This document shows positions 1 to 64,000 of a DNA stretch of 64,000 bases, one piece after another. The notes beneath the pieces were generated by a model, which was not told where the DNA came from, ran no database searches, and saw only the letters and a list, made by a program, of their open reading frames with translations. The DNA is from Acidobacteriaceae bacterium (lineage in GTDB: Bacteria > Acidobacteriota > Terriglobia > Terriglobales > Acidobacteriaceae), in NCBI GenBank assembly GCA_030041435.1, contig JASHNW010000127.1:1-64000 (forward strand). The letters run 5' to 3'. Each line of letters starts with the position of its first letter. The first letter of the stretch is position 1. The position numbers and the translations under genes were made by a program.

Positions 1-126
1 CCGGTCCCGCACCTGATAAACATAGAAGCGGCTGACCTCAAAGCGCTGCGCGATCGCCGATGGGCCCTCTCCCCGAGCCAGCGCCCGAAGCACACGATCA
101 CGCAGATCCTGCGAATACGATTGCAT
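1..126 (-). CDS. IS630-family transposase, N-terminal fragment (runs off the window)
   Basis: The leftward reading frame begins with ATG at 126 and stays open to the window edge, giving 42 residues. It starts MQSYSQDLRDRVL and continues with a helix-turn-helix (GPSAIAQRFEVSR). That is the standard N-terminus of IS630/Tc1-type transposases and of the first ORF of split IS630 elements. The DDE catalytic part would lie left of base 1. The A/T-richer stretch 127-185 upstream probably holds the element end, and a short dyad sits there (tcctt at about 136 against aaagga). Whether the element is intact cannot be judged from this window. Confidence 0.75.
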   Translation of the reverse strand, partial: MQSYSQDLRDRVLRALARGEGPSAIAQRFEVSRFYVYQVRDR

Positions 127-192
127 CCGAACCCTCCTTCTAAAGGACAGGAGGATTATCGCATAAATGTAGATACTTAAATTAGAACTGCT

Positions 193-861
193 CTAGCCTT
201 CGAAAATCGCCAGTGTGAACCCGTCGTATCCCTTGCTGCCGACGGTCTGCATGGTGGTGGCTGTGATGCGCGGCTCCGCGGCCATGGCCTCGTTCAGTTT
301 GCGAATCCCCTGCACGCGCGGATCGGCCGATGCCGCATCGGCCACTTCGCCCTCGCGAATCACGTTATCGATTACGAACAGGGCACCGGGCCGCGACAGA
401 CGCATCGCCCAGCGGAAGTAGGCCTCGCTGTTCTCCTTATCCGCGTCAATGAAAGCCATATCGAACGGATCCAGACCCTCGGCGGCCAGTTCCGGCAGCG
501 AGTCGAGTGCGGGCCCTTCACGGAGATCGACCAGGGAAGACAGGTCGGCGCGGGCGATGTTGGCGCGGGCTACCTCGCAGTGATTTCGGTCCACTTCCAG
601 AGTCACGAGGCTGCCGTTGTCGGGCAGAGCGCGCGCCATCCAGATGGTGCTGTATCCGGCGAGCGTGCCGATTTCGAGGATGCGCCGCGCCTTCTGCATC
701 CGCGCCAGCAGATAGAGGAGCTTGCCCTGACTCGGCGTCACGGCGATTTGCGGCAATCCGGCTGCCTCACTGGCCGCAACAGCAGCTTCGAGTACCGGAT
801 CGGAGGGAATCAGCAGATTGTCGATGTAGCTTTCGACCTCTGCCCACAGTTCTTCTGGCAC
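193..861 (-). CDS. SAM-dependent O-methyltransferase (class I, caffeoyl-CoA/catechol type)
   Basis: This predicted cytoplasmic enzyme of about 222 residues should move a methyl group from S-adenosylmethionine to a hydroxyl on a small acceptor. The Rossmann glycine motif LEIGTLAGYST, the acidic ribose-binding residue in TLEVDRNH and the metal-site motif FIDADKEN, followed by VIDNV, match the Mg2+-dependent O-methyltransferase_3 family. I chose GTG at 861 because AGGAG lies five bases upstream. A TTG at 888 would add nine residues. It lies downstream of glyS on the same strand, 100 bases away, but nothing ties it to that operon. The substrate is unknown. Confidence 0.85.
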   Translation of the reverse strand: MPEELWAEVESYIDNLLIPSDPVLEAAVAASEAAGLPQIAVTPSQGKLLYLLARMQKARRILEIGTLAGYSTIWMARALPDNGSLVTLEVDRNHCEVARANIARADLSSLVDLREGPALDSLPELAAEGLDPFDMAFIDADKENSEAYFRWAMRLSRPGALFVIDNVIREGEVADAASADPRVQGIRKLNEAMAAEPRITATTMQTVGSKGYDGFTLAIFEG

Positions 862-961
862 GCACGCTCCTGGCCGCGAAGGCAGCAAGACCTATGATAG
901 CTATTCCATCCCCAGGAGCTTCGTCCCGTCACGGGATGGGCCAGGGGCTGCGGCCGGCGGA

Positions 962-3070
962 TTACGCCAACACCAGCTCGGAGAAGTCCGCGATCGAGGA
1001 GAAGGCGCTGAGCACCTGGGCGATCAATGCCAGGCGATTCCGTCGGACCGCCTCGTCTTCCACCATCACCATCACTTTGTCGAAGAAGAGATCGACGTGG
1101 GGGCGCAGGGAGGCGATCTGTTCAAGTGCCTCGCGGTATTGCCTGTGGGATCGCAAATCCTCAACCACCGGAGCGAGCTTCAATGCCTGCTCACGCAGTG
1201 CTCGCTCTGCCGGTTCCTGTAGCAGATCGGGGCTCGCTGCGTCCGTGTCCTGGCCTGGATTGAGGATCCCCTTCTCGTGAGCCTGGCGCAGAATATTCCT
1301 GATCCGCTTGAATGCCGCGGCAATCGCCGCAAGGTCGTCTGAGCCGCGCACCGCCGTCAGCGCCTCCGCGCGTGCCATGGCATCGGGAACATCATTCGAC
1401 CCCGCCGCGAGGACCGCGTTGACCACGTCATAGGCAAAGCCGCGGACATCGCGCAGCCAAAATTCCAGCCGTTCGCGGAAAAATGCCCGCAGCTTCTCGT
1501 TTGCCTCGACGCTGAAGCCAGACGGCGCAGGCTCGAAAAGGTCAGCGAGCGTCAGCGGTAATCCCGACTCGGCCAGGATCTTCACGATGGCATTGGCCGC
1601 CCGGCGCAGGGCATAGGGATCCTTCGATCCCGTCGGCTCCAGGCCAATTCCGAACATCGCCGCGATGGTCTGCATGCGATCCGCAACGCCCAGTATTTGC
1701 CCTTCAATCGTTGCCGGGATCGGGTCCTCGACCGCGGCCGGCGAGTATTGCCAATAGATGGCCTGCGCGACCGTCTCACCCAAACCCTGTGCGCGCGCAT
1801 AGAGTCCGCCGACGATACCCTGCAGCTCTGTGAATTCCTTAACCAGCTCAGTGGTGAGGTCAGTCTTGGCGAGGCGGACGGCCTGGGCCAGGGCAGCACG
1901 ATCGACCCTGATTCCGCGGTTGGCCACAAGGGCCGCCAGAGTCTCGGCCAGCCGCAGATTCGCCTGTGTTTTGTCCCAGTAGCTGCCCAGCTCCTTGTGG
2001 AACGTGACCGACTGGAGCTTCTCCACGCGATCTTCCAGGGGCGTCTTCTGATCGACGCGCCAGAAGAACCGCGCATCGCTGAAGCGCGCGCGCAGCACGC
2101 GCTCGTTGCCGTGCCGGACGGTCTCGATCCCCTTCTCTTCCGGGTGAGTGTTCAGGACGGCGAGGAAACAGGGCTCCAGTTTCCCCTGGGCATTCTCCAC
2201 CGCGAAATACTTCTGGTGATCGCGCATGACGGTTACCAGCACTTCCTCCGGTAACTCCAGATATTCGCGGTCGAAGCTTCCCAGCACCACGGACGGCCAT
2301 TCCGTCAGCTGGGTGACGGTATCGATGAGCGCCGAGTCCTCACGCCAGCGCGCTCCTGCAAGGCTGCGTGTTTCCAGGTCCAGCGCCTTGCGAATCCTGT
2401 GCCGGCGCAACGCCACATCCACCGTCACCTGCGCCGCTTCCAGGGCGCCCACGTAATCGTCAGGGTGGTCGATGGTGACGGCTGCGTCGCCGTGCAGGAT
2501 GCGATGGCCCCTGGTCCAATTCGACGCGGTGACCCCGGCAAATTCGACGGGAAGAACGCGGTGATCGAGCAACGCCACCAACCAGCGCACCGGCCGCACA
2601 AAACGCTCCGGTTTCAGAGGGCGCCAGTACATATTTTTGGCCCAGTAGAGCGCGGCTAACTCGGCGGCGAGGAAGTCGCCCAGCACCGCGGCTGCGTCGC
2701 GTCCGCGATGCAAGGCAGTTGCGGCAACATAGTCGCCCTTGGGCGTCGTGACTCTGCGCAGTGCGCCTACCTCCACGCCTGCCTTGCGCGCAAAAGCCTG
2801 CGCTGCCGCAGCCGGCTGGCCATCTTTGAAGGCGACCGACCATGCAGGCCCGGTCATCTCCTGGGTCGCATCCGGCTGCCGCGCCAGCACTCCGTTCACC
2901 TGCACGGCCAGGCGGCGCGGCGTGGAATAGCTGTGCACCTCATGCTCCCCGGCCAGCAACCGCTCGCGCCGCAGCAACTCGACCACGCGTTCGGTCAGCT
3001 CGGATTCCGCCGCGCCGATCATGCGTGCCGGAATCTCCTCCATGCCTGCTTCGAACAGCAGATTCGGCAT
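962..3070 (-). CDS. glyS: Glycyl-tRNA synthetase beta subunit
   Basis: This is the beta chain of the heterotetrameric (alpha2beta2) bacterial glycyl-tRNA synthetase, needed for tRNA-Gly recognition and charging in the cytoplasm. The protein (702 residues) begins MPNLLFEAGMEEIPARM, the typical GlyS start. It carries the family core blocks (DHQKYFAVEN, FSDARFFWRVD, KTDLTTELVKEF with DLTTELV as landmark) and an HD-type middle region, and it ends with a DALR-like anticodon-binding part. The frame is open upstream to 3217, but that part has no family similarity and overlaps glyQ, so ATG at 3070 is preferred. It follows glyQ with a two-base gap, so the two subunits are surely cotranscribed and probably translationally coupled. 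Confidence 0.97.
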   Translation of the reverse strand: MPNLLFEAGMEEIPARMIGAAESELTERVVELLRRERLLAGEHEVHSYSTPRRLAVQVNGVLARQPDATQEMTGPAWSVAFKDGQPAAAAQAFARKAGVEVGALRRVTTPKGDYVAATALHRGRDAAAVLGDFLAAELAALYWAKNMYWRPLKPERFVRPVRWLVALLDHRVLPVEFAGVTASNWTRGHRILHGDAAVTIDHPDDYVGALEAAQVTVDVALRRHRIRKALDLETRSLAGARWREDSALIDTVTQLTEWPSVVLGSFDREYLELPEEVLVTVMRDHQKYFAVENAQGKLEPCFLAVLNTHPEEKGIETVRHGNERVLRARFSDARFFWRVDQKTPLEDRVEKLQSVTFHKELGSYWDKTQANLRLAETLAALVANRGIRVDRAALAQAVRLAKTDLTTELVKEFTELQGIVGGLYARAQGLGETVAQAIYWQYSPAAVEDPIPATIEGQILGVADRMQTIAAMFGIGLEPTGSKDPYALRRAANAIVKILAESGLPLTLADLFEPAPSGFSVEANEKLRAFFRERLEFWLRDVRGFAYDVVNAVLAAGSNDVPDAMARAEALTAVRGSDDLAAIAAAFKRIRNILRQAHEKGILNPGQDTDAASPDLLQEPAERALREQALKLAPVVEDLRSHRQYREALEQIASLRPHVDLFFDKVMVMVEDEAVRRNRLALIAQVLSAFSSIADFSELVLA

Positions 3071-3072
3071 GG

Positions 3073-4101
3073 CTAGGCGGCCCCCGTTCCCAGTTTTTGC
3101 GCCGCGTATGCTTTGGCCACGCCCACCACCATATTGCGAATCCTCGCCATCACTGCGACGCGCTCCGTGACGGAAACCGCACCGCGCGCGTCCAGCAGAT
3201 TGAACAGGTGCGAACATTTGAGGCAGAGCTCATACGCACCCAAAACAGGGAAGCGCCGCAGTTTTTCGCGCACAGCCTCCTCCGGTGGAGTGGCGCCATC
3301 GTGCACCAGGCGGTCATGAATCTTCTCGTGACGCTCGGTTGTCTTTTCGGCTTTGAAGTTCTGGTGGAAGGCGTCCAGCAGCGCCTGGCACTCCGCCTCA
3401 TAGAGGCGCAGATGCTCCCACAGCTTGTCGATGTCGGCAGCCTCGAAGTTGTAAACCGAGAGTTGCAGTTCTTCCTGCAGGCGAATGTCGCCGTAGGTGA
3501 CGGCGCGGCCGGTTTTCGGGTCGCGGGCCCATACGATCTGATAGATCGAATCGACATCCTGAAGAAAAGCAGCGATACGTTCAAGGCCATAGGTGATTTC
3601 GCCGGAGATGGGGTCGAGGTCCATGCCTCCGCATTGCTGGAAGTAGGTGAACTGCGTGATTTCGAGGCCGTCCAGCATGACCTGCCAGCCCACACCCCAC
3701 GCGCCGCCCACGGGCCACTCCCAGTTATCTTCCTCGAACTTGATGTCGTGCTCGCGCAGGCGAATGCCGATGGCCTCGAGCGATTCGAGATAAATCTCCT
3801 GAATATCCTGGGGCGGAGGTTTCAGGATCACCTGGAGTTGCGTGTGCTTGTACAGCCGGTTGGGATTCTCGCCGTAGCGGCCGTCGGCAGGACGGCGGGA
3901 CGGCTGGGTGTAGGCGATGGCAACCGGGTCAGGGCCCAGCACGCGCAGAAAGGTGTCCGGAGACATGGTGCCGGCACCCACCTCCACGTCCCAGGGCTGG
4001 GCCAGCACGCAGCCGCGCTCGGCCCAGAAGCTCTGGAGGCGCAGCAGTAATTCCTGGAACGTGAGCGCAGGGCACGCGCTGGCCTTCCCTTCGACGGACA
4101 T
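3073..4101 (-). CDS. glyQ: Glycyl-tRNA synthetase alpha subunit
   Basis: This is the catalytic class II aminoacylation subunit that joins glycine to tRNA-Gly with GlyS. The protein (342 residues) contains the near-invariant strings [46 protein letters not shown]-like [27 protein letters not shown] and GEITYGLER, all landmarks of GlyQ. ATG at 4101 (MSVEGKAS) gives a slightly longer N-terminus than the E. coli protein. An open frame runs up to 4182 but adds 27 residues without family character. It is the first gene of a glyQ-glyS pair. The two-subunit form excludes the single-chain glycyl-tRNA synthetase type. Confidence 0.97.
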
Positions 4102-4194
4102 GATCGCAGCAGTCAACAGTCCCACCTGGCTGTTCGGTTCATTCTCACTATCGATTCTATCGGCAGGCGCATCCCGCCGCACGAATTCGGCCGT

Positions 4195-7100
4195 CTATTG
4201 GCCGGCAGCAATCTTTTCCGTGCGCGGCGACATGCGCGCAGTGCGCTCGATTTTCTCCCAGTTGAACGGCCGTCCCTCGATGGCCCGCTTTACGGTACGG
4301 AAGAGCACAATCGAGAAGAGCTGGCGATAGCAGAAGCGCTGCAGCCAGACGTGAGGCAGCAGCCAGATATCGCCCTTGTTGGCGGGGTGGCGCGGCTCCA
4401 GGCTGAAGGCCAGCACCGAGGTGACAAAGTCGATGATCAGGAATACGAGGAAATAGATGAGCAGCTTGTCGAAGCTGGCGGAGCTCGCGGCTTCGGGATG
4501 GAAATGCAGGTCGATCAGGTAATGGATCACACCGGCGGCGAACATGATGTCGATGAAGGGCGACACCAGCGGCAGCAGAATCTGGAAGATGAGAATGTTG
4601 GGCAGGGCAAAGAATCCCATCGCGGGATTCGTTCTGGCTCCGGCACGGTGCTTGAAGACGGCCTGCAGGATGCCAAAGGACCAGCGAAAGCGCTGGCGCA
4701 TCAGGCTGCGCGCGGTCGCCGGAGCCTCGGTGAAGGCCAGGGCGCGGTCTTCGTAGATGACCTTGAACCGCTGCTCCAGCAGATTCATGGTCAGGTCGGC
4801 ATCTTCAGCTACGGTATTGACGGGATAAGAACCGCTGCGTTTCACGGCGCTGGTCCGCCACGCACCGATAGCGCCGGGAACCACGGTTACAACATCGAAC
4901 AAATCCATCGCGCGGCGCTCGAAGTTCTGGCTGGTGATGTATTCGAGGGCCTGCCACTGGGTCCAAAGATTGACGCGATTGCCGACCTTGGCGTTGCCGG
5001 CCACAGCGCCCACGCGCGGGTCGGCAAAGTGACAGACCAGCTTCGAAATGGCGTCCGGGGCAATCACAGTGTCGGCATCGATGCCGACGTAGATTTCCTC
5101 GTCGACGTGATTCAGCCCCGCATTGAGGGCTTCGGCTTTGCCGGCATTCGGTTTGGTCAGCACCATCAGCCGTCCCTGCGCGATTCCCTCCGGCCAGGCT
5201 TCGCGGGCCACATCGAATGTATGGTCGCGCGAGCCGTCGTCGATCACGATGACGCGGATGTTGCTGTAATCCGACTGCAGGACCGATTTGATGGTGCGGG
5301 CGATGACCAGCTCCTCGTTGTAGGCGGGAATCAGCACGGCCACGCGCGGCTGGAAAGCACCTGGGGGAACCGTTCGCCTGCGGATGCGATCGATCAGGGC
5401 AAAGATTCCGATCAGGATCAGGCGTGCGCTCATCAGCACGTCGCCGATAAAGAAGATGTCCACCACAAAGTGGGCGAAGAATCCGAAGAAAAAGAACGCG
5501 ACCCAGTCGACGCGGGCCTGCCAGCGCATCTTCGGCGAGATGGGGGGCATGACTTCGGCCGTTGTTTTTCCCATCAGCTCGCTGACCGGGACAAGCTTGT
5601 AACCTTTCGCACGCAGCGTGGTAATCAGCAGGGGCAGCGCGGCCACGGTGGCGGAGCGGTCGCCGCCGCCGTCGTGCATGAGGATGATGCTGCCGCGCAT
5701 CCACGGCAGTGTTTTCATCTCCTGGATCTGCTGCAGAACGCTGTCGGTAATCTCCTGGGGCGACTTGCGGGGGTGCTCGTTCCAGTCGTCGGTATCGATC
5801 TTGTCGCCGATGATGGTATAGCCCATCTGCTGGATGCGATAGGCGGGGGCGGCTTCGTCGTTGGTGTCCGGCTCCTGGTCGATGGAGTAAGGAGGACGGA
5901 AATACAGCGGCTGAATTCCCAGCTCGGCGGCAAAGAGCCGCTCCGTCCAGTTCAGTTCCTCCTGCAGCTGGAAGGGAGAAATTTCGCTGATGTCAGGATG
6001 GGTGAAAGTGTGGTTGGCGATCTCGTGCCCTTCGCGGATGTAGCGCTTGAGCAGCCCGACATTCTCCTGGGCCTCCTCGCCGATGACCATGAAGGTCGCG
6101 TGCACGTGATACTTCTTCAGGATGTCGAGGATCTTTGGGGTCCACACCGGGTCGGGACCGTCGTCGAAGGTTAGCGCCAGCTCGTCGGGCTTGTAGCCGT
6201 ACTGCTCGATAGTGTAGGAGCGCGGCAGCTGGGTCATCTCCTCGTCGATGACGGTGAAGTTGTCAGCGTCCATCTGGATGGTGCGTTCGCCCATCTGCGG
6301 CGGGGCCACGATGTGCAGGACGTCGCCCTCGCCTTCCGTATCCACGTCCTCGCCCGGCTGCACGGTGCGCAGCAGCTGGGGCGCGTCCGGGGCGCTGGGG
6401 CGGTCCCAGACCTTCCACAGCGAGGGATCCTCCTCACCCAGCCGCCAGAGCGCGAAGGTGCGCAGCCCCATCTGGCGGCCCGCGCGCATCTCGTTGAGGG
6501 CGGTCACACCGTCCAGGAACCACACCTGGTGGCGCAGGTGCTGGTCCTCATCGTCGTACGCGAAGTGCGGGTTCAGCTCGTCGCCTTCCAGATGCACGTC
6601 CGCATCGGCATCGGCGGCCCGCTGCCACGCGTCCTGCACCGAGAGATCGGTGACGTCCACCACCTGGCTGGAAGCCTTTTTACCCTTTTCCGGGAGTGGC
6701 ACCGCCCAGTCGAACCCATAATTCCCGATTCCGCAAATGATCTTCTCTTTGGGAACAATCTTCATCAGGTGGGTCAGATTGGCCTCAAACCACGGCTCGC
6801 CGGCCACGGGACCGGGATCGCTGGTTTCCTCGTGCTGGTCGTAATTCATCAGGATGATGCCGTCGCTGTTGCGCGCCACCTGCCTCACGAATGCGTCGTC
6901 CGCGCTCACCTGCACGTTCACGTAGATGCGCAGGTTTTTCGCGCGAAAATCGTTGTGCAGCTCTCCGATCCATTGTGCGTACAGCGCTGTGTCATCGTCA
7001 GGCACCTGCTCGAAGTCCAGGCAAATCCCGTGATACAGCGGGTTCGCATACAGGAATTTGTCCAGCTGGAGATGCAGACGCTCCCTGGCGGCGGGACTGC

Positions 7101-7695
7101 GCAGCATCTGCCCGATGACATCGCCGTTCCATGAATTGGTCAGCGTGTCGTAGTCGTTGAGCATGGGGAAGACGTCGGTGTCCTCCTTTGCGGCTTCGAT
7201 CGTTGTTCGGACCTTGTTTTGCGGATCGACATCATGCACGCCGGCCGCGTCCACGACCCTGTAAAAATGCACCGGGAACTGGGGTGTCGCGCCCATCAGA
7301 TTTCCGTCGGCGGAAATGACGTGGAGCCAGTCGGGAAACAGCATGTCGAGCTGGTGGATGTGCAGCTTGAGAGCGGAATAGCTGGCCTCGTCGTTCTCGT
7401 AGAAAGCGGCTCTCAGTTGCTCATCCGAGTTCATCTCGATCTCCGACGAGCGGAGATGCGAGTTTCTGCGCGCAGGCCGGGCAGCGGCGCGCCGCATCAA
7501 TTCCGGCTGGCGCTCCCGGAGCGCCTTCAGGTTCGGTTTTTGCGCAGGAAGCAGAAGTTCGGGCAGTGTTTGGCGGGAGAACACGCTGAAAATGAACCCA
7601 GCCAGCACTAAGGTGAGAGCGACAAGAGACACATCCGTCACCCGCCGAATGACCTTTCGGCGCCGCTGTTTGGGATCGTAGAAGACTTGCTTCAT
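4195..7695 (-). CDS. Trifunctional membrane protein: GH18-like domain, NodB deacetylase and GT2 processive synthase
   Basis: This single chain of 1166 residues appears to combine three exopolysaccharide activities. After a basic N-terminus and one membrane span (about 20-40) comes a GH18/YaaH-like barrel (about 115-435) with GICLDFEQ (Asp227, Glu229). The first Asp of the usual DG-x-x-x-D-x-E signature is His222. A NodB polysaccharide deacetylase follows (about 505-705) with TFDDGP (509-514), HTFTH (562-566), RPPY (600-603) and LMHD (672-675). After two spans (about 730-768) there is a GT2 domain with PAYNEE, VIDDGS, DAD (873-875), AEDAD and QRFRW (1001-1005), then C-terminal spans. Together these resemble a fused PgaB+PgaC type machine for an N-acetylhexosamine polymer: cytoplasmic synthesis, external deacetylation and hydrolysis. 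The polymer is inferred. It is divergent from the 7917 glycosyltransferase, with paired dyads upstream. Confidence 0.88.
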   Translation of the reverse strand: MKQVFYDPKQRRRKVIRRVTDVSLVALTLVLAGFIFSVFSRQTLPELLLPAQKPNLKALRERQPELMRRAAARPARRNSHLRSSEIEMNSDEQLRAAFYENDEASYSALKLHIHQLDMLFPDWLHVISADGNLMGATPQFPVHFYRVVDAAGVHDVDPQNKVRTTIEAAKEDTDVFPMLNDYDTLTNSWNGDVIGQMLRSPAARERLHLQLDKFLYANPLYHGICLDFEQVPDDDTALYAQWIGELHNDFRAKNLRIYVNVQVSADDAFVRQVARNSDGIILMNYDQHEETSDPGPVAGEPWFEANLTHLMKIVPKEKIICGIGNYGFDWAVPLPEKGKKASSQVVDVTDLSVQDAWQRAADADADVHLEGDELNPHFAYDDEDQHLRHQVWFLDGVTALNEMRAGRQMGLRTFALWRLGEEDPSLWKVWDRPSAPDAPQLLRTVQPGEDVDTEGEGDVLHIVAPPQMGERTIQMDADNFTVIDEEMTQLPRSYTIEQYGYKPDELALTFDDGPDPVWTPKILDILKKYHVHATFMVIGEEAQENVGLLKRYIREGHEIANHTFTHPDISEISPFQLQEELNWTERLFAAELGIQPLYFRPPYSIDQEPDTNDEAAPAYRIQQMGYTIIGDKIDTDDWNEHPRKSPQEITDSVLQQIQEMKTLPWMRGSIILMHDGGGDRSATVAALPLLITTLRAKGYKLVPVSELMGKTTAEVMPPISPKMRWQARVDWVAFFFFGFFAHFVVDIFFIGDVLMSARLILIGIFALIDRIRRRTVPPGAFQPRVAVLIPAYNEELVIARTIKSVLQSDYSNIRVIVIDDGSRDHTFDVAREAWPEGIAQGRLMVLTKPNAGKAEALNAGLNHVDEEIYVGIDADTVIAPDAISKLVCHFADPRVGAVAGNAKVGNRVNLWTQWQALEYITSQNFERRAMDLFDVVTVVPGAIGAWRTSAVKRSGSYPVNTVAEDADLTMNLLEQRFKVIYEDRALAFTEAPATARSLMRQRFRWSFGILQAVFKHRAGARTNPAMGFFALPNILIFQILLPLVSPFIDIMFAAGVIHYLIDLHFHPEAASSASFDKLLIYFLVFLIIDFVTSVLAFSLEPRHPANKGDIWLLPHVWLQRFCYRQLFSIVLFRTVKRAIEGRPFNWEKIERTARMSPRTEKIAAGQ

Positions 7696-7706
7696 TCTGT
7701 TTGGAG

Positions 7707-7749
7707 CGTACGAAATCCATCGTACGATATTGTGCGGACCGCATATCGT
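7707..7749. promoter_or_regulatory. Two nested dyads in the divergent intergenic region (putative operator)
   Basis: CGTACGA (7707-7713) and TCGTACG (7720-7726) form a perfect 7-base inverted repeat around a 6-base spacer, ending 12 bases from the ATG of the trifunctional gene. Overlapping it, ACGATA (7724-7729) and TATCGT (7744-7749) flank TGCGG (7733-7737) and CCGCA (7739-7743). The sites share the ACGATA/TCGTACG core. This looks like a repressor or activator target between two divergent cell-surface genes. The regulator is unknown. Confidence 0.45.
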
Positions 7750-7789
7750 CCCAGGACTGTCTTTTAGCGGAGCGGCTGTTTGCTGCGCT

Positions 7790-7912
7790 TACGGCAATTC
7801 CTGCGTTGCTGTGGTTTTTCGGATTCAGTGCAGGGCCGCCGCTTCCTGCGGGTCGCGGCAACCTGACTGCAGCGGCTTCGGGATACACCGACTCGGGAAT
7901 TGCGATAGCTGT
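7790..7912. repeat. Dispersed ~120-bp repeat with inverted ends, copy 1
   Basis: This is a 123-base element whose sequence recurs at 24143-24261. The left end carries gcaattcctgcgt and the right end actcgggaattgc, an inverted pair with two mismatches in this copy. The two copies share a 27-base identical block near the right end and an 18-base identical right terminus. The element ends four bases before the ATG at 7917, so it supplies the immediate 5' leader of the glycosyltransferase gene. It has no coding capacity of its own. It could be a MITE or REP/BIME-like element. Confidence 0.75.
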
Positions 7913-7916
7913 TCTA

Positions 7917-9302
7917 ATGTTTCCAGTGCCTTGTCCATGGTCCAGAAAGTGGTGGTTGGTCCTGCTCGCGCTCACCGCCGGCGCTGCTCTCCGTATCTGG
8001 TTTATTTACGCGTATCCAGAGGTGAACGGCGACACGCTGATGTACGGGGACATCGCGAAGAACTGGATGCTTCACGGTGTCTACGGCTTGTCCTCGCCAG
8101 GCGGCATCCATCCCACGCTCATCCGGCTGCCCGGCTACCCTCTCTTTCTGATCCTGTGCTTCCGGTTCTTCGGCATGGAGCACTACAACGCGGTGATGTT
8201 CGCGCAAACCGGCCTGGACCTTGCTTCGTGCCTGCTGATTGCCGGTTTCGCGCGCCGCGTGTGGAGCGATCGCGCGGGCTGGTGGGCGTTGTGGCTTTCT
8301 GTGCTGTGCCCCTTTACCGCGAACTATGCCGCGGCTCCGCTTACGGAAACGCCTGAAATTTTCTGCACAGCGCTCGCTTTCTACGCGATCGTGCGTTTTC
8401 TCGAGACTCCGAAGTGGACCTGGGCTTGCGCCCTCGCCATTGCGTGGAGCTACGCCGCGCTTCTGCGGCCCGACGGTGCGCTGGTCGCGGTCGCGCTGTG
8501 TCCCGCCATCGTTTTCTGCGGCTGGAGGCGCTGGGGCAGGGCGCGCATGACGCGCTGGGCGGCGATTTGCGGAATATTCTCGCTCGCGCCGTTCGTCCTG
8601 TGGGCCGCACGCAACGAGCGCACTTTCCACATCTTCGAACCGCTTGCGCCCCGCTATGCCGTCGACCCGGGAGAGAGCTCCGATCCGGGATTCAATCGCT
8701 GGACGAAGACAATCTGCGCCGATCTCACCTGCACTGCCGACGTCTACTGGAATGCCAATACAGACGTCATTGATTTCAGCAATCTGCCCGCGCGCGCCTT
8801 CGACTCGCCGGCGGAGTATGAGCAGACGAAGCAACTGATCGCAGCCTATAACCGCGGGACTACGCTCACGCCGCCGATTGATGCAGCCTTCGGTGCGCTT
8901 GCGGATCAAGGCATCCGCGCCCATCCCTTCCGATACTACGTGGCGTTGCCGCTGATGCGTCTCGCCGATATGTGGCTGCGCCCGCGCACCGAAATGCTGT
9001 GGATTGAAATGCGCTGGTGGCAGTTTGAGCATCACGAATCCGAAACGGAGTTCGCCGTCGCCTACGCGGCGCTGAACCTGGCGTATCTGGTCGCGGCCCT
9101 GGTTGGATTCCTGAAGCGTCCGCGCTTTGCCGGGGCCATTCTGGCATTCATCCTGCTGCGCTGCGCTCTGCTGCTGACGCTGGAGGCGCCGGAGCCGCGT
9201 TACACGCTGGAGTGTTTTCCCCCTCTGCTGGCGCTCGCCGGCATCGCCCTGAGCGGCCACCGCGCCGGATCGGCCGAGTCGCGATTTAGAATCGAGCCAT
9301 GA
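7917..9302 (+). CDS. Membrane glycosyltransferase, GT39/ArnT-PMT-like
   Basis: This integral membrane protein of 461 residues, with about ten hydrophobic segments, probably moves a sugar from a lipid-phosphate carrier on the outer face of the inner membrane. After a first span (WWLVLLALTAG) comes the acidic loop EVNGDTLMYGDIAKNW and RLPGYPLFL. Both features recur in PMT_2/GT39-type enzymes, where the loop acid is catalytic. The frame is open back to 7701, but that region includes the repeat 7790-7912, so ATG at 7917 is the likely start. It has no clear ribosome-binding site. The stop overlaps the next gene's start (ATGA at 9299-9302). Acceptor and donor are unknown. Confidence 0.75.
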   Translation: MFPVPCPWSRKWWLVLLALTAGAALRIWFIYAYPEVNGDTLMYGDIAKNWMLHGVYGLSSPGGIHPTLIRLPGYPLFLILCFRFFGMEHYNAVMFAQTGLDLASCLLIAGFARRVWSDRAGWWALWLSVLCPFTANYAAAPLTETPEIFCTALAFYAIVRFLETPKWTWACALAIAWSYAALLRPDGALVAVALCPAIVFCGWRRWGRARMTRWAAICGIFSLAPFVLWAARNERTFHIFEPLAPRYAVDPGESSDPGFNRWTKTICADLTCTADVYWNANTDVIDFSNLPARAFDSPAEYEQTKQLIAAYNRGTTLTPPIDAAFGALADQGIRAHPFRYYVALPLMRLADMWLRPRTEMLWIEMRWWQFEHHESETEFAVAYAALNLAYLVAALVGFLKRPRFAGAILAFILLRCALLLTLEAPEPRYTLECFPPLLALAGIALSGHRAGSAESRFRIEP

Positions 9303-10024
9303 AGCCGCTACAGGGCCAGGCCGCCGTCGTCACTGGCGGGGCTAAAAGGATCGGGCGGGCTCTCGCCCTGTCGCTGGCTGAGGCCGGCGCCGATATTGCC
9401 ATCACGTATCGCGAATCCGAAAGCGCGGCACTGCGTACCGTCTCCGAACTCGAAGCGCTTGGGGTGCAGGCGACGGCGTTTCAGGCCGACGTCCGCGATC
9501 CGGCGCAGATACGCACCGCGATCGAAGCCGCGGCTGCGCGCTTCCGCCGTCTCGACCTGCTGGTGAACAATGCCGGCCGCTTTGAGACAGAGGCCCTCGA
9601 AAGCATCACTGTCGAACAGTGGGATGCCATGTTCGAAACCAACACCCGGGGTCCGTTTCTCGCCGCCCAGGCCGCGCACCCCTACCTGAAAGCTGCGCAG
9701 GGCCGCATCATCAACATAGGATCTCTCGGCGGGATGCATCCGTGGCCGACCCACGCCCATTACTCCACTTCAAAAGCAGCGCTGCACATGCTGACCCGCA
9801 CCATGTCGCGGGCCTTCGCACCGGAAATCAGCGTGAACTGCGTTGCACCGGGGATGATCGTCAATGGCGAGGTTGGTGAAGAGTACGAGTCGTTCGCGCG
9901 GCGCACGCCGATGAAACGCAACGGCACTGCCCAGGACGTGGCGGCGGCCGTGCTGTTCTTTGCCACTGGGCCGCACTTCATCACCGGCCAGATCCTGAGT
10001 GTCGATGGCGGGCTCGGTCTGTGA
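9299..10024 (+). CDS. Short-chain dehydrogenase/reductase (pteridine reductase/FabG-like)
   Basis: This NAD(P)H-dependent oxidoreductase has 241 residues. The N-terminal dinucleotide motif TGGAKRIG, NNAGRF (NNAG), the serine in IINIGSLGG and the catalytic YSTSK (Tyr-x-x-x-Lys) place it in the classical SDR family. The TGGAKRIG form and CVAPGMI resemble FolM/PTR1-type pteridine reductases, but the substrate cannot be settled from sequence. Its start overlaps the stop of the glycosyltransferase by four bases, so translation of the two is likely coupled. Confidence 0.85.
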   Translation: MKPLQGQAAVVTGGAKRIGRALALSLAEAGADIAITYRESESAALRTVSELEALGVQATAFQADVRDPAQIRTAIEAAAARFRRLDLLVNNAGRFETEALESITVEQWDAMFETNTRGPFLAAQAAHPYLKAAQGRIINIGSLGGMHPWPTHAHYSTSKAALHMLTRTMSRAFAPEISVNCVAPGMIVNGEVGEEYESFARRTPMKRNGTAQDVAAAVLFFATGPHFITGQILSVDGGLGL

Positions 10025-10035
10025 TGGTCCGGCGT

Positions 10036-10062
10036 TAAGTCCTGCTCTCCGTCCGCCGATAA
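10036..10062 (+). promoter_or_regulatory. Sigma-28 (FliA)-like promoter
   Basis: TAAG (10036-10039), 15 bases, then GCCGATAA (10055-10062). This is a full match to the FliA -10 element and three of four bases of its -35 (TAAA-N15-GCCGATAA). It points at the hemerythrin stub starting at 10097. Promoters of this class normally serve motility and chemotaxis genes, and none of those are visible in this window. Confidence 0.55.
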
Positions 10063-10096
10063 GAATCGGTAGACCGAGCGATTTTGGGGGAGCGGG

Positions 10097-10213
10097 ATGG
10101 CTACATTCGAGTGGAACGAGTCGTACAGCGTTCACGTGGACCGGCTGGACGCACAGCACAGAGTTCTTTTCGATACGATCAACACGGCATCCGCTGACAG
10201 GCTCTGTTTTTGA
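10097..10213 (+). pseudogene. Truncated bacteriohemerythrin
   Basis: An ATG at 10097, with a purine-rich ribosome-binding site (gggggagcggg) just upstream, opens a 38-codon frame. It begins MATFEWNESYSVHV and continues to DAQHRVLFDTIN. This is the N-terminus of bacteriohemerythrins (F-x-W-x-x-x-Y-S-V...D-x-QH-x-x-L), including the first iron-ligand His in the QH. The remaining helices and ligands (HxxxE, HxxxH, HxxxxD) are missing: the frame diverges after INT and stops at 10211-10213, and the following DNA does not restore them. It looks like a 3'-deleted gene whose expression signals survive. Confidence 0.65.
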
Positions 10214-10226
10214 GGGTAGGAAAGCG

Positions 10227-10246
10227 CCGCCAGACATGCCTGGCGG
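10227..10246 (-). terminator. Hairpin downstream of the purQ-phosphatase operon
   Basis: ccgccag (10227-10233) and ctggcgg (10240-10246) form a perfect 7-bp stem with a 6-base loop, 39 bases beyond the stop of the leftward phosphatase gene. On the minus strand it is followed by a pyrimidine-rich stretch but no clean U-run, so it is a weak terminator candidate. Confidence 0.35.
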
Positions 10247-10284
10247 AGAGGCCGACCGGTTGGTTTCGCTTTCGCTGCCGCGAC

Positions 10285-11070
10285 TTATCTTGCAAAGAGG
10301 CGCGACAGGAATCCGCGCTTCACCGAAGCGTCCTCGCCGATCCCTTCCGGCTCCGGCTGTGGGAGCAACTCGCGATTCTCGAAGACCGCGCGCGGATTGT
10401 CCACGCACAGCCGCTCCGCCGTCTGCCGGCCGAGGCGCTTCTCGATGGCTTCATAGGCCTCGCTCAGGCAGGGACGCCGCGCATTCAAATTGTGAGCGTC
10501 AGTCGCGACAAAGTGAACCCAATTTCGCTCGAGCAACTCCCACGCCACTTTGTGTGCGCGTTTTCCGAACCCCTTGCCCAGGGAGGCTGCAGTTACCTGG
10601 ACCAGGCAGCCGGTTCGCAGCCACACGGCCATGCGCTCGAAATCCCGCTGCAGGAGCATATTCCGTTCCGGATGGGTGATGATCGGCTGCATTCCTTTGA
10701 CCATCAGCTCGTGAAAAGCGATTCCGATGTTGGTGGGGATTACATAATCGGCGAATTCGACCAGCAAATATCGCCCTTGATTGATCGTGTACTTCGTGGG
10801 ATAGTGCAGTGCGTCTTCGATATTCTCGTAGGAAAGATGAAAGTCGCAGCCCAGGCCCAGAGTGAGCTTGTCACCTATCCGCTCGCGGATCGCCGCCAGC
10901 CGCTCCCGATTGATCTCCGGCCTGAAGGCGAACACATGATTCGCATGTGGGGTACAGGCAATGTGGGTGATGCCGTCGGCCGCGGCGGCCCTGGCCTGCT
11001 CGATTGAGGCTTCAATGTTTTTCGGGCCGTCGTCGATCGCGAAGAGCAGATGATGATGAATGTCGATCAT
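10285..11070 (-). CDS. CpsB/YwqE-type PHP-fold tyrosine phosphatase
   Basis: This Mn2+-dependent phosphatase of 261 residues belongs to the PHP family that controls capsule/exopolysaccharide export kinases in other bacteria. It starts [16 protein letters not shown], giving the H-x-H metal motif at once. Further family landmarks are [39 protein letters not shown] and [13 protein letters not shown]. Its ATG overlaps the purQ stop by four bases (ATGA at 11067-11070), so it is coupled to purQ. No capsule kinase is present nearby, so the link to polysaccharide control is only by family. Confidence 0.85.
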
Positions 11071-11765
11071 GGCTTCCGGGCCAGAGCTCCGACCAGAGAC
11101 TCGAAGATTCGAAATCCGTCCGCCGAGCCCAGCAACGCTTCGCTCGACCGGTCTGGATGGGGCATCATCCCCAGTACGTTCCTTCCCTCGTTCAGAATGC
11201 CCGCAATGTTGTCCAGCGACCCGTTGGGATTAGCCTCCGGAGTCACCTCGCCGTCCGATGTCGCATAGCGGAAGGCAACGCGATGCTGTCGACGAAGCTC
11301 GGCCAGGGTGACGTCATCGCAGAAATAATTCCCTTCCATGTGGCCGATGGGGATCTTCAGCACCTGCCCCGGGCGGACGGTCTGCGTGAAGGGCGAATCG
11401 GCTGTCTCAGTTCTGAGACAGACCTGCTTACAGATATACTGCAAACCCGCGTTGCGCATCAGTGCGCCCGGGAGCAGGCCGGCTTCGCACAGGATCTGGA
11501 AACCATTGCAAATCCCGAGCACCAGGCCGCCCTGTGCGGCGAACTTTTTCACCGACTGCATGACGGGGGAAAACCGCGCAATCGCCCCGGTTCTCAGATA
11601 ATCTCCATACGCAAATCCGCCGGGAACCAGGATTGCGTCGCAGCTCTGCAGGTCGGCCGAGTCGTGCCAAAGGAAGACCACCGGCTGGCGCGCCAGTTCT
11701 GCCACCACATGCCAGGTGTCGTGGTCGCAGTTCGATCCGGGGAAAACAAGAACTCCAAATCTCAT
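11067..11765 (-). CDS. purQ: Phosphoribosylformylglycinamidine synthase, glutaminase subunit
   Basis: PurQ hydrolyses glutamine to supply ammonia to PurL in the fourth step of purine synthesis. The protein (232 residues) begins [17 protein letters not shown] and has the class I amidotransferase nucleophile in [10 protein letters not shown] and the C-terminal His/Glu pair in [26 protein letters not shown] is a further PurQ hallmark. ATG at 11765 is preceded by ggggaa; the open frame above it is antisense-like low-value sequence. It lies 16 bases after trmFO and overlaps the next gene. purS and purL are not in this window. Confidence 0.95.
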
Positions 11766-11781
11766 GATGTTCCCCTTCAGG

Positions 11782-13161
11782 TTAGCAGGTAGGTCGCTCC
11801 GCGCATGCGATGGCGTGGTCGCCGTCTGCCTCTTTTCGGTACACACCCGTCGCGGCCAGCCATGCGTCCATCGACGCCAGCGCCCGCTCGCACTGCATGC
11901 GGTGCCGCTCGCGCTTGTCGCGCACGCGCCGTCGCGTCGCCTCATCGAGAGGCTCCAGCAGGTCGAAGGTAATGTTCGCCGGCTGAAAGCGTTTCGCGTC
12001 CGCCTGGGTGATGTAGTTCACCAGCGAGCCGAGCGCCGTCCCCCGCGGAATCGGGTGCGGCGGCCGGGACTGCGCCGCCATTGCCGCGTGCATGCCCGCC
12101 AGCATTCCCGTGGCGATCGATTCGGTATACCCCTCCACACCCGAAATCTGCCCGGCAAAGTAAATTTCAGGATGCCCGCGCAGATTGAGGGTGCGCGAGA
12201 GCACGCGTGGCGCGTCGATATAGGTGTTGCGATGAATCTGGCCGTAACGCAGGAATTTTGCGTTTTCGAGGCCCGGGATCATGCGGAAAATGCGCGCCTG
12301 CTCACCGAACTTCATATGGTTCTGAAAACCGACCAGGTTATAGGAGTCAGCCCGCAGATTCTCCACTCGCAGCTGCACTACCGCCCACGGCATTTTCCCC
12401 GTCCGCGGATCGCGCAACCCCACCGGTTTCATGGGCCCGAAGCGCAGCGTGTCGCGACCGCGACGGGCCAGCTCTTCGATCGGCAGGCAGCCCTCAAAAT
12501 ACTCGAGTTTCTCCCATTCCTTCGCCTCCACGCTCTCCGCGGTGAGCAGCGCATCGTGGAAGGCCTCGTAGTCTGCCTGGGTCATGGGGCAGTTGATGTA
12601 ATCCGCGGTGCCCCGATCGTAGCGAGCGGCCAGGTAGACTTTCTCGCGGTCGATAGAGTCGGCCTCCACAATCGGGCTGATCGAGTCGTAGAACGCCAGA
12701 TGGTCGCTGCCGGTGAGCCTTGCAATCTCCTGGGAGAGGGACGGTGAGGTCAGCGGCCCGGAGGCCACGATGGCGATCTGACCGGCAGCATCGAGCCGCG
12801 TTACTTCCTCACGATGCACCGTGATGCGAGGCTGGGCGGCAATCATCTCGCCGATGAGGCGGGAAAACACCGCCCGATCGACGGCCAGCGCATGACCGGC
12901 TGGGACGGCGCTGGCGTCAGCACACTCCAGCAGTGGCGACCCAGCCCGCCGCATCTCGGCTTTCAGCAGCCAGGGCGCGGTGTTTTCGCTCTCCGATTTG
13001 AGCGAGTTGGAGCAGACCAGCTCCCCGAAATCCGGCGTCCGATGGGCGGGCGTGCTCTGTAGCGGGCGCATTTCGTACAGATCGACCTCGGCACCCATCC
13101 TGGCCGCAACCAGCGCTGCCTCGGGGCCGGCCAGCCCACCGCCAATGACGCGAATTCTCAT
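11782..13161 (-). CDS. trmFO: Methylenetetrahydrofolate--tRNA-(uracil-54-C5)-methyltransferase
   Basis: This FAD- and folate-dependent enzyme makes m5U54 in the T-loop of tRNAs. The protein (459 residues) starts with the FAD-binding motif [12 protein letters not shown], then YEMRP, the diagnostic [11 protein letters not shown] and [12 protein letters not shown], and later YVNCPM-like [25 protein letters not shown] and [12 protein letters not shown]. All are TrmFO (Gid) signatures. It overlaps the preceding acetyltransferase stop by four bases (13158-13161) and lies 16 bases ahead of purQ, so the four leftward genes probably form one operon. Confidence 0.96.
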
Positions 13162-13655
13162 ACCGAAGCATGGCTCTGCGCCGCAACGGCCGCCAGGGCT
13201 TCATCGGCCAGGCGCATCCGCTTCCACGCATCCAGAGTGGTTGCTCCCAGGGACCCATAGAACTCAATAGCCGGCTCGTTCCAGTCCAAAACGTGCCAGA
13301 ACAACAACGCGCAGCCCCGTTCCACGGCGATTGACGCCACTTTCGTCAGCAGCGCCCTGCCCACACCGCGCCCACGAAATCGCGGACGCACGAACAGATC
13401 TTCCAGGTGCAGCGAACGCCCCCGCCAGGTGGAATAAACAGGAAAGAACAACGCAATCCCCGCCGGTTCGCCGTCCTGCTCCGCAATCAGACACTCGAAA
13501 TACCGGTCGCCGCCGGGGGCCGGAAATCCATCTCGCGCAAGGTCGGCTGCGCCGATCTTCACAGCATCGGGTTCGCGCTCGTATTCCGCCAGTTCGCGCA
13601 CGAAGGCAAGGATGAGGGCAGCGTCATCGGGGGTGGCGGCTCGAATGGTTGTCAT
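13158..13655 (-). CDS. GNAT-family N-acetyltransferase (diamine acetyltransferase-like)
   Basis: This acetyl-CoA-dependent acetyltransferase has 165 residues. The core acetyl-CoA-binding motif RFRGRGVGRALL, preceded by LEDLFVRP and followed by FWHVLDWNEPAIEFYGSLGA, is characteristic of the branch that includes spermidine/spermine and diamine N-acetyltransferases. The true substrate (polyamine, amino acid derivative or thialysine) is not determined. It is the first gene of the leftward GNAT-trmFO-purQ-phosphatase set, and its stop overlaps trmFO. Confidence 0.85.
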   Translation of the reverse strand: MTTIRAATPDDAALILAFVRELAEYEREPDAVKIGAADLARDGFPAPGGDRYFECLIAEQDGEPAGIALFFPVYSTWRGRSLHLEDLFVRPRFRGRGVGRALLTKVASIAVERGCALLFWHVLDWNEPAIEFYGSLGATTLDAWKRMRLADEALAAVAAQSHASV

Positions 13656-13901
13656 GAGCCTTCATTATAGAAAGGGCTGCGTTTGAGCAGACTGGCTCAC
13701 CCGACCCGCGCGGGGTCTTCTTTCAGGTATCTGCCACCTCGGTGTGACGCGGGGAGCAGCGGTGGGCTTGCCGACTGCCGGACCCCTGCCTTGTTACCGT
13801 GGCATTCCCGGCCCGGCGTGTTGCGGGTTTTGCCCTTGTGCATCGCCCACTTTCGGGTGCATTATTTGGAGCGTTCCATCCCTCGGACGAGGGAGGCGCG
13901 T

Positions 13902-14672
13902 ATGCGGCGCTGTTTTGCCATGGGCAACCGAGCCGTTGCCAACATCGTGTTGGTCACCCTTGCGGCGATCCCTTCTGCAGCCGCTAACTCTCAGGCGCCC
14001 ACCCGGGTCCCGGAAGAGCCACCCAACGCGATCTCGGCCGAAGTACGCGGCGATCTGGCCATGGCTCGCCAGCAATATCTGGCAGCCATCGAAGCCTACC
14101 AGGATGCACCGCGGGATTCGGCTGAAATCTGGAACAAGCTGGGACTCGCATACCACCACCTGTTCGCCATGGACCAGGCAAAACGGGATTACCAGCAGGC
14201 GCTGCGGCTGCGCCCCAATTATCCGGAAGCGCTGAATAATCTCGGCGCCGTTTATTACGCCAAAGGCAGCTTCCATAAGGCTGAGAAATACTACCGCCGG
14301 GCGCTTCGCCTCGCGCCGCAATCGCCATCCATCCTGAGCAATCTCGGCACGGCGTACTTCGCGGAACGCAAACCCAATGCGGGGATCAATGCTTATCGCG
14401 CCGCCATTGCGCTCGATCCGCGCATCTTCGAGGACACTTCACCGCAGCTGATCTCTGAGTCTTTTCCCGCGCGCGAGCGTGCCCAGCAGGATTATTGCCT
14501 TGCGAAACTCTTCGCTCAGGCCGGCCAGTTCGATCGCGCCATCGACTATCTGCGCAAGGCTCTGAACGAAGGATTTAGCGATCGGAAAGAGATCCTGCAC
14601 GATCAGGAGCTTGCCTCGCTCCGCTCCACGCCGCAGTTCGCCCAATTGATGAGCGAGCAGAAGCTCCAGTAG
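13902..14672 (+). CDS. Secreted tetratricopeptide-repeat protein
   Basis: This predicted exported protein of 256 residues has a basic N-terminus and hydrophobic segment (IVLVTLAAIPSAAANS) that fits a signal peptide. It then has at least four TPR units between about residues 50 and 170; the clearest read WNKLGLAYHHL, ALNNLGAVYYAKG and ILSNLGTAYFAER. A fifth degenerate unit lies near the C-terminus (FDRAIDYLRKAL). TPRs mediate protein contacts, so this is probably a periplasmic scaffold or assembly factor. ATG at 13902 has GGGAGG seven bases upstream; the frame is open back to 13683 but that part lacks a signal. The partner is unknown. Confidence 0.75.
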   Translation: MRRCFAMGNRAVANIVLVTLAAIPSAAANSQAPTRVPEEPPNAISAEVRGDLAMARQQYLAAIEAYQDAPRDSAEIWNKLGLAYHHLFAMDQAKRDYQQALRLRPNYPEALNNLGAVYYAKGSFHKAEKYYRRALRLAPQSPSILSNLGTAYFAERKPNAGINAYRAAIALDPRIFEDTSPQLISESFPARERAQQDYCLAKLFAQAGQFDRAIDYLRKALNEGFSDRKEILHDQELASLRSTPQFAQLMSEQKLQ

Positions 14673-14737
14673 CGCGGCGATTTCCCTGCAGGACGGTCGT
14701 CAGAAATTCTTAAGATTGCCTTGTTATTCTGTTTCGA

Positions 14738-16123
14738 GTGTTTTCGCGACTCTCCATTTGGGCGGCCCTGGGTGCACTGTTTCTGGCTGCAACCGCCGCT
14801 CCTCTGTGCGCCTCGGCGGACGGCCCGTGGCCCCAGGCACCGCAGCCGGAGGTGCAAGGCGGCGCCGCTCCCGACAGCGGAATTACCCTGCGTCACGCCA
14901 TCGCCGCGGCGCTGGCCAACGACCCCGCCTTTGCTTCAGCTTCTGCCGCCAGTGGTTCGGCGCGCCTCGATGCCGCAATGAGCCGCGGCGAGCTGCTGCC
15001 CAACGCCACCGCGAACGGGGTGTATACCTATACGACGCCGAGCCGTTTTCTGAATAAGGATGCACCGCCGGGTCTGGAGGAATTGCCCGCCTTTGTCGCC
15101 AACGATTCCATCCATGAGTACTGGGCGCAGATTCTGGTGAACCAGACGATCAGCGTCACGAACCTCGAGAACTATCGCCGCTCGCGCGCGCTGGCGACGC
15201 AGGCCGGAGCTGACCTCGAAAGCGCCCGCCGTGATCTGGTGGCCCGCGTCGTCACGGCTTACTTCAGCGTTGTTTCCACTGCCAAGAAAGCAGACGTGGC
15301 AAAGCAGGCTCTCGATGAGTCAAAAAGCTTCGTCGACCTGACGCAGAAGCTCGAAACCGGGCGCGAGGTTGCGCACGCCGACTTCGTAAAAGCCGAACTC
15401 GCCTTCCAGCAGCGCCAGCGGGACTTTGCCGATGCCACTCTGGCGGCTGAGAAAGCCCGCCTCGAACTGGGTGTCCTGCTCTTTGCCGACCCGCGGACGC
15501 CCTATACCCTCGCGGATGAGAAGCAACCCCAGGCCCCATTGCCGGACGAGTCCACCGTCCAGGCTGCGGCTTCCCATAACAACCCCGACCTGCGCAGCGC
15601 GCTGGCCGCATTGCACGCCGGGCACGACGCAGTGGAAGCCGCGCGGGCCGGTTATATTCCCACCATCGGCTTGAACTACACCTGGGGCATCAACGCGCCT
15701 GAGATTGCCGTCAACGGTCGCGACGAGGTTCGCAACCTCGGGTATTCGGCTTCCGTCTCCATCGATTTTCCGGTGTGGGACTGGTTCGCCACCCACGACC
15801 GCGTGCGCCAGTCGGAACTGCGGGAGAAGGCCGCCCAGGCCGCTCTCACCACGACCCAGCGCCGCCTTGTCGCTCAGCTTGATGAGTACTATGCGGAGGC
15901 GCGCGTGGCTGGCGATCAGGTGACGTCACTGCGCGCCAGTGCAGAGACGGCCCGCGAAAGCCTGCGCCTTACCCGGCTGCGTTACTCCGCGGGCGAAGCC
16001 CTCGCACTGGAGGTCGTCGACGCCGAAACCTCTCTGGCGCAGGCCGAGGCCGCGCTCGCGGACGGCATCCTGCGCAGCCGGGTGGCCCGCGCCAACCTGC
16101 AGACCCTCACCGGAGTCCTCTGA
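14738..16123 (+). CDS. TolC-family outer-membrane efflux protein
   Basis: This is the outer-membrane channel of a tripartite pump (461 residues). A signal peptide (about 1-26, ending ASA) is followed by the two repeated coiled-coil/OEP domains. The first begins ITLRHAIAAALANDP and holds YFSVVSTAKKADVAKQAL. The second holds FPVWDWFATHDRVRQSE and RLRYSAGEALALEVVDAETSLAQAEAAL, the usual closing block. The start is GTG at 14738. It ends immediately before the adaptor gene (stop 16121-16123, next ATG 16124), so TolC, adaptor and permease are one operon. Confidence 0.92.
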   Translation: MFSRLSIWAALGALFLAATAAPLCASADGPWPQAPQPEVQGGAAPDSGITLRHAIAAALANDPAFASASAASGSARLDAAMSRGELLPNATANGVYTYTTPSRFLNKDAPPGLEELPAFVANDSIHEYWAQILVNQTISVTNLENYRRSRALATQAGADLESARRDLVARVVTAYFSVVSTAKKADVAKQALDESKSFVDLTQKLETGREVAHADFVKAELAFQQRQRDFADATLAAEKARLELGVLLFADPRTPYTLADEKQPQAPLPDESTVQAAASHNNPDLRSALAALHAGHDAVEAARAGYIPTIGLNYTWGINAPEIAVNGRDEVRNLGYSASVSIDFPVWDWFATHDRVRQSELREKAAQAALTTTQRRLVAQLDEYYAEARVAGDQVTSLRASAETARESLRLTRLRYSAGEALALEVVDAETSLAQAEAALADGILRSRVARANLQTLTGVL

Positions 16124-17419
16124 ATGACGCCCTCACTCCGCCGCACCCAGGTCACCCTTGTCATCGCCCTGTTGACGAGCTCTGTGCTCGCCTGGTCAAC
16201 CGGATGCTCAGGAAATGGAGAAGCTCCGCCCACGGCGGTGGCGGTGCAGGCGGTGCCTGCGCGCATCGCCTCAATCACGGAACACGTGGGTGCAGACGCA
16301 GTGCTGTCCCCGGTCGCGCAGGCCGCGATCTCGCCGAAGATCACCGCGCCCGTCAAGAAGTTTTATGTTCAACGCGGCTCGAGGGTGAAGGCGGACGAGC
16401 TGCTTGCGGTGCTCGACAACAGCGACCTCGAAGCCGCGCTCACCGATAACAAGGGTGCGTACGATGCCGCCCAGGCTGCCTATGAAACGGCAGTGAAGGC
16501 TCAGGTTCCGGAGGAGTATCAAAAGGCGCAGCTCGATCTTGCCCAGGCCAAAGCGAACCTCGACCTGAATCGTCAAATCGTGGCGAGCCGGGAGAAGCTC
16601 TTCGACCAGGGGGCCATCGCCGGCCGCGATCTCGATACTTCGAAAGCCGCTCTGGTGCAGGCGCAGGCGGCTTACGAGACGGCGCTGCAGCATCTCGCCG
16701 CGATGGATAAGGTCGGGCGCGAGGCCGCGCTCAATGCGGCCAAAGGCCAGCTCGAATCCGCGCGCGGCAAATACGAGGGCGCTGAAGCGGCTCTCGGCTA
16801 CTCAGAAATCCGCAGTCCCATCTCGGGTGTGGTCACCGATCGTCCTCTGTATGCGGGCGAAACGGCAGCCGCCGGGGCGCCGCTGATCACGGTGATGGAT
16901 ACCTCGGCACTGCTGGCAAGGATCCATCTGTCGCAGGCGCAGGCGCAAATGCTCAGAAGCGGCAATGCCGCCTCCGTCGAGGTGCCCGGCCTGTCCGCGC
17001 CGGTGCAGGGAAAAATCACCCTGATCAGTCCAGCGCTCGATCCAGGGAGCACAACCGTCGAAATATGGGTTCGCCTTGAGAATCCCGATGGCGATCTGCG
17101 TCCCGGCACCGCGGTTCACGTGACGGTTGCCGGACGCACGGTGCCGCGCGCGCTGGTTGTTCCGTCGGAGGCTATCGTCCTCAGCTCCGCCGGCAAGCCG
17201 ACGGCGGTGGTGGTGGGAAGCGATGGAATCGCGCACCAGGTTCAGGTGACAATCGGCATCTCCGGGGAAGGGCAGACGCAGATCCTGAGCGGCATCTCCG
17301 CCGGCCAGCAGATCGTCACCGAGGGCGCTGCCAGCCTGGACGATGGGACGCATGTCAGGATCGTGGCTTCCACGGAGAGCGATGAAGGATCCGGCCAGGC
17401 TGCGGAGGGCGGTAAGTGA
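16124..17419 (+). CDS. RND efflux periplasmic adaptor (membrane fusion lipoprotein)
   Basis: This is the periplasmic link between the RND permease and TolC (431 residues). A lipobox-like end of the signal sequence (WSTGC, Cys28) suggests a lipid anchor in the inner membrane. A lipoyl half-motif (ISPKITAPVKKFYVQRGSRV), a long alpha-helical hairpin (about 100-220), the second lipoyl half (EIRSPISGVVTDRPLYAGE) and beta-barrel parts (SALLARIHLSQAQ; LRPGTAVHVTV) appear in the usual order. The stop overlaps the GTG start of the permease by four bases. No regulator lies immediately upstream of this operon. Confidence 0.92.
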   Translation: MTPSLRRTQVTLVIALLTSSVLAWSTGCSGNGEAPPTAVAVQAVPARIASITEHVGADAVLSPVAQAAISPKITAPVKKFYVQRGSRVKADELLAVLDNSDLEAALTDNKGAYDAAQAAYETAVKAQVPEEYQKAQLDLAQAKANLDLNRQIVASREKLFDQGAIAGRDLDTSKAALVQAQAAYETALQHLAAMDKVGREAALNAAKGQLESARGKYEGAEAALGYSEIRSPISGVVTDRPLYAGETAAAGAPLITVMDTSALLARIHLSQAQAQMLRSGNAASVEVPGLSAPVQGKITLISPALDPGSTTVEIWVRLENPDGDLRPGTAVHVTVAGRTVPRALVVPSEAIVLSSAGKPTAVVVGSDGIAHQVQVTIGISGEGQTQILSGISAGQQIVTEGAASLDDGTHVRIVASTESDEGSGQAAEGGK

Positions 17420-20400
17420 CCGAATCACCTGAGCGGCCATTCTGGCTGCCGCGCTGGTCGCGCAGCATTTTTTTCTTCACCATCGTTCTTGCGGCTGCCG
17501 GGATCTTCCTCGCTTTTCATATCCCCATCGCGGTTTTTCCCCAGACGAATTTCCCCCGGGTCGTCATCGGTGTCGATAACGGCGTCACGCCCATCGAGCA
17601 GATGGAAGTGACCATTACTCGGCCGCTCGAAGATGCCGTGAACAGCGTGCCGGGCCTCGTTGACGTCCGGTCCATTACCAGCCGCGGCTCGGCGGAGGTC
17701 GATCTCTTTTTCAACTGGAACGTCGATATGTTCCAGACCCTTCAGCTCGTCAACGCGGCCGTAGCACGATTGCAGCAGAGTCTGCCCTCCACGGCGCAGA
17801 TCTCGGTCAACCGGCTAACGTTCGCGACGCTGGATCCAATTCTGGGCTACGCCCTTACGTCCAGCACCGTCTCGCAAACACGCCTGTGGGAGCTGGCTAA
17901 TTACGACCTGAAACCTCCGCTCAACCGGCTGGACGGCGTCAGCACGGTGGTCGTTCAGGGCGGCCAGGTGCCGGAATTCCACGTGATCCCGAACACCGCG
18001 AAGCTGATTGCCGCTTCGCTCACGATCGGCGATTTGGTCAGTGCTATTCAGCAAACCAATCTGGTCGAATCGCCCGGCCTCTACGAAGATCATCATCAGC
18101 TCATTCTCGGGCTGGTGGGCGATCAGGCGCACAACCTCGAGCAACTCGCGCAAATCTCGGTCAAGGCCACCGCTGCAGGCGTGCCTGTTCACCTCTCCGA
18201 CGTAGCCCAGGTCGTCCCCGCCACGGAACCTGTCTATACCATTGTCACGGCCAACGGACAGCCCGCCGTCCTCATCAACATTGCCCGCCAGCCTGACAGC
18301 AACACCGTCGCTGTCGCCGACGAAGTCGCTGCGGAAATGGCGCAGCTGAAGCGCAACCTGCCCGCCGGCGTCACCATCCAGCCGTTTTACGACCAGTCCC
18401 ACCTGGTCCGCGACAGCATCGCCAGCGTGCGCGACGCCATCCTGCTTGGCCTCATCCTCGCCTCGGTCATCATGGTGCTGTTTCTGCGCGACTGGACCTC
18501 CTCTCTGGTCGCCGGCCTGGTTATTCCTGTCACCATCACGGTTACGTTTATCGCGTTGTGGGTCATGGGGCAGAGCTTCAACCTCATGACCCTGGGCGGA
18601 CTGGCTGCGGCGGTCGGTCTGGTCATCGACGATGCCATTGTTGTGGTCGAGAACATCGTCCTGCACCGCGAGAGCGGCGAATCCCGCGTGGAATCAGTCC
18701 GCAAAGCCCTGCACGAAATTACCGGGCCTTTGGTTGGCTCCACCATCACGCCCATCGTTGTCTTTCTCCCGCTGGTGTCGGTCACCGGCGTTACCGGGAC
18801 GTTCTTTCGCGCGCTGGCCATCACCATGACGGTGGCCCTGCTCACCTCGCTTGCGCTGGCGCTCACCCTGACACCGGCCCTCAGCCTCACCGTTCTTCGC
18901 AGCACGAATGGCGGCGCCTCCGACGGTCCCGCCGATGCGGAGTCCGCCCAGCATCGGGGCCTGATGGCTCCCGTTCTCCGCGCGCACGAACGTTTGCTGC
19001 GCGCCGCCCTCGATCGCCCACTGTGGCTGGCCGGGGCATGCGGTCTTCTCGTCCTGATTACGTTTTTTGGTTACAAAGGTCTTGGCACCGATTTGCTGCC
19101 GGAAATGGATGAAGGTGGCTTTGTGCTTGACTATGTGATGCCTGCCGGCAGTTCGCTCCAGGAGACCAACCGCGTCCTGCTGCACGTCGACCGCATCCTT
19201 CATGAAATTCCCGAAGTGGAATCCACGTCCCGCCGAACCGGCCTGCAGATGGGTCTGGCCGCGGTTACGGAAGCCAACACCGGCGACTTCACGGTAATGC
19301 TCACCGACCATCGCAGCCGTGGCATCGAGGCAGTCATGGAAGACGCGCGTGAGCGGATCCACGCCGCCGAGCCGGAACTGGACATTGAGTTCACGCAGGT
19401 TTTGCAGGACATGATCGGCGACCTCTCCAACGCGCCCGAGCCGGTTCAGATCAAGATATTCTCGCCCAATCAGGACCTGCTCAATCAGCTCGGCCCGCGC
19501 GTTGCTGACGCCATCTCCAAAGTGCCTGGAGTGGTCGATGTGGAAGACGGCGTCGACAATACGGTCAGCGGTCCGGCCACCAACTTTCAGGTCGATCCGG
19601 GCATCGCGGCCCGTCTTGGCTTCACCACTGCCGAAGTTGCGACCGACGCTGCCTCTATCCTCGACGGCGTTCCCACGCCTGAGCCGCTCATCGACAATGG
19701 CCGGCCCTACACCGTCCGCGTCCGCCTCGACGACTCGCATCGTTCCGGCCTTGACGCCATCGAGAACACGGTCTTTGTCAGTTCCAGCGGCAAGCTGGCG
19801 ACCCTTGGCTCACTGGCTCAGGTGGAGCAGTTGCCGCCCCAGAACGAAATTCTCCGCGAGAATCTCCAGCAGCTGATCACGGTGACCGGACGCCTGGAGG
19901 GCTCCGATCTCGGGACGGCCATCCGCCGGGTCCAGGAGGCGGTGCGCGATCTGCATCTGCCCTCCGGCGTTCGCGTCGAGTACGGCGGAACCTACCAAAC
20001 CCAGCAACAGTCTTTTCACGAGCTGCTGCAGGTGCTGCTGCTCGCGCTGATTCTCGTATTCGGCGTGCTGCTGGCGGAATTCCGCAGTTTCTCCGCGCCC
20101 GTCGCGGTGCTGGTTTCGTCGGTTCTTTCGACGGGCGGGGTGATTTTCGCTCTGCTCCTTACCGGAACTACCTTCAACGTGGCCTCATTCATGGGCCTCA
20201 TCATGGTGATCGGCATCGTCGCTAAAAACGGCATCCTGCTGCTCGATGCCGACCAGCGATTTCGCCGCGAAGGTCTGAGCGCCTACGACGCGATGCTGCA
20301 TGCCGCGCACCGCCGCCTGCGCCCCATCGTCATGACCGCTCTGGCGGCGATGAGCGGCATGCTGCCGCTCGCACTGGCTTTGGGAGCAGGCTCGCAGATG

Positions 20401-20502
20401 CTGCAGCCTCTGGCCATCGCCGTCATCGGCGGCCTGCTGGTTTCGATGGTGCTTTCGCTGATCGTTACCCCCGCCGTCTACTACTTCCTCGCGCGAGAAT
20501 AG
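17416..20502 (+). CDS. RND-superfamily efflux permease (AcrB/HAE1 type)
   Basis: This proton-driven exporter of 1028 residues matches the usual family length. It has twelve membrane spans in two halves, each followed by a large periplasmic loop. The proton-relay acids of TM4 are present as VIDDAIVVVEN (about 403-404), the TM10 lysine as IVAKNGILLLD (about 936), and the R-P motif RLRPIVMTALAAM is present. The porter domain shows TRPLEDAVNSVPG. The start is GTG at 17416, overlapping the adaptor stop. The substrate is not predictable: acid-pair and loop features favour the hydrophobe/drug branch over the metal (CusA) branch, but this is inference. Confidence 0.93.
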   Translation: MTESPERPFWLPRWSRSIFFFTIVLAAAGIFLAFHIPIAVFPQTNFPRVVIGVDNGVTPIEQMEVTITRPLEDAVNSVPGLVDVRSITSRGSAEVDLFFNWNVDMFQTLQLVNAAVARLQQSLPSTAQISVNRLTFATLDPILGYALTSSTVSQTRLWELANYDLKPPLNRLDGVSTVVVQGGQVPEFHVIPNTAKLIAASLTIGDLVSAIQQTNLVESPGLYEDHHQLILGLVGDQAHNLEQLAQISVKATAAGVPVHLSDVAQVVPATEPVYTIVTANGQPAVLINIARQPDSNTVAVADEVAAEMAQLKRNLPAGVTIQPFYDQSHLVRDSIASVRDAILLGLILASVIMVLFLRDWTSSLVAGLVIPVTITVTFIALWVMGQSFNLMTLGGLAAAVGLVIDDAIVVVENIVLHRESGESRVESVRKALHEITGPLVGSTITPIVVFLPLVSVTGVTGTFFRALAITMTVALLTSLALALTLTPALSLTVLRSTNGGASDGPADAESAQHRGLMAPVLRAHERLLRAALDRPLWLAGACGLLVLITFFGYKGLGTDLLPEMDEGGFVLDYVMPAGSSLQETNRVLLHVDRILHEIPEVESTSRRTGLQMGLAAVTEANTGDFTVMLTDHRSRGIEAVMEDARERIHAAEPELDIEFTQVLQDMIGDLSNAPEPVQIKIFSPNQDLLNQLGPRVADAISKVPGVVDVEDGVDNTVSGPATNFQVDPGIAARLGFTTAEVATDAASILDGVPTPEPLIDNGRPYTVRVRLDDSHRSGLDAIENTVFVSSSGKLATLGSLAQVEQLPPQNEILRENLQQLITVTGRLEGSDLGTAIRRVQEAVRDLHLPSGVRVEYGGTYQTQQQSFHELLQVLLLALILVFGVLLAEFRSFSAPVAVLVSSVLSTGGVIFALLLTGTTFNVASFMGLIMVIGIVAKNGILLLDADQRFRREGLSAYDAMLHAAHRRLRPIVMTALAAMSGMLPLALALGAGSQMLQPLAIAVIGGLLVSMVLSLIVTPAVYYFLARE

Positions 20503-20617
20503 GGCCACTCTTGGTGCCCAACCTCGCTGCTGTCAGGACGCGGGAATCGCGCAGATGGGTGACGGCATAATCCTTCGCCCTCACACCAGCAGGAGCGATC
20601 CCCGACGGTCCGCGTTC

Positions 20618-20647
20618 TTGACAGTCCACGCCGGGTCAGCGTAGAGT
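20618..20647 (+). promoter_or_regulatory. Sigma-70-like promoter of the padR operon
   Basis: TTGACA (20618-20623) is a consensus -35. After 18 bases TAGAGT (20642-20647) can serve as -10. The predicted transcript would start near 20654, inside the operator 20645-20674. Confidence 0.5.
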
Positions 20648-20674
20648 CGTTGATCGTTGTATCGATCATCGACT
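20645..20674. promoter_or_regulatory. PadR-type operator abutting the padR start codon
   Basis: AGTCGTTGATCG (20645-20656) and CGATCATCGACT (20663-20674) form a 12-base inverted repeat with 11 matching positions and a 6-base spacer. The dyad covers the predicted -10 and transcription start and ends directly before the ATG at 20675, leaving no room for a Shine-Dalgarno site. This fits autorepression by the encoded PadR protein. Confidence 0.55.
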
Positions 20675-21025
20675 ATGCCAAAGAAAAAACTCGACCCGCT
20701 CCCCTCCGCCGCCTTTCAAATCCTCCTCGCCCTCGCCGATGAGGATCGCCACGGCTACGGCATCATGCGCCAGGTGGAGGAGCAGAGCGAAGGCCGCGTT
20801 CGCCTCGGCCCGGGCACACTGTACAGCTCCGTACAGTCCCTCCTCGAAGAAAAGCTCATCGAAGAAGTGGGCTCTCGCAGCGACGACGCTCCCCACAGCG
20901 AACGCCGCCGCTACTACCGCCTCACCGCGTCCGGACGCAAACTCGCCCGCTCCGAAGCCGACCGCCTAGCCGGCCTGCTGCGCATCGCGCGCGCCCGCAG
21001 GATCTTCCGGGGGGATTATGTCTGA
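20675..21025 (+). CDS. PadR-family transcriptional regulator
   Basis: This small winged-helix repressor has 116 residues. The PadR core is clear: FQILLALADEDRHGYGIMRQVEE, then LGPGTLYSSVQSLLEEKLIEE and RRRYYRLTASGRKLA, the wing and recognition elements of the family. The long C-terminal dimer helix is short, as in the PadR-s1 subgroup often found beside ADOP permeases in Acidobacteriota. ATG at 20675 is chosen; it directly follows a 30-base dyad. The gene overlaps the S41 fusion gene by eight bases, so it most likely controls that gene and itself. Confidence 0.85.
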   Translation: MPKKKLDPLPSAAFQILLALADEDRHGYGIMRQVEEQSEGRVRLGPGTLYSSVQSLLEEKLIEEVGSRSDDAPHSERRRYYRLTASGRKLARSEADRLAGLLRIARARRIFRGDYV

Positions 21026-22508
21026 AAAGCTATACGCGCTGCTGCTGCGCCTTTATCCCGCGGATTTTCGGAGAGTGTACGGGGAGGAAGCCATGCAACT
21101 GCTGCGCGATCGCCTTCGCGACGAGCCAGGACTCTTCGCCCGTCTGCGCCTGTGGCTTGACCTTGTCGCCGATCTCGCCTTTTCCCTGCCGCGCGAACAC
21201 AGAGCGATGCGCTCCGGCATGGAAGCCGCCGCCGCCCATCGGCCTTCCGCGGGAATGCCCTGCTTTGAGGTCCTCGAACGCCAGCCTCCCCGCGCGGCCG
21301 CGGTGATGATTGCAGCGACGCTTTCCCTGGGTGGCACTGTGGCGTTCTTTCTGCTCCTCAACTATGCGGGCATCCCGCCTGCCTCCAGCCTGTCTCGCAT
21401 GGTGCGGCGCGCGCACGCTCAGCGCGCTGAGGGACCCACTCCTGCGCCGACTGCCGCAGAGCTCTCCGCCTCGGGCATGCCGTTTGCGGCAGCTGCGGAA
21501 AGCGGGTATACAGCCGCCCCCGCTCCAGGAACGCCCATGCCACCCCCGGAATCGCCGAATCCTCGACAGGCTGCTGCCCCGACGACCATCGAGGTCATGC
21601 GTGGCGACTCCATCGATGCAGCCGAGCGCCATCTCGTCATCGAAGCCGCCGCAAAGGATCTGAGAGCGTTCTATTTCGATCCGAAGGTTGCCGAGAAAAC
21701 TGCCGACGCTTTGCTCGCGCAGGAAAAGAGCGGTGACGACAACGGGGCGACCTCAGGCGGAGCATTCGCCGCTTTGCTCACCCGGCAAATGCGGGATGCC
21801 AGCCAGGACATGCACCTCGTCGTCGAATACAGCTCCAACCCCTTACCTGCGCACGCCGTGGCTCCGACGCCCGAAGATATGGCCCGTTACCGTCAGGCCA
21901 TGCAGCAGCAGAACTGCAGCATCGAGAAGGTCGCGATCCTGGCGCACGACATCGGCTATCTTAAGCTCGATTCTTTCCCCGACGCTTCAATCTGCGGCGA
22001 ACAGATCACCGCTGCCGTCACTGCGCTCAACCATTCCGACGCTCTCATCATCGACCTGCGTGAGAACCATGGCGGCTTTCCCGAGACGGTTGCTCTCGTT
22101 GCTGCCCCGCTCTTCGATCGGCCACGCGCGTGGTACAACCCGCGACAAGCTCAACCCGACTTCACGTCATCGCCCGTTCCCGGCAGCCTTCTCGCTGACA
22201 AGCCCGTGTACATCCTTACCTCTGCGTCGACGTGGTCAGGCGCCGAACAGTTCAGTTACAACCTGAAAATGCTCCACCGCGCCACGCTGGTCGGCGAAAC
22301 CACACGCGGCGGCGCTCATGCGGGCGCGTTCCATCGCATCGACCATCACTTCGGCATGGGTATCCCGGAAATACGCATCGTCAATCCCTACGGCGGCGCG
22401 GACTGGGCGGGCGTCGGCGTCACCCCCGATGTGAAAGTCAAGGCCGCCGACGCGCTGACCACCGCAGAGAAGCTAGCCGCGAGCAGACTGGCGGTTCTGC
22501 CGCGATAA
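21018..22508 (+). CDS. Permease-prefix domain/transmembrane/S41-type peptidase fusion
   Basis: This 496-residue protein has an unusual layout. Residues 1-65 (LYALLLRLYPADFRRVYGEE, LWLDLVADLAFSLPREH) match the N-terminal prefix segment common on acidobacterial MacB/ADOP permeases. One membrane span (about 93-117) and a Pro/Ala-rich linker (about 140-190) follow. Then comes an S41/tricorn-IRBP-like peptidase fold (about 200-480) with IGYLKLDSF, IIDLRENHGG, LTSASTWSGAEQFSYNLK (putative nucleophile Ser407) and LVGETTRGGAHAG. This topology would place the peptidase on the outer side of the membrane. It overlaps padR by eight bases. The function could be envelope stress or peptide processing; no substrate is indicated. 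Confidence 0.75.
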   Translation: MSEKLYALLLRLYPADFRRVYGEEAMQLLRDRLRDEPGLFARLRLWLDLVADLAFSLPREHRAMRSGMEAAAAHRPSAGMPCFEVLERQPPRAAAVMIAATLSLGGTVAFFLLLNYAGIPPASSLSRMVRRAHAQRAEGPTPAPTAAELSASGMPFAAAAESGYTAAPAPGTPMPPPESPNPRQAAAPTTIEVMRGDSIDAAERHLVIEAAAKDLRAFYFDPKVAEKTADALLAQEKSGDDNGATSGGAFAALLTRQMRDASQDMHLVVEYSSNPLPAHAVAPTPEDMARYRQAMQQQNCSIEKVAILAHDIGYLKLDSFPDASICGEQITAAVTALNHSDALIIDLRENHGGFPETVALVAAPLFDRPRAWYNPRQAQPDFTSSPVPGSLLADKPVYILTSASTWSGAEQFSYNLKMLHRATLVGETTRGGAHAGAFHRIDHHFGMGIPEIRIVNPYGGADWAGVGVTPDVKVKAADALTTAEKLAASRLAVLPR

Positions 22509-22567
22509 GCGCCTGCGGTTGCCCGACGTTCTATAGTTAAGAGCGACATCCCTTTGGAGAGAGACCC

Positions 22568-24157
22568 CTGGCCTGCGACGACCTCAGAGACTGGATTAAA
22601 CTTCTGGACAAAGCCGGCGAGCTAAAGCGCGTCCGCGAAGAAGTGGACCCGATCCTCGAGATGGCCGAGATCGCTGACCGGGCTGCGAAATCCGGGCGCG
22701 GCACCCCGGCAGCCGGCGGTCCCGCGCTCCTCTTCGAAAACGTCAAAGGCTACCCCGGCGGGCGTGTGCTCATGAATCAGTTCGGCAGCGAGCGCCGCAT
22801 GCAGCTCGCCCTCGGTGTCGACTCTCTCGACGAGATCGCCGCGCGTATTCGCGCCCTGCTGGAGGTCAAATCACCCGAGGGCTTCCTTGAAAAGCTGAAG
22901 ATGCTGCCTATGCTCGCTGACATCGGCAAGTTCTTCCCCAAAGTCGTCCCGGCCCGGGAGGCCGCCTGCAAGGAAGTCATCCTTCGCGATAGTTTTTCGG
23001 TGCTCGATTTTCCGGTTCTGCAGACCTGGCCGCTCGATGCCGGCCGCTTCATCACGCTGCCCTGCGTGGTTACACGCGATCCACGCACCGGCAAGCGCAA
23101 CATGGGCATGTATCGGATGCAGGTCTACGACGGGCAAACCACCGGCATGCACTGGCAGCGGCAGAAGAACGCAGCCGAGCATCTGCGGGACCGCCTGCGC
23201 GCCACCGCGGGTTCTGCGTCCGGCCGCGTCAGCGCGATGGCGGAAACGGCGGGGGGCACCACCAACATTGCCCTCGGCAACGTCGTCAATGCCGGCTCGC
23301 CCGACGCTCGCCTCGAAGTTGCCGTGGCCATCGGCACCGATCCCGCGACGACCTTCTCCGCTATTGTGCCCGCACCGCCTGAGGTCGAAGAGTTCCTGAT
23401 CGCCGGGTTTCTCCGGCAGGAACCCGTCGAACTGGTGAAGTGCGAAACCGTCGATCTCGAAGTTCCGGCGCATGCTGAAATCGTCCTCGAAGGCTATGTC
23501 CGCCTCGATGAGCTGCGCGCCGAGGGCCCCTTCGGCGACCACACCGGCTTCTACACCATGGCCGAAGACTATCCCGTCTTCCACATCACCTGCATCACGC
23601 ACCGCAAAGACCCCATCTGGCCGGCCACCGTGGTCGGCAAGCCGCCCCAGGAGGACGCGTGGATGGGAAAGGCGGTCGAGCGCATCTTTATCCCGCTCTT
23701 TCGCCTTACGCTGCCTGAAATCGTCGACATCAATCTGCCCGTCGAAGCGGTCTTCCACAACCTCATGATTGTGTCGATCAGAAAGAGCTACGCGGGCCAC
23801 GCGCGCAAGGTCATGAACGGCATCTGGGCCATGGGCCAGGCCATGTTCACCAAGTGCATCGTCGTCGTCGACGAAGACTGCGACGTGCAGAACCTGGCCG
23901 AGGTCGTTCTCCGCGTCGCCAACAATATCGATCCCGAGCGCGACATCCAGTTCACCCTGGGCCCGGTCGATTCGCTCGACCACTCCTCCCGCCTGCCGAA
24001 CTACGGCAGCAAGATGGGCATTGACGCAACGCGAAAATGGGCGGCGGAAGGCTTCACCCGGCCGTGGCCGGCGATGATTGAGATGGACGCGGCCACAAAG
24101 TCACGTGTCGACGCGATCTGGAAGAAGCTCGGCATCGGGGACTACGGCAATTCCTGA
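22568..24157 (+). CDS. UbiD-family (prenyl-FMN) decarboxylase
   Basis: This is a predicted prenylated-FMN-dependent decarboxylase of aromatic or unsaturated acids, of the type used in quinone synthesis (UbiD or a menaquinone-route homologue). Family blocks include YRMQVYDGQTTGMHWQ, the GPFGDHTGFY segment (EGPFGDHTG), VGKPPQEDAWMG and NYGSKMGIDATRKW. The conserved N-terminus LRDWIKLLDKAGELKRV lies upstream of the first GTG (22643), and the only in-frame initiator that keeps it is CTG at 22568, behind ggagag. I therefore propose 529 residues with a CTG start. The last codons and the stop come from repeat copy 2. No ubiX is seen nearby. Confidence 0.82.
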   Translation: MACDDLRDWIKLLDKAGELKRVREEVDPILEMAEIADRAAKSGRGTPAAGGPALLFENVKGYPGGRVLMNQFGSERRMQLALGVDSLDEIAARIRALLEVKSPEGFLEKLKMLPMLADIGKFFPKVVPAREAACKEVILRDSFSVLDFPVLQTWPLDAGRFITLPCVVTRDPRTGKRNMGMYRMQVYDGQTTGMHWQRQKNAAEHLRDRLRATAGSASGRVSAMAETAGGTTNIALGNVVNAGSPDARLEVAVAIGTDPATTFSAIVPAPPEVEEFLIAGFLRQEPVELVKCETVDLEVPAHAEIVLEGYVRLDELRAEGPFGDHTGFYTMAEDYPVFHITCITHRKDPIWPATVVGKPPQEDAWMGKAVERIFIPLFRLTLPEIVDINLPVEAVFHNLMIVSIRKSYAGHARKVMNGIWAMGQAMFTKCIVVVDEDCDVQNLAEVVLRVANNIDPERDIQFTLGPVDSLDHSSRLPNYGSKMGIDATRKWAAEGFTRPWPAMIEMDAATKSRVDAIWKKLGIGDYGNS

Positions 24158-24261
24158 GTTCCTGTGGCCTTTCGGATTCAGTGCAAGGTCGCCGTTCCCT
24201 GAGGGGCACGGCGAGTGCAGCGGCTTCGGGATACACCGACTCAGGAATTGCGATAGCTGTT
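24143..24261. repeat. Dispersed ~120-bp repeat with inverted ends, copy 2
   Basis: This is a 119-base copy of the element at 7790-7912. Here the ends gcaattcctgagt (24147-24159) and actcaggaattgc (24239-24251) are a perfect 13-base inverted repeat. It lies between convergent genes: the left end contains the stop codon of the UbiD gene (24155-24157), and the right end reaches the stop of the leftward gene (24260-24262). It may act as a two-way transcription end. Each copy is flanked by matching dinucleotides (ct/ct in copy 1, ac/ac in copy 2), a very weak hint of target duplication. Confidence 0.78.
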
Positions 24262-24814
24262 ACTGCGCCGTCTTCACCTCAATCGAAACCAGATTCCGCA
24301 CGCTTCGCGCGGGCCGCTTGTCCTCGCTCACCACCAGGCGAAACGGTCCTGCCGAGCCCAGCGGTTTGCCGTCCATCGTGTCGGCTACCAGCACCATTCC
24401 CGGATGAAACTCCGGATCGATTTCCGCCAGCGCCACCACGCTTTTATATCCATCCGCGCCCGTGGCCACCACGAACTTCGCCAGCGCCTTGCTGCGCAGA
24501 GCCTCGCCATGCGGAACGCCCAGCTTCGCCAGCAGGTCGATCAGCGGCACGCCCGAATAGGTCTCGTTCCTGTTGGTGTGATGATCGAAGATTGTTACCG
24601 TCTGGTGCGGATATTCCTTCAGCGTCGCCACAGTAAACACGCCGCGCAGCCCCGGGCCGGCGGTAATTGTGAGAACATCAGCCTTCGCTGAAGCTGCCGC
24701 CGATTCCTTGTGCACCGGCATCGCGTCCTGGGCCAGCATCGCCAGTGGCGTGCCCAGCAGAACAGCCCCTGTCACGAAGCGCAAAATCCCCTGCGACCAC
24801 AAGCGATTTCGCAC
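24260..24814 (-). CDS. Exported protein with molybdopterin-oxidoreductase-like (sulfite oxidase-type) fold
   Basis: This predicted periplasmic protein has about 184 residues. A signal-type segment (ILRFVTGAVLLGTPLAMLAQ) is followed by a domain with VFTVATLKEYPHQTVTIFD, YSGVPLIDLLAKLGVP, FVVATGADGYKSVVALAEIDPEF and GPFRLVVSEDKRPARSVRNLVSIEV. This pattern (Y-x-G-V-x-L-x-x-L-L; A-x-D-G-Y...; R...V) belongs to the oxidoreductase molybdopterin-binding superfamily in the short form lacking the catalytic Cys. GTG at 24814 has gaggggg five bases upstream; ATG at 24838 is an alternative with no ribosome site. The molybdenum cofactor partner is not seen, so it may be a binding-only homologue. Confidence 0.65.
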   Translation of the reverse strand: MRNRLWSQGILRFVTGAVLLGTPLAMLAQDAMPVHKESAAASAKADVLTITAGPGLRGVFTVATLKEYPHQTVTIFDHHTNRNETYSGVPLIDLLAKLGVPHGEALRSKALAKFVVATGADGYKSVVALAEIDPEFHPGMVLVADTMDGKPLGSAGPFRLVVSEDKRPARSVRNLVSIEVKTAQ

Positions 24815-24900
24815 GACTACCCCCTCACCGCTCACCATGGTAATACGATTGCATCGTTGCGCTTCATTGCCCGCGCCGCCTGCCGTTACACTGAATATGC

Positions 24901-25575
24901 ATGGCGCACCTGCAGGAGCAGCTCGACGCAATCACCGCCAACACTCGCGACTTGGTTCAGCCGGAGCGGCTGGCCATCGGCGAACGCGCTGTCGAAGAGT
25001 TGTTCAACTCGGGAATTGAAGCGCGCATTCTCCCGGTCGGCGCCGCGGCGCCCGAATTCGCTCTGCCCGACTTCTCCGGCAAGATCGTGCGCTCGTCCGA
25101 TCTGCTCGCCCTTGGCCCGCTGGTGGTGAATTTCTTCCGCGGCCGCTGGTGCCCCTACTGCGTCACGGAACTCGAAGCCTGGCGCGATCTGTATCCGGCA
25201 TTGCGGGAGCGCGGTGCGCTGGTCGCGGGCATTTCACCACAGGTACCGCGACAGAGCGATTTCACCGCGAGCCAGCATTCGATCCCGTTTCCTCTGCTCA
25301 CCGATTCGGGCTGCGTTGTTGCCGAGAGATTCGGGCTGGTCTGGACTCTGCCCGACTATATGCGGCGATATTCCCTCAGCATCCTGCTCAACATCCCGTT
25401 TATCAACGGCGACGAGAGCTGGAGGCTGCCGCTGCCGGCGACGTACGTTATAGGGCCGGACGGCAAGATTCTCTACGGCGAAGCCCACGCCGACTTCCGG
25501 GTCCGCCCCGAACCCGAAGAGGTCCTGCGCGCATTGCCGGTGTTCGCGCGTTCGGAATCCCTGCGCAACCCGTAA
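24901..25575 (+). CDS. AhpC/TSA-family peroxiredoxin-like protein
   Basis: This thioredoxin-fold protein of 224 residues is predicted to reduce peroxides. APEFALPDFSGKIVRSSDLL is the usual AhpC/TSA opening. NFFRGRWCPYC (Cys84, Cys87) carries the peroxidatic Cys in a C-x-x-C setting, and a second conserved block reads LPATYVIGPDGKILY. The extra N-terminal 45 residues (LDAITANTRDL...) and the CPYC form are typical of the peroxiredoxin-like seleno-type group seen in many soil bacteria. It has no signal peptide, so it should be cytoplasmic. It is divergent from the 24260 gene. Confidence 0.85.
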   Translation: MAHLQEQLDAITANTRDLVQPERLAIGERAVEELFNSGIEARILPVGAAAPEFALPDFSGKIVRSSDLLALGPLVVNFFRGRWCPYCVTELEAWRDLYPALRERGALVAGISPQVPRQSDFTASQHSIPFPLLTDSGCVVAERFGLVWTLPDYMRRYSLSILLNIPFINGDESWRLPLPATYVIGPDGKILYGEAHADFRVRPEPEEVLRALPVFARSESLRNP

Positions 25576-25724
25576 CAGATTGGCCGTGGCAGCACGTCCG
25601 GAACGATGCTCGCCATGGCTCCGGTCTGAACCGCTGGCTTTCTTTGCGGAACCTCGTGCGTCGAACCCGCGTATCTCTTCCTGACGCGCAAATCGCCCGA
25701 CTCAAACCACCCCAGGAGCCCCTG

Positions 25725-26174
25725 ATGCAAACCATCCATCGCGTGATCGTCCAGGCCACTCCCGCTGCGATCTGGAGCGTCCTCGCCGACGTCGAACGCT
25801 GGCCCACTTGGACTTCCACAATGCTGCAGGTCGATCCACTCACACCCGGCGACCTGCGCGTGGGAGCGCGCTATCGCGTAACGCAGCCGAAACTGCGTCC
25901 CGGCATCTACGAAGTGACCGAGTGCACCCTGCACCGGGCGTTCACATGGATGCAGAAGGCTCCCGGCGTCACGCTGGTGGCCGACCACCGACTCACCGCG
26001 GCGGACGCATCGGGCACGGAAGTCGAGCTGTCCTTCGCCACGGAAGGCCTGCTGGGCGGCATCGTCGGCCGCAGATACGGCAAGCTGATCGCGGAGTACG
26101 TGGCCACCGAGGCGCGCAGTCTGAAGGCCCACTGCGAAGCGGTGACGCGGGAACCGAGCGCGCTCCGGGCGTGA
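25725..26174 (+). CDS. SRPBCC (polyketide cyclase/START-like) family protein
   Basis: This protein of 149 residues has the helix-grip fold of hydrophobic-ligand binding proteins. The N-terminus VIVQATPAAIWSVLADVERWPTW is the classic SRPBCC opening, followed by LRVGARYRVTQPKLRPG and FTWMQKAPGV, and a long C-terminal helix. ATG at 25725 is preceded by caggag. The frame is open far upstream but that overlaps the peroxiredoxin gene. The gap 25576-25724 shows no other feature. The ligand or enzymatic role is unknown. Confidence 0.8.
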   Translation: MQTIHRVIVQATPAAIWSVLADVERWPTWTSTMLQVDPLTPGDLRVGARYRVTQPKLRPGIYEVTECTLHRAFTWMQKAPGVTLVADHRLTAADASGTEVELSFATEGLLGGIVGRRYGKLIAEYVATEARSLKAHCEAVTREPSALRA

Positions 26175-26223
26175 GCCGCATCGTTGCGGCGCGATTCCTG
26201 CAAAACGCCAATCCGGACAGGGT

Positions 26224-26859
26224 TTAGCGCAGGGGCAGAAAATACTGCGTCCCATGAACCGGCTCGCTCAGCCGCCTGAGCAGCGCCTGCAGGTCGCGAT
26301 TGTTGTTCACGAAGTCGATCTCGCTGGTGTTCACGACCAGCAAATCGCTGGCGGAGTAGTGAAAGAAGAAGTGCTCGTACGCCGCCGCCACCTGCTCGAT
26401 GTATTTATCGCTGATGGCGCGTTCGCCCGGCACGGCCTTGCGGCGCAAGCGCTGTTTCAGCACGTCAGGGCTGGCCTGCAGGTAGATTACAAGCTCCGGC
26501 GTGGGTATATCCGAGCGAAACATCTGGTAATAGCGGTTGTAGAGGGCCAGTTCCGCGTCGCTGAGGTTGACATACGCAAAGATCTTGTCCTTCTCAAAAA
26601 GATAGTCCGCGACCACCGGAAAACTGAAATCCTCCGCATCGTGCAACTGCTCGTGCCGCTCCATGAGGAACCACATCTGCGTGGCAAAAGCCATCCCCGG
26701 CTGTCCCTGATAAAAGCGATCGAGGAACGGATTATTCTCCGGCTCAACGATCCGGCGCGCGTGCAATGTGTCCGCGAGCACCTGCGCCAGCGACGATTTG
26801 CCGGCGCGGATAGGTCCTTCTACGGCGATAAAGTGCGGCTGTTCGAAGAGATTGGCCAT
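26224..26859 (-). CDS. Deoxynucleoside kinase (dAdo/dGuo kinase type)
   Basis: This salvage kinase of 211 residues phosphorylates a deoxynucleoside. The P-loop GPIRAGKSS lies at the N-terminus (FIAVEGPIRAGKSSLA). E-x-x-NPFLDRFY, FLMERHEQL, the D-Y-x-F-x-K-D segment DYLFEKDKIFA and the LID region RRKAVPGERAI are shared with Bacillus/Mycoplasma dAK/dGK enzymes. The usual Ser in the P-loop (GPIGAGK) is replaced by R at one position (GPIRAGK), which is also seen in some homologues. It stands alone, leftward, between rightward genes. The exact base preference is not determined. Confidence 0.88.
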   Translation of the reverse strand: MANLFEQPHFIAVEGPIRAGKSSLAQVLADTLHARRIVEPENNPFLDRFYQGQPGMAFATQMWFLMERHEQLHDAEDFSFPVVADYLFEKDKIFAYVNLSDAELALYNRYYQMFRSDIPTPELVIYLQASPDVLKQRLRRKAVPGERAISDKYIEQVAAAYEHFFFHYSASDLLVVNTSEIDFVNNNRDLQALLRRLSEPVHGTQYFLPLR

Positions 26860-26939
26860 CGTTAGCAGCGGGTCCAGCGAAGGAAATACGAAGATACCAC
26901 GCTCGGGCCAAAAGGAAAACCCGGCTTACACTTGAGTCA

Positions 26940-27662
26940 ATGCTTGCCATCATTGCAACGTGTGCAACGGCCGCAGGGCTCGCTGCCGGAGGCTGCGTGT
27001 ATGCTGCTCTCTGGCCCGAATCTCAGTTCTTCGGGCGCACTCTCATCGCCGGCACCGACCCGGCCGAGTTCGCGCTCACCTTCGACGACGGCCCCAACGA
27101 CCCGTACACTCCGAAGCTTCTCGATCTGCTCGGGCAGCATAACGTCCGCGCCACCTTTTTCCTCATCGGCAACTTCGTTCACCAGCGCCCTGACCTGGTG
27201 CGCCAAATTCACGCAGCCGGGCACCTCATCGGCAATCACACCACTAGTCATCCCTGGCTGCCGTTGCTCAGCGCACGGCGCGTCCGCAACGAGCTTGCCT
27301 TCTGCAATGCCACCATCGAGGACGCTATCGGCCAGCCTGTCCGCTTCTTTCGCCCACCCCACGGCGCGCGCCGGCCGGACGTCCTCCGCGCCGCTCGCTC
27401 GCTGGGTCTCACGCCGGTCCTGTGGAACGCGATGGGCTTCGATTGGCAGCCTGGCAGAGCCGCCGGGCAAATCGCCGCGCATCTCACGCGCGGTATTCTC
27501 CGCAACCAGCAGCGGGGCCGCGGCTCCAATCTCCTTCTCCACGATGGCAGCCACACGCGCATCGGCGTCGACCGTTCCCGCTCCATTGAAGCCACCCGCC
27601 TCATCCTGGCGCGCTACCCTCCCGGCGCTGCCCGCTACGTCACGATCGACGCCTGGGCCTGA
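26940..27662 (+). CDS. Membrane-anchored NodB-type polysaccharide deacetylase
   Basis: This 240-residue protein has an N-terminal signal/anchor segment (about 1-25) and a NodB homology domain. It keeps the metal and catalytic motifs TFDDGP (47-52), the HxxxH pair as HTTSH (100-104), RPPHGAR and LLLHDGS. It should remove acetyl groups from N-acetylglucosamine polymers, for example peptidoglycan or chitin-like oligosaccharides, outside the cytoplasm. It differs from the NodB domain within the large fusion at 4195-7695 and carries no synthase. It stands 64 bases ahead of the ADOP permease gene. Confidence 0.88.
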   Translation: MLAIIATCATAAGLAAGGCVYAALWPESQFFGRTLIAGTDPAEFALTFDDGPNDPYTPKLLDLLGQHNVRATFFLIGNFVHQRPDLVRQIHAAGHLIGNHTTSHPWLPLLSARRVRNELAFCNATIEDAIGQPVRFFRPPHGARRPDVLRAARSLGLTPVLWNAMGFDWQPGRAAGQIAAHLTRGILRNQQRGRGSNLLLHDGSHTRIGVDRSRSIEATRLILARYPPGAARYVTIDAWA

Positions 27663-27726
27663 CCTCGCCCTCGTCGCGAACCAGCCGCGCCGGAATCTCG
27701 TATAAATATCCCAACGAGGCGTACCC

Positions 27727-30270
27727 ATGCTTTTCGAAGACGTCCGCTATGCCCTGAGGCAGTTCGCAAAAACGCCCGGCTTCACAATCACGGCGATCCT
27801 CACGCTCGCGCTGGGCATTGGCGCCACGACCGCCATCTTCACGCTGGTGCACGCCGTGCTGCTCAAGTCGCTGCCGGTTGCGAAGCCGAGCCAGCTGATC
27901 CGCGTGGGCAACAACGAAAACTGCTGCATCAACGGCGGCATGCAGGACGACTGGTCTCTGTTTTCCACCGAACAATACCGGGAATTCCGCTACCACACGC
28001 CGGGGTTCGCGAGCCTGGCCGCGTTTCAGTCCGGGCGCACCGAGATCGGCGTGCGGCGCGCGGGGAGCGATCATCCCGCCGAGGCTTACAGTAGCGAGTT
28101 CGTCTCCGGCAACGCCTTTGACACGTTCGGCCTCTCCCCCTGGGCCGGACGCCTGCTGCATCCCTCCGACGATCAAAAAGGCGCGCCGCCGGTCGCCGTC
28201 ATCAGCTACCGCACGTGGCAGCAGAAATTCGGCCAGGATCCGTCGGTGGTGGGCGCGACGTTCCTCATCAACAGCCAGGCGTTCACCGTGGTGGGCATTG
28301 GTCCGCCGGGGTTTTTCGGCGAAAAGCTCACCAGCGATCCGCCCGCCTTCTGGCTCCCGCTGAGTACCTCGCCGCTCGTGCAGAACGGAAGCTTCAACGT
28401 GCTGGACGAGCCGGAGTTGCAGTGGCTGAACCTGATCGGCCGCCTCGCGCCGCGTGCGAACGTGAAGCAGATGCAGGCGCGCATGCAGGTGGAGTTGCGC
28501 GAGTTCCTGGAAAGCCCCATCAGCAAAGTCGACCCCGCAGACAAGACCCTGATCCCCAAGCAGACGCTGCACCTCTCCTACGGCGGAGGCGGAGTGCAGC
28601 AAATGCAGGACCAGTACAAGTCGGAGCTGGCACTGCTGATGTGGATTTCGGCCTTCGTGCTGCTGATTGCCTGCGCCAACCTCGCCAACCTGATGCTGGT
28701 GCGGGCGACGGCGCGCAAGGGGCTGACCTCAGTGCGCTCCGCGCTGGGCGCGCCGCGGCGGCGCCTGGTGATGCAGGCGCTGACGGAAAGCGTAGTGCTG
28801 GCGGTCATCGGCGGGCTGGCCGGGCTGGCTGTGGCGTATGGAGGCGCGCGGCTCCTGCTGGATGCAGTAGCGGGCAAGAGCTATCTGCCCATCCAGGCCA
28901 CGCCCTCGCCGGAGGTGCTGGCGTTCGCGTTCGGGGTTTCGCTGCTGACGGGCATACTGTTCGGCGTGGCGCCGGCCTGGATGACGGCCCATGCGGACCC
29001 CATCGACGCGCTGCGCGGGGCGAACCGGTCGACACGGCGCAGCGGTCTGTGGACGCAGAAGATTCTGGTGGTGGCGCAGGCGGCGATTTCGCTGGTGCTG
29101 CTGTGCGCGGCGGGGCTGCTGATCCGGTCGCTGACCAACCTGCAGCACCAGCATTTCGGATTCGAGACGCAGAACCGCTACATCCTCCATATCGATCCAC
29201 AGATGGCGGGCTACCAGGCGCCGCAGGCAGACGTCTTCTTCCGCCAACTGCATGACACGCTGGCGGCGATTCCCGCGGTGAAGGAAGTGACCTACTCGCT
29301 GTACAGCCCGATGGAAGGCGACAACTGGGGCACGGGCGTGTACATCGAAGGCAAGGCGCCACCGCCGCCGGGGAGCGACTTCAACAGCGCTTCCTGGGTT
29401 CGCGTGAGCCCCGGGTATTTCGCGAACATCGGGACGAAGATCGTCGCGGGGCGTGAGTTTATGGAAGAGGACAATGCCACCGCGCCGCTGGTGGCGGTGG
29501 TGAACGAGGTATTTGCGAAGCGGTTTTTTAAGAATGGCGACGCGCTGGGGCAGCACTTCGGGGTGTTTGACCAGAAATTCGCGGGGAAGTTCTCGATTGT
29601 GGGGATCACCGAAGACACGCAGTACTGGGACCCGGACAGCAAGATTCGAGCGATGTTCTTTTTGCCCGCCACGCAGTGGGCGAACTACACGGACAAGACG
29701 ATGGCAATGGAAGAGAATGTCTCGCACCTGGAAATGGGCGCAGTGGAGATCCAGACCATGGGCGCGCTGCCAGGCCTCGAAGCGCAGGTGCGGCGCGCGC
29801 TCATGCAGATCAATCCCAACCTGACGACGCTGACCTTTGAGACCTTTGCCGGGCAGGTGCAGGACCAGTTTCAGCAGGAACAGCTCATGGTGCAGCTCAC
29901 CAGCGTCTTCGGACTTCTCGCGCTGGTCCTCGCCGCCATCGGCCTCTACGGCGTCACCGCATACTCAGTCGCGCAGCGCACCAGCGAGATCGGCATCCGC
30001 ATGGCCCTGGGCGCCGACCGCACGGGCATCCTGCAGATGGTCCTGCGCACGGCGTTCCTGCAGGCGGGCATTGGCCTGCTCATCGGCCTGCCTGCAGCCA
30101 TCATCGCCGGGCACTTTATGGCCAGCCAGCTCTATCGCGTCCAGCCCTGGGACTTCCCGGTCCTGATCGCCACCACGCTCATTCTCGCCGTGGCAGCGTT
30201 TCTGGCCGCCGCGTTGCCCGCACAGCGCGCTGCCAACGTGGAGCCTATGGTGGCGTTGCGCGTTGAGTAG
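27727..30270 (+). CDS. MacB-like ABC permease, ADOP family
   Basis: This large permease of 847 residues is of the 'acidobacterial duplicated orphan permease' type. It starts LFEDVRYALRQFAKTPGFT and has the first span in AILTLALGIGATTAIFTLVHAVLL, followed by a MacB periplasmic domain, an FtsX-type domain (LMWISAFVLLIACANLANLMLVRATARKG), then a second periplasmic and second FtsX-type half ending near MALGADRTGILQMVL. It has the two-fold MacB layout but lacks an ATPase, and none is adjacent. Such genes are multiply repeated in Acidobacteriota genomes. Unlike many, it has no N-terminal prefix domain and no PadR neighbour. Confidence 0.9.
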   Translation: MLFEDVRYALRQFAKTPGFTITAILTLALGIGATTAIFTLVHAVLLKSLPVAKPSQLIRVGNNENCCINGGMQDDWSLFSTEQYREFRYHTPGFASLAAFQSGRTEIGVRRAGSDHPAEAYSSEFVSGNAFDTFGLSPWAGRLLHPSDDQKGAPPVAVISYRTWQQKFGQDPSVVGATFLINSQAFTVVGIGPPGFFGEKLTSDPPAFWLPLSTSPLVQNGSFNVLDEPELQWLNLIGRLAPRANVKQMQARMQVELREFLESPISKVDPADKTLIPKQTLHLSYGGGGVQQMQDQYKSELALLMWISAFVLLIACANLANLMLVRATARKGLTSVRSALGAPRRRLVMQALTESVVLAVIGGLAGLAVAYGGARLLLDAVAGKSYLPIQATPSPEVLAFAFGVSLLTGILFGVAPAWMTAHADPIDALRGANRSTRRSGLWTQKILVVAQAAISLVLLCAAGLLIRSLTNLQHQHFGFETQNRYILHIDPQMAGYQAPQADVFFRQLHDTLAAIPAVKEVTYSLYSPMEGDNWGTGVYIEGKAPPPPGSDFNSASWVRVSPGYFANIGTKIVAGREFMEEDNATAPLVAVVNEVFAKRFFKNGDALGQHFGVFDQKFAGKFSIVGITEDTQYWDPDSKIRAMFFLPATQWANYTDKTMAMEENVSHLEMGAVEIQTMGALPGLEAQVRRALMQINPNLTTLTFETFAGQVQDQFQQEQLMVQLTSVFGLLALVLAAIGLYGVTAYSVAQRTSEIGIRMALGADRTGILQMVLRTAFLQAGIGLLIGLPAAIIAGHFMASQLYRVQPWDFPVLIATTLILAVAAFLAAALPAQRAANVEPMVALRVE

Positions 30271-30273
30271 GCG

Positions 30274-31260
30274 TTACTGCGCCGACTGCGCCTTGAGATA
30301 CTGATCGACGTTACTAGCGTCGACCAGCGCGGATCCGGTATCGATGAAGGCCGGAATCGGAGAGAACGGATCGATCCCATAGGGCCGGTTCAGCGACGGC
30401 AGCGGGTCGTGATACAAATCGTCGAGCATCTGCACTCCCACATATGCCATGGTGAACGGCTTCTGCGCGACGGTGGCCGCAATCACACCCTCCTTGACCA
30501 GATCGAGCGTGTCCTTATCCACGTCCATCGCGATGAGGACACGGCTCTTATCATTGGCGCGGCGCAGCACCTCGCCCACTTCTTTCCCCGCCGATGCTTC
30601 CAGACAGACAAAGGCGTCGATCCTGTCTTTGCCTGTGCGGCCCATCAACTCCTGCGCCTTGTCGAACGCCACCGTTCCCTGGCCGCGTATATCGATGATG
30701 TCCGATACGTGGATGTCCGGCGTGCCTGCCAGCGCATCTTCGTAGCCGGCCAGCCGTTCATCCAGATTCGGCTGTCCCGGCATGGTGAAGAACACCACAT
30801 TGGCATTGCCGTGCAGCCTCTCGATTAACGCATCTGCGCCCAGCTTGCCTGCCTGGCGATTGTTGGTGCCGATGAAATACAGCCGCCGGCTGTTGGGAGC
30901 GTCCGAGTCCACGGTAATGACGGGAATCCCCGCATCCATAGCAGCGTTGATCTCCGGCAGCATCAGCTTCGGATCAACGACCGAAACCAAAATGCCCGCG
31001 GGCTTGAGGGCGACAACCGCGCGAAACTCCTGTACTTCGGCCTGCGCGTCGAAGTTCTCCGGCCCGCGCATCTCGGCGTGCACGTGATACTGGGCGGCGA
31101 TCTTGTCGAGGCCCGCCGCGGCCGATTGCCAGTACGCCAGCTTTGTGTTGGTGGCGACCAGGTAGAAATGCTCTGAGCTGCTGTGCCGCCCGCAACCGGC
31201 AAACAATGCTGCGCAAACCGCCGCGAGGGTAACCGAAACGATCCTCTTAGCGAACCGCAT
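30274..31260 (-). CDS. Sugar-binding periplasmic lipoprotein (RbsB/LacI-type fold)
   Basis: This exported solute-binding protein of 328 residues has a signal sequence ending in the lipobox LFAGC (Cys23), suggesting lipid attachment. The body follows the ribose/galactose-binding family: LVATNTKLAYWQSAAAG, AGILVSVVDPKLM, AGIPVITVDSDAPNSRR, YFIGTNNRQAGKLGADAL and VLIAMDVDKDTLDLVKEGVI. No ABC permease or ATPase is found in the window, so it is an orphan and may serve signalling or a distant transporter. An AGGAGG ribosome site precedes the ATG at 31260. A 15-base palindrome lies at 31354-31368. Confidence 0.87.
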   Translation of the reverse strand: MRFAKRIVSVTLAAVCAALFAGCGRHSSSEHFYLVATNTKLAYWQSAAAGLDKIAAQYHVHAEMRGPENFDAQAEVQEFRAVVALKPAGILVSVVDPKLMLPEINAAMDAGIPVITVDSDAPNSRRLYFIGTNNRQAGKLGADALIERLHGNANVVFFTMPGQPNLDERLAGYEDALAGTPDIHVSDIIDIRGQGTVAFDKAQELMGRTGKDRIDAFVCLEASAGKEVGEVLRRANDKSRVLIAMDVDKDTLDLVKEGVIAATVAQKPFTMAYVGVQMLDDLYHDPLPSLNRPYGIDPFSPIPAFIDTGSALVDASNVDQYLKAQSAQ

Positions 31261-31353
31261 ACCGCACCTCCTGCGCTCGATTGTGCGCCCCGGTGAGGTG
31301 TATCCAGTTCAATACCAGCTCATCCGGATACGCATGGCGGCACGGATTTTACT

Positions 31354-31368
31354 CCGTTCAGTGAACGG
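31354..31368. promoter_or_regulatory. 15-bp palindrome upstream of the sugar-binding lipoprotein (putative operator)
   Basis: CCGTTCA-G-TGAACGG is a perfect palindrome with 7-base arms, 94 bases before the start of the leftward lipoprotein gene. It resembles operators of sugar-responsive (LacI/GntR-like) regulators in symmetry only; no such regulator is present in the window. A second inverted pair (gtatcc near 31300, ggatac near 31326) lies between it and the gene. Confidence 0.35.
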
Positions 31369-31468
31369 CAGAGGAGTTAATTTCCACATAAATATTTGTC
31401 TCCGGCCTTGTTACGCGCGGAGCACGGAACGGCCCGGGGATCGAACGAAGCACCGCCGTGCGGTCGCC

Positions 31469-32170
31469 TCAGCCCGCCATCTCTTTCAATTCCTTACTCA
31501 CCTGCAGGCGCGGCTCCGTCGCCCTCTGTACGTCCTCCACTGTCAGCCCCGGCGCGATCTCCTCGAGCACCAGGCCCTGTGGGGTTACGCGAATCCAGGC
31601 CATCTCCGTTGCGATCGTGTCTACCACGCGGACACCGGTTAGCGGCAGCGTGCACTTTCTCAGAATCTTGGGAGCGCCCTCCTTGGTGGTGTGCTCCATC
31701 GCGACGATCACCCGCCGCGCGCTCGCGACCAGGTCCATCGCCCCGCCCATGCCCTTCACCATCTTGCCGGGGATCATCCAGTTGGCAAGGGTGCCTTCCT
31801 CGTCGACTTCCATCGCGCCCAGCACGCTCAGATCGATGTGGCCGCCGCGGATCATCGCAAAGGAATCGGAGCTGGAGAAGTAGGATGTTCCCGGCAGGGC
31901 TGTGACCGTCTCCTTGCCGGCGTTGATCAGGTCGGGATCCTCTTCGCCGGCCAGCGGATACGGCCCCACCCCGAGCATCCCGTTCTCCGACTGCAGCACC
32001 ACCTCGATTCCCGGCGGCACATAGTTCGCCACCAGGGTCGGCAGGCCGATCCCCAGGTTCACGTAGAAGCCGTCGCGCAGCTCGCGCGCCACCCGGCGCA
32101 CAATGCGTTCTCTTTTCGCCCCCGCGCTCAACGCGCCGGATAAGGCCCCGGAATTCGATACAGTAGTCAT
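31469..32170 (-). CDS. scoB: 3-oxoacid CoA-transferase subunit B
   Basis: This is the B subunit of a family I CoA-transferase such as succinyl-CoA:3-ketoacid CoA-transferase (233 residues). The family signatures are present: [15 protein letters not shown], the catalytic glutamate in [54 protein letters not shown]-like wording and [12 protein letters not shown]. It would move CoA between succinyl-CoA and acetoacetate, or a similar pair. The A subunit normally sits directly upstream, but here the upstream neighbour is a divergent small membrane gene. This is an orphan in the window, so the partner must be elsewhere. Confidence 0.9.
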
Positions 32171-32175
32171 GGCTG

Positions 32176-32478
32176 ATGCAATACGCCGTCTTCAATATAC
32201 GGGCAAGATCGCTCCTGCGGGGAACCGCCGTCGTCCTCGTCAGCCTAATCCTGACCCTGGTCTGTGCCGGCTTCCCCGATATTCACCCTTCGCCCTGGAT
32301 CCTGCTGCCCGCCTGTGCCGCCCTGTACGGTACGTGGGAAACCACCCGCTGCCTGCGCCGGCGCTGGAGCTTCTACCATGGCGGAGTCATGCTGCTGCTC
32401 TACGCCGACATCCTCGTCCTGGCAATGATCCTGTTTCTGCTGCTTTACCCCTACGCTCGCTGGCTTCAGGGACAATGA
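32176..32478 (+). CDS. Small membrane protein of unknown function
   Basis: This 100-residue protein has three predicted membrane spans: about 16-33 ([17 protein letters not shown]), 40-53 ([15 protein letters not shown]) and 70-90 ([21 protein letters not shown]). It has a short basic N-terminus ([10 protein letters not shown]). Its ATG is only six bases from the ATG of the divergent scoB, so the two genes share a very short intergenic space. No family is recognised. The hydrophobic pattern makes it a plausible real gene; expression evidence would decide. Confidence 0.55.
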
Positions 32479-32511
32479 CGCAGGTGCGCCGACGCCACCC
32501 ATCGGCAAATA

Positions 32512-34152
32512 CTACGGGTTGAGATTTTCCCGGCCATACGTGTAGAGCTGCACCAGGTAGACATGAAAGGCATGCGGATCCATTAACAATTCGCGTCCCT
32601 GGTCGCTCTGATCCCCGTTCAGCCGGTGTCGTGTGACCCATTTGCCGTCTGCATACGAGCCTTCTTCGATGCTGGCGATCCCGGCGATCCGATTGTCGAC
32701 ATCGGGATCGCGCAGAAAAGTTACGCTCAGCCCGCTGCCCAGCAAATAAAACTCGCCGGGCCCGGCTTCGATCACCATCATTGCGCCGTCCTTCGCCTCC
32801 AGATTTCTTGCCGGCCAGCTGCGAGACAAGCTGGCGCGGAAAAGAAATCCTCCCAGCGCTATGGTCCGAGCCGGGCGCGGGCTGGCTTCGTGCAGCACCA
32901 GCGCACGGATCGCGTCTTTCGCCTGTGCCTGCAAAATCAGGTTACTCATCTGCTCGAGGTCCGCGTACACATCGGCCACTCGCGGGCCGGTCTGTTCCGG
33001 CTCGCCCGCGGCCGGCAGCGAATCCACCGCGAAGGGAGAGAACCCGAAGCCGCGTGCTTCGCCCAGAGTATAGAGAGCGTTGTAAGGCGCCACATCGAGC
33101 CGTGCTTCCGGAACAAAGACGGGATTCCGTTCGGCCTGGTAATGCTCGACCCACTGCTCAAAGTCCGGCCAATAAATGTCCGGCGCATAGAAATCGACAG
33201 CAGGCGCGGCAGCGCGATAGACGGCCTGCGTGAGGGGGTGCGGACCACCGCTGGGATACTCGCCGGCCCGCTCGAAGGGCGCGGGCAGTTGCGCGTTCAT
33301 ATACATGGGCAGCGGGTATTCTTTCCTGCCCGCCTCCGCCACCTCATTCACGAACCGGCCGTAGTACCACGCCATGAACGCTTCATCGGCCATGGCGCCA
33401 AACGTCTCCCGCCAGGTGCGACCGGCGGGGTTGAAGTACTCTGCCAGCTCCCGCGGCAGTTCGGTGCGATGAGCCGCAAGAGCGTGAGAAAGCTCCGTTG
33501 GCACGGGCCCCTGAAAAAGCTGGTTGGCAATTGCGGAGCGATCGCGTCCCCCGAGACCCAGGAAACCGATTTCGTTTTCCACCTGCACCATGAGAACCGT
33601 TTGCTGCGATGCGTCTGTGTCGTGGACGTGACGCAGCAGCGCAGCGAATGCACGGCCGTCGCACGCAGCGGTCTGCTCGCCGAGCGGAGAAAGAATCTCC
33701 AGCGGCAGGCCCTCGGCCGATACCTCCCTGGGAAAGCGATGCGCATCCGAGAGCACCCAGGCCGGCGCATACTCGGAGAACGCATTTTTCCAGCTTCCGA
33801 ACCAGAGAAGCACCAGGTGCAATTGCTGCTGCCGCGCTTCGGCGATCCAGTGGTCGAGGATCGAGAAGTCGAACTGGCCCTCTTCCGGTTCGATCTGGTC
33901 CCAGGCCACCGGCATCAGCACGGTGTTGAAGTGCAGCTGGGCCAGGCGAGGGAGAATGGAATCGGCCTGGGCCGCAGTTCCCGCAGACGAATTGCCCAGT
34001 TCGCCACCCAACACAAGAAACGGCTGGCCGTGCACGATGAGCTGCGAAGCGCCGTTCTCGATGCGGACCGTGGGCAGATCCTGGGCCGCGGCAAAGCGCA
34101 CGGAAAGGAGAAGAAATCCGAGAGCAACCACAGATTGCAGGCAGATCTTCAA
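32512..34152 (-). CDS. Secreted GH35-like glycoside hydrolase (beta-galactosidase-like, DUF5597 type)
   Basis: This predicted exported enzyme of 546 residues has a signal peptide (about 1-23, ending AAA). The barrel shows FNTVLMPVAWDQIEPEEGQFDF, the acid/base motif QVENEIG (Glu194) and a candidate nucleophile in VFVPEARLD (Glu348), the pattern of GH35-like (DUF5597-bearing) hydrolases. A C-terminal beta-domain (about 400-546) follows. The start is TTG at 34152, four bases after GGAGG. It is followed upstream by the CE15 esterase gene on the same strand (57-base gap), so both likely act on hemicellulose or pectin side chains outside the cytoplasm. Confidence 0.82.
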   Translation of the reverse strand: MKICLQSVVALGFLLLSVRFAAAQDLPTVRIENGASQLIVHGQPFLVLGGELGNSSAGTAAQADSILPRLAQLHFNTVLMPVAWDQIEPEEGQFDFSILDHWIAEARQQQLHLVLLWFGSWKNAFSEYAPAWVLSDAHRFPREVSAEGLPLEILSPLGEQTAACDGRAFAALLRHVHDTDASQQTVLMVQVENEIGFLGLGGRDRSAIANQLFQGPVPTELSHALAAHRTELPRELAEYFNPAGRTWRETFGAMADEAFMAWYYGRFVNEVAEAGRKEYPLPMYMNAQLPAPFERAGEYPSGGPHPLTQAVYRAAAPAVDFYAPDIYWPDFEQWVEHYQAERNPVFVPEARLDVAPYNALYTLGEARGFGFSPFAVDSLPAAGEPEQTGPRVADVYADLEQMSNLILQAQAKDAIRALVLHEASPRPARTIALGGFLFRASLSRSWPARNLEAKDGAMMVIEAGPGEFYLLGSGLSVTFLRDPDVDNRIAGIASIEEGSYADGKWVTRHRLNGDQSDQGRELLMDPHAFHVYLVQLYTYGRENLNP

Positions 34153-34209
34153 GCGACCTCCATCACTGCGGCGCGAGGGAAGGCCGCCGGCAAGGCCCTC
34201 GCGTTGAGC

Positions 34210-35757
34210 CTATTTCGAATATCCGATGAACCCATCGACCCACTGAATGAAATATTTCACGTTGGGGGCGTCAGTGTGGCCGCCATCGTCCTGGCGCCAC
34301 GCGAGCTTGCCACCGAGGAGGCCGTCGTTCACGGGGGGCATCTTGGCAGTTTTGTAGTCGAGGTCCGTGGTGCTGAGTCCTGGCGCGCCCAACAGCGTCC
34401 ACACCGGGCTCGCCGCCACCGTCGCCATCCAGCTCCCCTGGTGGTCGAGCCAGTGAGCATCTCCCTTTTCCGGGATGCCGTAGCTGATAAATGTCAGGCG
34501 AGGTGCACACAGCGCGATCAACTCATTCGAGTCCACGGGAATATCGCCCGGGTTCATGCTGCCGAAGGTCGCCTGGGACGCCCCATACTTCATGAAGTTC
34601 CCGGCCATCCAGTAGTACTCGCCACCGGTGAGGCTCTCCACCGCTTCGCCGTAGTTGCGTCGCAGCAGCGTTGCGCCGCCCTTGCCCGACGAACCCACAA
34701 GCACCATCGCAAAGCGCTGGTCGAAGGCCATGGTGACCAGAGCCGCCTTGCCGTAGCGCGACACTCCTTCGATGCCGACGTGCTTCGCATCCACGGCGGG
34801 GTCGGATTCAAGATAATCGAGGCCACGGCTCGCGGCCCACGCCCATGCGCGCAGCGCGCCCCAGTCGTCCGGTTTGCGCGGTTGGCCTTTGTTCACCAGG
34901 CCGATGATACCGCGCGTCAGATCCGCTCCATTGTCGGGCTGCGCGCTCTGCGGATCGAGCCTGGCGAAGCCCCAGCCAGCTGCGATCAACTCCCACTCGC
35001 TGGGCGGATCGCCATCGGCATTCATCTGCGGGAATTGAAATGGAACCGGACGAATCGGCTCCCATCCCGGATGTTGCTCGATCACATCCCTGAGCGAAGG
35101 ATCCTGCTGCACCAGCAGCGCCTTCATCGCGGTGTTGATATGGGCCAGGTCCGCGGGCGACGGCTGCACGGGGGCAGGGAAGCCGCTGGGGCCGAACATG
35201 ATCAGAACCGGCACCGGTCCTTTGGCATCGGCCGGGATCAGCAGCGTCATACGGAGATTCACATCGATTTGCGGCCAGGATGAATTGTCGACGTGCCCGT
35301 TCAACTCCGATGCGATGACGGGATGGAAGCCGATGTTCTCTTTTTCGTCGGCAATCACCGACCAGGTCACCTGCGGCACGTCCTTGGGGATCCGACCGTA
35401 AACGTACTCTTCGAAATCGTGGACAATCTGCGGCCGTCTTTCATTCCACCAAATCTGCGCTGTGGTGACTTTCTGGCCGCTGTTCAGCGTGAGCGCATCG
35501 GGGATGTTGAGATAGGGATTGGCCTTCAACTCGTCGTAATTCGCGTGGTTCGGCGCCTTCTCGTCACCGCTGGGGCCAGGGCGCAGAGCCTTGATTCCCA
35601 GCTGATCCATCATGTTCTGGTGATCCTGCTCGGCTGTAAACGTCACCGGCGGAGGCGTTGCCGGACTCTGTGCCTGCGCCTGCCTGGCAGGCAGTGCAAT
35701 CGCGGCGACGATGGGAAGCGGCATCAGCACGGAAACCAAACGGGTCGGGATCTGCAT
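34210..35757 (-). CDS. Secreted glucuronoyl esterase/acetylxylan esterase-like enzyme (CE15-like)
   Basis: This alpha/beta-hydrolase of 515 residues is exported by a signal peptide (about 1-30, ending AQA). The nucleophile elbow GVSRYGK (Ser333) is the G-x-S-R-x-G-K signature of CE15 glucuronoyl esterases, which break ester bonds between glucuronic acid of xylan and lignin alcohols. SSGKGGATLLRRNYGEAVESL supplies the acid residue region, and DGGHTDAP (His494) fits the catalytic His. ATG at 35757 has AAGGA seven bases upstream; the open frame further upstream has no signal. It pairs with the GH35-like gene and is divergent from the SGNH gene at 35821. Confidence 0.85.
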   Translation of the reverse strand: MQIPTRLVSVLMPLPIVAAIALPARQAQAQSPATPPPVTFTAEQDHQNMMDQLGIKALRPGPSGDEKAPNHANYDELKANPYLNIPDALTLNSGQKVTTAQIWWNERRPQIVHDFEEYVYGRIPKDVPQVTWSVIADEKENIGFHPVIASELNGHVDNSSWPQIDVNLRMTLLIPADAKGPVPVLIMFGPSGFPAPVQPSPADLAHINTAMKALLVQQDPSLRDVIEQHPGWEPIRPVPFQFPQMNADGDPPSEWELIAAGWGFARLDPQSAQPDNGADLTRGIIGLVNKGQPRKPDDWGALRAWAWAASRGLDYLESDPAVDAKHVGIEGVSRYGKAALVTMAFDQRFAMVLVGSSGKGGATLLRRNYGEAVESLTGGEYYWMAGNFMKYGASQATFGSMNPGDIPVDSNELIALCAPRLTFISYGIPEKGDAHWLDHQGSWMATVAASPVWTLLGAPGLSTTDLDYKTAKMPPVNDGLLGGKLAWRQDDGGHTDAPNVKYFIQWVDGFIGYSK

Positions 35758-35820
35758 CGGTGCTATCCTTGCTTCGCAATAAAATCGATTTAGTTCGGCA
35801 CCCATACTAGATGATTCGAG

Positions 35821-37077
35821 ATGAAGCCAGCAAAACATATTCCATCGGCAGCTTTTTTTCTGTTCCTTGCCTGTGTCTCGGGTGTGCCGGGGCACGCCCA
35901 GGGGGCATCGCGTGCCCAGGTCTGGGTGGGTAGCTGGGCGACATCGCAGCAGATACCGGAGCCGGAGAATGCTCTGGCCCCAGACGACCTGCGCGATGCG
36001 ACGGTTCGCCAGATCGTTCGCCTTTCCGTCGGCGGCACGACGCTGCGCGTTCATCTTTCCAATGCCTTCGGCACAGAGCCGCTGAAATTCACCTCGGTGC
36101 ATGTTGCCCAGCCGCTCTCACCCGCTTCCCCGGCCATCGATCCGTCATCGGACCGGGCTCTGACCTTCTCCGGAGCGTCGGAGGTTATTGTCCCCGCAGG
36201 CGCAGAATACATCTCTGACCCGATCGACTACCCGGTCGCGCCGCTCTCCAGTCTCGCAATCACGTTCCACCTCGATGCGCCGCCGGTCCGAGAGACCGGT
36301 CATCCCGGCTCGCGGGCGACCTCCTGGTACGTACACGGCAATTTGGTTGCGTCTGCGACGCTTCCGGGGGCGAACCACGTCGATCACTGGTACCAAATTG
36401 CGGGGGTCGACGTCCTCGCGGCGTCCGGAGCGGCCTCCGTCGTCGCGCTGGGCGATTCCATCACCGATGGACACGCAACCACCACGAACGGAAACGACCG
36501 CTGGACGGACGTTCTGGCGGAGCACCTGCAGGCGTCACCAGCCACGCGGGACGTCGGCGTCCTGAACGAGGGAATCGGTGGGAATCATCTGTTGACGGAT
36601 GGCCTCGGCCCCAGCGTCCTAGCTCGTTTCGACCGCGATGTGCTCGCTCAGACGGGCGTTCACTGGCTCATTGTCTTCGAAGGTGTCAACGATCTCGGCG
36701 GCGTCACGCGGAACGGCGCGGCGTCGGCTGCCGATCACAGCGCGCTGGTGAGGCGGATTCTGTCTGCCTATCAGCAGACGATCGTGCGCGCCCACGCTCA
36801 CGGGATTCGGGTGATCGGGGCGACCATTACGCCCTTCGCCGGCTCCGACTACTACCATCCCGGTCCAGCCACGGAGGCCGACCGGGAAGCCATCAACTCC
36901 TGGATCCGCGCCCCCGGACATTTCGACCAGGTTCTCGACTTCGACAAGGTGGTGCGCGACCCAGGCCAGCCCGACCGCCTGTTACCGGCCTATGACTGCG
37001 GCGATCATCTGCATCCCAATCCGGAGGGGTATCGCGCCCTGGGTGACTCCATCCCGCTCACGCTGTTCGCGCGCTGA
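35821..37077 (+). CDS. Secreted SGNH/GDSL hydrolase
   Basis: This predicted exported esterase has 418 residues. A signal peptide (about 1-27, ending AQG) is followed by an N-terminal beta-rich domain (about 35-195), then an SGNH fold with GDSITDG (Ser213), GIGGN (Gly/Asn block), EGVNDLGG and the closing DCGDHLHPN (Asp395, His398). This arrangement is common in bacterial carbohydrate deacetylases and rhamnogalacturonan acetylesterase-like enzymes. It is divergent from the CE15 esterase with 63 bases between starts, so both may respond to the same control. The substrate is inferred only from context. Confidence 0.87.
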   Translation: MKPAKHIPSAAFFLFLACVSGVPGHAQGASRAQVWVGSWATSQQIPEPENALAPDDLRDATVRQIVRLSVGGTTLRVHLSNAFGTEPLKFTSVHVAQPLSPASPAIDPSSDRALTFSGASEVIVPAGAEYISDPIDYPVAPLSSLAITFHLDAPPVRETGHPGSRATSWYVHGNLVASATLPGANHVDHWYQIAGVDVLAASGAASVVALGDSITDGHATTTNGNDRWTDVLAEHLQASPATRDVGVLNEGIGGNHLLTDGLGPSVLARFDRDVLAQTGVHWLIVFEGVNDLGGVTRNGAASAADHSALVRRILSAYQQTIVRAHAHGIRVIGATITPFAGSDYYHPGPATEADREAINSWIRAPGHFDQVLDFDKVVRDPGQPDRLLPAYDCGDHLHPNPEGYRALGDSIPLTLFAR

Positions 37078-37173
37078 GGCTACGCGTCACGAGAATGGAT
37101 GCGCGGGGGGTGCCCCATGCCCAACCGAACAGAATCCTGGGTTTCCTGAGGGGTTCGCGTTAATAAAAAGTGG

Positions 37174-38241
<1,068 letters not shown>

Positions 38242-38489
38242 TCTTATCCAGTTTACCGGCATCCTTTTCAGCCGACCACAGGTTCGGTTTGAATCGGAGG
38301 GAGGGCTGGGATTCGCGAGGGCCTGGAAACAAGCGAAAATTTTTCGTGGACAAGATGGAATTTTCGGAGATGATGTGTAATTGAAGTTTCGGATCCGGCA
38401 ATCCAATGCAATGAGTGACAGCTGACGGCGGCATTGTGGATCGCAACAGGGACGACCCGCCAGGGGCGACACCCAGCTTGAGGAAGAGA

Positions 38490-38732
38490 ATGAAGAAAAA
38501 ACGGCGGTGTCCCAGGTGTAACCAGGAGCAGCTGACGCGGATTGCCCGGCATGGGTTCCTCAGGAAGCACGTTTTCCCTGTATTCGGGTACTATCCATGG
38601 GAATGTACCGCGTGCCGCCGCGAATCGCTCGTGCGCCACCGCGGTGGTGCGAGTCGCAGAGCCTCAGCGACGCAACCGAGGGGCACGATCAGCAGAGAGG
38701 CGGCGTTGCGCGAAGGTACCCGCGGGGGTTAG
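38490..38732 (+). CDS. Small zinc-ribbon protein
   Basis: This basic protein of 80 residues has two Cys pairs, CPRC (near residue 7) and CTAC (near residue 38), separated by about 30 residues with [22 protein letters not shown] between them. This is the zinc-ribbon arrangement of small acidobacterial and proteobacterial proteins of unknown role. The remaining half is Arg/Gly/Thr-rich and looks disordered. ATG at 38490 is preceded by gaggaagag, a good ribosome site. It converges with the HMG-CoA lyase gene, 12 bases apart. Confidence 0.6.
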
Positions 38733-38744
38733 AGGTTGCGATCC

Positions 38745-39620
38745 CTACTGCACAGAGTGGCTAAACCGCTGCTCGATCCGGGCTGCCGCGAGGCGCAATC
38801 CATCCAGAGGCGATAAGGCCGGCAGTGTGGCGCCAAGGCGTTTCAGTTCTGTCAGCGCCAACTCGGTTGCAATATTGCCCACCAGCGCGTCCTGTGCGAA
38901 CGGACAGCCTCCGATCCCACCCATCGCCATATCGAAACGCCGGCACCCGGCCCGGTAGGCCGCGCCGATTTTCGCTGCGGTGTCCTCCGGCCGTGCATGC
39001 AGATGCACGCCCACCTCGACGTCCTCACTGGCGGAGTCGAGAACCGCACGTACCAGATCTTCCACCAGAGCCGCATCGGCAACCCCGACGGTATCGGCGA
39101 GGGAAATCTGCGTGATTCCCGAATCCGTCAGCAGGTCGCAGGCTGCGACCACTTCCTCGATGCTCCAGGGATCGCCGTACGGATTGCCGAAGGCCATCGA
39201 AATGTACGCTACGACGCCAAGACCGGCCTGAAAAGCTGCCTGCCCCACGGCTTCCAGCGCCTCCAGGCTTTCTTCCGCAGTCTGATGCTGGTTGCGGCGC
39301 AGGAATTCCGGGGAGATCGAATAAGGGAATCCGAGGGTGGCGACCGCTCCCGTGTCGATGGCGCGCGCGGCGCCCTTCCGATTGACAACGATCGCGATGA
39401 TCTCCACATTGTCCGGCGGATCGAGAAGGGTCAAAACCTGTTCGGCATCAGCCATCTGCGGCACAGCCTGGGGCGAGACGAACGAAACAGCATCGATATG
39501 CCTGAACCCGCATTCGATCAGTGTCCGCAGGTAATCGGCCTTCACTTCCGCGGGGATCGGCTTGGGCAGACCCTGCCAGGCGTCCCGCGGGCACTCGACG
39601 ATCGTGACCTCGGCGCTCAT
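38745..39620 (-). CDS. Hydroxymethylglutaryl-CoA lyase
   Basis: This DRE-TIM metallolyase of 291 residues splits HMG-CoA into acetyl-CoA and acetoacetate at the end of leucine breakdown. The N-terminal VECPRDAWQGLPKPIP replaces the usual EVGPRDGLQ, but the Arg-Asp pair is kept. FRHIDAVSFVSPQAVPQMAD, the H-x-H metal pair in VGVHLHARPED and the catalytic Cys loop in MGGIGGCPFAQDALVGNIATE agree with the family. It starts at ATG 39620 and overlaps the next leftward gene's stop by four bases. With the carboxyltransferase at 41284 and scoB at 31469 it suggests a leucine/acetoacetate route. Confidence 0.88.
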   Translation of the reverse strand: MSAEVTIVECPRDAWQGLPKPIPAEVKADYLRTLIECGFRHIDAVSFVSPQAVPQMADAEQVLTLLDPPDNVEIIAIVVNRKGAARAIDTGAVATLGFPYSISPEFLRRNQHQTAEESLEALEAVGQAAFQAGLGVVAYISMAFGNPYGDPWSIEEVVAACDLLTDSGITQISLADTVGVADAALVEDLVRAVLDSASEDVEVGVHLHARPEDTAAKIGAAYRAGCRRFDMAMGGIGGCPFAQDALVGNIATELALTELKRLGATLPALSPLDGLRLAAARIEQRFSHSVQ

Positions 39621-39997
39621 GGCAGCACAGTGTAGCGCATGCGGAGAGTGAAATCGGCGCAAAGCAGCAATCCGTAAGGTATCAGCGCCAGCCCGGTCCA
39701 GTGCCGCCACCGTGGGCGGAGAAGAGTCACGACAAAGAAGGCAGTCGCAGCCAGCGTAGCCGGCGAGTTCCAGCGGGCAATCCACTGATAGATGGCTGTC
39801 TGCATCGCGAGCAGGCCGTCCCATCGGTTCCGGGGTGGCAGATGAAACACGACCGGGCCTGCGCTTAGGCTGCCATGGAGCCACAGCGCGATCTCCAGGA
39901 GGCAGAACAGCAGCGAGGGCAACGACAAGGCAACGAGGGGCAGCAGGAGAAAGAGAAACATGCGGTCCGGATTTATATGAGGTACTTCTTCAGACAT
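39617..39997 (-). CDS. Small membrane protein overlapping the HMG-CoA lyase gene
   Basis: This 126-residue protein has about three predicted membrane spans: about 13-37 (MFLFLLLPLVALSLPSLLFCLLEIAL), 77-95 (SPATLAATAFFVVTLL) and 104-118 (LALIPYGLLLCADF). The ATG at 39997 (MSEEVPHINPDR) overlaps the stop of the upstream unknown gene by eight bases, and its own stop overlaps the HMG-CoA lyase start by four bases. This chain of overlaps supports it being a real, co-translated gene. No known family is recognised. Confidence 0.65.
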   Translation of the reverse strand: MSEEVPHINPDRMFLFLLLPLVALSLPSLLFCLLEIALWLHGSLSAGPVVFHLPPRNRWDGLLAMQTAIYQWIARWNSPATLAATAFFVVTLLRPRWRHWTGLALIPYGLLLCADFTLRMRYTVLP

Positions 39998-40775
39998 TGT
40001 GCTCGATGCGTTGGATGCACAACTCCTTCGCAAGTGGCGGGCAGAGGAGCAGGTAGTAGGCGTCGCGGCTGGAACGGTTGTCGTCGCGCCAGTCGGAGTA
40101 GTGCAGGCGCAGGCCGATGATGCTCTCTTCACAGGGCGGGCGTTCATAGCGTTCCTTAAACTGGCGCTGCCGCACGCTGAGCGCGATCAGCTCCGGGGTC
40201 ACGGGGAAGGACCGCAGCTCATTGGGCGGAACCACAAAACCGGAAAGGGTGCGCTCGAGGGCAAGGTGATTCTCCTCGCGAATCCACAGGCGATAGCCGG
40301 AAAGCCGATAGGAGCGCTCGCCATCGTTCCAGACGTCGACGACGACCTGCGGCCACTCGATGGTGTCGTAGTAATGCTCGCTCTTGTCGGGGCGGTCGCG
40401 CCGATAGGTGACGGACAAAGGGCGATGAGCGAAGCGATCTGCGGTCTCCGAGCGGATCCCCATCCAGAACCTGGGCTGCACGGTGATGCGAGACTCCCAT
40501 TGTTCGCGCTGCAGGGCTATGGCGGCTTCAGCAGCAGCGAGCGACCTGCGCGAGACGTGCAGATAGGTCAGGGTCACCCCCGCCGTGATCACAGACGCGA
40601 AAAAGCTGAGCAGAGCCCCCAGGGCGAGCGCAAAAGTGTCTCCCCGACGGTGCCAAGCCGCCAGGAAGAGGACCGTCAAGGCCAGACAAAGCATGGCCAG
40701 ACCTACCAGCGCGATCAAAAACCGCAGCCGCAACTGGGTAACCATCATGCGCGCCAGCATCCTGTTTCGGGTCAT
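39990..40775 (-). CDS. Membrane-anchored protein of unknown function
   Basis: This 261-residue protein has two N-terminal membrane spans (about 18-40, FLIALVGLAMLCLALTVLFLAA; and 48-72, FALALGALLSFFASVITAGVTL). A helical segment and a mostly beta, Arg/Glu-rich soluble domain follow (WPQVVVDVWNDGERSYRLSGYRLW, and later ESIIGLRLHYSDW). It overlaps the next gene by eight bases and so is the first member of a three-gene chain ending in HMG-CoA lyase. The role is unknown; the beta part could sit on the cytoplasmic face. I do not recognise a family. Confidence 0.65.
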   Translation of the reverse strand: MTRNRMLARMMVTQLRLRFLIALVGLAMLCLALTVLFLAAWHRRGDTFALALGALLSFFASVITAGVTLTYLHVSRRSLAAAEAAIALQREQWESRITVQPRFWMGIRSETADRFAHRPLSVTYRRDRPDKSEHYYDTIEWPQVVVDVWNDGERSYRLSGYRLWIREENHLALERTLSGFVVPPNELRSFPVTPELIALSVRQRQFKERYERPPCEESIIGLRLHYSDWRDDNRSSRDAYYLLLCPPLAKELCIQRIEHNV

Positions 40776-40812
40776 GGCCGAATTTGCTTTCCGGGGCCCA
40801 TCCCCTGTCTTT

Positions 40813-41229
40813 CTATGCCAGGTAAGCCAGTATCACCACGCTCAAAAGTCCCGAGAAATGTGCCACGAGTCCAATGATGAAGGCCCGCAGATGTTTATCG
40901 GCGCGGAAGGTCAGAGTCATCAGCAGACCGTAGAGCGGATATTGCAGGAAAATCATCCACTGGGACAGAGTTCCGAGCCAATCGGGCGGGACATGCAGTG
41001 CCGGGCTGCGCACTACTTCCACCCAGGGATAGAGGAGCGCAAAAGCTTTCGGCCCTTCGAGTGCCAGAATGCTGGCGGCGCGGACCGCAAAAGGCGTTAT
41101 GGCCAGGCAAACCAGCAGTGGCCACAGCGACTTCCATCCGCCACGGCCGAGTTTTTTCCCGCCATTGCGTTTTTTGCGCGGCTTTGCGCCAGCGGAATTC
41201 CGCTGCTTGACAGTCGCAGACGAGGGCAT
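40813..41229 (-). CDS. Membrane protein of unknown function with a basic N-terminus
   Basis: This 138-residue protein begins with a strongly basic segment (about 1-33, KPRKKRNGGKKLGRGGWK), then has three or four hydrophobic segments (about 36-52, WPLLVCLAITPFAVRAAS; 84-104; 112-136, IIGLVAHFSGLLSVVILAYL). The region between spans contains a Trp/Pro-rich loop (PPDWLGTLSQW). No family is recognised. It sits between the carboxyltransferase gene and the three-gene chain on the same strand, with short gaps. Confidence 0.6.
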   Translation of the reverse strand: MPSSATVKQRNSAGAKPRKKRNGGKKLGRGGWKSLWPLLVCLAITPFAVRAASILALEGPKAFALLYPWVEVVRSPALHVPPDWLGTLSQWMIFLQYPLYGLLMTLTFRADKHLRAFIIGLVAHFSGLLSVVILAYLA

Positions 41230-41283
41230 GAGTTGAGAATACTCCGCCCGCCCGCCACGAATGGCGAAGCAGTACCAACGTCG

Positions 41284-43011
41284 TTATGTTTGCAGAATCC
41301 CGGGATTGAACTTTGCTACTTCCGGATTGAGCGCGGCCGCCTCCAGCGCCAGGAGCAGGGCCTCCCGCGTCTTCGCCGGATCGATGATGGCGTCCACCCA
41401 CAGCCGCGCGGCGGCATAGCGGCAATCGGTCTGCTCTTCGTAGGTTGCCTTGATGGAGGCGAGCAGTTCCTGCTTCTCCTGGTCGCTCAGCTTGCGTCCG
41501 TCCCGTTCCAGCTGCCGGATGCGAATCTCCACCAGGGTATTCGCTGCCGAGTCGCCGCTCATCACGGCGTAGCGAGCGGTGGGCCAGGCAAAGATAAACC
41601 GCGGATCATAGGCCTTGCCGCACATGGCATAATTGCCGGCTCCGAACGAGCCGCCGACGATGACAGAAATCTTGGGCACCACGGAATTCGAAACGGCGGT
41701 GACCATTTTTGCGCCGGAGCGGATGATGCCGCTCCACTCGGCGTCGCGGCCCACCATGAAGCCATTCACGTCATGAAGGAAGATGAGAGGGGTGAGATTC
41801 TGATTGCAGTCCATGATGAAGCGCGCCGCTTTGTCAGCGCTTTCGGCGTAGATGACGCCGCCGAACTCCACCCGCTTTTCGCCGCTGTGACTGGTCTGCG
41901 GCTGCGGCGTCTTCTGATTGGCAACGATCCCCACGGAATAGCCGCCGATTCGGGCGTAGCCGCACAGCAGGGTGCGCCCGTATCCAGGGCGATACTCATC
42001 GAATTCGCTGCGATCCACGACGCGCGCGATCACCTCGCGCATGTCGTAGCTGTTCGTCGCAGCTTTCGCGGGGTTCACATCCAGCAGAGAATAGAGGTCC
42101 GTGGCTGCGTAGTTCGGCGCATCCTTCTCCGGGTCGTACTCCGCCCGGTCGAAGGCTGCCGGTGGCGGATGTCCCCAGCGTGCTACGAGCGAGCGGAGTC
42201 GAGCGATGCACAGATGGTCGTTCGGTTCTTTGAAATCCACGGTCCCGGAAATCTCCGCGTGCATTGCAGCGCCGCCCAGCTCTTCCGCAGAGTACTTCTG
42301 CCCGATGGCGGCCTGGACCAGCGCCGGACCAGCCAGAAACAGCCCGCTGCCTTCCGTCATGAGCACCTGGTCGGTCATGACCGGCAGATACGCGCCGCCC
42401 GCCACGCACATGCCCATGATGGCCGTGATCTGCGGGATTCCACTTGCCGACATGACGGCGTTGTTGCGGAAGATGCGTCCAAAGTCGTCCTGATCGGGAA
42501 AGACATCCTCCTGCAGGGGAAGAAAAATGCCGGCCGAATCGACGAGGTACAGGGTCGGGATCCGGTTCTGCATGGCCATGAGCTGCGCCCGCAGCACTTT
42601 CTTCGCCGTCATGGGGAAGAAGGCGCCTGCCTTTACCGTGGCGTCGTTGGCGACGATCATGCACAGGCGGCCCGAGACGCGTCCCAGCCCCGTGACCACT
42701 CCCGCCGACGGTGCGCCGCCCCATTCTTCGTACATGCCGAACGCGGCGAAGAGGCCGAGCTCGAACAGCTCCGTGCCAGGGTCGAGCAACAGGTCGACGC
42801 GTTCTCTCGCCGTCAGGCGCTTCTTTTTGTGTTGCGACTCAATCGCCTTTGCGCCGCCGCCCCGGCGCAGATCAGCTTCCTGACCGCGGAGCTGGGCGAG
42901 GAGGTCCATCATGCCTTGTGCATTACTGGCGGCGCGACGGTGGTTCAGGTCCAGCTTCGAGGAAAGCCGATTGTTCAGCCTGGGCAGGTCGGACTTCTTT
43001 TGTTCGGTCAT
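41284..43011 (-). CDS. Acyl-CoA carboxylase carboxyltransferase subunit, methylcrotonyl-CoA type
   Basis: This is the biotin-dependent carboxyltransferase subunit (575 residues), most like methylcrotonyl-CoA carboxylase beta, the enzyme carboxylating 3-methylcrotonyl-CoA in leucine breakdown. The N-terminal GGGAKAIESQHKKKRLTARERVDLLLD is typical. TLYLVDSAGIFLPLQEDVFPDQDDFGRIF and GMCVAGGAYLPVMTDQVLM match the MccB pattern, including the oxyanion-hole glycines. ATG at 43011 (MTEQKKSDL) is assumed; the frame is open to 43095 and an alternative ATG lies near 43044. The biotin carboxylase/BCCP subunit is not in the window, so assignment to MCC rather than a related acyl-CoA carboxylase is by motif. 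Confidence 0.85.
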   Translation of the reverse strand: MTEQKKSDLPRLNNRLSSKLDLNHRRAASNAQGMMDLLAQLRGQEADLRRGGGAKAIESQHKKKRLTARERVDLLLDPGTELFELGLFAAFGMYEEWGGAPSAGVVTGLGRVSGRLCMIVANDATVKAGAFFPMTAKKVLRAQLMAMQNRIPTLYLVDSAGIFLPLQEDVFPDQDDFGRIFRNNAVMSASGIPQITAIMGMCVAGGAYLPVMTDQVLMTEGSGLFLAGPALVQAAIGQKYSAEELGGAAMHAEISGTVDFKEPNDHLCIARLRSLVARWGHPPPAAFDRAEYDPEKDAPNYAATDLYSLLDVNPAKAATNSYDMREVIARVVDRSEFDEYRPGYGRTLLCGYARIGGYSVGIVANQKTPQPQTSHSGEKRVEFGGVIYAESADKAARFIMDCNQNLTPLIFLHDVNGFMVGRDAEWSGIIRSGAKMVTAVSNSVVPKISVIVGGSFGAGNYAMCGKAYDPRFIFAWPTARYAVMSGDSAANTLVEIRIRQLERDGRKLSDQEKQELLASIKATYEEQTDCRYAAARLWVDAIIDPAKTREALLLALEAAALNPEVAKFNPGILQT

Positions 43012-43099
43012 GGGGTTGCTGGGGTAAGGAAAACTGGCCAGCATACCACGCCGAGAACGGTTGCGTGCCGATGCTCCTGACTTTGCGCCGGCCAATGAA

Positions 43100-44221
43100 C
43101 TAATGTGTTGTGGCGATGCTGGACGCCTCAGTGGGGTCAGTGCCCGTAGTCGCGGTTGTGAATTTGGTTAGGGCTCCAGGCGTCGAGGTACTGATGGTGA
43201 ACAGCTCCATGTCAGGGTCACCCCCGGCGCACACGACCGCGATGTAGGTCTTGCTGTGGTCCTCCACCATCGCAACCGGCAGGCTGCCGGTGGCGAAAGG
43301 CGACCCCGATATGGTGGTGAGAGCGCCAGTGGTCGAAAGCAGGAACGCACTGATGGTGCCCTGGGTCCGGTTCGCCACGTAGACATAGCTGCCCGTGGAA
43401 TCGACCAGCACCGAATACGCTCCGGAGGCGGTTTTGTAAGGGGATCCGGAAAGCTCGGTGAGAGCGCCGCTCGAAGAAATCGACAGCGCACGAACCCCGC
43501 CGACGCCGGTTTCCGCGGCGAAGAGGTAATCACCGGACGGCGCAACCGCCATCCCGTAATCCGCACCCCCGTTCTGTTTGGGGTTCAACACGTTGTTTAT
43601 CTGAGCCAGGGCGCCGGTGCTGGAGTCAAAACTCAGCGTGTAGATACCGGCGGTGCCGCAGGAGACGAACACGAAGGAGTCATTGGGGGTTATTTCGAGG
43701 TCGGTGGCCGGTTCCGTCGCGTTCAGCGTGACCACAGACGAACTGATCGGCGTGAGCAGGCCACCGCTGCCAATTTGAAAAACGTAGGCTTCTCCGGCGA
43801 ATGCATCCGCGCCCAGCAGCCATGTGCCGGTGGAATCCACGTGCAGCACCGATGGTTCAACGCCGGTAGCCACGGGCGCGCCGCCGTTGCCCAAAGAAAT
43901 CTGGCCGGTAGAACTGATGGTGAATACGTAGATGCCGCCGGCTGCGCTGCCCAAATAGAGATAGTCGTTGTTGGGAGTGATGGCCAGCGACGTCGGCTCC
44001 AGGCTAACCGACCAGGGGGAACCGGAGATATCGCTCAGCGCGGAATTCGCCAATGTGAAACCGGCGACGGTGAGAGGATTTGTTCCTAAATTGCCGGCGT
44101 AGATGTAATCGCCGGTTGTTCCGGAACCGCCACTACCCCCGCTGGTGAGGGGCGGAAAGAACTTACCGCAACCGGAGAGGAGCAGCAGGCCGCCGCAACA
44201 GACTCCCGCGATCAGGCGCAT
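43100..44221 (-). CDS. Beta-propeller lipoprotein (lactonase/YncE-like)
   Basis: This exported protein of 373 residues has a lipoprotein signal (GGLLLLSGC) and a Gly/Ser-rich linker. Seven-bladed beta-propeller repeats follow, with motifs of the form Y-x-Y-(A/V)-x-N/G (DYIYAGNLGTNPLTVAGF, DYLYLGSAAGGIYVFTIS, SYVYVANRTQGTISAFLL), spaced by about 45-50 residues. This is the 6-phosphogluconolactonase-like/YncE propeller superfamily used for surface or periplasmic binding. The ATG at 44221 (MRLIAGVCC) gives a clean lipoprotein signal; an in-frame start at 44326 adds 35 non-signal residues. The ligand is unknown. Confidence 0.75.
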   Translation of the reverse strand: MRLIAGVCCGGLLLLSGCGKFFPPLTSGGSGGSGTTGDYIYAGNLGTNPLTVAGFTLANSALSDISGSPWSVSLEPTSLAITPNNDYLYLGSAAGGIYVFTISSTGQISLGNGGAPVATGVEPSVLHVDSTGTWLLGADAFAGEAYVFQIGSGGLLTPISSSVVTLNATEPATDLEITPNDSFVFVSCGTAGIYTLSFDSSTGALAQINNVLNPKQNGGADYGMAVAPSGDYLFAAETGVGGVRALSISSSGALTELSGSPYKTASGAYSVLVDSTGSYVYVANRTQGTISAFLLSTTGALTTISGSPFATGSLPVAMVEDHSKTYIAVVCAGGDPDMELFTISTSTPGALTKFTTATTGTDPTEASSIATTH

Positions 44222-44374
44222 GAGCCGGACACCCCGGAGCGCTCCCGGTGGCTGCGTGGTTGGGGCAAATGGTAGAAGCTTCTGCAACTGCGTATCCGGC
44301 CTCAAGTTCATCTTAACGATCTTCACTCTGTTCCTACAGACGTGCGCGGAGCGTCGGATGCTCTGCAGATCCTG

Positions 44375-45088
44375 TTAATTCACCCCGACGCCGGTTGGAT
44401 GCCAGCTGAGATGGATCAATCCGGGTGTATTTTCCAGTTCGAGAAGCAGGTGCGGCATCTCGGATGCGCCTCGGATCGAAGGCCAGCGTACATCGCATTC
44501 GATGCTCAGCCGCTGCTCGGGCAAGAGGTGCTCCACGGACATCGACCTGATGCGAAACCGGGCGGCCTGCAGCCGCGCCTGCAATTCCGCCGGGGCAATA
44601 CCGTGTTCGGTTGTGACCAGGCGCAGGGTCGCCGGCCGATATTGCTCCAGATGGCGTTCCATCACCCGCAGGAGGGTGAGAATCAGATAGCCGATGACGG
44701 CGGAGACGCACCCCAGAACGATTTGGCCGCCCCCGAGGCACAGCCCCACCACGGTGGCAAACCACAGGGTGGCCGCTGTGGTCACGCCCAGAACCACATC
44801 GTCCTTTCTGACGATCGCGCCCGCTCCTATAAATCCAACGCCCGTGAGGATGCCCAGAGGGAGGCGCATCAGGTCCATGACAACAAAAGAGTTAGATGGT
44901 TTCCCGTTGGTCGGAATGAGCAGGTCCATCTGGATCATGGCGACCGACGCGGCCAGCGTGACCAAAAGCGTGGTGCGAAGGCCGGCGGGGTGTCCATTGC
45001 GGCTGCGGTCTATGCCCAGCAGGCCGCCGGCGAGGATGGTCAGCAGGAGACGGATGGCGATGGCGGGCCAGTGAATTTCCGGCGGCAT
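44375..45088 (-). CDS. MgtC/SapB-family membrane protein
   Basis: This integral membrane protein of 237 residues has the MgtC core: RLLLTILAGGLLGIDR, GHPAGLRTTLLVTLAASVAM, TGVGFIGAGAIVRKDDVVLGVTTAATLWFATVVGL. The N-terminal block (about 10-130) has four hydrophobic spans; the C-terminal about 80 residues form a soluble ACT-like part (RLVTTEHGIAPAELQARLQ). MgtC proteins are tied to magnesium limitation and virulence in some bacteria, but the function here is not indicated. ATG at 45088 is chosen (MPPEIHW); an in-frame ATG at 45142 adds 18 residues. Confidence 0.88.
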   Translation of the reverse strand: MPPEIHWPAIAIRLLLTILAGGLLGIDRSRNGHPAGLRTTLLVTLAASVAMIQMDLLIPTNGKPSNSFVVMDLMRLPLGILTGVGFIGAGAIVRKDDVVLGVTTAATLWFATVVGLCLGGGQIVLGCVSAVIGYLILTLLRVMERHLEQYRPATLRLVTTEHGIAPAELQARLQAARFRIRSMSVEHLLPEQRLSIECDVRWPSIRGASEMPHLLLELENTPGLIHLSWHPTGVGVN

Positions 45089-45167
45089 AGTGACAGAATT
45101 GCGATGCCGCCCATCAGGGGCGAGTTTACCCAGATGACGCATTCCGGCGAGGAATCGGATGGCGAGG

Positions 45168-45662
45168 TCACTGGGCCGCGATGCGCTCTAACTGAGCGAT
45201 GTGGTTCAGATCGTGTCCGGCCATGATTTCGACGATGGTCGAGAAGGTCATGGCGCCGCGCTCCGGGTGGGTGACCGGCTTCGCCGCATGAGCGGAAAGC
45301 GCGGGTGCGATGAACAGCAGATTCCAGTGGCGGAGGGCAGAAAAGGCGGCCAGAGCTTCGGTGGCGGAAAGGCTGCGATAGGGCGCGGCCCACTTTTCCT
45401 GGTCGAATGGCTGGATCACGTGGTTGTCCTCGGCCAGGGTTTGGCGCAGTCGGAACGCGAAAGCGATCTCGCAGTCGGCCAAATGGCAGAGGATTTCCTT
45501 TGGGCTCCATTTGCCGGGAGCGGGAGCAGCTTCGATCCTGGCGGCGCCAATGGCGCTGGCTAAGGCCGTCAGCCGTCCGGGTGTTGCCGCCAGTATCTCG
45601 AGCGGGTTCCTTTCGCCCAGGTATTTCGCGTACGGATTCAGGACGCCGGTTTCTGCGGTCAT
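45168..45662 (-). CDS. DinB-family protein
   Basis: This four-helix-bundle protein of 164 residues belongs to the DinB/YfiT-like superfamily of metal-dependent thiol-handling or unknown enzymes. The three-His metal site is probably the first His in LCHLADCEIAFAFRL plus a C-terminal HDLNHIAQLE pair. WSPKEILCHLADCE is the most typical stretch. Homologues are often annotated as damage-inducible proteins or bacillithiol/mycothiol S-transferases, and the substrate cannot be told here. It is divergent from rimP. Confidence 0.82.
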   Translation of the reverse strand: MTAETGVLNPYAKYLGERNPLEILAATPGRLTALASAIGAARIEAAPAPGKWSPKEILCHLADCEIAFAFRLRQTLAEDNHVIQPFDQEKWAAPYRSLSATEALAAFSALRHWNLLFIAPALSAHAAKPVTHPERGAMTFSTIVEIMAGHDLNHIAQLERIAAQ

Positions 45663-45712
45663 AGAGTGAATTTTCTCGCTGTTCGACGCAGTATCCCATA
45701 GTGCCCGGCGAT

Positions 45713-45741
45713 TTGAAAGGAAGCAACGACAGGCGTACTAT
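45713..45741 (+). promoter_or_regulatory. Sigma-70-like promoter of the rimP-nusA-infB operon
   Basis: TTGAAA (45713-45718) is followed after exactly 17 bases by TACTAT (45736-45741). This matches a sigma-70-like promoter and points at the leader hairpin and rimP. The start of transcription would be near 45748. Confidence 0.55.
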
Positions 45742-45792
45742 AGGAACAGACGAGTTTGTCCGGTTGCGCGCAGAGTTCGGGCCGGAGAAATG

Positions 45793-45818
45793 AGTGGGCG
45801 AAAGCCCACTTTTTATTT
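45793..45818 (+). terminator. rimP leader hairpin (terminator/attenuator-like)
   Basis: agtgggc (45793-45799), gaaa loop, gcccact (45804-45810), then a T-rich run (45810-45818) form an intrinsic-terminator-like hairpin. It lies between the promoter and rimP, 32 bases before the chosen ATG at 45850. Such a GGGC-GAAA-GCCC hairpin with U-run upstream of rimP (yhbC) is known in many bacteria as the rimP leader and is thought to tune transcription of the rimP-nusA-infB operon, which encodes the antiterminator NusA. Confidence 0.65.
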
Positions 45819-45849
45819 GCGCAATATTGCGGCGGCAAAAGACCGAAAA

Positions 45850-46413
45850 ATGGCGTTCGATGGGGAACAGATTCGCTCGACGGCGCAGCGAGTGGCCGCT
45901 TCGCACGGTCTCGATGTCGTCGATATCGAGTTTCTGGGAGGAGCCAAACACCGCACGCTGCGGATCTTTATCGAGAAGAGCGCGAAGGAGCGACAGAGGC
46001 TGGCGCAGGAAACTGAAGGTGTACCGGAGGGTGGAGCGGATCGCTTGGCCGGCATTACACACGGCGACTGTGAAGTATTCAGCCGCGATTTTGGGACTGT
46101 CCTCGATGTCGAAGATCTGATTCCGGGCGCCGAGTACACGCTGGAAGTCTCGTCGCCGGGCCTGGATCGGAAGCTGCACGGAGTCGACGATTTTCGGCGT
46201 TTTGCCGGGATGCTGGCGAAGGTACAGACTTTCGAGCCGGTCGCGGGCAACCGGCACTGGCAGGGCAGGCTCACAGAGGTAAACGAGCACTTCATTCGGC
46301 TGGAAATAAGGGCGGCGCGGCAGAAAGCGAAATCGCGCAAACCGGAGAGCGCCGCAGATGTTGAAATTGCGCTGGCCAATATCGAGAAAGCCCAGTTAGT
46401 CCCCGAATTCTGA
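45850..46413 (+). CDS. rimP: Ribosome maturation factor RimP
   Basis: RimP (187 residues) acts in the cytoplasm on 30S subunit maturation. The N-terminal part has VDIEFLGGAKHRTLRIFIEK, then ITHGDCEVFSRDFGTVLDVEDLIPGAEYTLEVSSPGLDRKL, the family hallmark (Y-x-L-E-V-S-S-P-G-L-D-R), and a C-terminal SH3-like domain. I place the start at ATG 45850 (MAFDGEQ); an upstream ATG at 45790 lies next to the leader hairpin and would add 20 residues containing the stem, so it is rejected. It is the first gene of the rimP-nusA-infB operon. Confidence 0.93.
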   Translation: MAFDGEQIRSTAQRVAASHGLDVVDIEFLGGAKHRTLRIFIEKSAKERQRLAQETEGVPEGGADRLAGITHGDCEVFSRDFGTVLDVEDLIPGAEYTLEVSSPGLDRKLHGVDDFRRFAGMLAKVQTFEPVAGNRHWQGRLTEVNEHFIRLEIRAARQKAKSRKPESAADVEIALANIEKAQLVPEF

Positions 46414-46466
46414 GGATAACGAGCACAGTAACGGAACGATTCAGGAGACAGGACAGAGAGAAGCAA

Positions 46467-48128
46467 ATGGCAAGTGTGCTTTACGACAGCATTGAAGCGT
46501 TGAGCCGGGACAAGGGAATTGACCCGCAGATCGTCGTGTCCGCCGTGGAGGACGCTATTGCCCTGGCGACGCGCAAATATTACAAGACGCAGGAAAACAT
46601 GCGCGCGGAGCTGGACAAAGAGAGCGGAGAGATTCGCGCTTACATATTCAAGACCGTGGTCGAGACCCCGGAACTGATCGAAGATCCGGTGAACCAGATC
46701 GCGCTGGATGCGGCGCGGGAGCTGGCGCCGGAAGTCGAGGTAGGAGGGGAGATTCGCTATTACAAGCCCACCGATGTGCTGGGGCGAATCGCCGCGCAGA
46801 TGGCCAAGCAGGTCATCTTCCAGAAGGTGCGGGAAGCGGAGCGGGATACGGTCTTCAACGAATACGCTCATCGCGTGGGTGAGGTGCTCAACGCGACCGT
46901 GAAGCGGGTTGAACTGCAGGATGTCATCTTCGACATCGGCAAGGCCGAGGCGCGCATGCCTCGCCGCGAGCAGTCGCGACTGGAACAGTTTGCGGTGGGC
47001 GAGCGCGTCCGCGTGGTGCTGCTGCGCGTCGACCGGGCCTCGCGAGGACCGCAGGTGATCGTGTCGCGCGCTGCGCCCGAGCTGGTACAAAACCTTTTCC
47101 AGAGCGAAGTGCCGGAAATCTACGACGGAACGGTGATTATCCGAGCCATCGCGCGCGAGGCCGGCGAGCGCACCAAGATCGCTGTCATGTCGCGGGACAA
47201 GGACGTCGATCCGGTGGGGGCATGCGTGGGCATGAAGGGGATGCGCGTGCAGTCCATCATCCGCGAGCTGCGCGGGGAGAAGATCGACATCATCGAGTTC
47301 AGCGAGGAGATCACCACCTTCGCGGAGAAAGCACTGCAGCCGGCGAAGGTGAGCCGGGTCAGCATCGCCGATCTCAACGAAAAGCAGCTGGAAGTGATTG
47401 TCGATGACACACAGCTGTCGCTGGCGATTGGCAAAAAGGGCCAGAACGTTCGTCTTGCGGCGAAGCTGCTCGGCTGGAAGATCGACATTAAGAGCGAGGA
47501 AGAGAAGCGCCAGGAAGTGGAGCAGCAGATGCAGGCCATGGCCGGGGCCACGGCGACTCCCATCGAACAGGTCAGCGAGCTGGGCGATTCCATCATCCAA
47601 AAGCTGGTGGCGGCCGGCATTACGACAGTGGAGGCGCTTGCCGACATGACTCCGGAACAGCTGGAGGAGATCCCGGGAATCGGAGAGAAGACGCTGGAGA
47701 AGATCAGCGTCGCCGTGCGGCATTATTTTGGCGAATACGAAGCGGGCGAAGAGCGTCCGGCCGAAGCTCAGGCCGCAGTTGACGCGGAGGCTGCAGCTCT
47801 GCAAACGGTCGAGGCGCAAACCGAAGAGGAGATCGATGCCCTGCAGCAGGACCTGACGCAGGCAGGAGAAGAAGGGGAGAGCGCGGACGGTTCCGGCGTC
47901 ATCAGCGACGAAATCGCCGAGGAGCGGATCGCGGAAGTCACGGAAGCCGGGCCGGACCTGGATGACGGAGGGGCGGAGCCGCTGGATCCCGGACAAGAGG
48001 ACACGAGCAAATTGCTGGTCGAGCATGCGACGAACGCCGCAATTGCGGGGGACGACGATGCGGTGGTGGATGGCAACGTGGAGGAAGTTCGCGACGAAGA
48101 GCGCGAAAAGCAGAACGAGGATGAGTGA
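46467..48128 (+). CDS. nusA: Transcription termination/antitermination factor NusA
   Basis: NusA (553 residues) binds RNA polymerase and nascent RNA to control pausing, termination and antitermination. The N-terminal domain (about 1-125: LYDSIEALSRDKGI, ALATRKYYKTQENMR) is followed by an S1 domain (about 130-200: VLNATVKRVELQDVIFDIG) and two KH domains (about 230-345), the second marked by AIGKKGQNVRLAAKLLGW. Two helix-hairpin-helix units follow (LADMTPEQLEEIPGIGEKTLEKI). The last about 120 residues are strongly acidic (EEEIDALQ...EEREKQNEDE), an unusually long tail. The gap from rimP is 53 bases. Confidence 0.96.
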   Translation: MASVLYDSIEALSRDKGIDPQIVVSAVEDAIALATRKYYKTQENMRAELDKESGEIRAYIFKTVVETPELIEDPVNQIALDAARELAPEVEVGGEIRYYKPTDVLGRIAAQMAKQVIFQKVREAERDTVFNEYAHRVGEVLNATVKRVELQDVIFDIGKAEARMPRREQSRLEQFAVGERVRVVLLRVDRASRGPQVIVSRAAPELVQNLFQSEVPEIYDGTVIIRAIAREAGERTKIAVMSRDKDVDPVGACVGMKGMRVQSIIRELRGEKIDIIEFSEEITTFAEKALQPAKVSRVSIADLNEKQLEVIVDDTQLSLAIGKKGQNVRLAAKLLGWKIDIKSEEEKRQEVEQQMQAMAGATATPIEQVSELGDSIIQKLVAAGITTVEALADMTPEQLEEIPGIGEKTLEKISVAVRHYFGEYEAGEERPAEAQAAVDAEAAALQTVEAQTEEEIDALQQDLTQAGEEGESADGSGVISDEIAEERIAEVTEAGPDLDDGGAEPLDPGQEDTSKLLVEHATNAAIAGDDDAVVDGNVEEVRDEEREKQNEDE

Positions 48129-48350
48129 CCCGATCCGCAGGGCCTCGAACGGGATGCTCGGTTGCTGACGTTGGCGCACAGCCGGCGCGAGTAAGAGCAG
48201 TTAGCGGGCTTTTCTCCTGAATCGTTCCGGGAATTCGAGCGCATACGGAGCGTTTCAGGGGATAATGACAGAGATACCAGAACCCACACTCAGGAGCTGT
48301 CTGTATGAAGGACTAGAGACAGGTGGGAAGTCGAATCGATACGGGGACGG

Positions 48351-51300
48351 ATGAGCACAGTTCGAATCAACGAGTTAGCGCGTGAACTGGAGGTCAAGAG
48401 CAAGGAGATTCTCGATGCTCTGACCGCAGTCGGCGTGACGGAGAAGAAGACGCATTCCAGTTCGATCGAGGGGGATGAGGCCGAGCGGGTGCGCGCCCAT
48501 ATCCTGAAGGGCCGTGGTGCGCCGGCGGGTGCGTCGCGGCATGAGGCCGAGTCAAAGCCGAGGATCGACTGGTCGCGCGTTTCCAAGCCTGGCGATGCGG
48601 CCCGGGCGATCCTCGAGAGCATGCATCAGGAAGCCGCACATGCGGCTCCGGCGAGACCGGCGCCGGCCCCAGCGGCCGTCCCTGCGGCAGCTTCACGGCC
48701 CCCAGCACCGGCACCGGTGCCGCCTCCACCTCCGGCAGGGAGGCCCGCCGTCCCCGTAACGGCGGCTCCGGCTCCGGATGAAGTGAAGCCCGCTCCGCGC
48801 AGGATCGTTCCGCAGCCTCGTCCCGCTCCGCCGGTGGTTGTGGCTCCGCCGGCCTCAACGCCGCGTCCGGGAGCGACGATTGTAGCGGCTCCCCCGCAAA
48901 CTCCTGCAATTGCCTCACGGCCACCTGCCGGACCCGTGGTGGCAAAGCCCCCGATAACTGCCGCGCCGGCGCCTGTCGCAGATGGCCGTCCGGTAGCTGC
49001 CGCGCCGCCGGCTGCCGCCGTTCGCCCGGTTGCGGTTCCGCCTCCGGCCGTCGCTGCTGCTCCTCCCATACCGCCCGCAGCCGCGCCGGTTCCGGTTGCC
49101 GCTGCCACTGCCGCGCCTCCAATTCCGCAGCCTCCTGCGGCTCCTCCCGCCCAGCCCGTAGCCGAGGCTGCAGCCGCCCAGGCGCCCCCGCCGCGCCGGG
49201 TGATCATGCCGCAGACCGGGCCGCGCCCGGTTTACAGCGCGCCTCCACCTGCCCCCGGCGGAGCTGCCGCAGCGGGCGGGATTCAGCGTGGAAGGCCAAT
49301 TTTCGACCGTCGGCCTGTCGGCGGTCCCGCCGGGCCGGGCGGCCCACGGCCGGGAATGGGCGGCCCGCAGCAGCCCGGCATTCGCCGGCCGATGCATCCT
49401 ACGCGAACGCAACCCGGCGGCCCGCCCGGGCCAGGACAGCGTCCTGGAATGGGCGCTCGGCCAGGATTCGGCCAGCGTCCGGGATTTGGGCAGCGCCCCG
49501 GCATGGGAGCCACCGGACTGGCGGCGCCCCCTCCGGGCGAAGCGCCGCGTCCGGCGCGTCCAGGGCCGAGAGGCCGCGGCAGACCTCACTACGAGAAGAC
49601 CAAAGAAGGCCCCATGAAGGGCTTCGCGCCGCCGTCTCGTGCGACTGCGCAGATTCCGACCGGGCCGGTGCCCATTACCCGCACCATTACGGTGACAGAG
49701 GGCATCAGCGTTAAGGATTTGGCGGAAAAGCTGGAAGTGCGGGCCAAGGATCTGATTGCGACCCTGCTGATGCGCGGCGTCTTTGTGACCGTCAACCAGA
49801 CTCTCGACGCGGAACTCGTCAAAGACGTCGCGGCCCAGTTTGGCGCCGATGTTCAGGTGATCAGCTTTGAAGATCAGATGGCCAACGAGGCGATCGAGAG
49901 CATGCTCTCGACCGAGAACCCCGATGAGCTGGAAGCCACGCGACCACCGGTGGTCACGGTCATGGGTCACGTGGATCATGGCAAGACTTCATTGCTCGAC
50001 GCCATCCGCGAGACCGACGTTGCCGGGGGCGAAGCGGGTGGCATCACGCAGCATATCGGCGCGTACAAGGTCAGGATCAACAAGCCGGAATCGCCGGCGT
50101 TTGGCCGCGAGATCGTCTTCCTCGACACGCCAGGCCACGAGGCGTTCACGCGTATGCGCGCGCGCGGGGCGAAGGTTACGGACATCGTTGTGATTGTGGT
50201 GGCTGCCGACGATGGCGTCATGCCGCAGACGCTGGAAGCAATCGACCACGCGAAGGCCGCCAATGTGCCCATCATCGTGGCCGTGAACAAGATCGACAAA
50301 CCGGAAGCGCAGCCGGATCGCGTGAAGAAGCAGCTTGGCGATCGCGGTCTGGTGCCGGAGGACTGGGGCGGCAGCACGGTGTTCGTCGATGTCTCAGCGA
50401 AAAAGCGGATGAACCTCGATCTGCTGCTGGAGATGATCTGCCTGGTTGCGGACCTGCAGACTCTCAAGGCCACCCCGAATCGGTCGGCGGTTGGGACTGT
50501 GCTCGAGGCGAAGCTGGATCGCGGCCGCGGCGCAGTGGCCAGCGTGCTGGTGCAGAACGGCACCCTGAAGACGCAGGACAACTTCGTGGTTGGCAATACT
50601 TTCGGAAAGATTCGCGCGATGTTCGACGACCGGGGCCGCGCTGTGGAGGAAGCCGGACCCTCGACGCCGGTGGAAGTCCTCGGTCTGGAGAGCATGCCTG
50701 ACGCCGGCGACACGTTCCTTGTCGTCAGCGATCGCGACAAGGCTCGGGGAATTGGGCAGTACCGCAAGATGCGCGAGCGCGAGGCACAGCTGGCCAAGTC
50801 GTCGCGGGTTACGCTGGAAGGCCTGGCCGATCAGATCAAGCAGGCCGGCGTCAAGGAACTGCCGCTGATCCTGAAGGGCGATGTCACCGGCTCGGTCGAG
50901 GTGCTGGCAGATTCGCTGCAGAAGATGTCGACCGAGAAGGTGCGCATCAAGGTCATCCACTCCGGCGTCGGCGCTATCACGGAGAGCGATGTGCTGCTGG
51001 CATCGGCTTCGAACGCGATCGTCATCGGGTTCAACGTCCGGCCCGAGCGCAAGGTCGCGGATCTGGCCGAGCAGGAAGAGGTCGAGATTCGCCTGCACTC
51101 GATCATCTACGAGCTGCAGGACGAGATTCGCAAGGCGATGCTGGGGCTGCTCGAGCCGGTATTCCGCGAGAACTACCTGGGACGGGCTGAGGTGCTCAAC
51201 GTGTTCCGCATACCCAAGGTGGGAACCATCGCCGGATGCCGGGTTACGGACGGCGTCCTGCGGCGCGACTCTGAGGTACGGCTGGTGCGCGATGGCGTGC

Positions 51301-51473
51301 CGCTCTTCAAAGGCAAGCTGACATCGCTGAAGCGCTTTAAGGACGACGCTCGCGAAGTGACGAACGGGATGGAGTGCGGCGTGGGGATCTCCAACTTCAG
51401 TGACATCAAGGTGGGCGACACGGTCGAGTCGTTTGTGACGGAGAAAATCGCCGCAGAGCTGACGGCGAGCTAG
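48351..51473 (+). CDS. infB: Translation initiation factor IF-2
   Basis: IF-2 (1040 residues) is the GTPase that places fMet-tRNA on the 30S subunit. Residues 1-55 form an IF2_N module (STVRINELARELEVKSKEILD). About 95-425 is a long Pro/Ala- then Gly/Arg/Pro-rich linker. A second IF2_N module (about 443-490: GISVKDLAEKLEVRAKDLIATLL) precedes the G domain with GHVDHGKTS (about 539-547), DTPGHE (about 591), NKID (about 645) and SAKKR. Domains II-IV end near 1040. The long linker makes it longer than the E. coli protein. A 222-base gap separates it from nusA, with no ylxR-type gene in between. Confidence 0.96.
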   Translation: MSTVRINELARELEVKSKEILDALTAVGVTEKKTHSSSIEGDEAERVRAHILKGRGAPAGASRHEAESKPRIDWSRVSKPGDAARAILESMHQEAAHAAPARPAPAPAAVPAAASRPPAPAPVPPPPPAGRPAVPVTAAPAPDEVKPAPRRIVPQPRPAPPVVVAPPASTPRPGATIVAAPPQTPAIASRPPAGPVVAKPPITAAPAPVADGRPVAAAPPAAAVRPVAVPPPAVAAAPPIPPAAAPVPVAAATAAPPIPQPPAAPPAQPVAEAAAAQAPPPRRVIMPQTGPRPVYSAPPPAPGGAAAAGGIQRGRPIFDRRPVGGPAGPGGPRPGMGGPQQPGIRRPMHPTRTQPGGPPGPGQRPGMGARPGFGQRPGFGQRPGMGATGLAAPPPGEAPRPARPGPRGRGRPHYEKTKEGPMKGFAPPSRATAQIPTGPVPITRTITVTEGISVKDLAEKLEVRAKDLIATLLMRGVFVTVNQTLDAELVKDVAAQFGADVQVISFEDQMANEAIESMLSTENPDELEATRPPVVTVMGHVDHGKTSLLDAIRETDVAGGEAGGITQHIGAYKVRINKPESPAFGREIVFLDTPGHEAFTRMRARGAKVTDIVVIVVAADDGVMPQTLEAIDHAKAANVPIIVAVNKIDKPEAQPDRVKKQLGDRGLVPEDWGGSTVFVDVSAKKRMNLDLLLEMICLVADLQTLKATPNRSAVGTVLEAKLDRGRGAVASVLVQNGTLKTQDNFVVGNTFGKIRAMFDDRGRAVEEAGPSTPVEVLGLESMPDAGDTFLVVSDRDKARGIGQYRKMREREAQLAKSSRVTLEGLADQIKQAGVKELPLILKGDVTGSVEVLADSLQKMSTEKVRIKVIHSGVGAITESDVLLASASNAIVIGFNVRPERKVADLAEQEEVEIRLHSIIYELQDEIRKAMLGLLEPVFRENYLGRAEVLNVFRIPKVGTIAGCRVTDGVLRRDSEVRLVRDGVPLFKGKLTSLKRFKDDAREVTNGMECGVGISNFSDIKVGDTVESFVTEKIAAELTAS

Positions 51474-51501
51474 ACAACAAGCAACAAGCAGCGAGCAATA
51501 C

Positions 51502-51530
51502 GGCGCCCGGCAAATGTCGGGCGCCTTTTT
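51502..51530 (+). terminator. Rho-independent terminator after infB
   Basis: ggcgcccg (51502-51509) and cgggcgcc (51518-51525) form a perfect 8-bp stem with an 8-base loop, directly followed by five Ts (51526-51530). It begins 29 bases after the infB stop and ends the rimP-nusA-infB operon. Confidence 0.85.
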
Positions 51531-51670
51531 GCTGGTCGTTGTCCCGGCCATCCTGCTTCAGTCCCAACTCGTCGAAACTAAATCCGCGGGCCCGGGTTGC
51601 CACACCCAAACGTGTCTGCAGCGTGCGCTCCGCAAGGACTGCAGCCACCCCGCTGCAGGCAGGAATCGAG

Positions 51671-52465
51671 ATGAGGCTGCCGGTCACAGCAAGGCTCATT
51701 CTCCCCGGCGCGCTGTCGCTCATCATGATTGAGGGATGCGGCGCAGGGGGCGCCGACCAATCCGCTCCCGCTTACAACAATCTCAATCCAATGGTCCTGC
51801 CCCCCGGAGTCACCGTCCCCGCTCAGGCGGCCGTCATCGGAAACGCGCAAGCGTATGCAGGCTGGCAAATCTGCATTGGGACCTGCGCCAATGCTGCGGT
51901 TCCGGTTAGCTATGCCCTCACGCAAAATGTCGCTTCGCAGAGCCTCAACAACGACGGCACAGCATCTTCATACTCTGAAAGCGGTACCCCGTACGGCGAT
52001 GTCCTCTGGTACAACCAGTTCGGCGATTCGTCCGCTACGCACTTTGTCATGGACCTGTATGTGCGCATCGACAATCCCCAGAACGTGGAGGCCCTCGAGT
52101 TCGCCCTCCTGAAAAACGACGGCCTCGACTGGTATAAAACCTCCACCCAGTGCAATTATCAGACCGGATTGCTCCGCGGCTTCAATGTGCAGACTTTCCA
52201 GTGGGTCAATTTGGGTGTGAACTGCGTGCGCGCTCAGGCTGACACCTGGCAGCGCATCACCCTCCAGTATTCGATCGCCGGCGGCGCAACGAATTTTGAG
52301 GGTGCCAGCTTCGACGGTGTGCTCCAGCCCATCGCCGTCTCGCTTCCGCCCGAAGTCCTCACTACCTCGTCGGACCAGATGGGAATTCACATCCAGCTCG
52401 ACAATGCGAACACGACCGCGGGTTACACCCTGTATGTCGACGACTGGAGCGTCTGGTCATGGTAG
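51671..52465 (+). CDS. Secreted lipoprotein of unknown function with beta-sandwich-like C-terminus
   Basis: This 264-residue protein has a lipoprotein signal (MRLPVTARLILPGALSLIMIEGC, Cys23). The body is rich in Asn, Tyr and Trp and has short beta-type stretches (DVLWYNQFGDSSATHFVMDLYVRIDNPQNVEALEF, ending YTLYVDDWSVWSW). This resembles lectin/laminin-G-like sandwich folds. ATG at 51671 has AGGAA eight bases upstream; the open frame above has no signal. It lies past the infB terminator and converges with the 52473 gene. No specific family or ligand is recognised. Confidence 0.7.
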   Translation: MRLPVTARLILPGALSLIMIEGCGAGGADQSAPAYNNLNPMVLPPGVTVPAQAAVIGNAQAYAGWQICIGTCANAAVPVSYALTQNVASQSLNNDGTASSYSESGTPYGDVLWYNQFGDSSATHFVMDLYVRIDNPQNVEALEFALLKNDGLDWYKTSTQCNYQTGLLRGFNVQTFQWVNLGVNCVRAQADTWQRITLQYSIAGGATNFEGASFDGVLQPIAVSLPPEVLTTSSDQMGIHIQLDNANTTAGYTLYVDDWSVWSW

Positions 52466-52472
52466 CGCAGCC

Positions 52473-53408
52473 TCACGGGCTCGCCGCTGGCTGCGCGGCT
52501 TCCAGCATTTTGATGGCCTGGTGATAATCCGTCCCCGGCGCCACCGGCGCAAAGTCCGCCAGATCTTCATTGATGTGATAGCTCAACGGCTTCACCATCA
52601 GCGCCTTGCCCGTCAAATTCAGCTTCATCCGCGTCAGTTCCCAGTCGTGGTCGCCCACCTTCGATTGCTCCAGAAATACGGTCCCCCCTTTGTCCAGGCG
52701 CCCCACGATGCCCCAGCCAAAGTCGACGTCGCTGATCAGGCAGGCATTCAGCCGCACCAGCCGATCGTCGGTCGAATCGATCCAAATCTCTCCCGCCATC
52801 CCCCGAAAAATCCTCGCTTCAATGTTCGGCGGATCCCAGTTCGGCGCGGGCTTGAACGTCATGTGGTAGCAGGAGTCGGGCGGCCTGGTAGCGATGGGCC
52901 GCAGAGAGATGCCCGGCACTTCCACATCGGGCTGCGCGCTCACGTCGCACGAAACCGTATTGACATATTGATAGAGAAAAGCGTCCGGCAGCAGCTGCAG
53001 CAGGCTATCCACGCGAGCCGCGTCGGCCTGCTCGCGCCGCAACCGGTGCGCCTGCATATCCGGGTCCTTGTTGAGCGCGTCGAGCCGGTTCCGCTCCATC
53101 TGGCGGCCAGCGGGACGCAGCGGGTTCCCGTTGATGGCCACCAGCAGCGCTACGTCGCCCTGCGGCGTCTCGATAATCTCCTGGGTGAAGTTCCGCCGAT
53201 CGTCCTGCTTGTGGAAGAGAAACCGGTTCGGCCGGTGCGCCGCGTCCTCTGCCCGTCGGTTGGCGACTGCCCTCCGCACCACTGCTGCGGCGTCCGGTAC
53301 CGGCGACGCCTGGTCCTGCGCCCCGCCCCAGCCGCTGCTCAGCAGTATCGGGATGACGGCCAGCCGCCACGTCCGGCGACGCAGCCTTCGCATTGGGAAG
53401 AGATGCAT
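52473..53408 (-). CDS. Secreted protein of unknown function (LolA/outer-membrane-lipoprotein-sorting-like)
   Basis: This 311-residue protein has a signal peptide (WRLAVIPILLSSGWGGAQ). The middle includes NPLRPAGRQMERNR and the C-terminal half has beta-type blocks (DDRLVRLNACLISDVDFGWGIVGRLDKGGTVFLEQSKV). This arrangement (substrate-binding half-barrel, W-E-L-T/I-D-x-T-D-x-L-V) is seen in acidobacterial secreted proteins that align weakly with LolA/LolB-like folds; the match is tentative. The start is uncertain: ATG 53408 or ATG 53393 (MRRLRRRT). Confidence 0.65.
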   Translation of the reverse strand: MHLFPMRRLRRRTWRLAVIPILLSSGWGGAQDQASPVPDAAAVVRRAVANRRAEDAAHRPNRFLFHKQDDRRNFTQEIIETPQGDVALLVAINGNPLRPAGRQMERNRLDALNKDPDMQAHRLRREQADAARVDSLLQLLPDAFLYQYVNTVSCDVSAQPDVEVPGISLRPIATRPPDSCYHMTFKPAPNWDPPNIEARIFRGMAGEIWIDSTDDRLVRLNACLISDVDFGWGIVGRLDKGGTVFLEQSKVGDHDWELTRMKLNLTGKALMVKPLSYHINEDLADFAPVAPGTDYHQAIKMLEAAQPAASP

Positions 53409-53616
53409 GCGGCAGAGGGTTCGGAGATCCCGAATATCCTTTTCCCGGATATCCTTAATTCCCTTCAGCTTCAGTCAGAATCGCCAACCCCGGATCGTCC
53501 AGTTTGCTTCCGGCCCGGGCGACCGTCTGGTCACAGTTTAGACGCACTTTCACCTCTGAAAGTTCTTTCCTCTGCGCATTCCCTGTTTCGAACCGCACCC
53601 CTTCTGCTCTAAAATT

Positions 53617-54126
53617 ATGCCTATGATCCGTACCGGCATTCGTCGTGGCCTGCCGCTCTTCGCGGCAGCTCTGGCCGCTCTTCCAGCCCTCCACGCTCAG
53701 GAGCAGGGCCGCGGTCGCAAATACAAGCCGCCGCCGCCGACCTGCAAAATCTCCGTCACGGTCGTCAAGGCCTGGGACGGGAAGCCCATCGAAGACGCGG
53801 CTGTTGTATTTCATCCCATGAAGGGCGAACGCGACGACGGAAACATGGAGTTGAAGACGAATGAGGACGGAAAAACGGTCCTGAATATGATCCCCGTCGG
53901 GGACACGGTTCGGATTCAGGTGATTGCCGATGGCTTCCAGACCTACGGCGGCGACTACGACCTGCCCAATGACACCAGGGACGTCACGATCAAGCTGCAC
54001 CGTCCAACGCGTCAGTATTCGATCTACGAGAGTCATCCCGATCAGAGCGCCTCGAATCAATCGAACAGCCAGAACAGCAAAAACCAGCAACAGGATAGTC
54101 AAAGCAGCCAGAAACCGCAGCCATAG
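53617..54126 (+). CDS. Small secreted protein with carboxypeptidase-regulatory-like domain and Gln/Asn/Ser-rich tail
   Basis: This 169-residue protein has a signal peptide (GLPLFAAALAALPALHAQ). A beta-sandwich domain follows (about 40-130) with ISVTVVKAWDGKPIEDAAVVFHP, GKTVLNMIPVGDTVRIQVIADGFQTY and RDVTIKLHRP, the layout of CarboxypepD_reg/transthyretin-like domains that decorate secreted proteins. The last about 28 residues are low-complexity (Ser/Asn/Gln/Lys). The role is unknown. It lies between the LolA-like gene and dinG. The stretch 54127-54295 shows nothing else. Confidence 0.65.
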   Translation: MPMIRTGIRRGLPLFAAALAALPALHAQEQGRGRKYKPPPPTCKISVTVVKAWDGKPIEDAAVVFHPMKGERDDGNMELKTNEDGKTVLNMIPVGDTVRIQVIADGFQTYGGDYDLPNDTRDVTIKLHRPTRQYSIYESHPDQSASNQSNSQNSKNQQQDSQSSQKPQP

Positions 54127-54295
54127 AACTGCCCCATGGGACAGATGGGTCCGGTTCCAGGGCACAGCGGCGTGAGCCGCGGCAGCCATCCAATGCTGCC
54201 GGAGTGACCCCTTTGCCGGGATCGTTACCTTCGCTCTCCCAACTTCCCCCGCACCCGTCTTCAGCCTCCGGACCGACCAGCTATCCTGAAAGCAC

Positions 54296-56320
54296 GTGTC
54301 CGCCAGCGCTCCCACTGCCTCGTCCCTTCCTTCGCTGCACGATTTTTTCGCGCCCGGCGGCGTCCTCTCGCGTTCCAGCCTGCCCTACGAGTTTCGCCGT
54401 GGCCAGTTGGAAATGGCCCAGGCCGTGGAGCGCGCCTTCCACGACAATCGCCATCTGATTGTGGAAGCCGGCACTGGCACCGGCAAGACCCTGGCCTATC
54501 TGCTGCCGGCCCTGCGCGCGCGCGCCGCCACAGGGCGCCGCGTCATCATTTCCACCGGCACCAAAAACCTGCAGGAGCAGCTGTTCTTCAAAGACGTGCC
54601 TTTCCTCGAGTCGCTGGTTGGGCCGCTGCGGGTCTGCTACATGAAGGGCCGCGCGAATTATCTCTGCCGCCACAAGCTGTTCGCCCTGCGCAACCAGCCG
54701 ATCCTCTCCGGCCTTGAAGAAATCTCCCAGTATCAGGCGATCGCCGATTGGGAAAAGACCACCGAATCGGGCGATCGTGCGGAAATCGACGACCTTCCCG
54801 AAACCAGCGTGCTCTGGGCCAGGCTCGACGCGCGCAGCGAAGCGTGCCTCGGCCAAACCTGCCCCGACTATGGCCGCTGCTTCATCACAGAGATGCGCCG
54901 ACGCGCCGCCGAGAGCGATGTCGTCATCGTCAATCACCATCTCTTTTTTGCGGACATGGCCGTTCGCCAGTCCGCCGGCGGCGCGCCCGACGCGGGCGTT
55001 CTGCCCGAAGCCGGCGTTGTCATCTTCGACGAGGCGCACGAGCTCGAAGACGTCGCCTCCAGCTATTTCGGCATCGGTCTCAGCAATCTGCGCTTTGAAG
55101 ATCTCGCCCGCGACGTGGAGTCCCTGCTGCGCGCGAAAGGCGAACTGAAAGCGGAAATCGTCACCGCTGCGCAGACCATCCGTGAGCGAGCGCGCATGTT
55201 CTTTGCCTCTCTGCCCACGCGCATCGCTCATGGCGACCGCGGCCACTCCGGCGACGCGCGCATGCCGTTTACCGATCGCGAGGAGTTCCTGGAAACGCAC
55301 GGCGACGTTTACCTGGGCCTGCTGAACGCGCTGCATCGCATGGAAGGCGAACTGGAGCGGCTGCGCGCCTCCGAGGAGTCGCAGCCGTTGCGCCGCCGCA
55401 CCGGCATGGTGCGCGAGCAGCTCAAATTTCTCATGGAATCCCAGGACCGCAACACCGTCTTCTGGCTCGAGCGCCGTGGCGGCCGGCAGAGCAGCACTCA
55501 CCTGCAGGCCACGCCCATCGATGTCTCGCAGTTGCTGCGCGAGCTGCTCTTTCGGAACTATCCCAGCGTTGTCCTCACCTCAGCCACGCTCACCGTCCAG
55601 GGCGGATTCACCCACATCCGCAAGCGTCTTGGCCTGGACGAAGGCCGCGAACTGGTTGTGCCGTCGCATTTCAGGTACGAGCGCCAGGCGCTGCTGTATC
55701 TGCCGCCGGAGATGCCCGACCCGCGCGAGCCTGAATTCCAGGACGAAGCCGCGAAGCGGATCCGCCGCATGATCGACATCACCCGCGGCCGGGCCTTCTG
55801 CCTCTTCACCAGCTATCAGCAAATGCGTGAACTTTACGAGCGCCTGCTGGCGGAGGTCGCGTACCCTCTGCTGCTGCAGGGCACTGCGCCGCGCAAGGCG
55901 CTGCTGGAAGAGTTCCGCCAGACGCCCAACGCCGTTCTCTTCGGTACGTCGAGCTTCTGGCAGGGCGTGGATGTTCAGGGAGACGCCCTCAGCTGTGTGA
56001 TCGTGGACCGGCTGCCGTTCGCGGTCCCGAGCGATCCCGTGGTGCAGGCCCGCATGCGGGCCATCGAGGAAGCCGGCGGCAAGCCATTCTTCGAGTACCA
56101 GGTCCCCTCGGCGGTGATCGCCCTCAAGCAGGGTTTTGGCCGCCTTATCCGCTCGCTGGACGACCGCGGTGTGCTGATGCTGCTGGACCCGCGCCTGGAG
56201 CGCCAGCGTTACGGGCGTATCTTCCTGGAAAGCCTGCCGCCCTATCGGATTACCCGGAATATTGCCGACGTTGAAACGTTTTTTGCCAATGAAGCTCGTT
56301 CCCCGAGTTCGCTAAACTGA
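54296..56320 (+). CDS. DinG/YoaA-type ATP-dependent DNA helicase
   Basis: This XPD-like superfamily 2 helicase has 674 residues. The start is GTG at 54296. Walker A is EAGTGTGKT (57-65). The iron-sulphur cluster Cys set is present: one Cys in YLCRHK and three in CLGQTCPDYGRC. DEAH appears as VIFDEAHELED. The helicase C-terminal half carries SATLTVQGGF and FLTSYQQM-like FCLFTSYQQM, GTSSFWQGVDVQGDAL and QGFGRLIRSLDDRG. This is the family of SOS/R-loop clearing helicases. It may be coupled to the small membrane gene starting three bases after its stop. Confidence 0.93.
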   Translation: MSASAPTASSLPSLHDFFAPGGVLSRSSLPYEFRRGQLEMAQAVERAFHDNRHLIVEAGTGTGKTLAYLLPALRARAATGRRVIISTGTKNLQEQLFFKDVPFLESLVGPLRVCYMKGRANYLCRHKLFALRNQPILSGLEEISQYQAIADWEKTTESGDRAEIDDLPETSVLWARLDARSEACLGQTCPDYGRCFITEMRRRAAESDVVIVNHHLFFADMAVRQSAGGAPDAGVLPEAGVVIFDEAHELEDVASSYFGIGLSNLRFEDLARDVESLLRAKGELKAEIVTAAQTIRERARMFFASLPTRIAHGDRGHSGDARMPFTDREEFLETHGDVYLGLLNALHRMEGELERLRASEESQPLRRRTGMVREQLKFLMESQDRNTVFWLERRGGRQSSTHLQATPIDVSQLLRELLFRNYPSVVLTSATLTVQGGFTHIRKRLGLDEGRELVVPSHFRYERQALLYLPPEMPDPREPEFQDEAAKRIRRMIDITRGRAFCLFTSYQQMRELYERLLAEVAYPLLLQGTAPRKALLEEFRQTPNAVLFGTSSFWQGVDVQGDALSCVIVDRLPFAVPSDPVVQARMRAIEEAGGKPFFEYQVPSAVIALKQGFGRLIRSLDDRGVLMLLDPRLERQRYGRIFLESLPPYRITRNIADVETFFANEARSPSSLN

Positions 56321-56323
56321 AGT

Positions 56324-56593
56324 GTGGCGCGAAACCTGTATATTCTGGCCGGTGCGTTGCTGCTGTTCGCGGTGATCTCGTTCATCATAGCGATGACGGC
56401 GGGGCGCATGCAGCCTGCATTGCCGGCCAGCGGAACGCTGTGGAAGACGACGGCGCTGTTCCTGACCGTGGGCGGCCTGCTGGTCGCTCTGCTGGGAGTG
56501 TTGACGGCGCTTTTTGAACAAATCGACCGGCGCACAGAGGAGCGGCGCTTTCGCGAGACCGGACGCCGCAATCCGAAGCTGCGGGACCGCTAG
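56324..56593 (+). CDS. Small two-span membrane protein
   Basis: This 89-residue protein has two membrane spans (about 5-25, LYILAGALLLFAVISFIIAM; and 44-66, ALFLTVGGLLVALLGVLTALF). The C-terminus is short and strongly basic/acidic (EQIDRRTEERRFRETGRRN). The start is GTG at 56324, three bases after the dinG stop, so it may be co-translated with it. It precedes queD by 47 bases. No family is recognised. Confidence 0.55.
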   Translation: MARNLYILAGALLLFAVISFIIAMTAGRMQPALPASGTLWKTTALFLTVGGLLVALLGVLTALFEQIDRRTEERRFRETGRRNPKLRDR

Positions 56594-56640
56594 AATGGAA
56601 TCAGTACGGCCCACCAGACTCAGAAAAGATCGATCGACCT

Positions 56641-57018
56641 ATGTATGAAGTAACCGTCGAAGGCGGCTTCTCTTCCGGGCACTATCTCCGCAACTACAAG
56701 GGGAAGTGTGAGAACCCGCATGGCCACAACTACAAAGTCCGCATCACCCTGCGCGGCGAGACGCTCGACAAAGCAGGGCTTCTGCTCGATTTTCGCGATC
56801 TCAAGCAGGTCATGCGCCCAGTCATCGATCGCATCGACCACCAGATGTTGAACGACCTCGAGCCCTTCACCGAGATCAATCCCTCCGCGGAGAATCTCGC
56901 GAGGTTTTTCTACGACGAGACCAACCGGCAGCTGGCCGAGATGACCGGCGGCCGGGTGCGCGTGAAGGACTGCACGATCTACGAAACCGACACGACAACC
57001 GCAACCTATTACGAGTAG
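56641..57018 (+). CDS. queD: 6-carboxytetrahydropterin synthase
   Basis: QueD (125 residues) makes 6-carboxytetrahydropterin, an early step in queuosine/deazapurine synthesis. The protein has the zinc and catalytic elements: GGFSSGHYL (zinc His), the catalytic Cys and two further zinc His residues in KCENPHGHNYKV, LLDFRDLKQVM, RIDHQMLNDLEPF and the late YETDTTTATYYE. Its length matches the family. It is followed six bases later by queE, so both are probably expressed together. QueC and QueF are not in the window. Confidence 0.93.
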   Translation: MYEVTVEGGFSSGHYLRNYKGKCENPHGHNYKVRITLRGETLDKAGLLLDFRDLKQVMRPVIDRIDHQMLNDLEPFTEINPSAENLARFFYDETNRQLAEMTGGRVRVKDCTIYETDTTTATYYE

Positions 57019-57024
57019 CCACTC

Positions 57025-57705
57025 TTGTATCTCATCGAAATCTACAAGTCCATTCAGGGCGAATCGAGCTTCGCCGGGTTGCCCTGCATCTTCGTGCGGC
57101 TGGCTGGCTGCAATCTTCGCTGCTCCTGGTGCGATTCGGAATACACGTTCACCGGCGGTTACAAACTGAGCGAAGACCAGATTGTCGAGGAGATCGAGAA
57201 GCTTGCGCCAGTCAGGCTGATCGAGTTTACCGGGGGCGAGCCCCTGCTCCAGGAGCGCGAGCTGATTCCGCTGATGGAGCGCCTGCTCGCCTCCGGCTAT
57301 CAGCTCATGATCGAGACCAGCGGCGCGCGGCCCCTCGAGCGCGTCCCGTCCGCGGTTCACAAAATCGTCGACGTTAAATGCCCGGCCTCCGGCGAGGGCG
57401 GCAGCTTCCGCATCGCCAACCTCGACTGCCTCACCACCCGCGACGAAGTCAAATTCGTCATCGCCCACCGCGCCGATTACGAATTCGCCCGCGACTTCAT
57501 CCACCAGCACAGCCTCGCATCGCGCGCCGGCCAGATTCTGCTTTCCCCCGCCTTCTCAAAAACGCCCTCGCCCCAGCGCAGCACAGACAACGCGCTCCTC
57601 GATCCTCGTGAACTGGTCGAATGGATGCTGGCCGACGGACTCTCTGCGCGCCTTAGCCTGCAGATTCACAAATACGTCTGGGAGCCGCAGAAAAAGGGCG
57701 TTTGA
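57025..57705 (+). CDS. queE: 7-carboxy-7-deazaguanine synthase (radical SAM)
   Basis: QueE (226 residues) converts the QueD product to 7-carboxy-7-deazaguanine using S-adenosylmethionine and a [4Fe-4S] cluster. The cluster motif is CNLRCSWC in VRLAGCNLRCSWCDSEYTF. The SAM-binding GGEP appears in EFTGGEPLLQ. IETSGARPL and VDVKCPASGEGG are further family marks. The start is TTG at 57025, the only initiator that keeps the LIEIYKSIQGES start of the family. It follows queD directly. Confidence 0.93.
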   Translation: MYLIEIYKSIQGESSFAGLPCIFVRLAGCNLRCSWCDSEYTFTGGYKLSEDQIVEEIEKLAPVRLIEFTGGEPLLQERELIPLMERLLASGYQLMIETSGARPLERVPSAVHKIVDVKCPASGEGGSFRIANLDCLTTRDEVKFVIAHRADYEFARDFIHQHSLASRAGQILLSPAFSKTPSPQRSTDNALLDPRELVEWMLADGLSARLSLQIHKYVWEPQKKGV

Positions 57706-57734
57706 CCCGGTGCAGGCCGACCCGGGCGCAGGTT

Positions 57735-58418
57735 TCAGTGCTGTTGCGCGTCGAGGTACTTGTCGAACGGGATCTCGAAATAGAAAAGTTGATTCCCATC
57801 CGCATTGCGCAATTCCCGCAGCACCAGTTTGGCGCCGTGCAGCGGATTGTCGCCCAGGCCTTCCATATCGTAAAAAAGAAACCCCGCGCGCGTGGTGTGC
57901 GGCTCAACCGCCAGCGCCGCATACTCAAACGCGTCGAAGTCCGCTTCAATCTTGCTGTCCGACGCCTTGCCCTTGGTATGCAGCTTGATCGGCCCAATCG
58001 GAGGCAGGCTCCTGCCGCGGCTGTCGCTGGGCCGCACGCGCCGCTCCACGTCTTCCGGCTCCGCGGCCTGAATCCTGTCGCCGGCCGCATCGACGAAATA
58101 AATCCGGGCGTCGTTCAGGGAGATGGGCCGATCTCCCAGATTCGTGACGATGATTCGGATCGGCATGAAGCGGTATTGCAGATAATCCACCTGAAAGATT
58201 TTGCACTTCTCTTTCGTGTCGAAGGGCTCCGCGGCGATGGCCACCTGCTCTTGGCTGTGAATATCGACCGCCGGATAGGCGGTTGCATCCTTCGCCGGCG
58301 GCGGTTCCGTGGTGCCCAGGGCTGCTGCACTCATGGTTAAAAGAAGGGCACTCGTTGCGAAGGTGCAGGCTCGCGAGAGCCGACGAAGCGAGCGTGAGCG
58401 CATGGCCACCATTATCAT
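57735..58418 (-). CDS. Secreted or membrane-associated protein of unknown function
   Basis: This protein has about 222-227 residues and a signal segment (CTFATSALLLTMSAAAL). A probable beta-rich domain follows (YLQYRFMPIRIIVTNLGDRPISLNDARIYFVDAAG and later LVLRELRNADGNQLFYFEIPFDKYL). The middle is Lys/Asp/Glu-rich (RVRPSDSRGRS, KLHTKGKASDSKIEADFD). It lies opposite the queE end and is divergent from waaA, 39 bases apart. The start could be ATG 58418, 58412 or 58403. No family is recognised. Confidence 0.65.
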   Translation of the reverse strand: MIMVAMRSRSLRRLSRACTFATSALLLTMSAAALGTTEPPPAKDATAYPAVDIHSQEQVAIAAEPFDTKEKCKIFQVDYLQYRFMPIRIIVTNLGDRPISLNDARIYFVDAAGDRIQAAEPEDVERRVRPSDSRGRSLPPIGPIKLHTKGKASDSKIEADFDAFEYAALAVEPHTTRAGFLFYDMEGLGDNPLHGAKLVLRELRNADGNQLFYFEIPFDKYLDAQQH

Positions 58419-58457
58419 CTTGCCTTATGACCCCGGGGAAGCGAGATTGGTAAGCGG

Positions 58458-59732
58458 ATGCTGATTCTCTATAGCCTCGCTCTCCTGCTGGTGCTCGTGG
58501 TCGGCTCGCCGTGGTGGCTCGTGCGCATGGCTGCCAGCGGGAAATATCGCGAAGGGCTGGGCGAACGCCTGGGCCGGATTCCGGCGCGTATACGGAGGAG
58601 CCGCGCCGGCGAGCGGGTGATCTGGATTCACGCCGTCTCGGTGGGAGAAGTGCTTGCCGCCAGCCGGCTGATCGAGGAGCTGACGCAGCGTCTCTCCGCG
58701 CTCCCCACCCCCTGGCGGGTGACGATCTCAACGACCACACGCACCGGGCAGAGGCTCGCGCGTGACCGCTTTGGCGCCGATCGCGTCTTTTATTTCCCCC
58801 TGGATTTTGCCTGGGCCATCCGTTCCTGGTTGCGCGCCCTGCGCCCGCGGATCCTGGTGCTGGTGGAGACGGAATTCTGGCCGCGCATGCTCACCGAGTG
58901 CCGCCTTGCCGGCATTCCGGTCGCTGTCGTGAATGCGCGCATCTCCGATCGCTCCTGGCCTCGCTATCGGCGTCTCGCCTGGTTCTGGCGTCGCCTGCTC
59001 GGACGCCTGGCCGTTGTTCTGGCCCAGAGCGAGCTCGATGCTGAACGGCTCCGTGCCTTGGGCGCCTCGAACGTCCGCGCTGCCGGCAATTTCAAGTACG
59101 ATGTCCGCATCGCCAGCCCCGTGCCGGTCACGGAAGCCCTTCGTCGCAGCATCGAGCCGGGAGTGCCGGTGCTGGTGTGCGGATCGACGCTTCCGGACGA
59201 GGAAGAGATTCTGCTCAGTGCGCTTCCGTCCGGCATCGTCACGATTCTCGCCCCCCGCCATTCCGAGCGGTTCGCGGAGGTTGCTCAAATTCTGCGGAAT
59301 CGTGGCGCTCGATGGGTTCGGCGATCGGAGTGGATGCAGGCTCCGGAGCCAATCGAACCCGGCACCGTCTTTTTGCTCGACTCGATCGGCGAACTTGCCT
59401 CAGTCTATTCGCTCGCAACAGCCGCCTTCGTCGGCGGAAGCCTGGTCCGGGCTGGCGGTCACAATCCGCTCGAACCAGCACAATTCGGTGTGCCCATTGC
59501 GATGGGAACGAGCTGCGAGAATTTTCGCGGAATTGTCGATGAGTTGCGAAAGCGCAATGCGATTCAGATCGTCTCTGCCGGGCAACTCGGGGAGGTTCTT
59601 GCCAGGATGCTATCCGGCTCGGCAGAGTCGCGTGCGCAGGGAGCCCGGGCGAGGGAAGTTTTCGCGGGTGAAGCCGGCGCGACGGAGAGAGCGGTCAGGG
59701 CACTCCTCGAGATACTGGAGTTACAGCCATGA
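58458..59732 (+). CDS. waaA: 3-deoxy-D-manno-octulosonic acid (Kdo) transferase
   Basis: WaaA/KdtA (424 residues) adds Kdo sugars to lipid IVA at the inner face of the inner membrane. An N-terminal membrane segment (about 1-22) precedes the GT-B fold with WIHAVSVGEVLAASRLIEEL, LVETEFWPRMLTECRLAGIPVAVVNARISDRSW, AQSELDAERLRALGA, GSTLPDEEEILLS, LAPRHSERF and the sugar-binding AFVGGSLVRAGGHNPLEPAQFG, which are WaaA hallmarks. The stop overlaps lpxK by four bases (ATGA at 59729-59732). This starts a lipid A/LPS core cluster. Confidence 0.95.
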   Translation: MLILYSLALLLVLVVGSPWWLVRMAASGKYREGLGERLGRIPARIRRSRAGERVIWIHAVSVGEVLAASRLIEELTQRLSALPTPWRVTISTTTRTGQRLARDRFGADRVFYFPLDFAWAIRSWLRALRPRILVLVETEFWPRMLTECRLAGIPVAVVNARISDRSWPRYRRLAWFWRRLLGRLAVVLAQSELDAERLRALGASNVRAAGNFKYDVRIASPVPVTEALRRSIEPGVPVLVCGSTLPDEEEILLSALPSGIVTILAPRHSERFAEVAQILRNRGARWVRRSEWMQAPEPIEPGTVFLLDSIGELASVYSLATAAFVGGSLVRAGGHNPLEPAQFGVPIAMGTSCENFRGIVDELRKRNAIQIVSAGQLGEVLARMLSGSAESRAQGARAREVFAGEAGATERAVRALLEILELQP

Positions 59733-60706
59733 GGCGCGCTCTGTTGCCGCTGGTACCGCTCTATTCCTTTGCAGCCGGCGCAAAGAACCTCGCTTATGCG
59801 CGCAGGTGGCTCCACCCGCATCGGCTGCACGGCTCTGTGGTCAGCATTGGCAATCTCTCCGTCGGCGGATCAGGCAAGACGCCCCTGACGATCCGCCTGG
59901 CGGAGTTGCTCGGCGCACGCGGAATCTCCGTCGATGTGCTTTCGCGGGGTTATGGGCGCCGTTCGAACCAGATCCAGCGCGTGAATGCGGCCGGGTCCTG
60001 CGAAGAGTTCGGCGACGAGCCTCTGCTTATCGCCCGCTCGGCGAATGTCCCCGTATACGTTGGCGCCAGCCGCTACCGCGCCGGCGTTCTGGCGGAGAGC
60101 GAACAGCCGGGTCAATGGCTGCACCTGCTGGACGATGGATTCCAGCATCGCCAGCTCGCCCGCGATGTCGACATCGTCGCGGTGCATCGCAGCGATTTCC
60201 ATGCGGATTTGCTTCCCGCCGGACGTCTTCGGGAGCCGATTTCGTCGCTGTCGCGAGCACAGATCATTGCCATGCGCGACCAGGATCGCGACCTTGAACC
60301 TGACTTGCGCGCGCGCAGTTTCCGTCAGCCCATCTGGTGGATGTCACGCCAGCTCGAAGCGCCTTCGGCGAACCGGGCGATCGCGTTTTGTGCGATTGCG
60401 CATGCGGACGAGTTCTTTTCCGGCCTGCGCAACCATGGCGTCGCCGTGGCGGCCAGCCGCTCCTGGCGCGATCACCACCGATACACCGCCGGCGATGTCG
60501 GCGACTTACTCGAGCTGCAGCGACAGCACGACGCAGATATGTTTTTGACAACGGAGAAGGACCTGGTCCGCATCACCCCGGAGCAGCGCCGCTCGCTGGA
60601 GAGTGCGGCGCCGGTTCACGGCGCCCGGCTGCTGGTCCGGCTGAGTGACGAGCCAGCTGCGATCGCTGTGCTTCTCGATCTGCTGCACGCGGAACGCCGC
60701 TCGTAG
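59729..60706 (+). CDS. lpxK: Tetraacyldisaccharide 4'-kinase
   Basis: LpxK (325 residues) phosphorylates the 4' position of the lipid A precursor disaccharide. The Walker A motif is GNLSVGGSGKT (about 41-51). Other family blocks are LSRGYGRRSN, GDEPLLIARS, LLDDGFQHRQLARDVDIVAV and LLPAGRLREP. The late FLTTEKDLVRI is also typical. It overlaps waaA at the start and is followed 38 bases later by the heptosyltransferase. The presence of waaA, lpxK and a heptosyltransferase together shows a Gram-negative lipid A-core pathway. Confidence 0.95.
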   Translation: MRRALLPLVPLYSFAAGAKNLAYARRWLHPHRLHGSVVSIGNLSVGGSGKTPLTIRLAELLGARGISVDVLSRGYGRRSNQIQRVNAAGSCEEFGDEPLLIARSANVPVYVGASRYRAGVLAESEQPGQWLHLLDDGFQHRQLARDVDIVAVHRSDFHADLLPAGRLREPISSLSRAQIIAMRDQDRDLEPDLRARSFRQPIWWMSRQLEAPSANRAIAFCAIAHADEFFSGLRNHGVAVAASRSWRDHHRYTAGDVGDLLELQRQHDADMFLTTEKDLVRITPEQRRSLESAAPVHGARLLVRLSDEPAAIAVLLDLLHAERRS

Positions 60707-60744
60707 CCGGGGGAATTGCGACTGGCACATGAGAAAATAAAAGA

Positions 60745-61794
60745 TTGCCGAATAGTTCCCAAAGCCTGCGTTTGCTCATCGTCCGCCTCGGTGCGATGGG
60801 CGATATTCTCCATTCCCTGCCGGCTGTCACAGCGCTCCGGCAAGCGCATCCCGAGTGGTTCATCGGCTGGGCGATTGAGCCACAGTGGCGCGGGCTTTTC
60901 TGCGCAAACGGATGCGAGCGGGGCACACCCGGCATGCCGCTAGTTGATCAGATCCATATCGTGCCTGCCAAACAGTGGGCGAGATCGCCTTTTCGATCGT
61001 CCACCTGGCGAGACATGCGGCGCGTGCGCCGTGAATTGCGTGCCATGCGATACGATGTTGCGGTCGATGTGCAGGGTGCGGTGCGCTCGGCCATGTTTGC
61101 CCGGTGGGCGAAGACGGGCCGGGTGATTGGGGAAGCGAAGCCGCGCGAATTCGCCGCAAGATGGCTGTTCACCGAGCAGGTCACGACACAGGGAGTCCAC
61201 GTCATCGAACAGTCGCTGGAAGTGGCGAATGCGATCCTCGCAGAGAACCTGCCAATGACGATGCCACTGCTTCCGCGCGATCCGGCCGCCGAAGCGCGAG
61301 CGGAGGAATTGCCACAGCCATATGTTCTCCTGAGTCCGGGCGCCGGATGGGGAGCCAAACGCTGGCCGGCCAGCCGCTACGGATCCGTAGCCCAGCAACT
61401 CTCCGGCGTCGGATACCACGTGGTCATCAATAGCGGTCCGGCGGAGGAGTACCTCGCACGCGAAATCGCCGACTCCAGCGGCGGAGTGGCACGCATTCTG
61501 CCTCTCGATATGGCCGGTCTCATTGCTGTCACCCGCCGGGCATCCGTTGCCATCGCCGGCGACACAGGGCCGCTGCATCTGGCCTGCGCCCTGGGAGTTC
61601 CCGTGGTCGGTATTTTTGGTCCTACCGATCCGGCGCGAAATGGCCCCTTCCACTGCCGGAGCCGGGTGCTGCGCCATCCGGACAGCGTCCGCGACCACAG
61701 CCGGCGCAGCCAGCCGGAACCGGGGCTGTTGACGATTACGCCCGAAGCGGTCACAGACGCGGCGCTGTCCCTGTTGCGGGAAAGCCGGACATGA
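60745..61794 (+). CDS. GT9 lipopolysaccharide heptosyltransferase (type I-like)
   Basis: This GT9 glycosyltransferase of 349 residues probably adds heptose to Kdo-lipid A. The N-terminus LLIVRLGAMGDILHSLPAVTALRQAHP is the GT9/WaaC start, AVDVQGAVRSAMFARW lies in the acceptor side, and LSPGAGWGAKRWPASRYG and AGDTGPLHLACALGVPVVGIFGPTDPARNGP form the ADP-heptose-binding block. The start is TTG at 60745 with an A-rich leader. It follows lpxK and overlaps the next gene by four bases (61791-61794). WaaC-like rather than WaaF-like is suggested by the position after waaA-lpxK. Confidence 0.87.
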   Translation: MPNSSQSLRLLIVRLGAMGDILHSLPAVTALRQAHPEWFIGWAIEPQWRGLFCANGCERGTPGMPLVDQIHIVPAKQWARSPFRSSTWRDMRRVRRELRAMRYDVAVDVQGAVRSAMFARWAKTGRVIGEAKPREFAARWLFTEQVTTQGVHVIEQSLEVANAILAENLPMTMPLLPRDPAAEARAEELPQPYVLLSPGAGWGAKRWPASRYGSVAQQLSGVGYHVVINSGPAEEYLAREIADSSGGVARILPLDMAGLIAVTRRASVAIAGDTGPLHLACALGVPVVGIFGPTDPARNGPFHCRSRVLRHPDSVRDHSRRSQPEPGLLTITPEAVTDAALSLLRESRT

Positions 61795-62348
61795 CAGCCG
61801 CATGGAGCCGCATCGCGCGCCGCATCCGGGTTCCACTCGGATTTGCATTTGCCGCGGTTTTTCTTTGGGCCGCGCGTCCCACGCCGCTGTTTCTTGCGCT
61901 CAGTCTTCTGCTGGTTGCTCCAGGCCTGCTGCTGCGCGGTTACGCAGCCGGGTACGTGAAGAAAAACGCCCAGTTAACGACCACCGGGCCCTATGCGTAC
62001 ACAAGGAATCCGCTCTATCTGGGATCCATGCTGATCGCCTTCGGATTCGCGCTGGGCGCACACAACGTGTGGATTGCGATCGCGCTGGCGATCCTGTTTG
62101 CGGTGGTCTACATTCCCGTCATTCGTTCTGAGGAGCAGTACCTCCGTTCCGCTTTTCCTGGATTCGATGAATATGCCGCCAGGGTCCCGCGACTGGTTCC
62201 GCGAATCGTATCGGCCAACGGAAAGCATACAGCGCCGGGGGAGTTCTCCGCAGCCCTGTATCGAAAACACCGCGAATACAATGCATTCATTGGAGCTGCG
62301 AGCATGTATGCTGCTCTCATCCTGAAGCTGATCTTTCTTCGGAAGTAA
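61791..62348 (+). CDS. Isoprenylcysteine carboxyl methyltransferase-family membrane protein
   Basis: This integral membrane protein of 185 residues has about four spans. The typical ICMT/PEMT-like C-terminal block is present: GPYAYTRNPLYLGSMLIAFGFALG (G-P-Y-x-x-x-R-N/H-P-x-Y), VVYIPVIRSEEQYLRSAFPGFDEYAARVPRLVPRI (E-E-x-x-L and the Y-x-x-x-V-P-R-x-x-P motif). In bacteria such proteins methylate lipids or unknown membrane substrates. It overlaps the heptosyltransferase gene by four bases and is followed by DUF3108 after two bases, suggesting a job in envelope lipid maturation. Confidence 0.82.
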   Translation: MTAAWSRIARRIRVPLGFAFAAVFLWAARPTPLFLALSLLLVAPGLLLRGYAAGYVKKNAQLTTTGPYAYTRNPLYLGSMLIAFGFALGAHNVWIAIALAILFAVVYIPVIRSEEQYLRSAFPGFDEYAARVPRLVPRIVSANGKHTAPGEFSAALYRKHREYNAFIGAASMYAALILKLIFLRK

Positions 62349-62350
62349 AA

Positions 62351-63181
62351 GTGAATCGTTTGAGCTGGAATCGTCTTCGGTCATGCAGCGAAGGGAGCGC
62401 ACGAGGCTTTCCGATTCGCGCACTGTTGGTTGCAGCGTGCGTAGCTATTGTTGTACCCGCTTCTCCCCAATCTGCTGCCGGGGGCGCCCGTTTGGCTCCG
62501 CCCCAACCCGGTTACACCTTTCCCGCCAGGCAAACGCTCAGCTATGCAGTGGACTGGCGTGTCTTTCCCGCGGGCACCACCGTGTTGCACCTGCAGCAGG
62601 ACGGCGATCAGGAACGCGTGACGGCGACAGCCGATACGCTGGGAGCGATTAACCTGATCTACCGGGTCAGCGATCGTTATCAGTCATCGTTCAATCGCCT
62701 GACGGGTTGTTCTGCCGGTTTCTCCAAACAGATTCAGGAAGGCCGCCGCCAGGTCGACACGGATCTCAAGTTCGACTATGCGCAGGGCAAGGCGCTCCTG
62801 ACCGAGAAGAACGTGGTGAAGGGAACCAGCAAGCACGAAGAAGCTTCTGTCGGCCCCTGTGTAACAGATCTGCTGTCGGCAATCTTCTACCCGGCCTCGC
62901 AAACGCTGACGCCCGGCCAGAGCTTTCGGGTTCCGCTGGGAGACTCAATCCACACCGTCGCAGTCACGATGAAGGTCGAGGCTCGCGAGACGGTGCGCAC
63001 GCCGCTGGGCACCTATCAGACGGTTCGCGTGCAGCCCACGGCGGATGCTGGTGTGGTGAAGGCTCGCGGCAATATCTGGATTTGGTACACCGACGACGAA
63101 CGCCACATCCCGGTGCAGATGCGCGCACGCCTCTTCTGGGGTACGATCACCTTCCGGCTGACCGCAATGGATCAAAAATAG
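62351..63181 (+). CDS. DUF3108 secreted protein
   Basis: This exported protein of 276 residues has a signal segment (LLVAACVAIVVPASPQS) and the DUF3108 domain: LSYAVDWRVFPAGTTVLHL, SDRYQSSFNRLTGCSAGFSKQIQEGRRQ, VGPCVTDLLSAIFYPASQTLTPGQSF, TVAVTMKVEARETVRTPLGTYQTVRV and IWIWYTDDERHIPVQMRARLFWG, spanning about 50-275. The start is GTG at 62351 with a GGAAG ribosome site. DUF3108 proteins are periplasmic and often sit near envelope genes; the function is unknown. This ends the lipid A-core cluster. Confidence 0.85.
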   Translation: MNRLSWNRLRSCSEGSARGFPIRALLVAACVAIVVPASPQSAAGGARLAPPQPGYTFPARQTLSYAVDWRVFPAGTTVLHLQQDGDQERVTATADTLGAINLIYRVSDRYQSSFNRLTGCSAGFSKQIQEGRRQVDTDLKFDYAQGKALLTEKNVVKGTSKHEEASVGPCVTDLLSAIFYPASQTLTPGQSFRVPLGDSIHTVAVTMKVEARETVRTPLGTYQTVRVQPTADAGVVKARGNIWIWYTDDERHIPVQMRARLFWGTITFRLTAMDQK

Positions 63182-63198
63182 AGGCAGGGAAACCGGCG

Positions 63199-63492
63199 CT
63201 ACTGGATGCGATAACGCTCGCGCATCAGCCGCTGCAGGCGCGGTTTGTAGAGCAGATCGAAGGCCAGCTCCTTGCCCGGAAACATTGCTAAAGCTGCGCG
63301 GCGGGTATCGGCCACCATCTCCGCGGCTTCGTCGATGGTCAGTGACAGATCCTGCCCAATGACGGACATGACCATATTCACCATAATCTGGAGGCGTCGC
63401 AGCCTGCGTTGTTCATCCTGAAGCTCTTCCGGGGTTTGCCGAATCGTCTCCGTGCGCGACTCGAAAGGGGAATATTCGGGTTGAGACCCCAT
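63199..63492 (-). CDS. Small hypothetical protein
   Basis: This 97-residue protein has no signal or membrane span. It is rich in Arg and Glu in its first half (ESRTETIRQTPEELQDEQRRLRRLQIMVNMVMSVI) and continues with DLSLTIDEAAEMVADTRRAALAMFPGKELAFDLLYKPRLQRLMRERYRI, predicted mostly helical. ATG at 63492 (MGSQPEYSP) has GGAGG ten bases upstream; an open frame extends to 63675 but lacks a ribosome site. No family is recognised. Confidence 0.6.
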   Translation of the reverse strand: MGSQPEYSPFESRTETIRQTPEELQDEQRRLRRLQIMVNMVMSVIGQDLSLTIDEAAEMVADTRRAALAMFPGKELAFDLLYKPRLQRLMRERYRIQ

Positions 63493-63575
63493 GCAGCGCG
63501 GCCCTCCGTTTTGAGGATCGTACAACGAATCAGACAGCCTGGGATACGAAAAGATGCGCGGCTGACGGCGCCGGG

Positions 63576-64000
63576 CTATACCACCACGCCGTTGCGCTGA
63601 ATGTTGACGCCGGGAACTTCGGATTGGACTCGGTTCAGAAAAGCGACGGTTTCTGCGTTGCTGGTCCGCAAACACTGGTGAGCGCCGAAGGTACGTCCCA
63701 TGTAGCGCGAAGATTGCTCCAGCCAGCGCCGTCGTGCCGGGGTGTCCGTCCGCGACGGGTCCAGCACCTCCGCGGCAATGCGGCCAATCTGCGGCATAGT
63801 GCGCGCAGCATCGGCGGCGACGCTCCAGCCGAGCAGGGAAGTCTCCGGCTCGACCCCGTCGTCATCCGGCAGCAGCAGCGCGCCGCGCTCGGCAAAGATG
63901 CCCGACGGGTCCGCTCCTCCGCTCTCCGGTGAGAGCAAGTCGGGCTGAACACCGCGCCCGATCATTGCCGCGATGCAATCCATTGGATCGGCCGTGACGG
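63576..64000 (-). CDS. C-terminal part of an unknown protein (runs off the window)
   Basis: The leftward frame stays open to the right edge of the window and ends at 63576. The readable part is about 141 residues, beginning VTADPMDCIAAMIGRG and including SGIFAERGALLLPDDDG, LLGWSVAADAARTMPQIGRIAAEVLD, RRRWLEQSSRYMGRTFG and QRNGVVV. An in-frame ATG at 63983 could be a start, but the open frame above it makes a longer gene likely. I do not recognise a family. It lies 83 bases upstream of the small hypothetical gene on the same strand. Confidence 0.5.
   Translation of the reverse strand, partial: VTADPMDCIAAMIGRGVQPDLLSPESGGADPSGIFAERGALLLPDDDGVEPETSLLGWSVAADAARTMPQIGRIAAEVLDPSRTDTPARRRWLEQSSRYMGRTFGAHQCLRTSNAETVAFLNRVQSEVPGVNIQRNGVVV

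Follow-up and report, generated by a model that had tools for sequence, protein, structure and literature searches.

The ORF at 4195-7695, on the reverse strand of the window (the whole stretch of DNA analysed here, 64,000 nucleotides), encodes a GH18-fold barrel, a NodB/CE4 deacetylase and a GT2 synthase on one membrane protein of 1166 residues. This three-domain architecture is already known and widespread, and what is added to it here is the linkage of a GT-C gene to the fusion within the Acidobacteriota and the loss of the GH18 catalytic acid in two lineages. We consider it probable that the protein belongs to a class in which an amino-sugar polymer is made, deacetylated and held on one chain, with a sugar added by the GT-C enzyme.

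Domain organisation of the fusion protein

The fusion and its parts are as follows.

4195..7695, reverse strand: three-domain GH18-fold, NodB/CE4 and GT2 membrane protein; one ORF, 1166 aa, with collinear one-ORF homologues at 73/80 best-kept loci
7564..7653, reverse strand: N-terminal hydrophobic helix, residues 15-44, a signal anchor with 6 Lys/Arg ahead (hydropathy; low-confidence model helix 11-41)
6388..7422, reverse strand: GH18-fold barrel, residues 92-436, of YdhD/SleL/class-V-chitinase type (PDB sequence matches and predicted fold)
7009..7032, reverse strand: GH18 signature HGICLDFE, residues 222-229, with Asp227 and Glu229 retained and other residues in place of the first two Asp (sequence, 97-row alignment)
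5560..6189, reverse strand: NodB/CE4 deacetylase, residues 503-712, with Asp511/Asp512, His562/His566, Arg600, Asp637-Trp638 and His674 conserved (Pfam, PDB matches)
5383..5529, reverse strand: membrane helix region between NodB and GT2, residues 723-771 (model, hydropathy)
4672..5349, reverse strand: GT2 synthase, residues 783-1008, with DDG 819-821, DAD 873-875 and ED 964-965 (Pfam)
4681..4695, reverse strand: QRFRW processivity motif, residues 1001-1005, Q, R, R and W each in 97/97 rows
4393..4629, reverse strand: C-terminal membrane helices, residues 1023-1101 (model, hydropathy)

The ORF starts with ATG and its translation contains no internal stop. Pfam matched Polysacc_deac_1 at residues 503-605 (E 9e-31) and Glyco_tranf_2_3 at residues 783-1008 (E 2e-34), the GT2 active site being intact, and Pfam GH18 (PF00704) was not listed for the protein at E<=1 and thus did not reach its cut-off. 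The ORF, the Pfam matches and the predicted fold together bear out the claim of the initial annotation that synthase, deacetylase and GH18-like barrel lie on a single chain, and the protein, with all its domains in one collinear chain, is a member of the three-domain class. The two transmembrane segments that had been placed between NodB and GT2 found no support, as the model has a single long helix at 723-771 and hydropathy is ambiguous over about 729-771. With the barrel outside and the GT2 domain cytosolic, the chain must cross the membrane an odd number of times, and two crossings would leave the GT2 domain outside.

Integrity and distribution of the fusion

A search of genome_contigs gave at least 594 stretches, 576 of them confirmed; the best 80 were kept, of which 79 carry acidobacterial labels and some represent the same genome present in two collections. 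The whole fusion stood in one ORF at 73 of these 80 loci, six of the others being cut by a contig end and one (L047) broken internally. Conservation was read from a 97-row set comprising the 73 named loci, the window, 19 further acidobacterial genomes and four plasmid records, from which incomplete or broken copies had been excluded beforehand. The plasmid collection yielded 43 matching records, of which 17 span 80% of the query or more, and one-ORF fusions occur in Deinococcus, Sphingobium, Prevotella and Sulfitobacter (the four plasmid records). As the best 80 loci are nearly all acidobacterial, breadth beyond the phylum rests on the plasmid collection. A single-protein query, which reaches close relatives only, found no relative in viral_contigs.

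The broken copy in the MAG at L047, the one stop inside the match in some further genomes, and the occurrence of the parts as two genes in one Sulfitobacter record might point to an assembly or frameshift artefact. However, an ORF unbroken at 73 of the 80 best-kept loci, and in the four plasmid records, is neither an assembly join nor a chance ORF, and such an artefact is extremely improbable. The earlier remark that similar fusions may exist elsewhere was thus an understatement, the architecture being common in Acidobacteriota genomes and plasmid records.

The CDD entries cd06549 (GH18_trifunctional) and cd10962 (CE4_GT2-like) stand for a bacterial protein that combines these three domains, with a function described as unknown; to our knowledge they describe no partner gene, activity or GH18 decay. 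Among the titles listed by open-access literature searches none is on the three-domain protein, leaving the class uncharacterised as far as searched, and the term cd06549 is absent from the main text of PMC6902481, the single paper listed for it.

MatB of Streptomyces, a NodB-GT2 fusion, is reported to be required for PNAG (PMC5972031) and is also described in PMC4391728. It is presented as an extracellular CE4 domain followed by a predicted membrane helix and an intracellular GT2 domain, and its authors compare it to IcaA fused with IcaB (PMC5972031, PMC4391728). In contrast to the window fusion, MatB has no GH18 barrel and has MatA as its working partner. Plasmid relatives from Streptomyces and Kocuria align only from residue 502 or 425 on, and in Kocuria the neighbour of the NodB-GT2 gene is a distinct gene annotated as a chitinase, whose match to GH18 is weak (22.9 bits, cut-off 29.6).

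Deacetylase and synthase domains

The NodB part scored 106.8 bits against PF01522 (Polysacc_deac_1; cut-off 23.1) and has the catalytic Asp and His-x3-His of the NodB/CE4 family. Its residues are kept in 96-97 of the 97 rows, except for the Pro after Arg600 (93/97). The GT2 part, at 120.2 bits against PF13641 (cut-off 27), is a processive synthase of the PgaC/NodC/HAS/CesA kind; its motif residues are likewise kept in 96-97 of 97 rows, and its predicted fold aligns with hyaluronan synthase 8snc (Z 31.1, rmsd 3.4, 385 aligned). Among NCBIfam models PgaC_IcaA (TIGR03937) was best for this part, at 173.5 bits, followed by NodC (93.6 bits, cut-off 550) and CelA (61.5 bits), each below its own cut-off. 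As the PgaC_IcaA score falls far short of the curated cut-off of 422.3 bits, PNAG itself is not established. The NodB part reached 118.5 bits with NCBIfam NodB (cut-off 240), and the fusion protein matched Chitin_synth_2 at 48.4 bits (cut-off 27).

The own genome was surveyed for separate pga and bcs genes, as the initial annotation had proposed. Neither the PgaB hydrolase PF14883, for which the E. coli control was detected, nor BcsB had a match at E<=0.001, and nothing lay above the PgaA or PgaC cut-offs, the PgaA search giving 47 weak matches of which the best scored 39.9 of 366.65 bits. PgaB and PgaC resemble the fusion in bringing a deacetylase, a hydrolase-fold domain and a GT2 synthase to one polymer (PMC5933820, PMC7112194), but as described there they are separate proteins, with GH153 rather than GH18, a reversed order of deacetylase and barrel, and PgaA as partner. 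The description of the chain as PgaB-like plus PgaC-like stands for the joining of three domains with intact NodB and GT2 sites, and fails for the barrel, which is not GH153.

It could be envisaged that the fusion makes ordinary, partly deacetylated PNAG as a PgaB plus PgaC-like protein, the barrel determining chain length as an active endo-hydrolase and the GT-C gene being a mere neighbour. We regard this as quite unlikely: while PgaC_IcaA gave the best GT2 score, MatB offers a precedent and the window protein keeps Asp227 and Glu229, the PgaC cut-off was missed, the own genome lacks a PgaB hydrolase and an above-cut-off PgaA, and, as set out below, the GH18 acid has been lost in two lineages and the GT-C linkage is too regular for chance.

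The GH18-fold barrel

Residues 175-419 match YdhD 3cz8 (E 2.7e-20, PDB sequence search), and the predicted fold of residues 92-436 aligns with chitinase 5jh8 (Z 33.0, rmsd 2.4, 307 aligned). On sequence and model this region is thus a TIM barrel of GH18 type, homologous to solved GH18s, in agreement with the GH18-like fold earlier proposed for residues 115-435. The GH153 membership that had also been suggested was rejected, as PF14883 was unlisted for the protein at E<=1 and the fold is that of the YaaH/SleL/class-V GH18s. YdhD and SleL (YaaH) are the closest solved barrels by sequence; the solved chains carry no synthase or deacetylase domain.

The resemblance of the barrel to chitinases, together with the NodB, NodC and Chitin_synth_2 scores given above, would fit a NodC-like protein making a beta-1,4 polymer or oligomer akin to chitin or chitosan, with the barrel handling the beta-1,4 chain. 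PgaC_IcaA nevertheless outscores NodC, and SleL-type GH18s carry spore-cortex annotations, so that this branch is not confined to chitin; a beta-1,4 product appears unlikely.

The GH18 signature motif is DGxDxDxE. In the fusion protein the first Asp is replaced by His222 and the second by Cys225, residue 225 being Asp in 2/97 rows. His222 had been read as a sign that the barrel binds or cuts an unusual or deacetylated chain. The residue is indeed His, but position 222 is R in 54 rows, H in 23, K in 12 and other residues in 8, with Asp in 0/97, and YdhD likewise lacks the first Asp; His222 is thus uninformative on an unusual substrate.

Glu229 is lost in 9/97 rows. The GH18 catalytic acid was lost twice, once in an 8-row clade (support 1.0) of Granulicella/Bryocella and separately, outside the phylum, in three Sulfitobacter sequences. 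These lineages retain the GH18 domain, the GT2 site and, in all but one row, the NodB aspartates and histidines. Since the domain has outlasted its catalytic acid in two lineages, the barrel may, at least in these lineages, serve to hold the chain and not to cut it, and it is doubtful that cutting belongs to its job across the family. Why synthase-dependent exopolysaccharide machines contain a hydrolase is described as unsettled in PMC5933820.

A GT-C gene linked to the fusion

Upstream of the fusion lie the following.

7696..7916, no strand: intergenic region between the divergent fusion and GT-C genes (locus comparison, promoter scan)
7917..9302, forward strand: divergent GT-C membrane glycosyltransferase, PMT_2, of ArnT/PMT/OST fold (profile, fold, locus conservation)

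The ORF list starts the GT-C gene at TTG 7701, and homology begins near ATG 7917; no sigma-70-type site was found in 7600-8000. The protein belongs to the GT-C (PMT_2/ArnT-like) group by its PMT_2 score (37.8 bits, cut-off 26.1) and GT-C fold. It shares that fold with ArnT and PMT, its predicted structure aligning with ArnT 5f15 (Z 24.0, rmsd 3.8, 312 aligned) at 13% identity, and its sole NCBIfam match reached 21.1 bits (cut-off 200).

The GT-C gene adjoins the fusion at 68 of the 73 one-ORF loci among the best-kept 80. There was no GT-C match at the other five (L096, L098, L106, L112 and L115), L096 and L098 having fewer than 400 bases upstream. Among cultivated relatives, Acidipila rosea and Terracidiphilus gabretensis each have the one-ORF fusion together with the GT-C gene. 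Across a draw of 297 genomes of the phylum, all 38 GT-C-bearing genomes also carry the fusion, although, as the genomes share ancestry, the P value for this co-occurrence exaggerates their independence, and 14 of the 52 fusion-bearing genomes had no GT-C match. Nor was a GT-C recognised in the stretches around those 14 fusions by the profile, which is narrow and also missed a PMT_2 protein at L123. Of the plasmid loci, the four that were tested, from Deinococcus, Prevotella, Sphingobium and Sulfitobacter, do not have the gene. Within the Acidobacteriota it is tightly linked to the fusion, too regularly for a chance neighbour.

No exporter gene was found adjoining the fusion. A TolC-type OEP gene lies at 14738-16123, about 7 kb away. 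A general link to glyQ/glyS was discarded, the pair being present at 1/73 loci (L043), some of which end early, and Rfam had no match in the window at gathering score.

Near the fusion, four sphingomonad loci (Sphingobium, Sphingomonas and two Novosphingobium) carry VirJ/AcvB, MprF and a two-component pair. AcvB/VirJ and lysyl-lipid synthesis have been connected with envelope stress, and the fusion might on this ground change envelope charge, through a stress-controlled cationic glycan bound to the cell, instead of building a biofilm matrix. We find this improbable, as the sphingomonad VirJ/MprF proteins had no match in the window or the 80 best-kept, acidobacterial-type loci, although at L123 an LPG_synthase_TM protein is encoded about 3.5 kb from the fusion, and as the diguanylate cyclase adjoining the Deinococcus fusion fits a biofilm role.

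Proposed mechanism and significance

In the reading that we favour, for which we infer the substrate, the type of linkage and the GT-C acceptor, the GT2 domain on the cytoplasmic side of the inner membrane would processively polymerise, most likely, UDP-GlcNAc or a related amino sugar, and the growing chain would be threaded outward through the fusion's own membrane helices. Outside, on the same polypeptide, the NodB domain would strip some of the N-acetyl groups in vivo while the GH18-fold barrel would grip the emerging chain and, in this protein, which retains Asp227 and Glu229, may cleave it as well. In the Acidobacteriota the linked ArnT-like GT-C probably transfers a sugar from a lipid carrier onto the polymer. 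A further step, possible though on balance not likely, would be to see in the fusion and its divergent GT-C neighbour a compact machine of two genes with which Acidobacteriota make a new amino-sugar polymer, partly deacetylated and decorated with side chains, in the absence of the customary Pga/Bcs partners; the barrel would have turned from hydrolase to chain-holder, fully so in the Granulicella/Bryocella clade and in Sulfitobacter.

Synthase-dependent exopolysaccharides usually require several separate proteins, and the fusion is a natural single-chain version of such machinery, in which the lineages whose barrel has lost its catalytic acid separate binding from cutting. The frequent pairing with GT-C within the phylum makes the polymer of the fusion testable, and the linked gene thus offers an initial, testable route to the surface polymer of a soil phylum that is abundant and poorly known.

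Domains and predicted fold of the fusion protein

Two adjoining open reading frames concern us here:

4195-7695, minus strand: fusion of barrel, deacetylase and synthase, 1166 aa, ATG start, stop-free
7701-9302, plus strand: GT-C membrane protein, conserved from about the ATG at 7917, PMT_2 match

The initial annotation had placed a GH18-like barrel, a NodB deacetylase and a GT2 synthase on one chain, and the single ORF, Pfam matches, PDB homology and predicted fold bore this out. A Pfam search of the fusion protein located Polysacc_deac_1 at residues 503-605 and three GT2 models inside residues 783-1053, all well above their cut-offs, with a further GT2 model, PF10111, below its own. GH18 models were absent at E<=1, and the barrel belongs to GH18 by fold and homology but not by Pfam model; the protein otherwise qualifies as a CE4 enzyme and a processive GT2. 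Using phmmer against the PDB, residues 175-419 matched YdhD (3cz8, E 2.7e-20), with weaker matches of the barrel region to 5jh8, 4wiw and SleL/YaaH. In an AlphaFold2 model (48 sequences, mean pLDDT 81.5, pTM 0.62) residues 92-436 form a barrel like chitinase 5jh8 (Z 33.0, rmsd 2.4, 307 aligned) and SleL 4s3j (Z 32.0, rmsd 2.9, 308 aligned), the NodB part resembles B. cereus Bc1960 (4l1g, Foldseek TM-score on target 0.84), and residues 743-1166 are hyaluronan-synthase-like (8snc, Z 31.1, rmsd 3.4, 385 aligned). A second, separate NodB-like match, 35% identical to the fusion's NodB domain, lies at 27051-27608 (+).

Six Lys/Arg precede the N-terminal helix, so an outside location is expected for the barrel and NodB, and residues 723-771 must cross the membrane an odd number of times because the GT2 needs the cytosol. 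Two transmembrane segments had been proposed there; the model instead has one long helix, the number of crossings being left undecided by hydropathy. For MatB, a single predicted helix joining its CE4 and GT2 is described in PMC5972031.

Distribution of the fusion

A frameshift or assembly join between the domains could have produced such a chain artificially. When contigs were scanned with a GH18-domain alignment and the best 80 of at least 576 confirmed loci were kept, the whole fusion lay in one unbroken ORF in 73, contradicting an artefact; contig ends cut six and L047 was internally broken. Among the window's genome and 60 relatives, 37 of 61 matched at E<=1e-30, 27 of these by a single match from residue <=5 to >=1151, with one internal TGA in G016; the remaining matches were mostly pieces, G059 having the GT2 part only. 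In a draw of 297 genomes from the phylum, 52 matched at E<=1e-100, 50 of them spanning residue <=67 to >=1109. In the plasmid collection 43 records matched (17 with coverage >=80%), full or near-full in Deinococcus, Sphingobium, Novosphingobium, Sphingomonas, Prevotella and Roseobacteraceae, and limited to the NodB-GT2 part in Kocuria and Streptomyces. The earlier suggestion that similar fusions may exist elsewhere understated this, and with full-length relatives so widespread in genomes and plasmids the architecture is not new. CDD has entries for it, cd06549 (GH18_trifunctional) and cd10962 (CE4_GT2-like). In PMC6902481 the terms sought for this three-domain protein were absent from the main text.

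Some loci depart from this form. On a Kocuria rosea plasmid (L158, 3899-7204) a NodB-GT2 fusion stands beside a separate convergent chitinase-annotated gene with a weak GH18 match, a split form of the trio, and in Sulfitobacter sp. OXR-159 (L159, 4575-7988) barrel-NodB and GT2 are two consecutive genes. A contig labelled Rhodanobacteraceae (L095) carries an acidobacterial-type fusion with the GT-C gene and is perhaps mis-binned or mislabelled.

Relation to Pga proteins

The fusion had been likened to PgaB and PgaC. Its score fell short of the curated PgaC cut-off (173.5 vs 422.3 bits) and it lies outside GH153. A survey for separate pga/bcs genes had been proposed; in its own genome nothing exceeded the PgaA or PgaC cut-offs and neither a PgaB hydrolase nor BcsB was detected. 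The fusion is not a Pga protein, and it likely works like PgaB plus PgaC or MatB. Gram-negative GT-deacetylase fusions are reported in operons without detectable pgaA and pgaD (PMC7112194).

Active-site conservation and loss

Ninety-seven distinct full-length fusions (73 loci, the window, 19 other acidobacterial genomes and four plasmid records) were aligned. The GT2 residues and the checked deacetylase residues were kept in 96-97 rows, except P601 (93 rows). The barrel was looser, with Asp227 in 94, Glu229 in 88, Asp286 in 90 and Trp417 in 93. His222, at the first Asp of the GH18 signature, had been read as marking an unusual substrate; as residue 222 is Asp in no row (residue 225 in two) and YdhD also lacks this first Asp, it is family background. 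Since Asp227 and Glu229 are kept, cutting by the window's barrel is possible.

Glu229 is replaced by Gln in eight rows, all in one clade with support 1.0 (L065, L074, L075, L076, L078, L083, L085 and L087; labelled Granulicella, Bryocella or, for MAGs, just Acidobacteria), with further losses of Asp286 in five, Trp417 in three and Asp227 in two. At residue 229, Thr or Ser is found in three Sulfitobacter sequences, which are also without the MxYD and Trp residues. The eight-row clade retains the GH18 domain (mean identity to the window protein 0.499 vs 0.511 for the whole set), intact GT2 residues, and the NodB aspartates and histidines save one Asp in L075. Judged from these residues, barrels without Glu229 may bind the chain rather than cut it.

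The divergent GT-C partner and other neighbours

The GT-C gene lies directly upstream of the fusion and divergent from it (PMT_2, 37.8 bits vs cut-off 26.1). A relative adjoins the fusion in 68 of the 73 loci, two of the five exceptions holding <400 bases upstream; by clustering, it sits beside the fusion in 64 of 77 loci, four plasmid loci included. In the 297-genome draw all 38 genomes with the GT-C protein (E<=1e-20) also had the fusion (Fisher P 1e-36, uncorrected for shared ancestry), divergent and adjacent in 31, nearby on the same strand in two and on another contig in five. In the 14 fusion genomes without a match, a narrow profile recognised none in the stretches fetched around the fusions. 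Among five more distant relatives the GT-C was present in three; in the fourth, L123, a PMT_2 protein of another kind (11483-13120, -) stands next to the fusion and the usual one is lacking, while neither type was seen in the fifth (L120).

The partner's model (pLDDT 92.7) has an ArnT/PMT/OST-type GT-C fold (ArnT 5f15, Z 24.0, rmsd 3.8, 312 aligned). Enzymes of this type use lipid-linked sugars outside the membrane, so by analogy the natural guess is that the partner would decorate the fusion's polymer with a sugar.

Other neighbours differ. Four sphingomonad loci carry VirJ/AcvB, MprF and a two-component pair close to the fusion, in shuffled orders (L038, 11351-16790; L154, L155, L156), and the sphingomonad VirJ and MprF had no match in the window or the 80 loci. 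Of the three Sulfitobacter loci inspected, L039 and L157 have a DUF3131 gene adjoining the fusion and L159 does not; in Deinococcus the adjoining gene encodes a diguanylate cyclase, and the Prevotella locus has none of these neighbours. Partners therefore vary with lineage while the enzyme is constant. The window also holds a CpsB/CapC-type capsule phosphatase gene about 3 kb from the fusion (10285-11070, -) and a TolC-type outer-membrane gene about 7 kb from it (14738-16123, +).

The original observation is sound, its architecture already known and its interpretation partly right; what lifts it above the routine are the decayed barrels and the linked GT-C gene.
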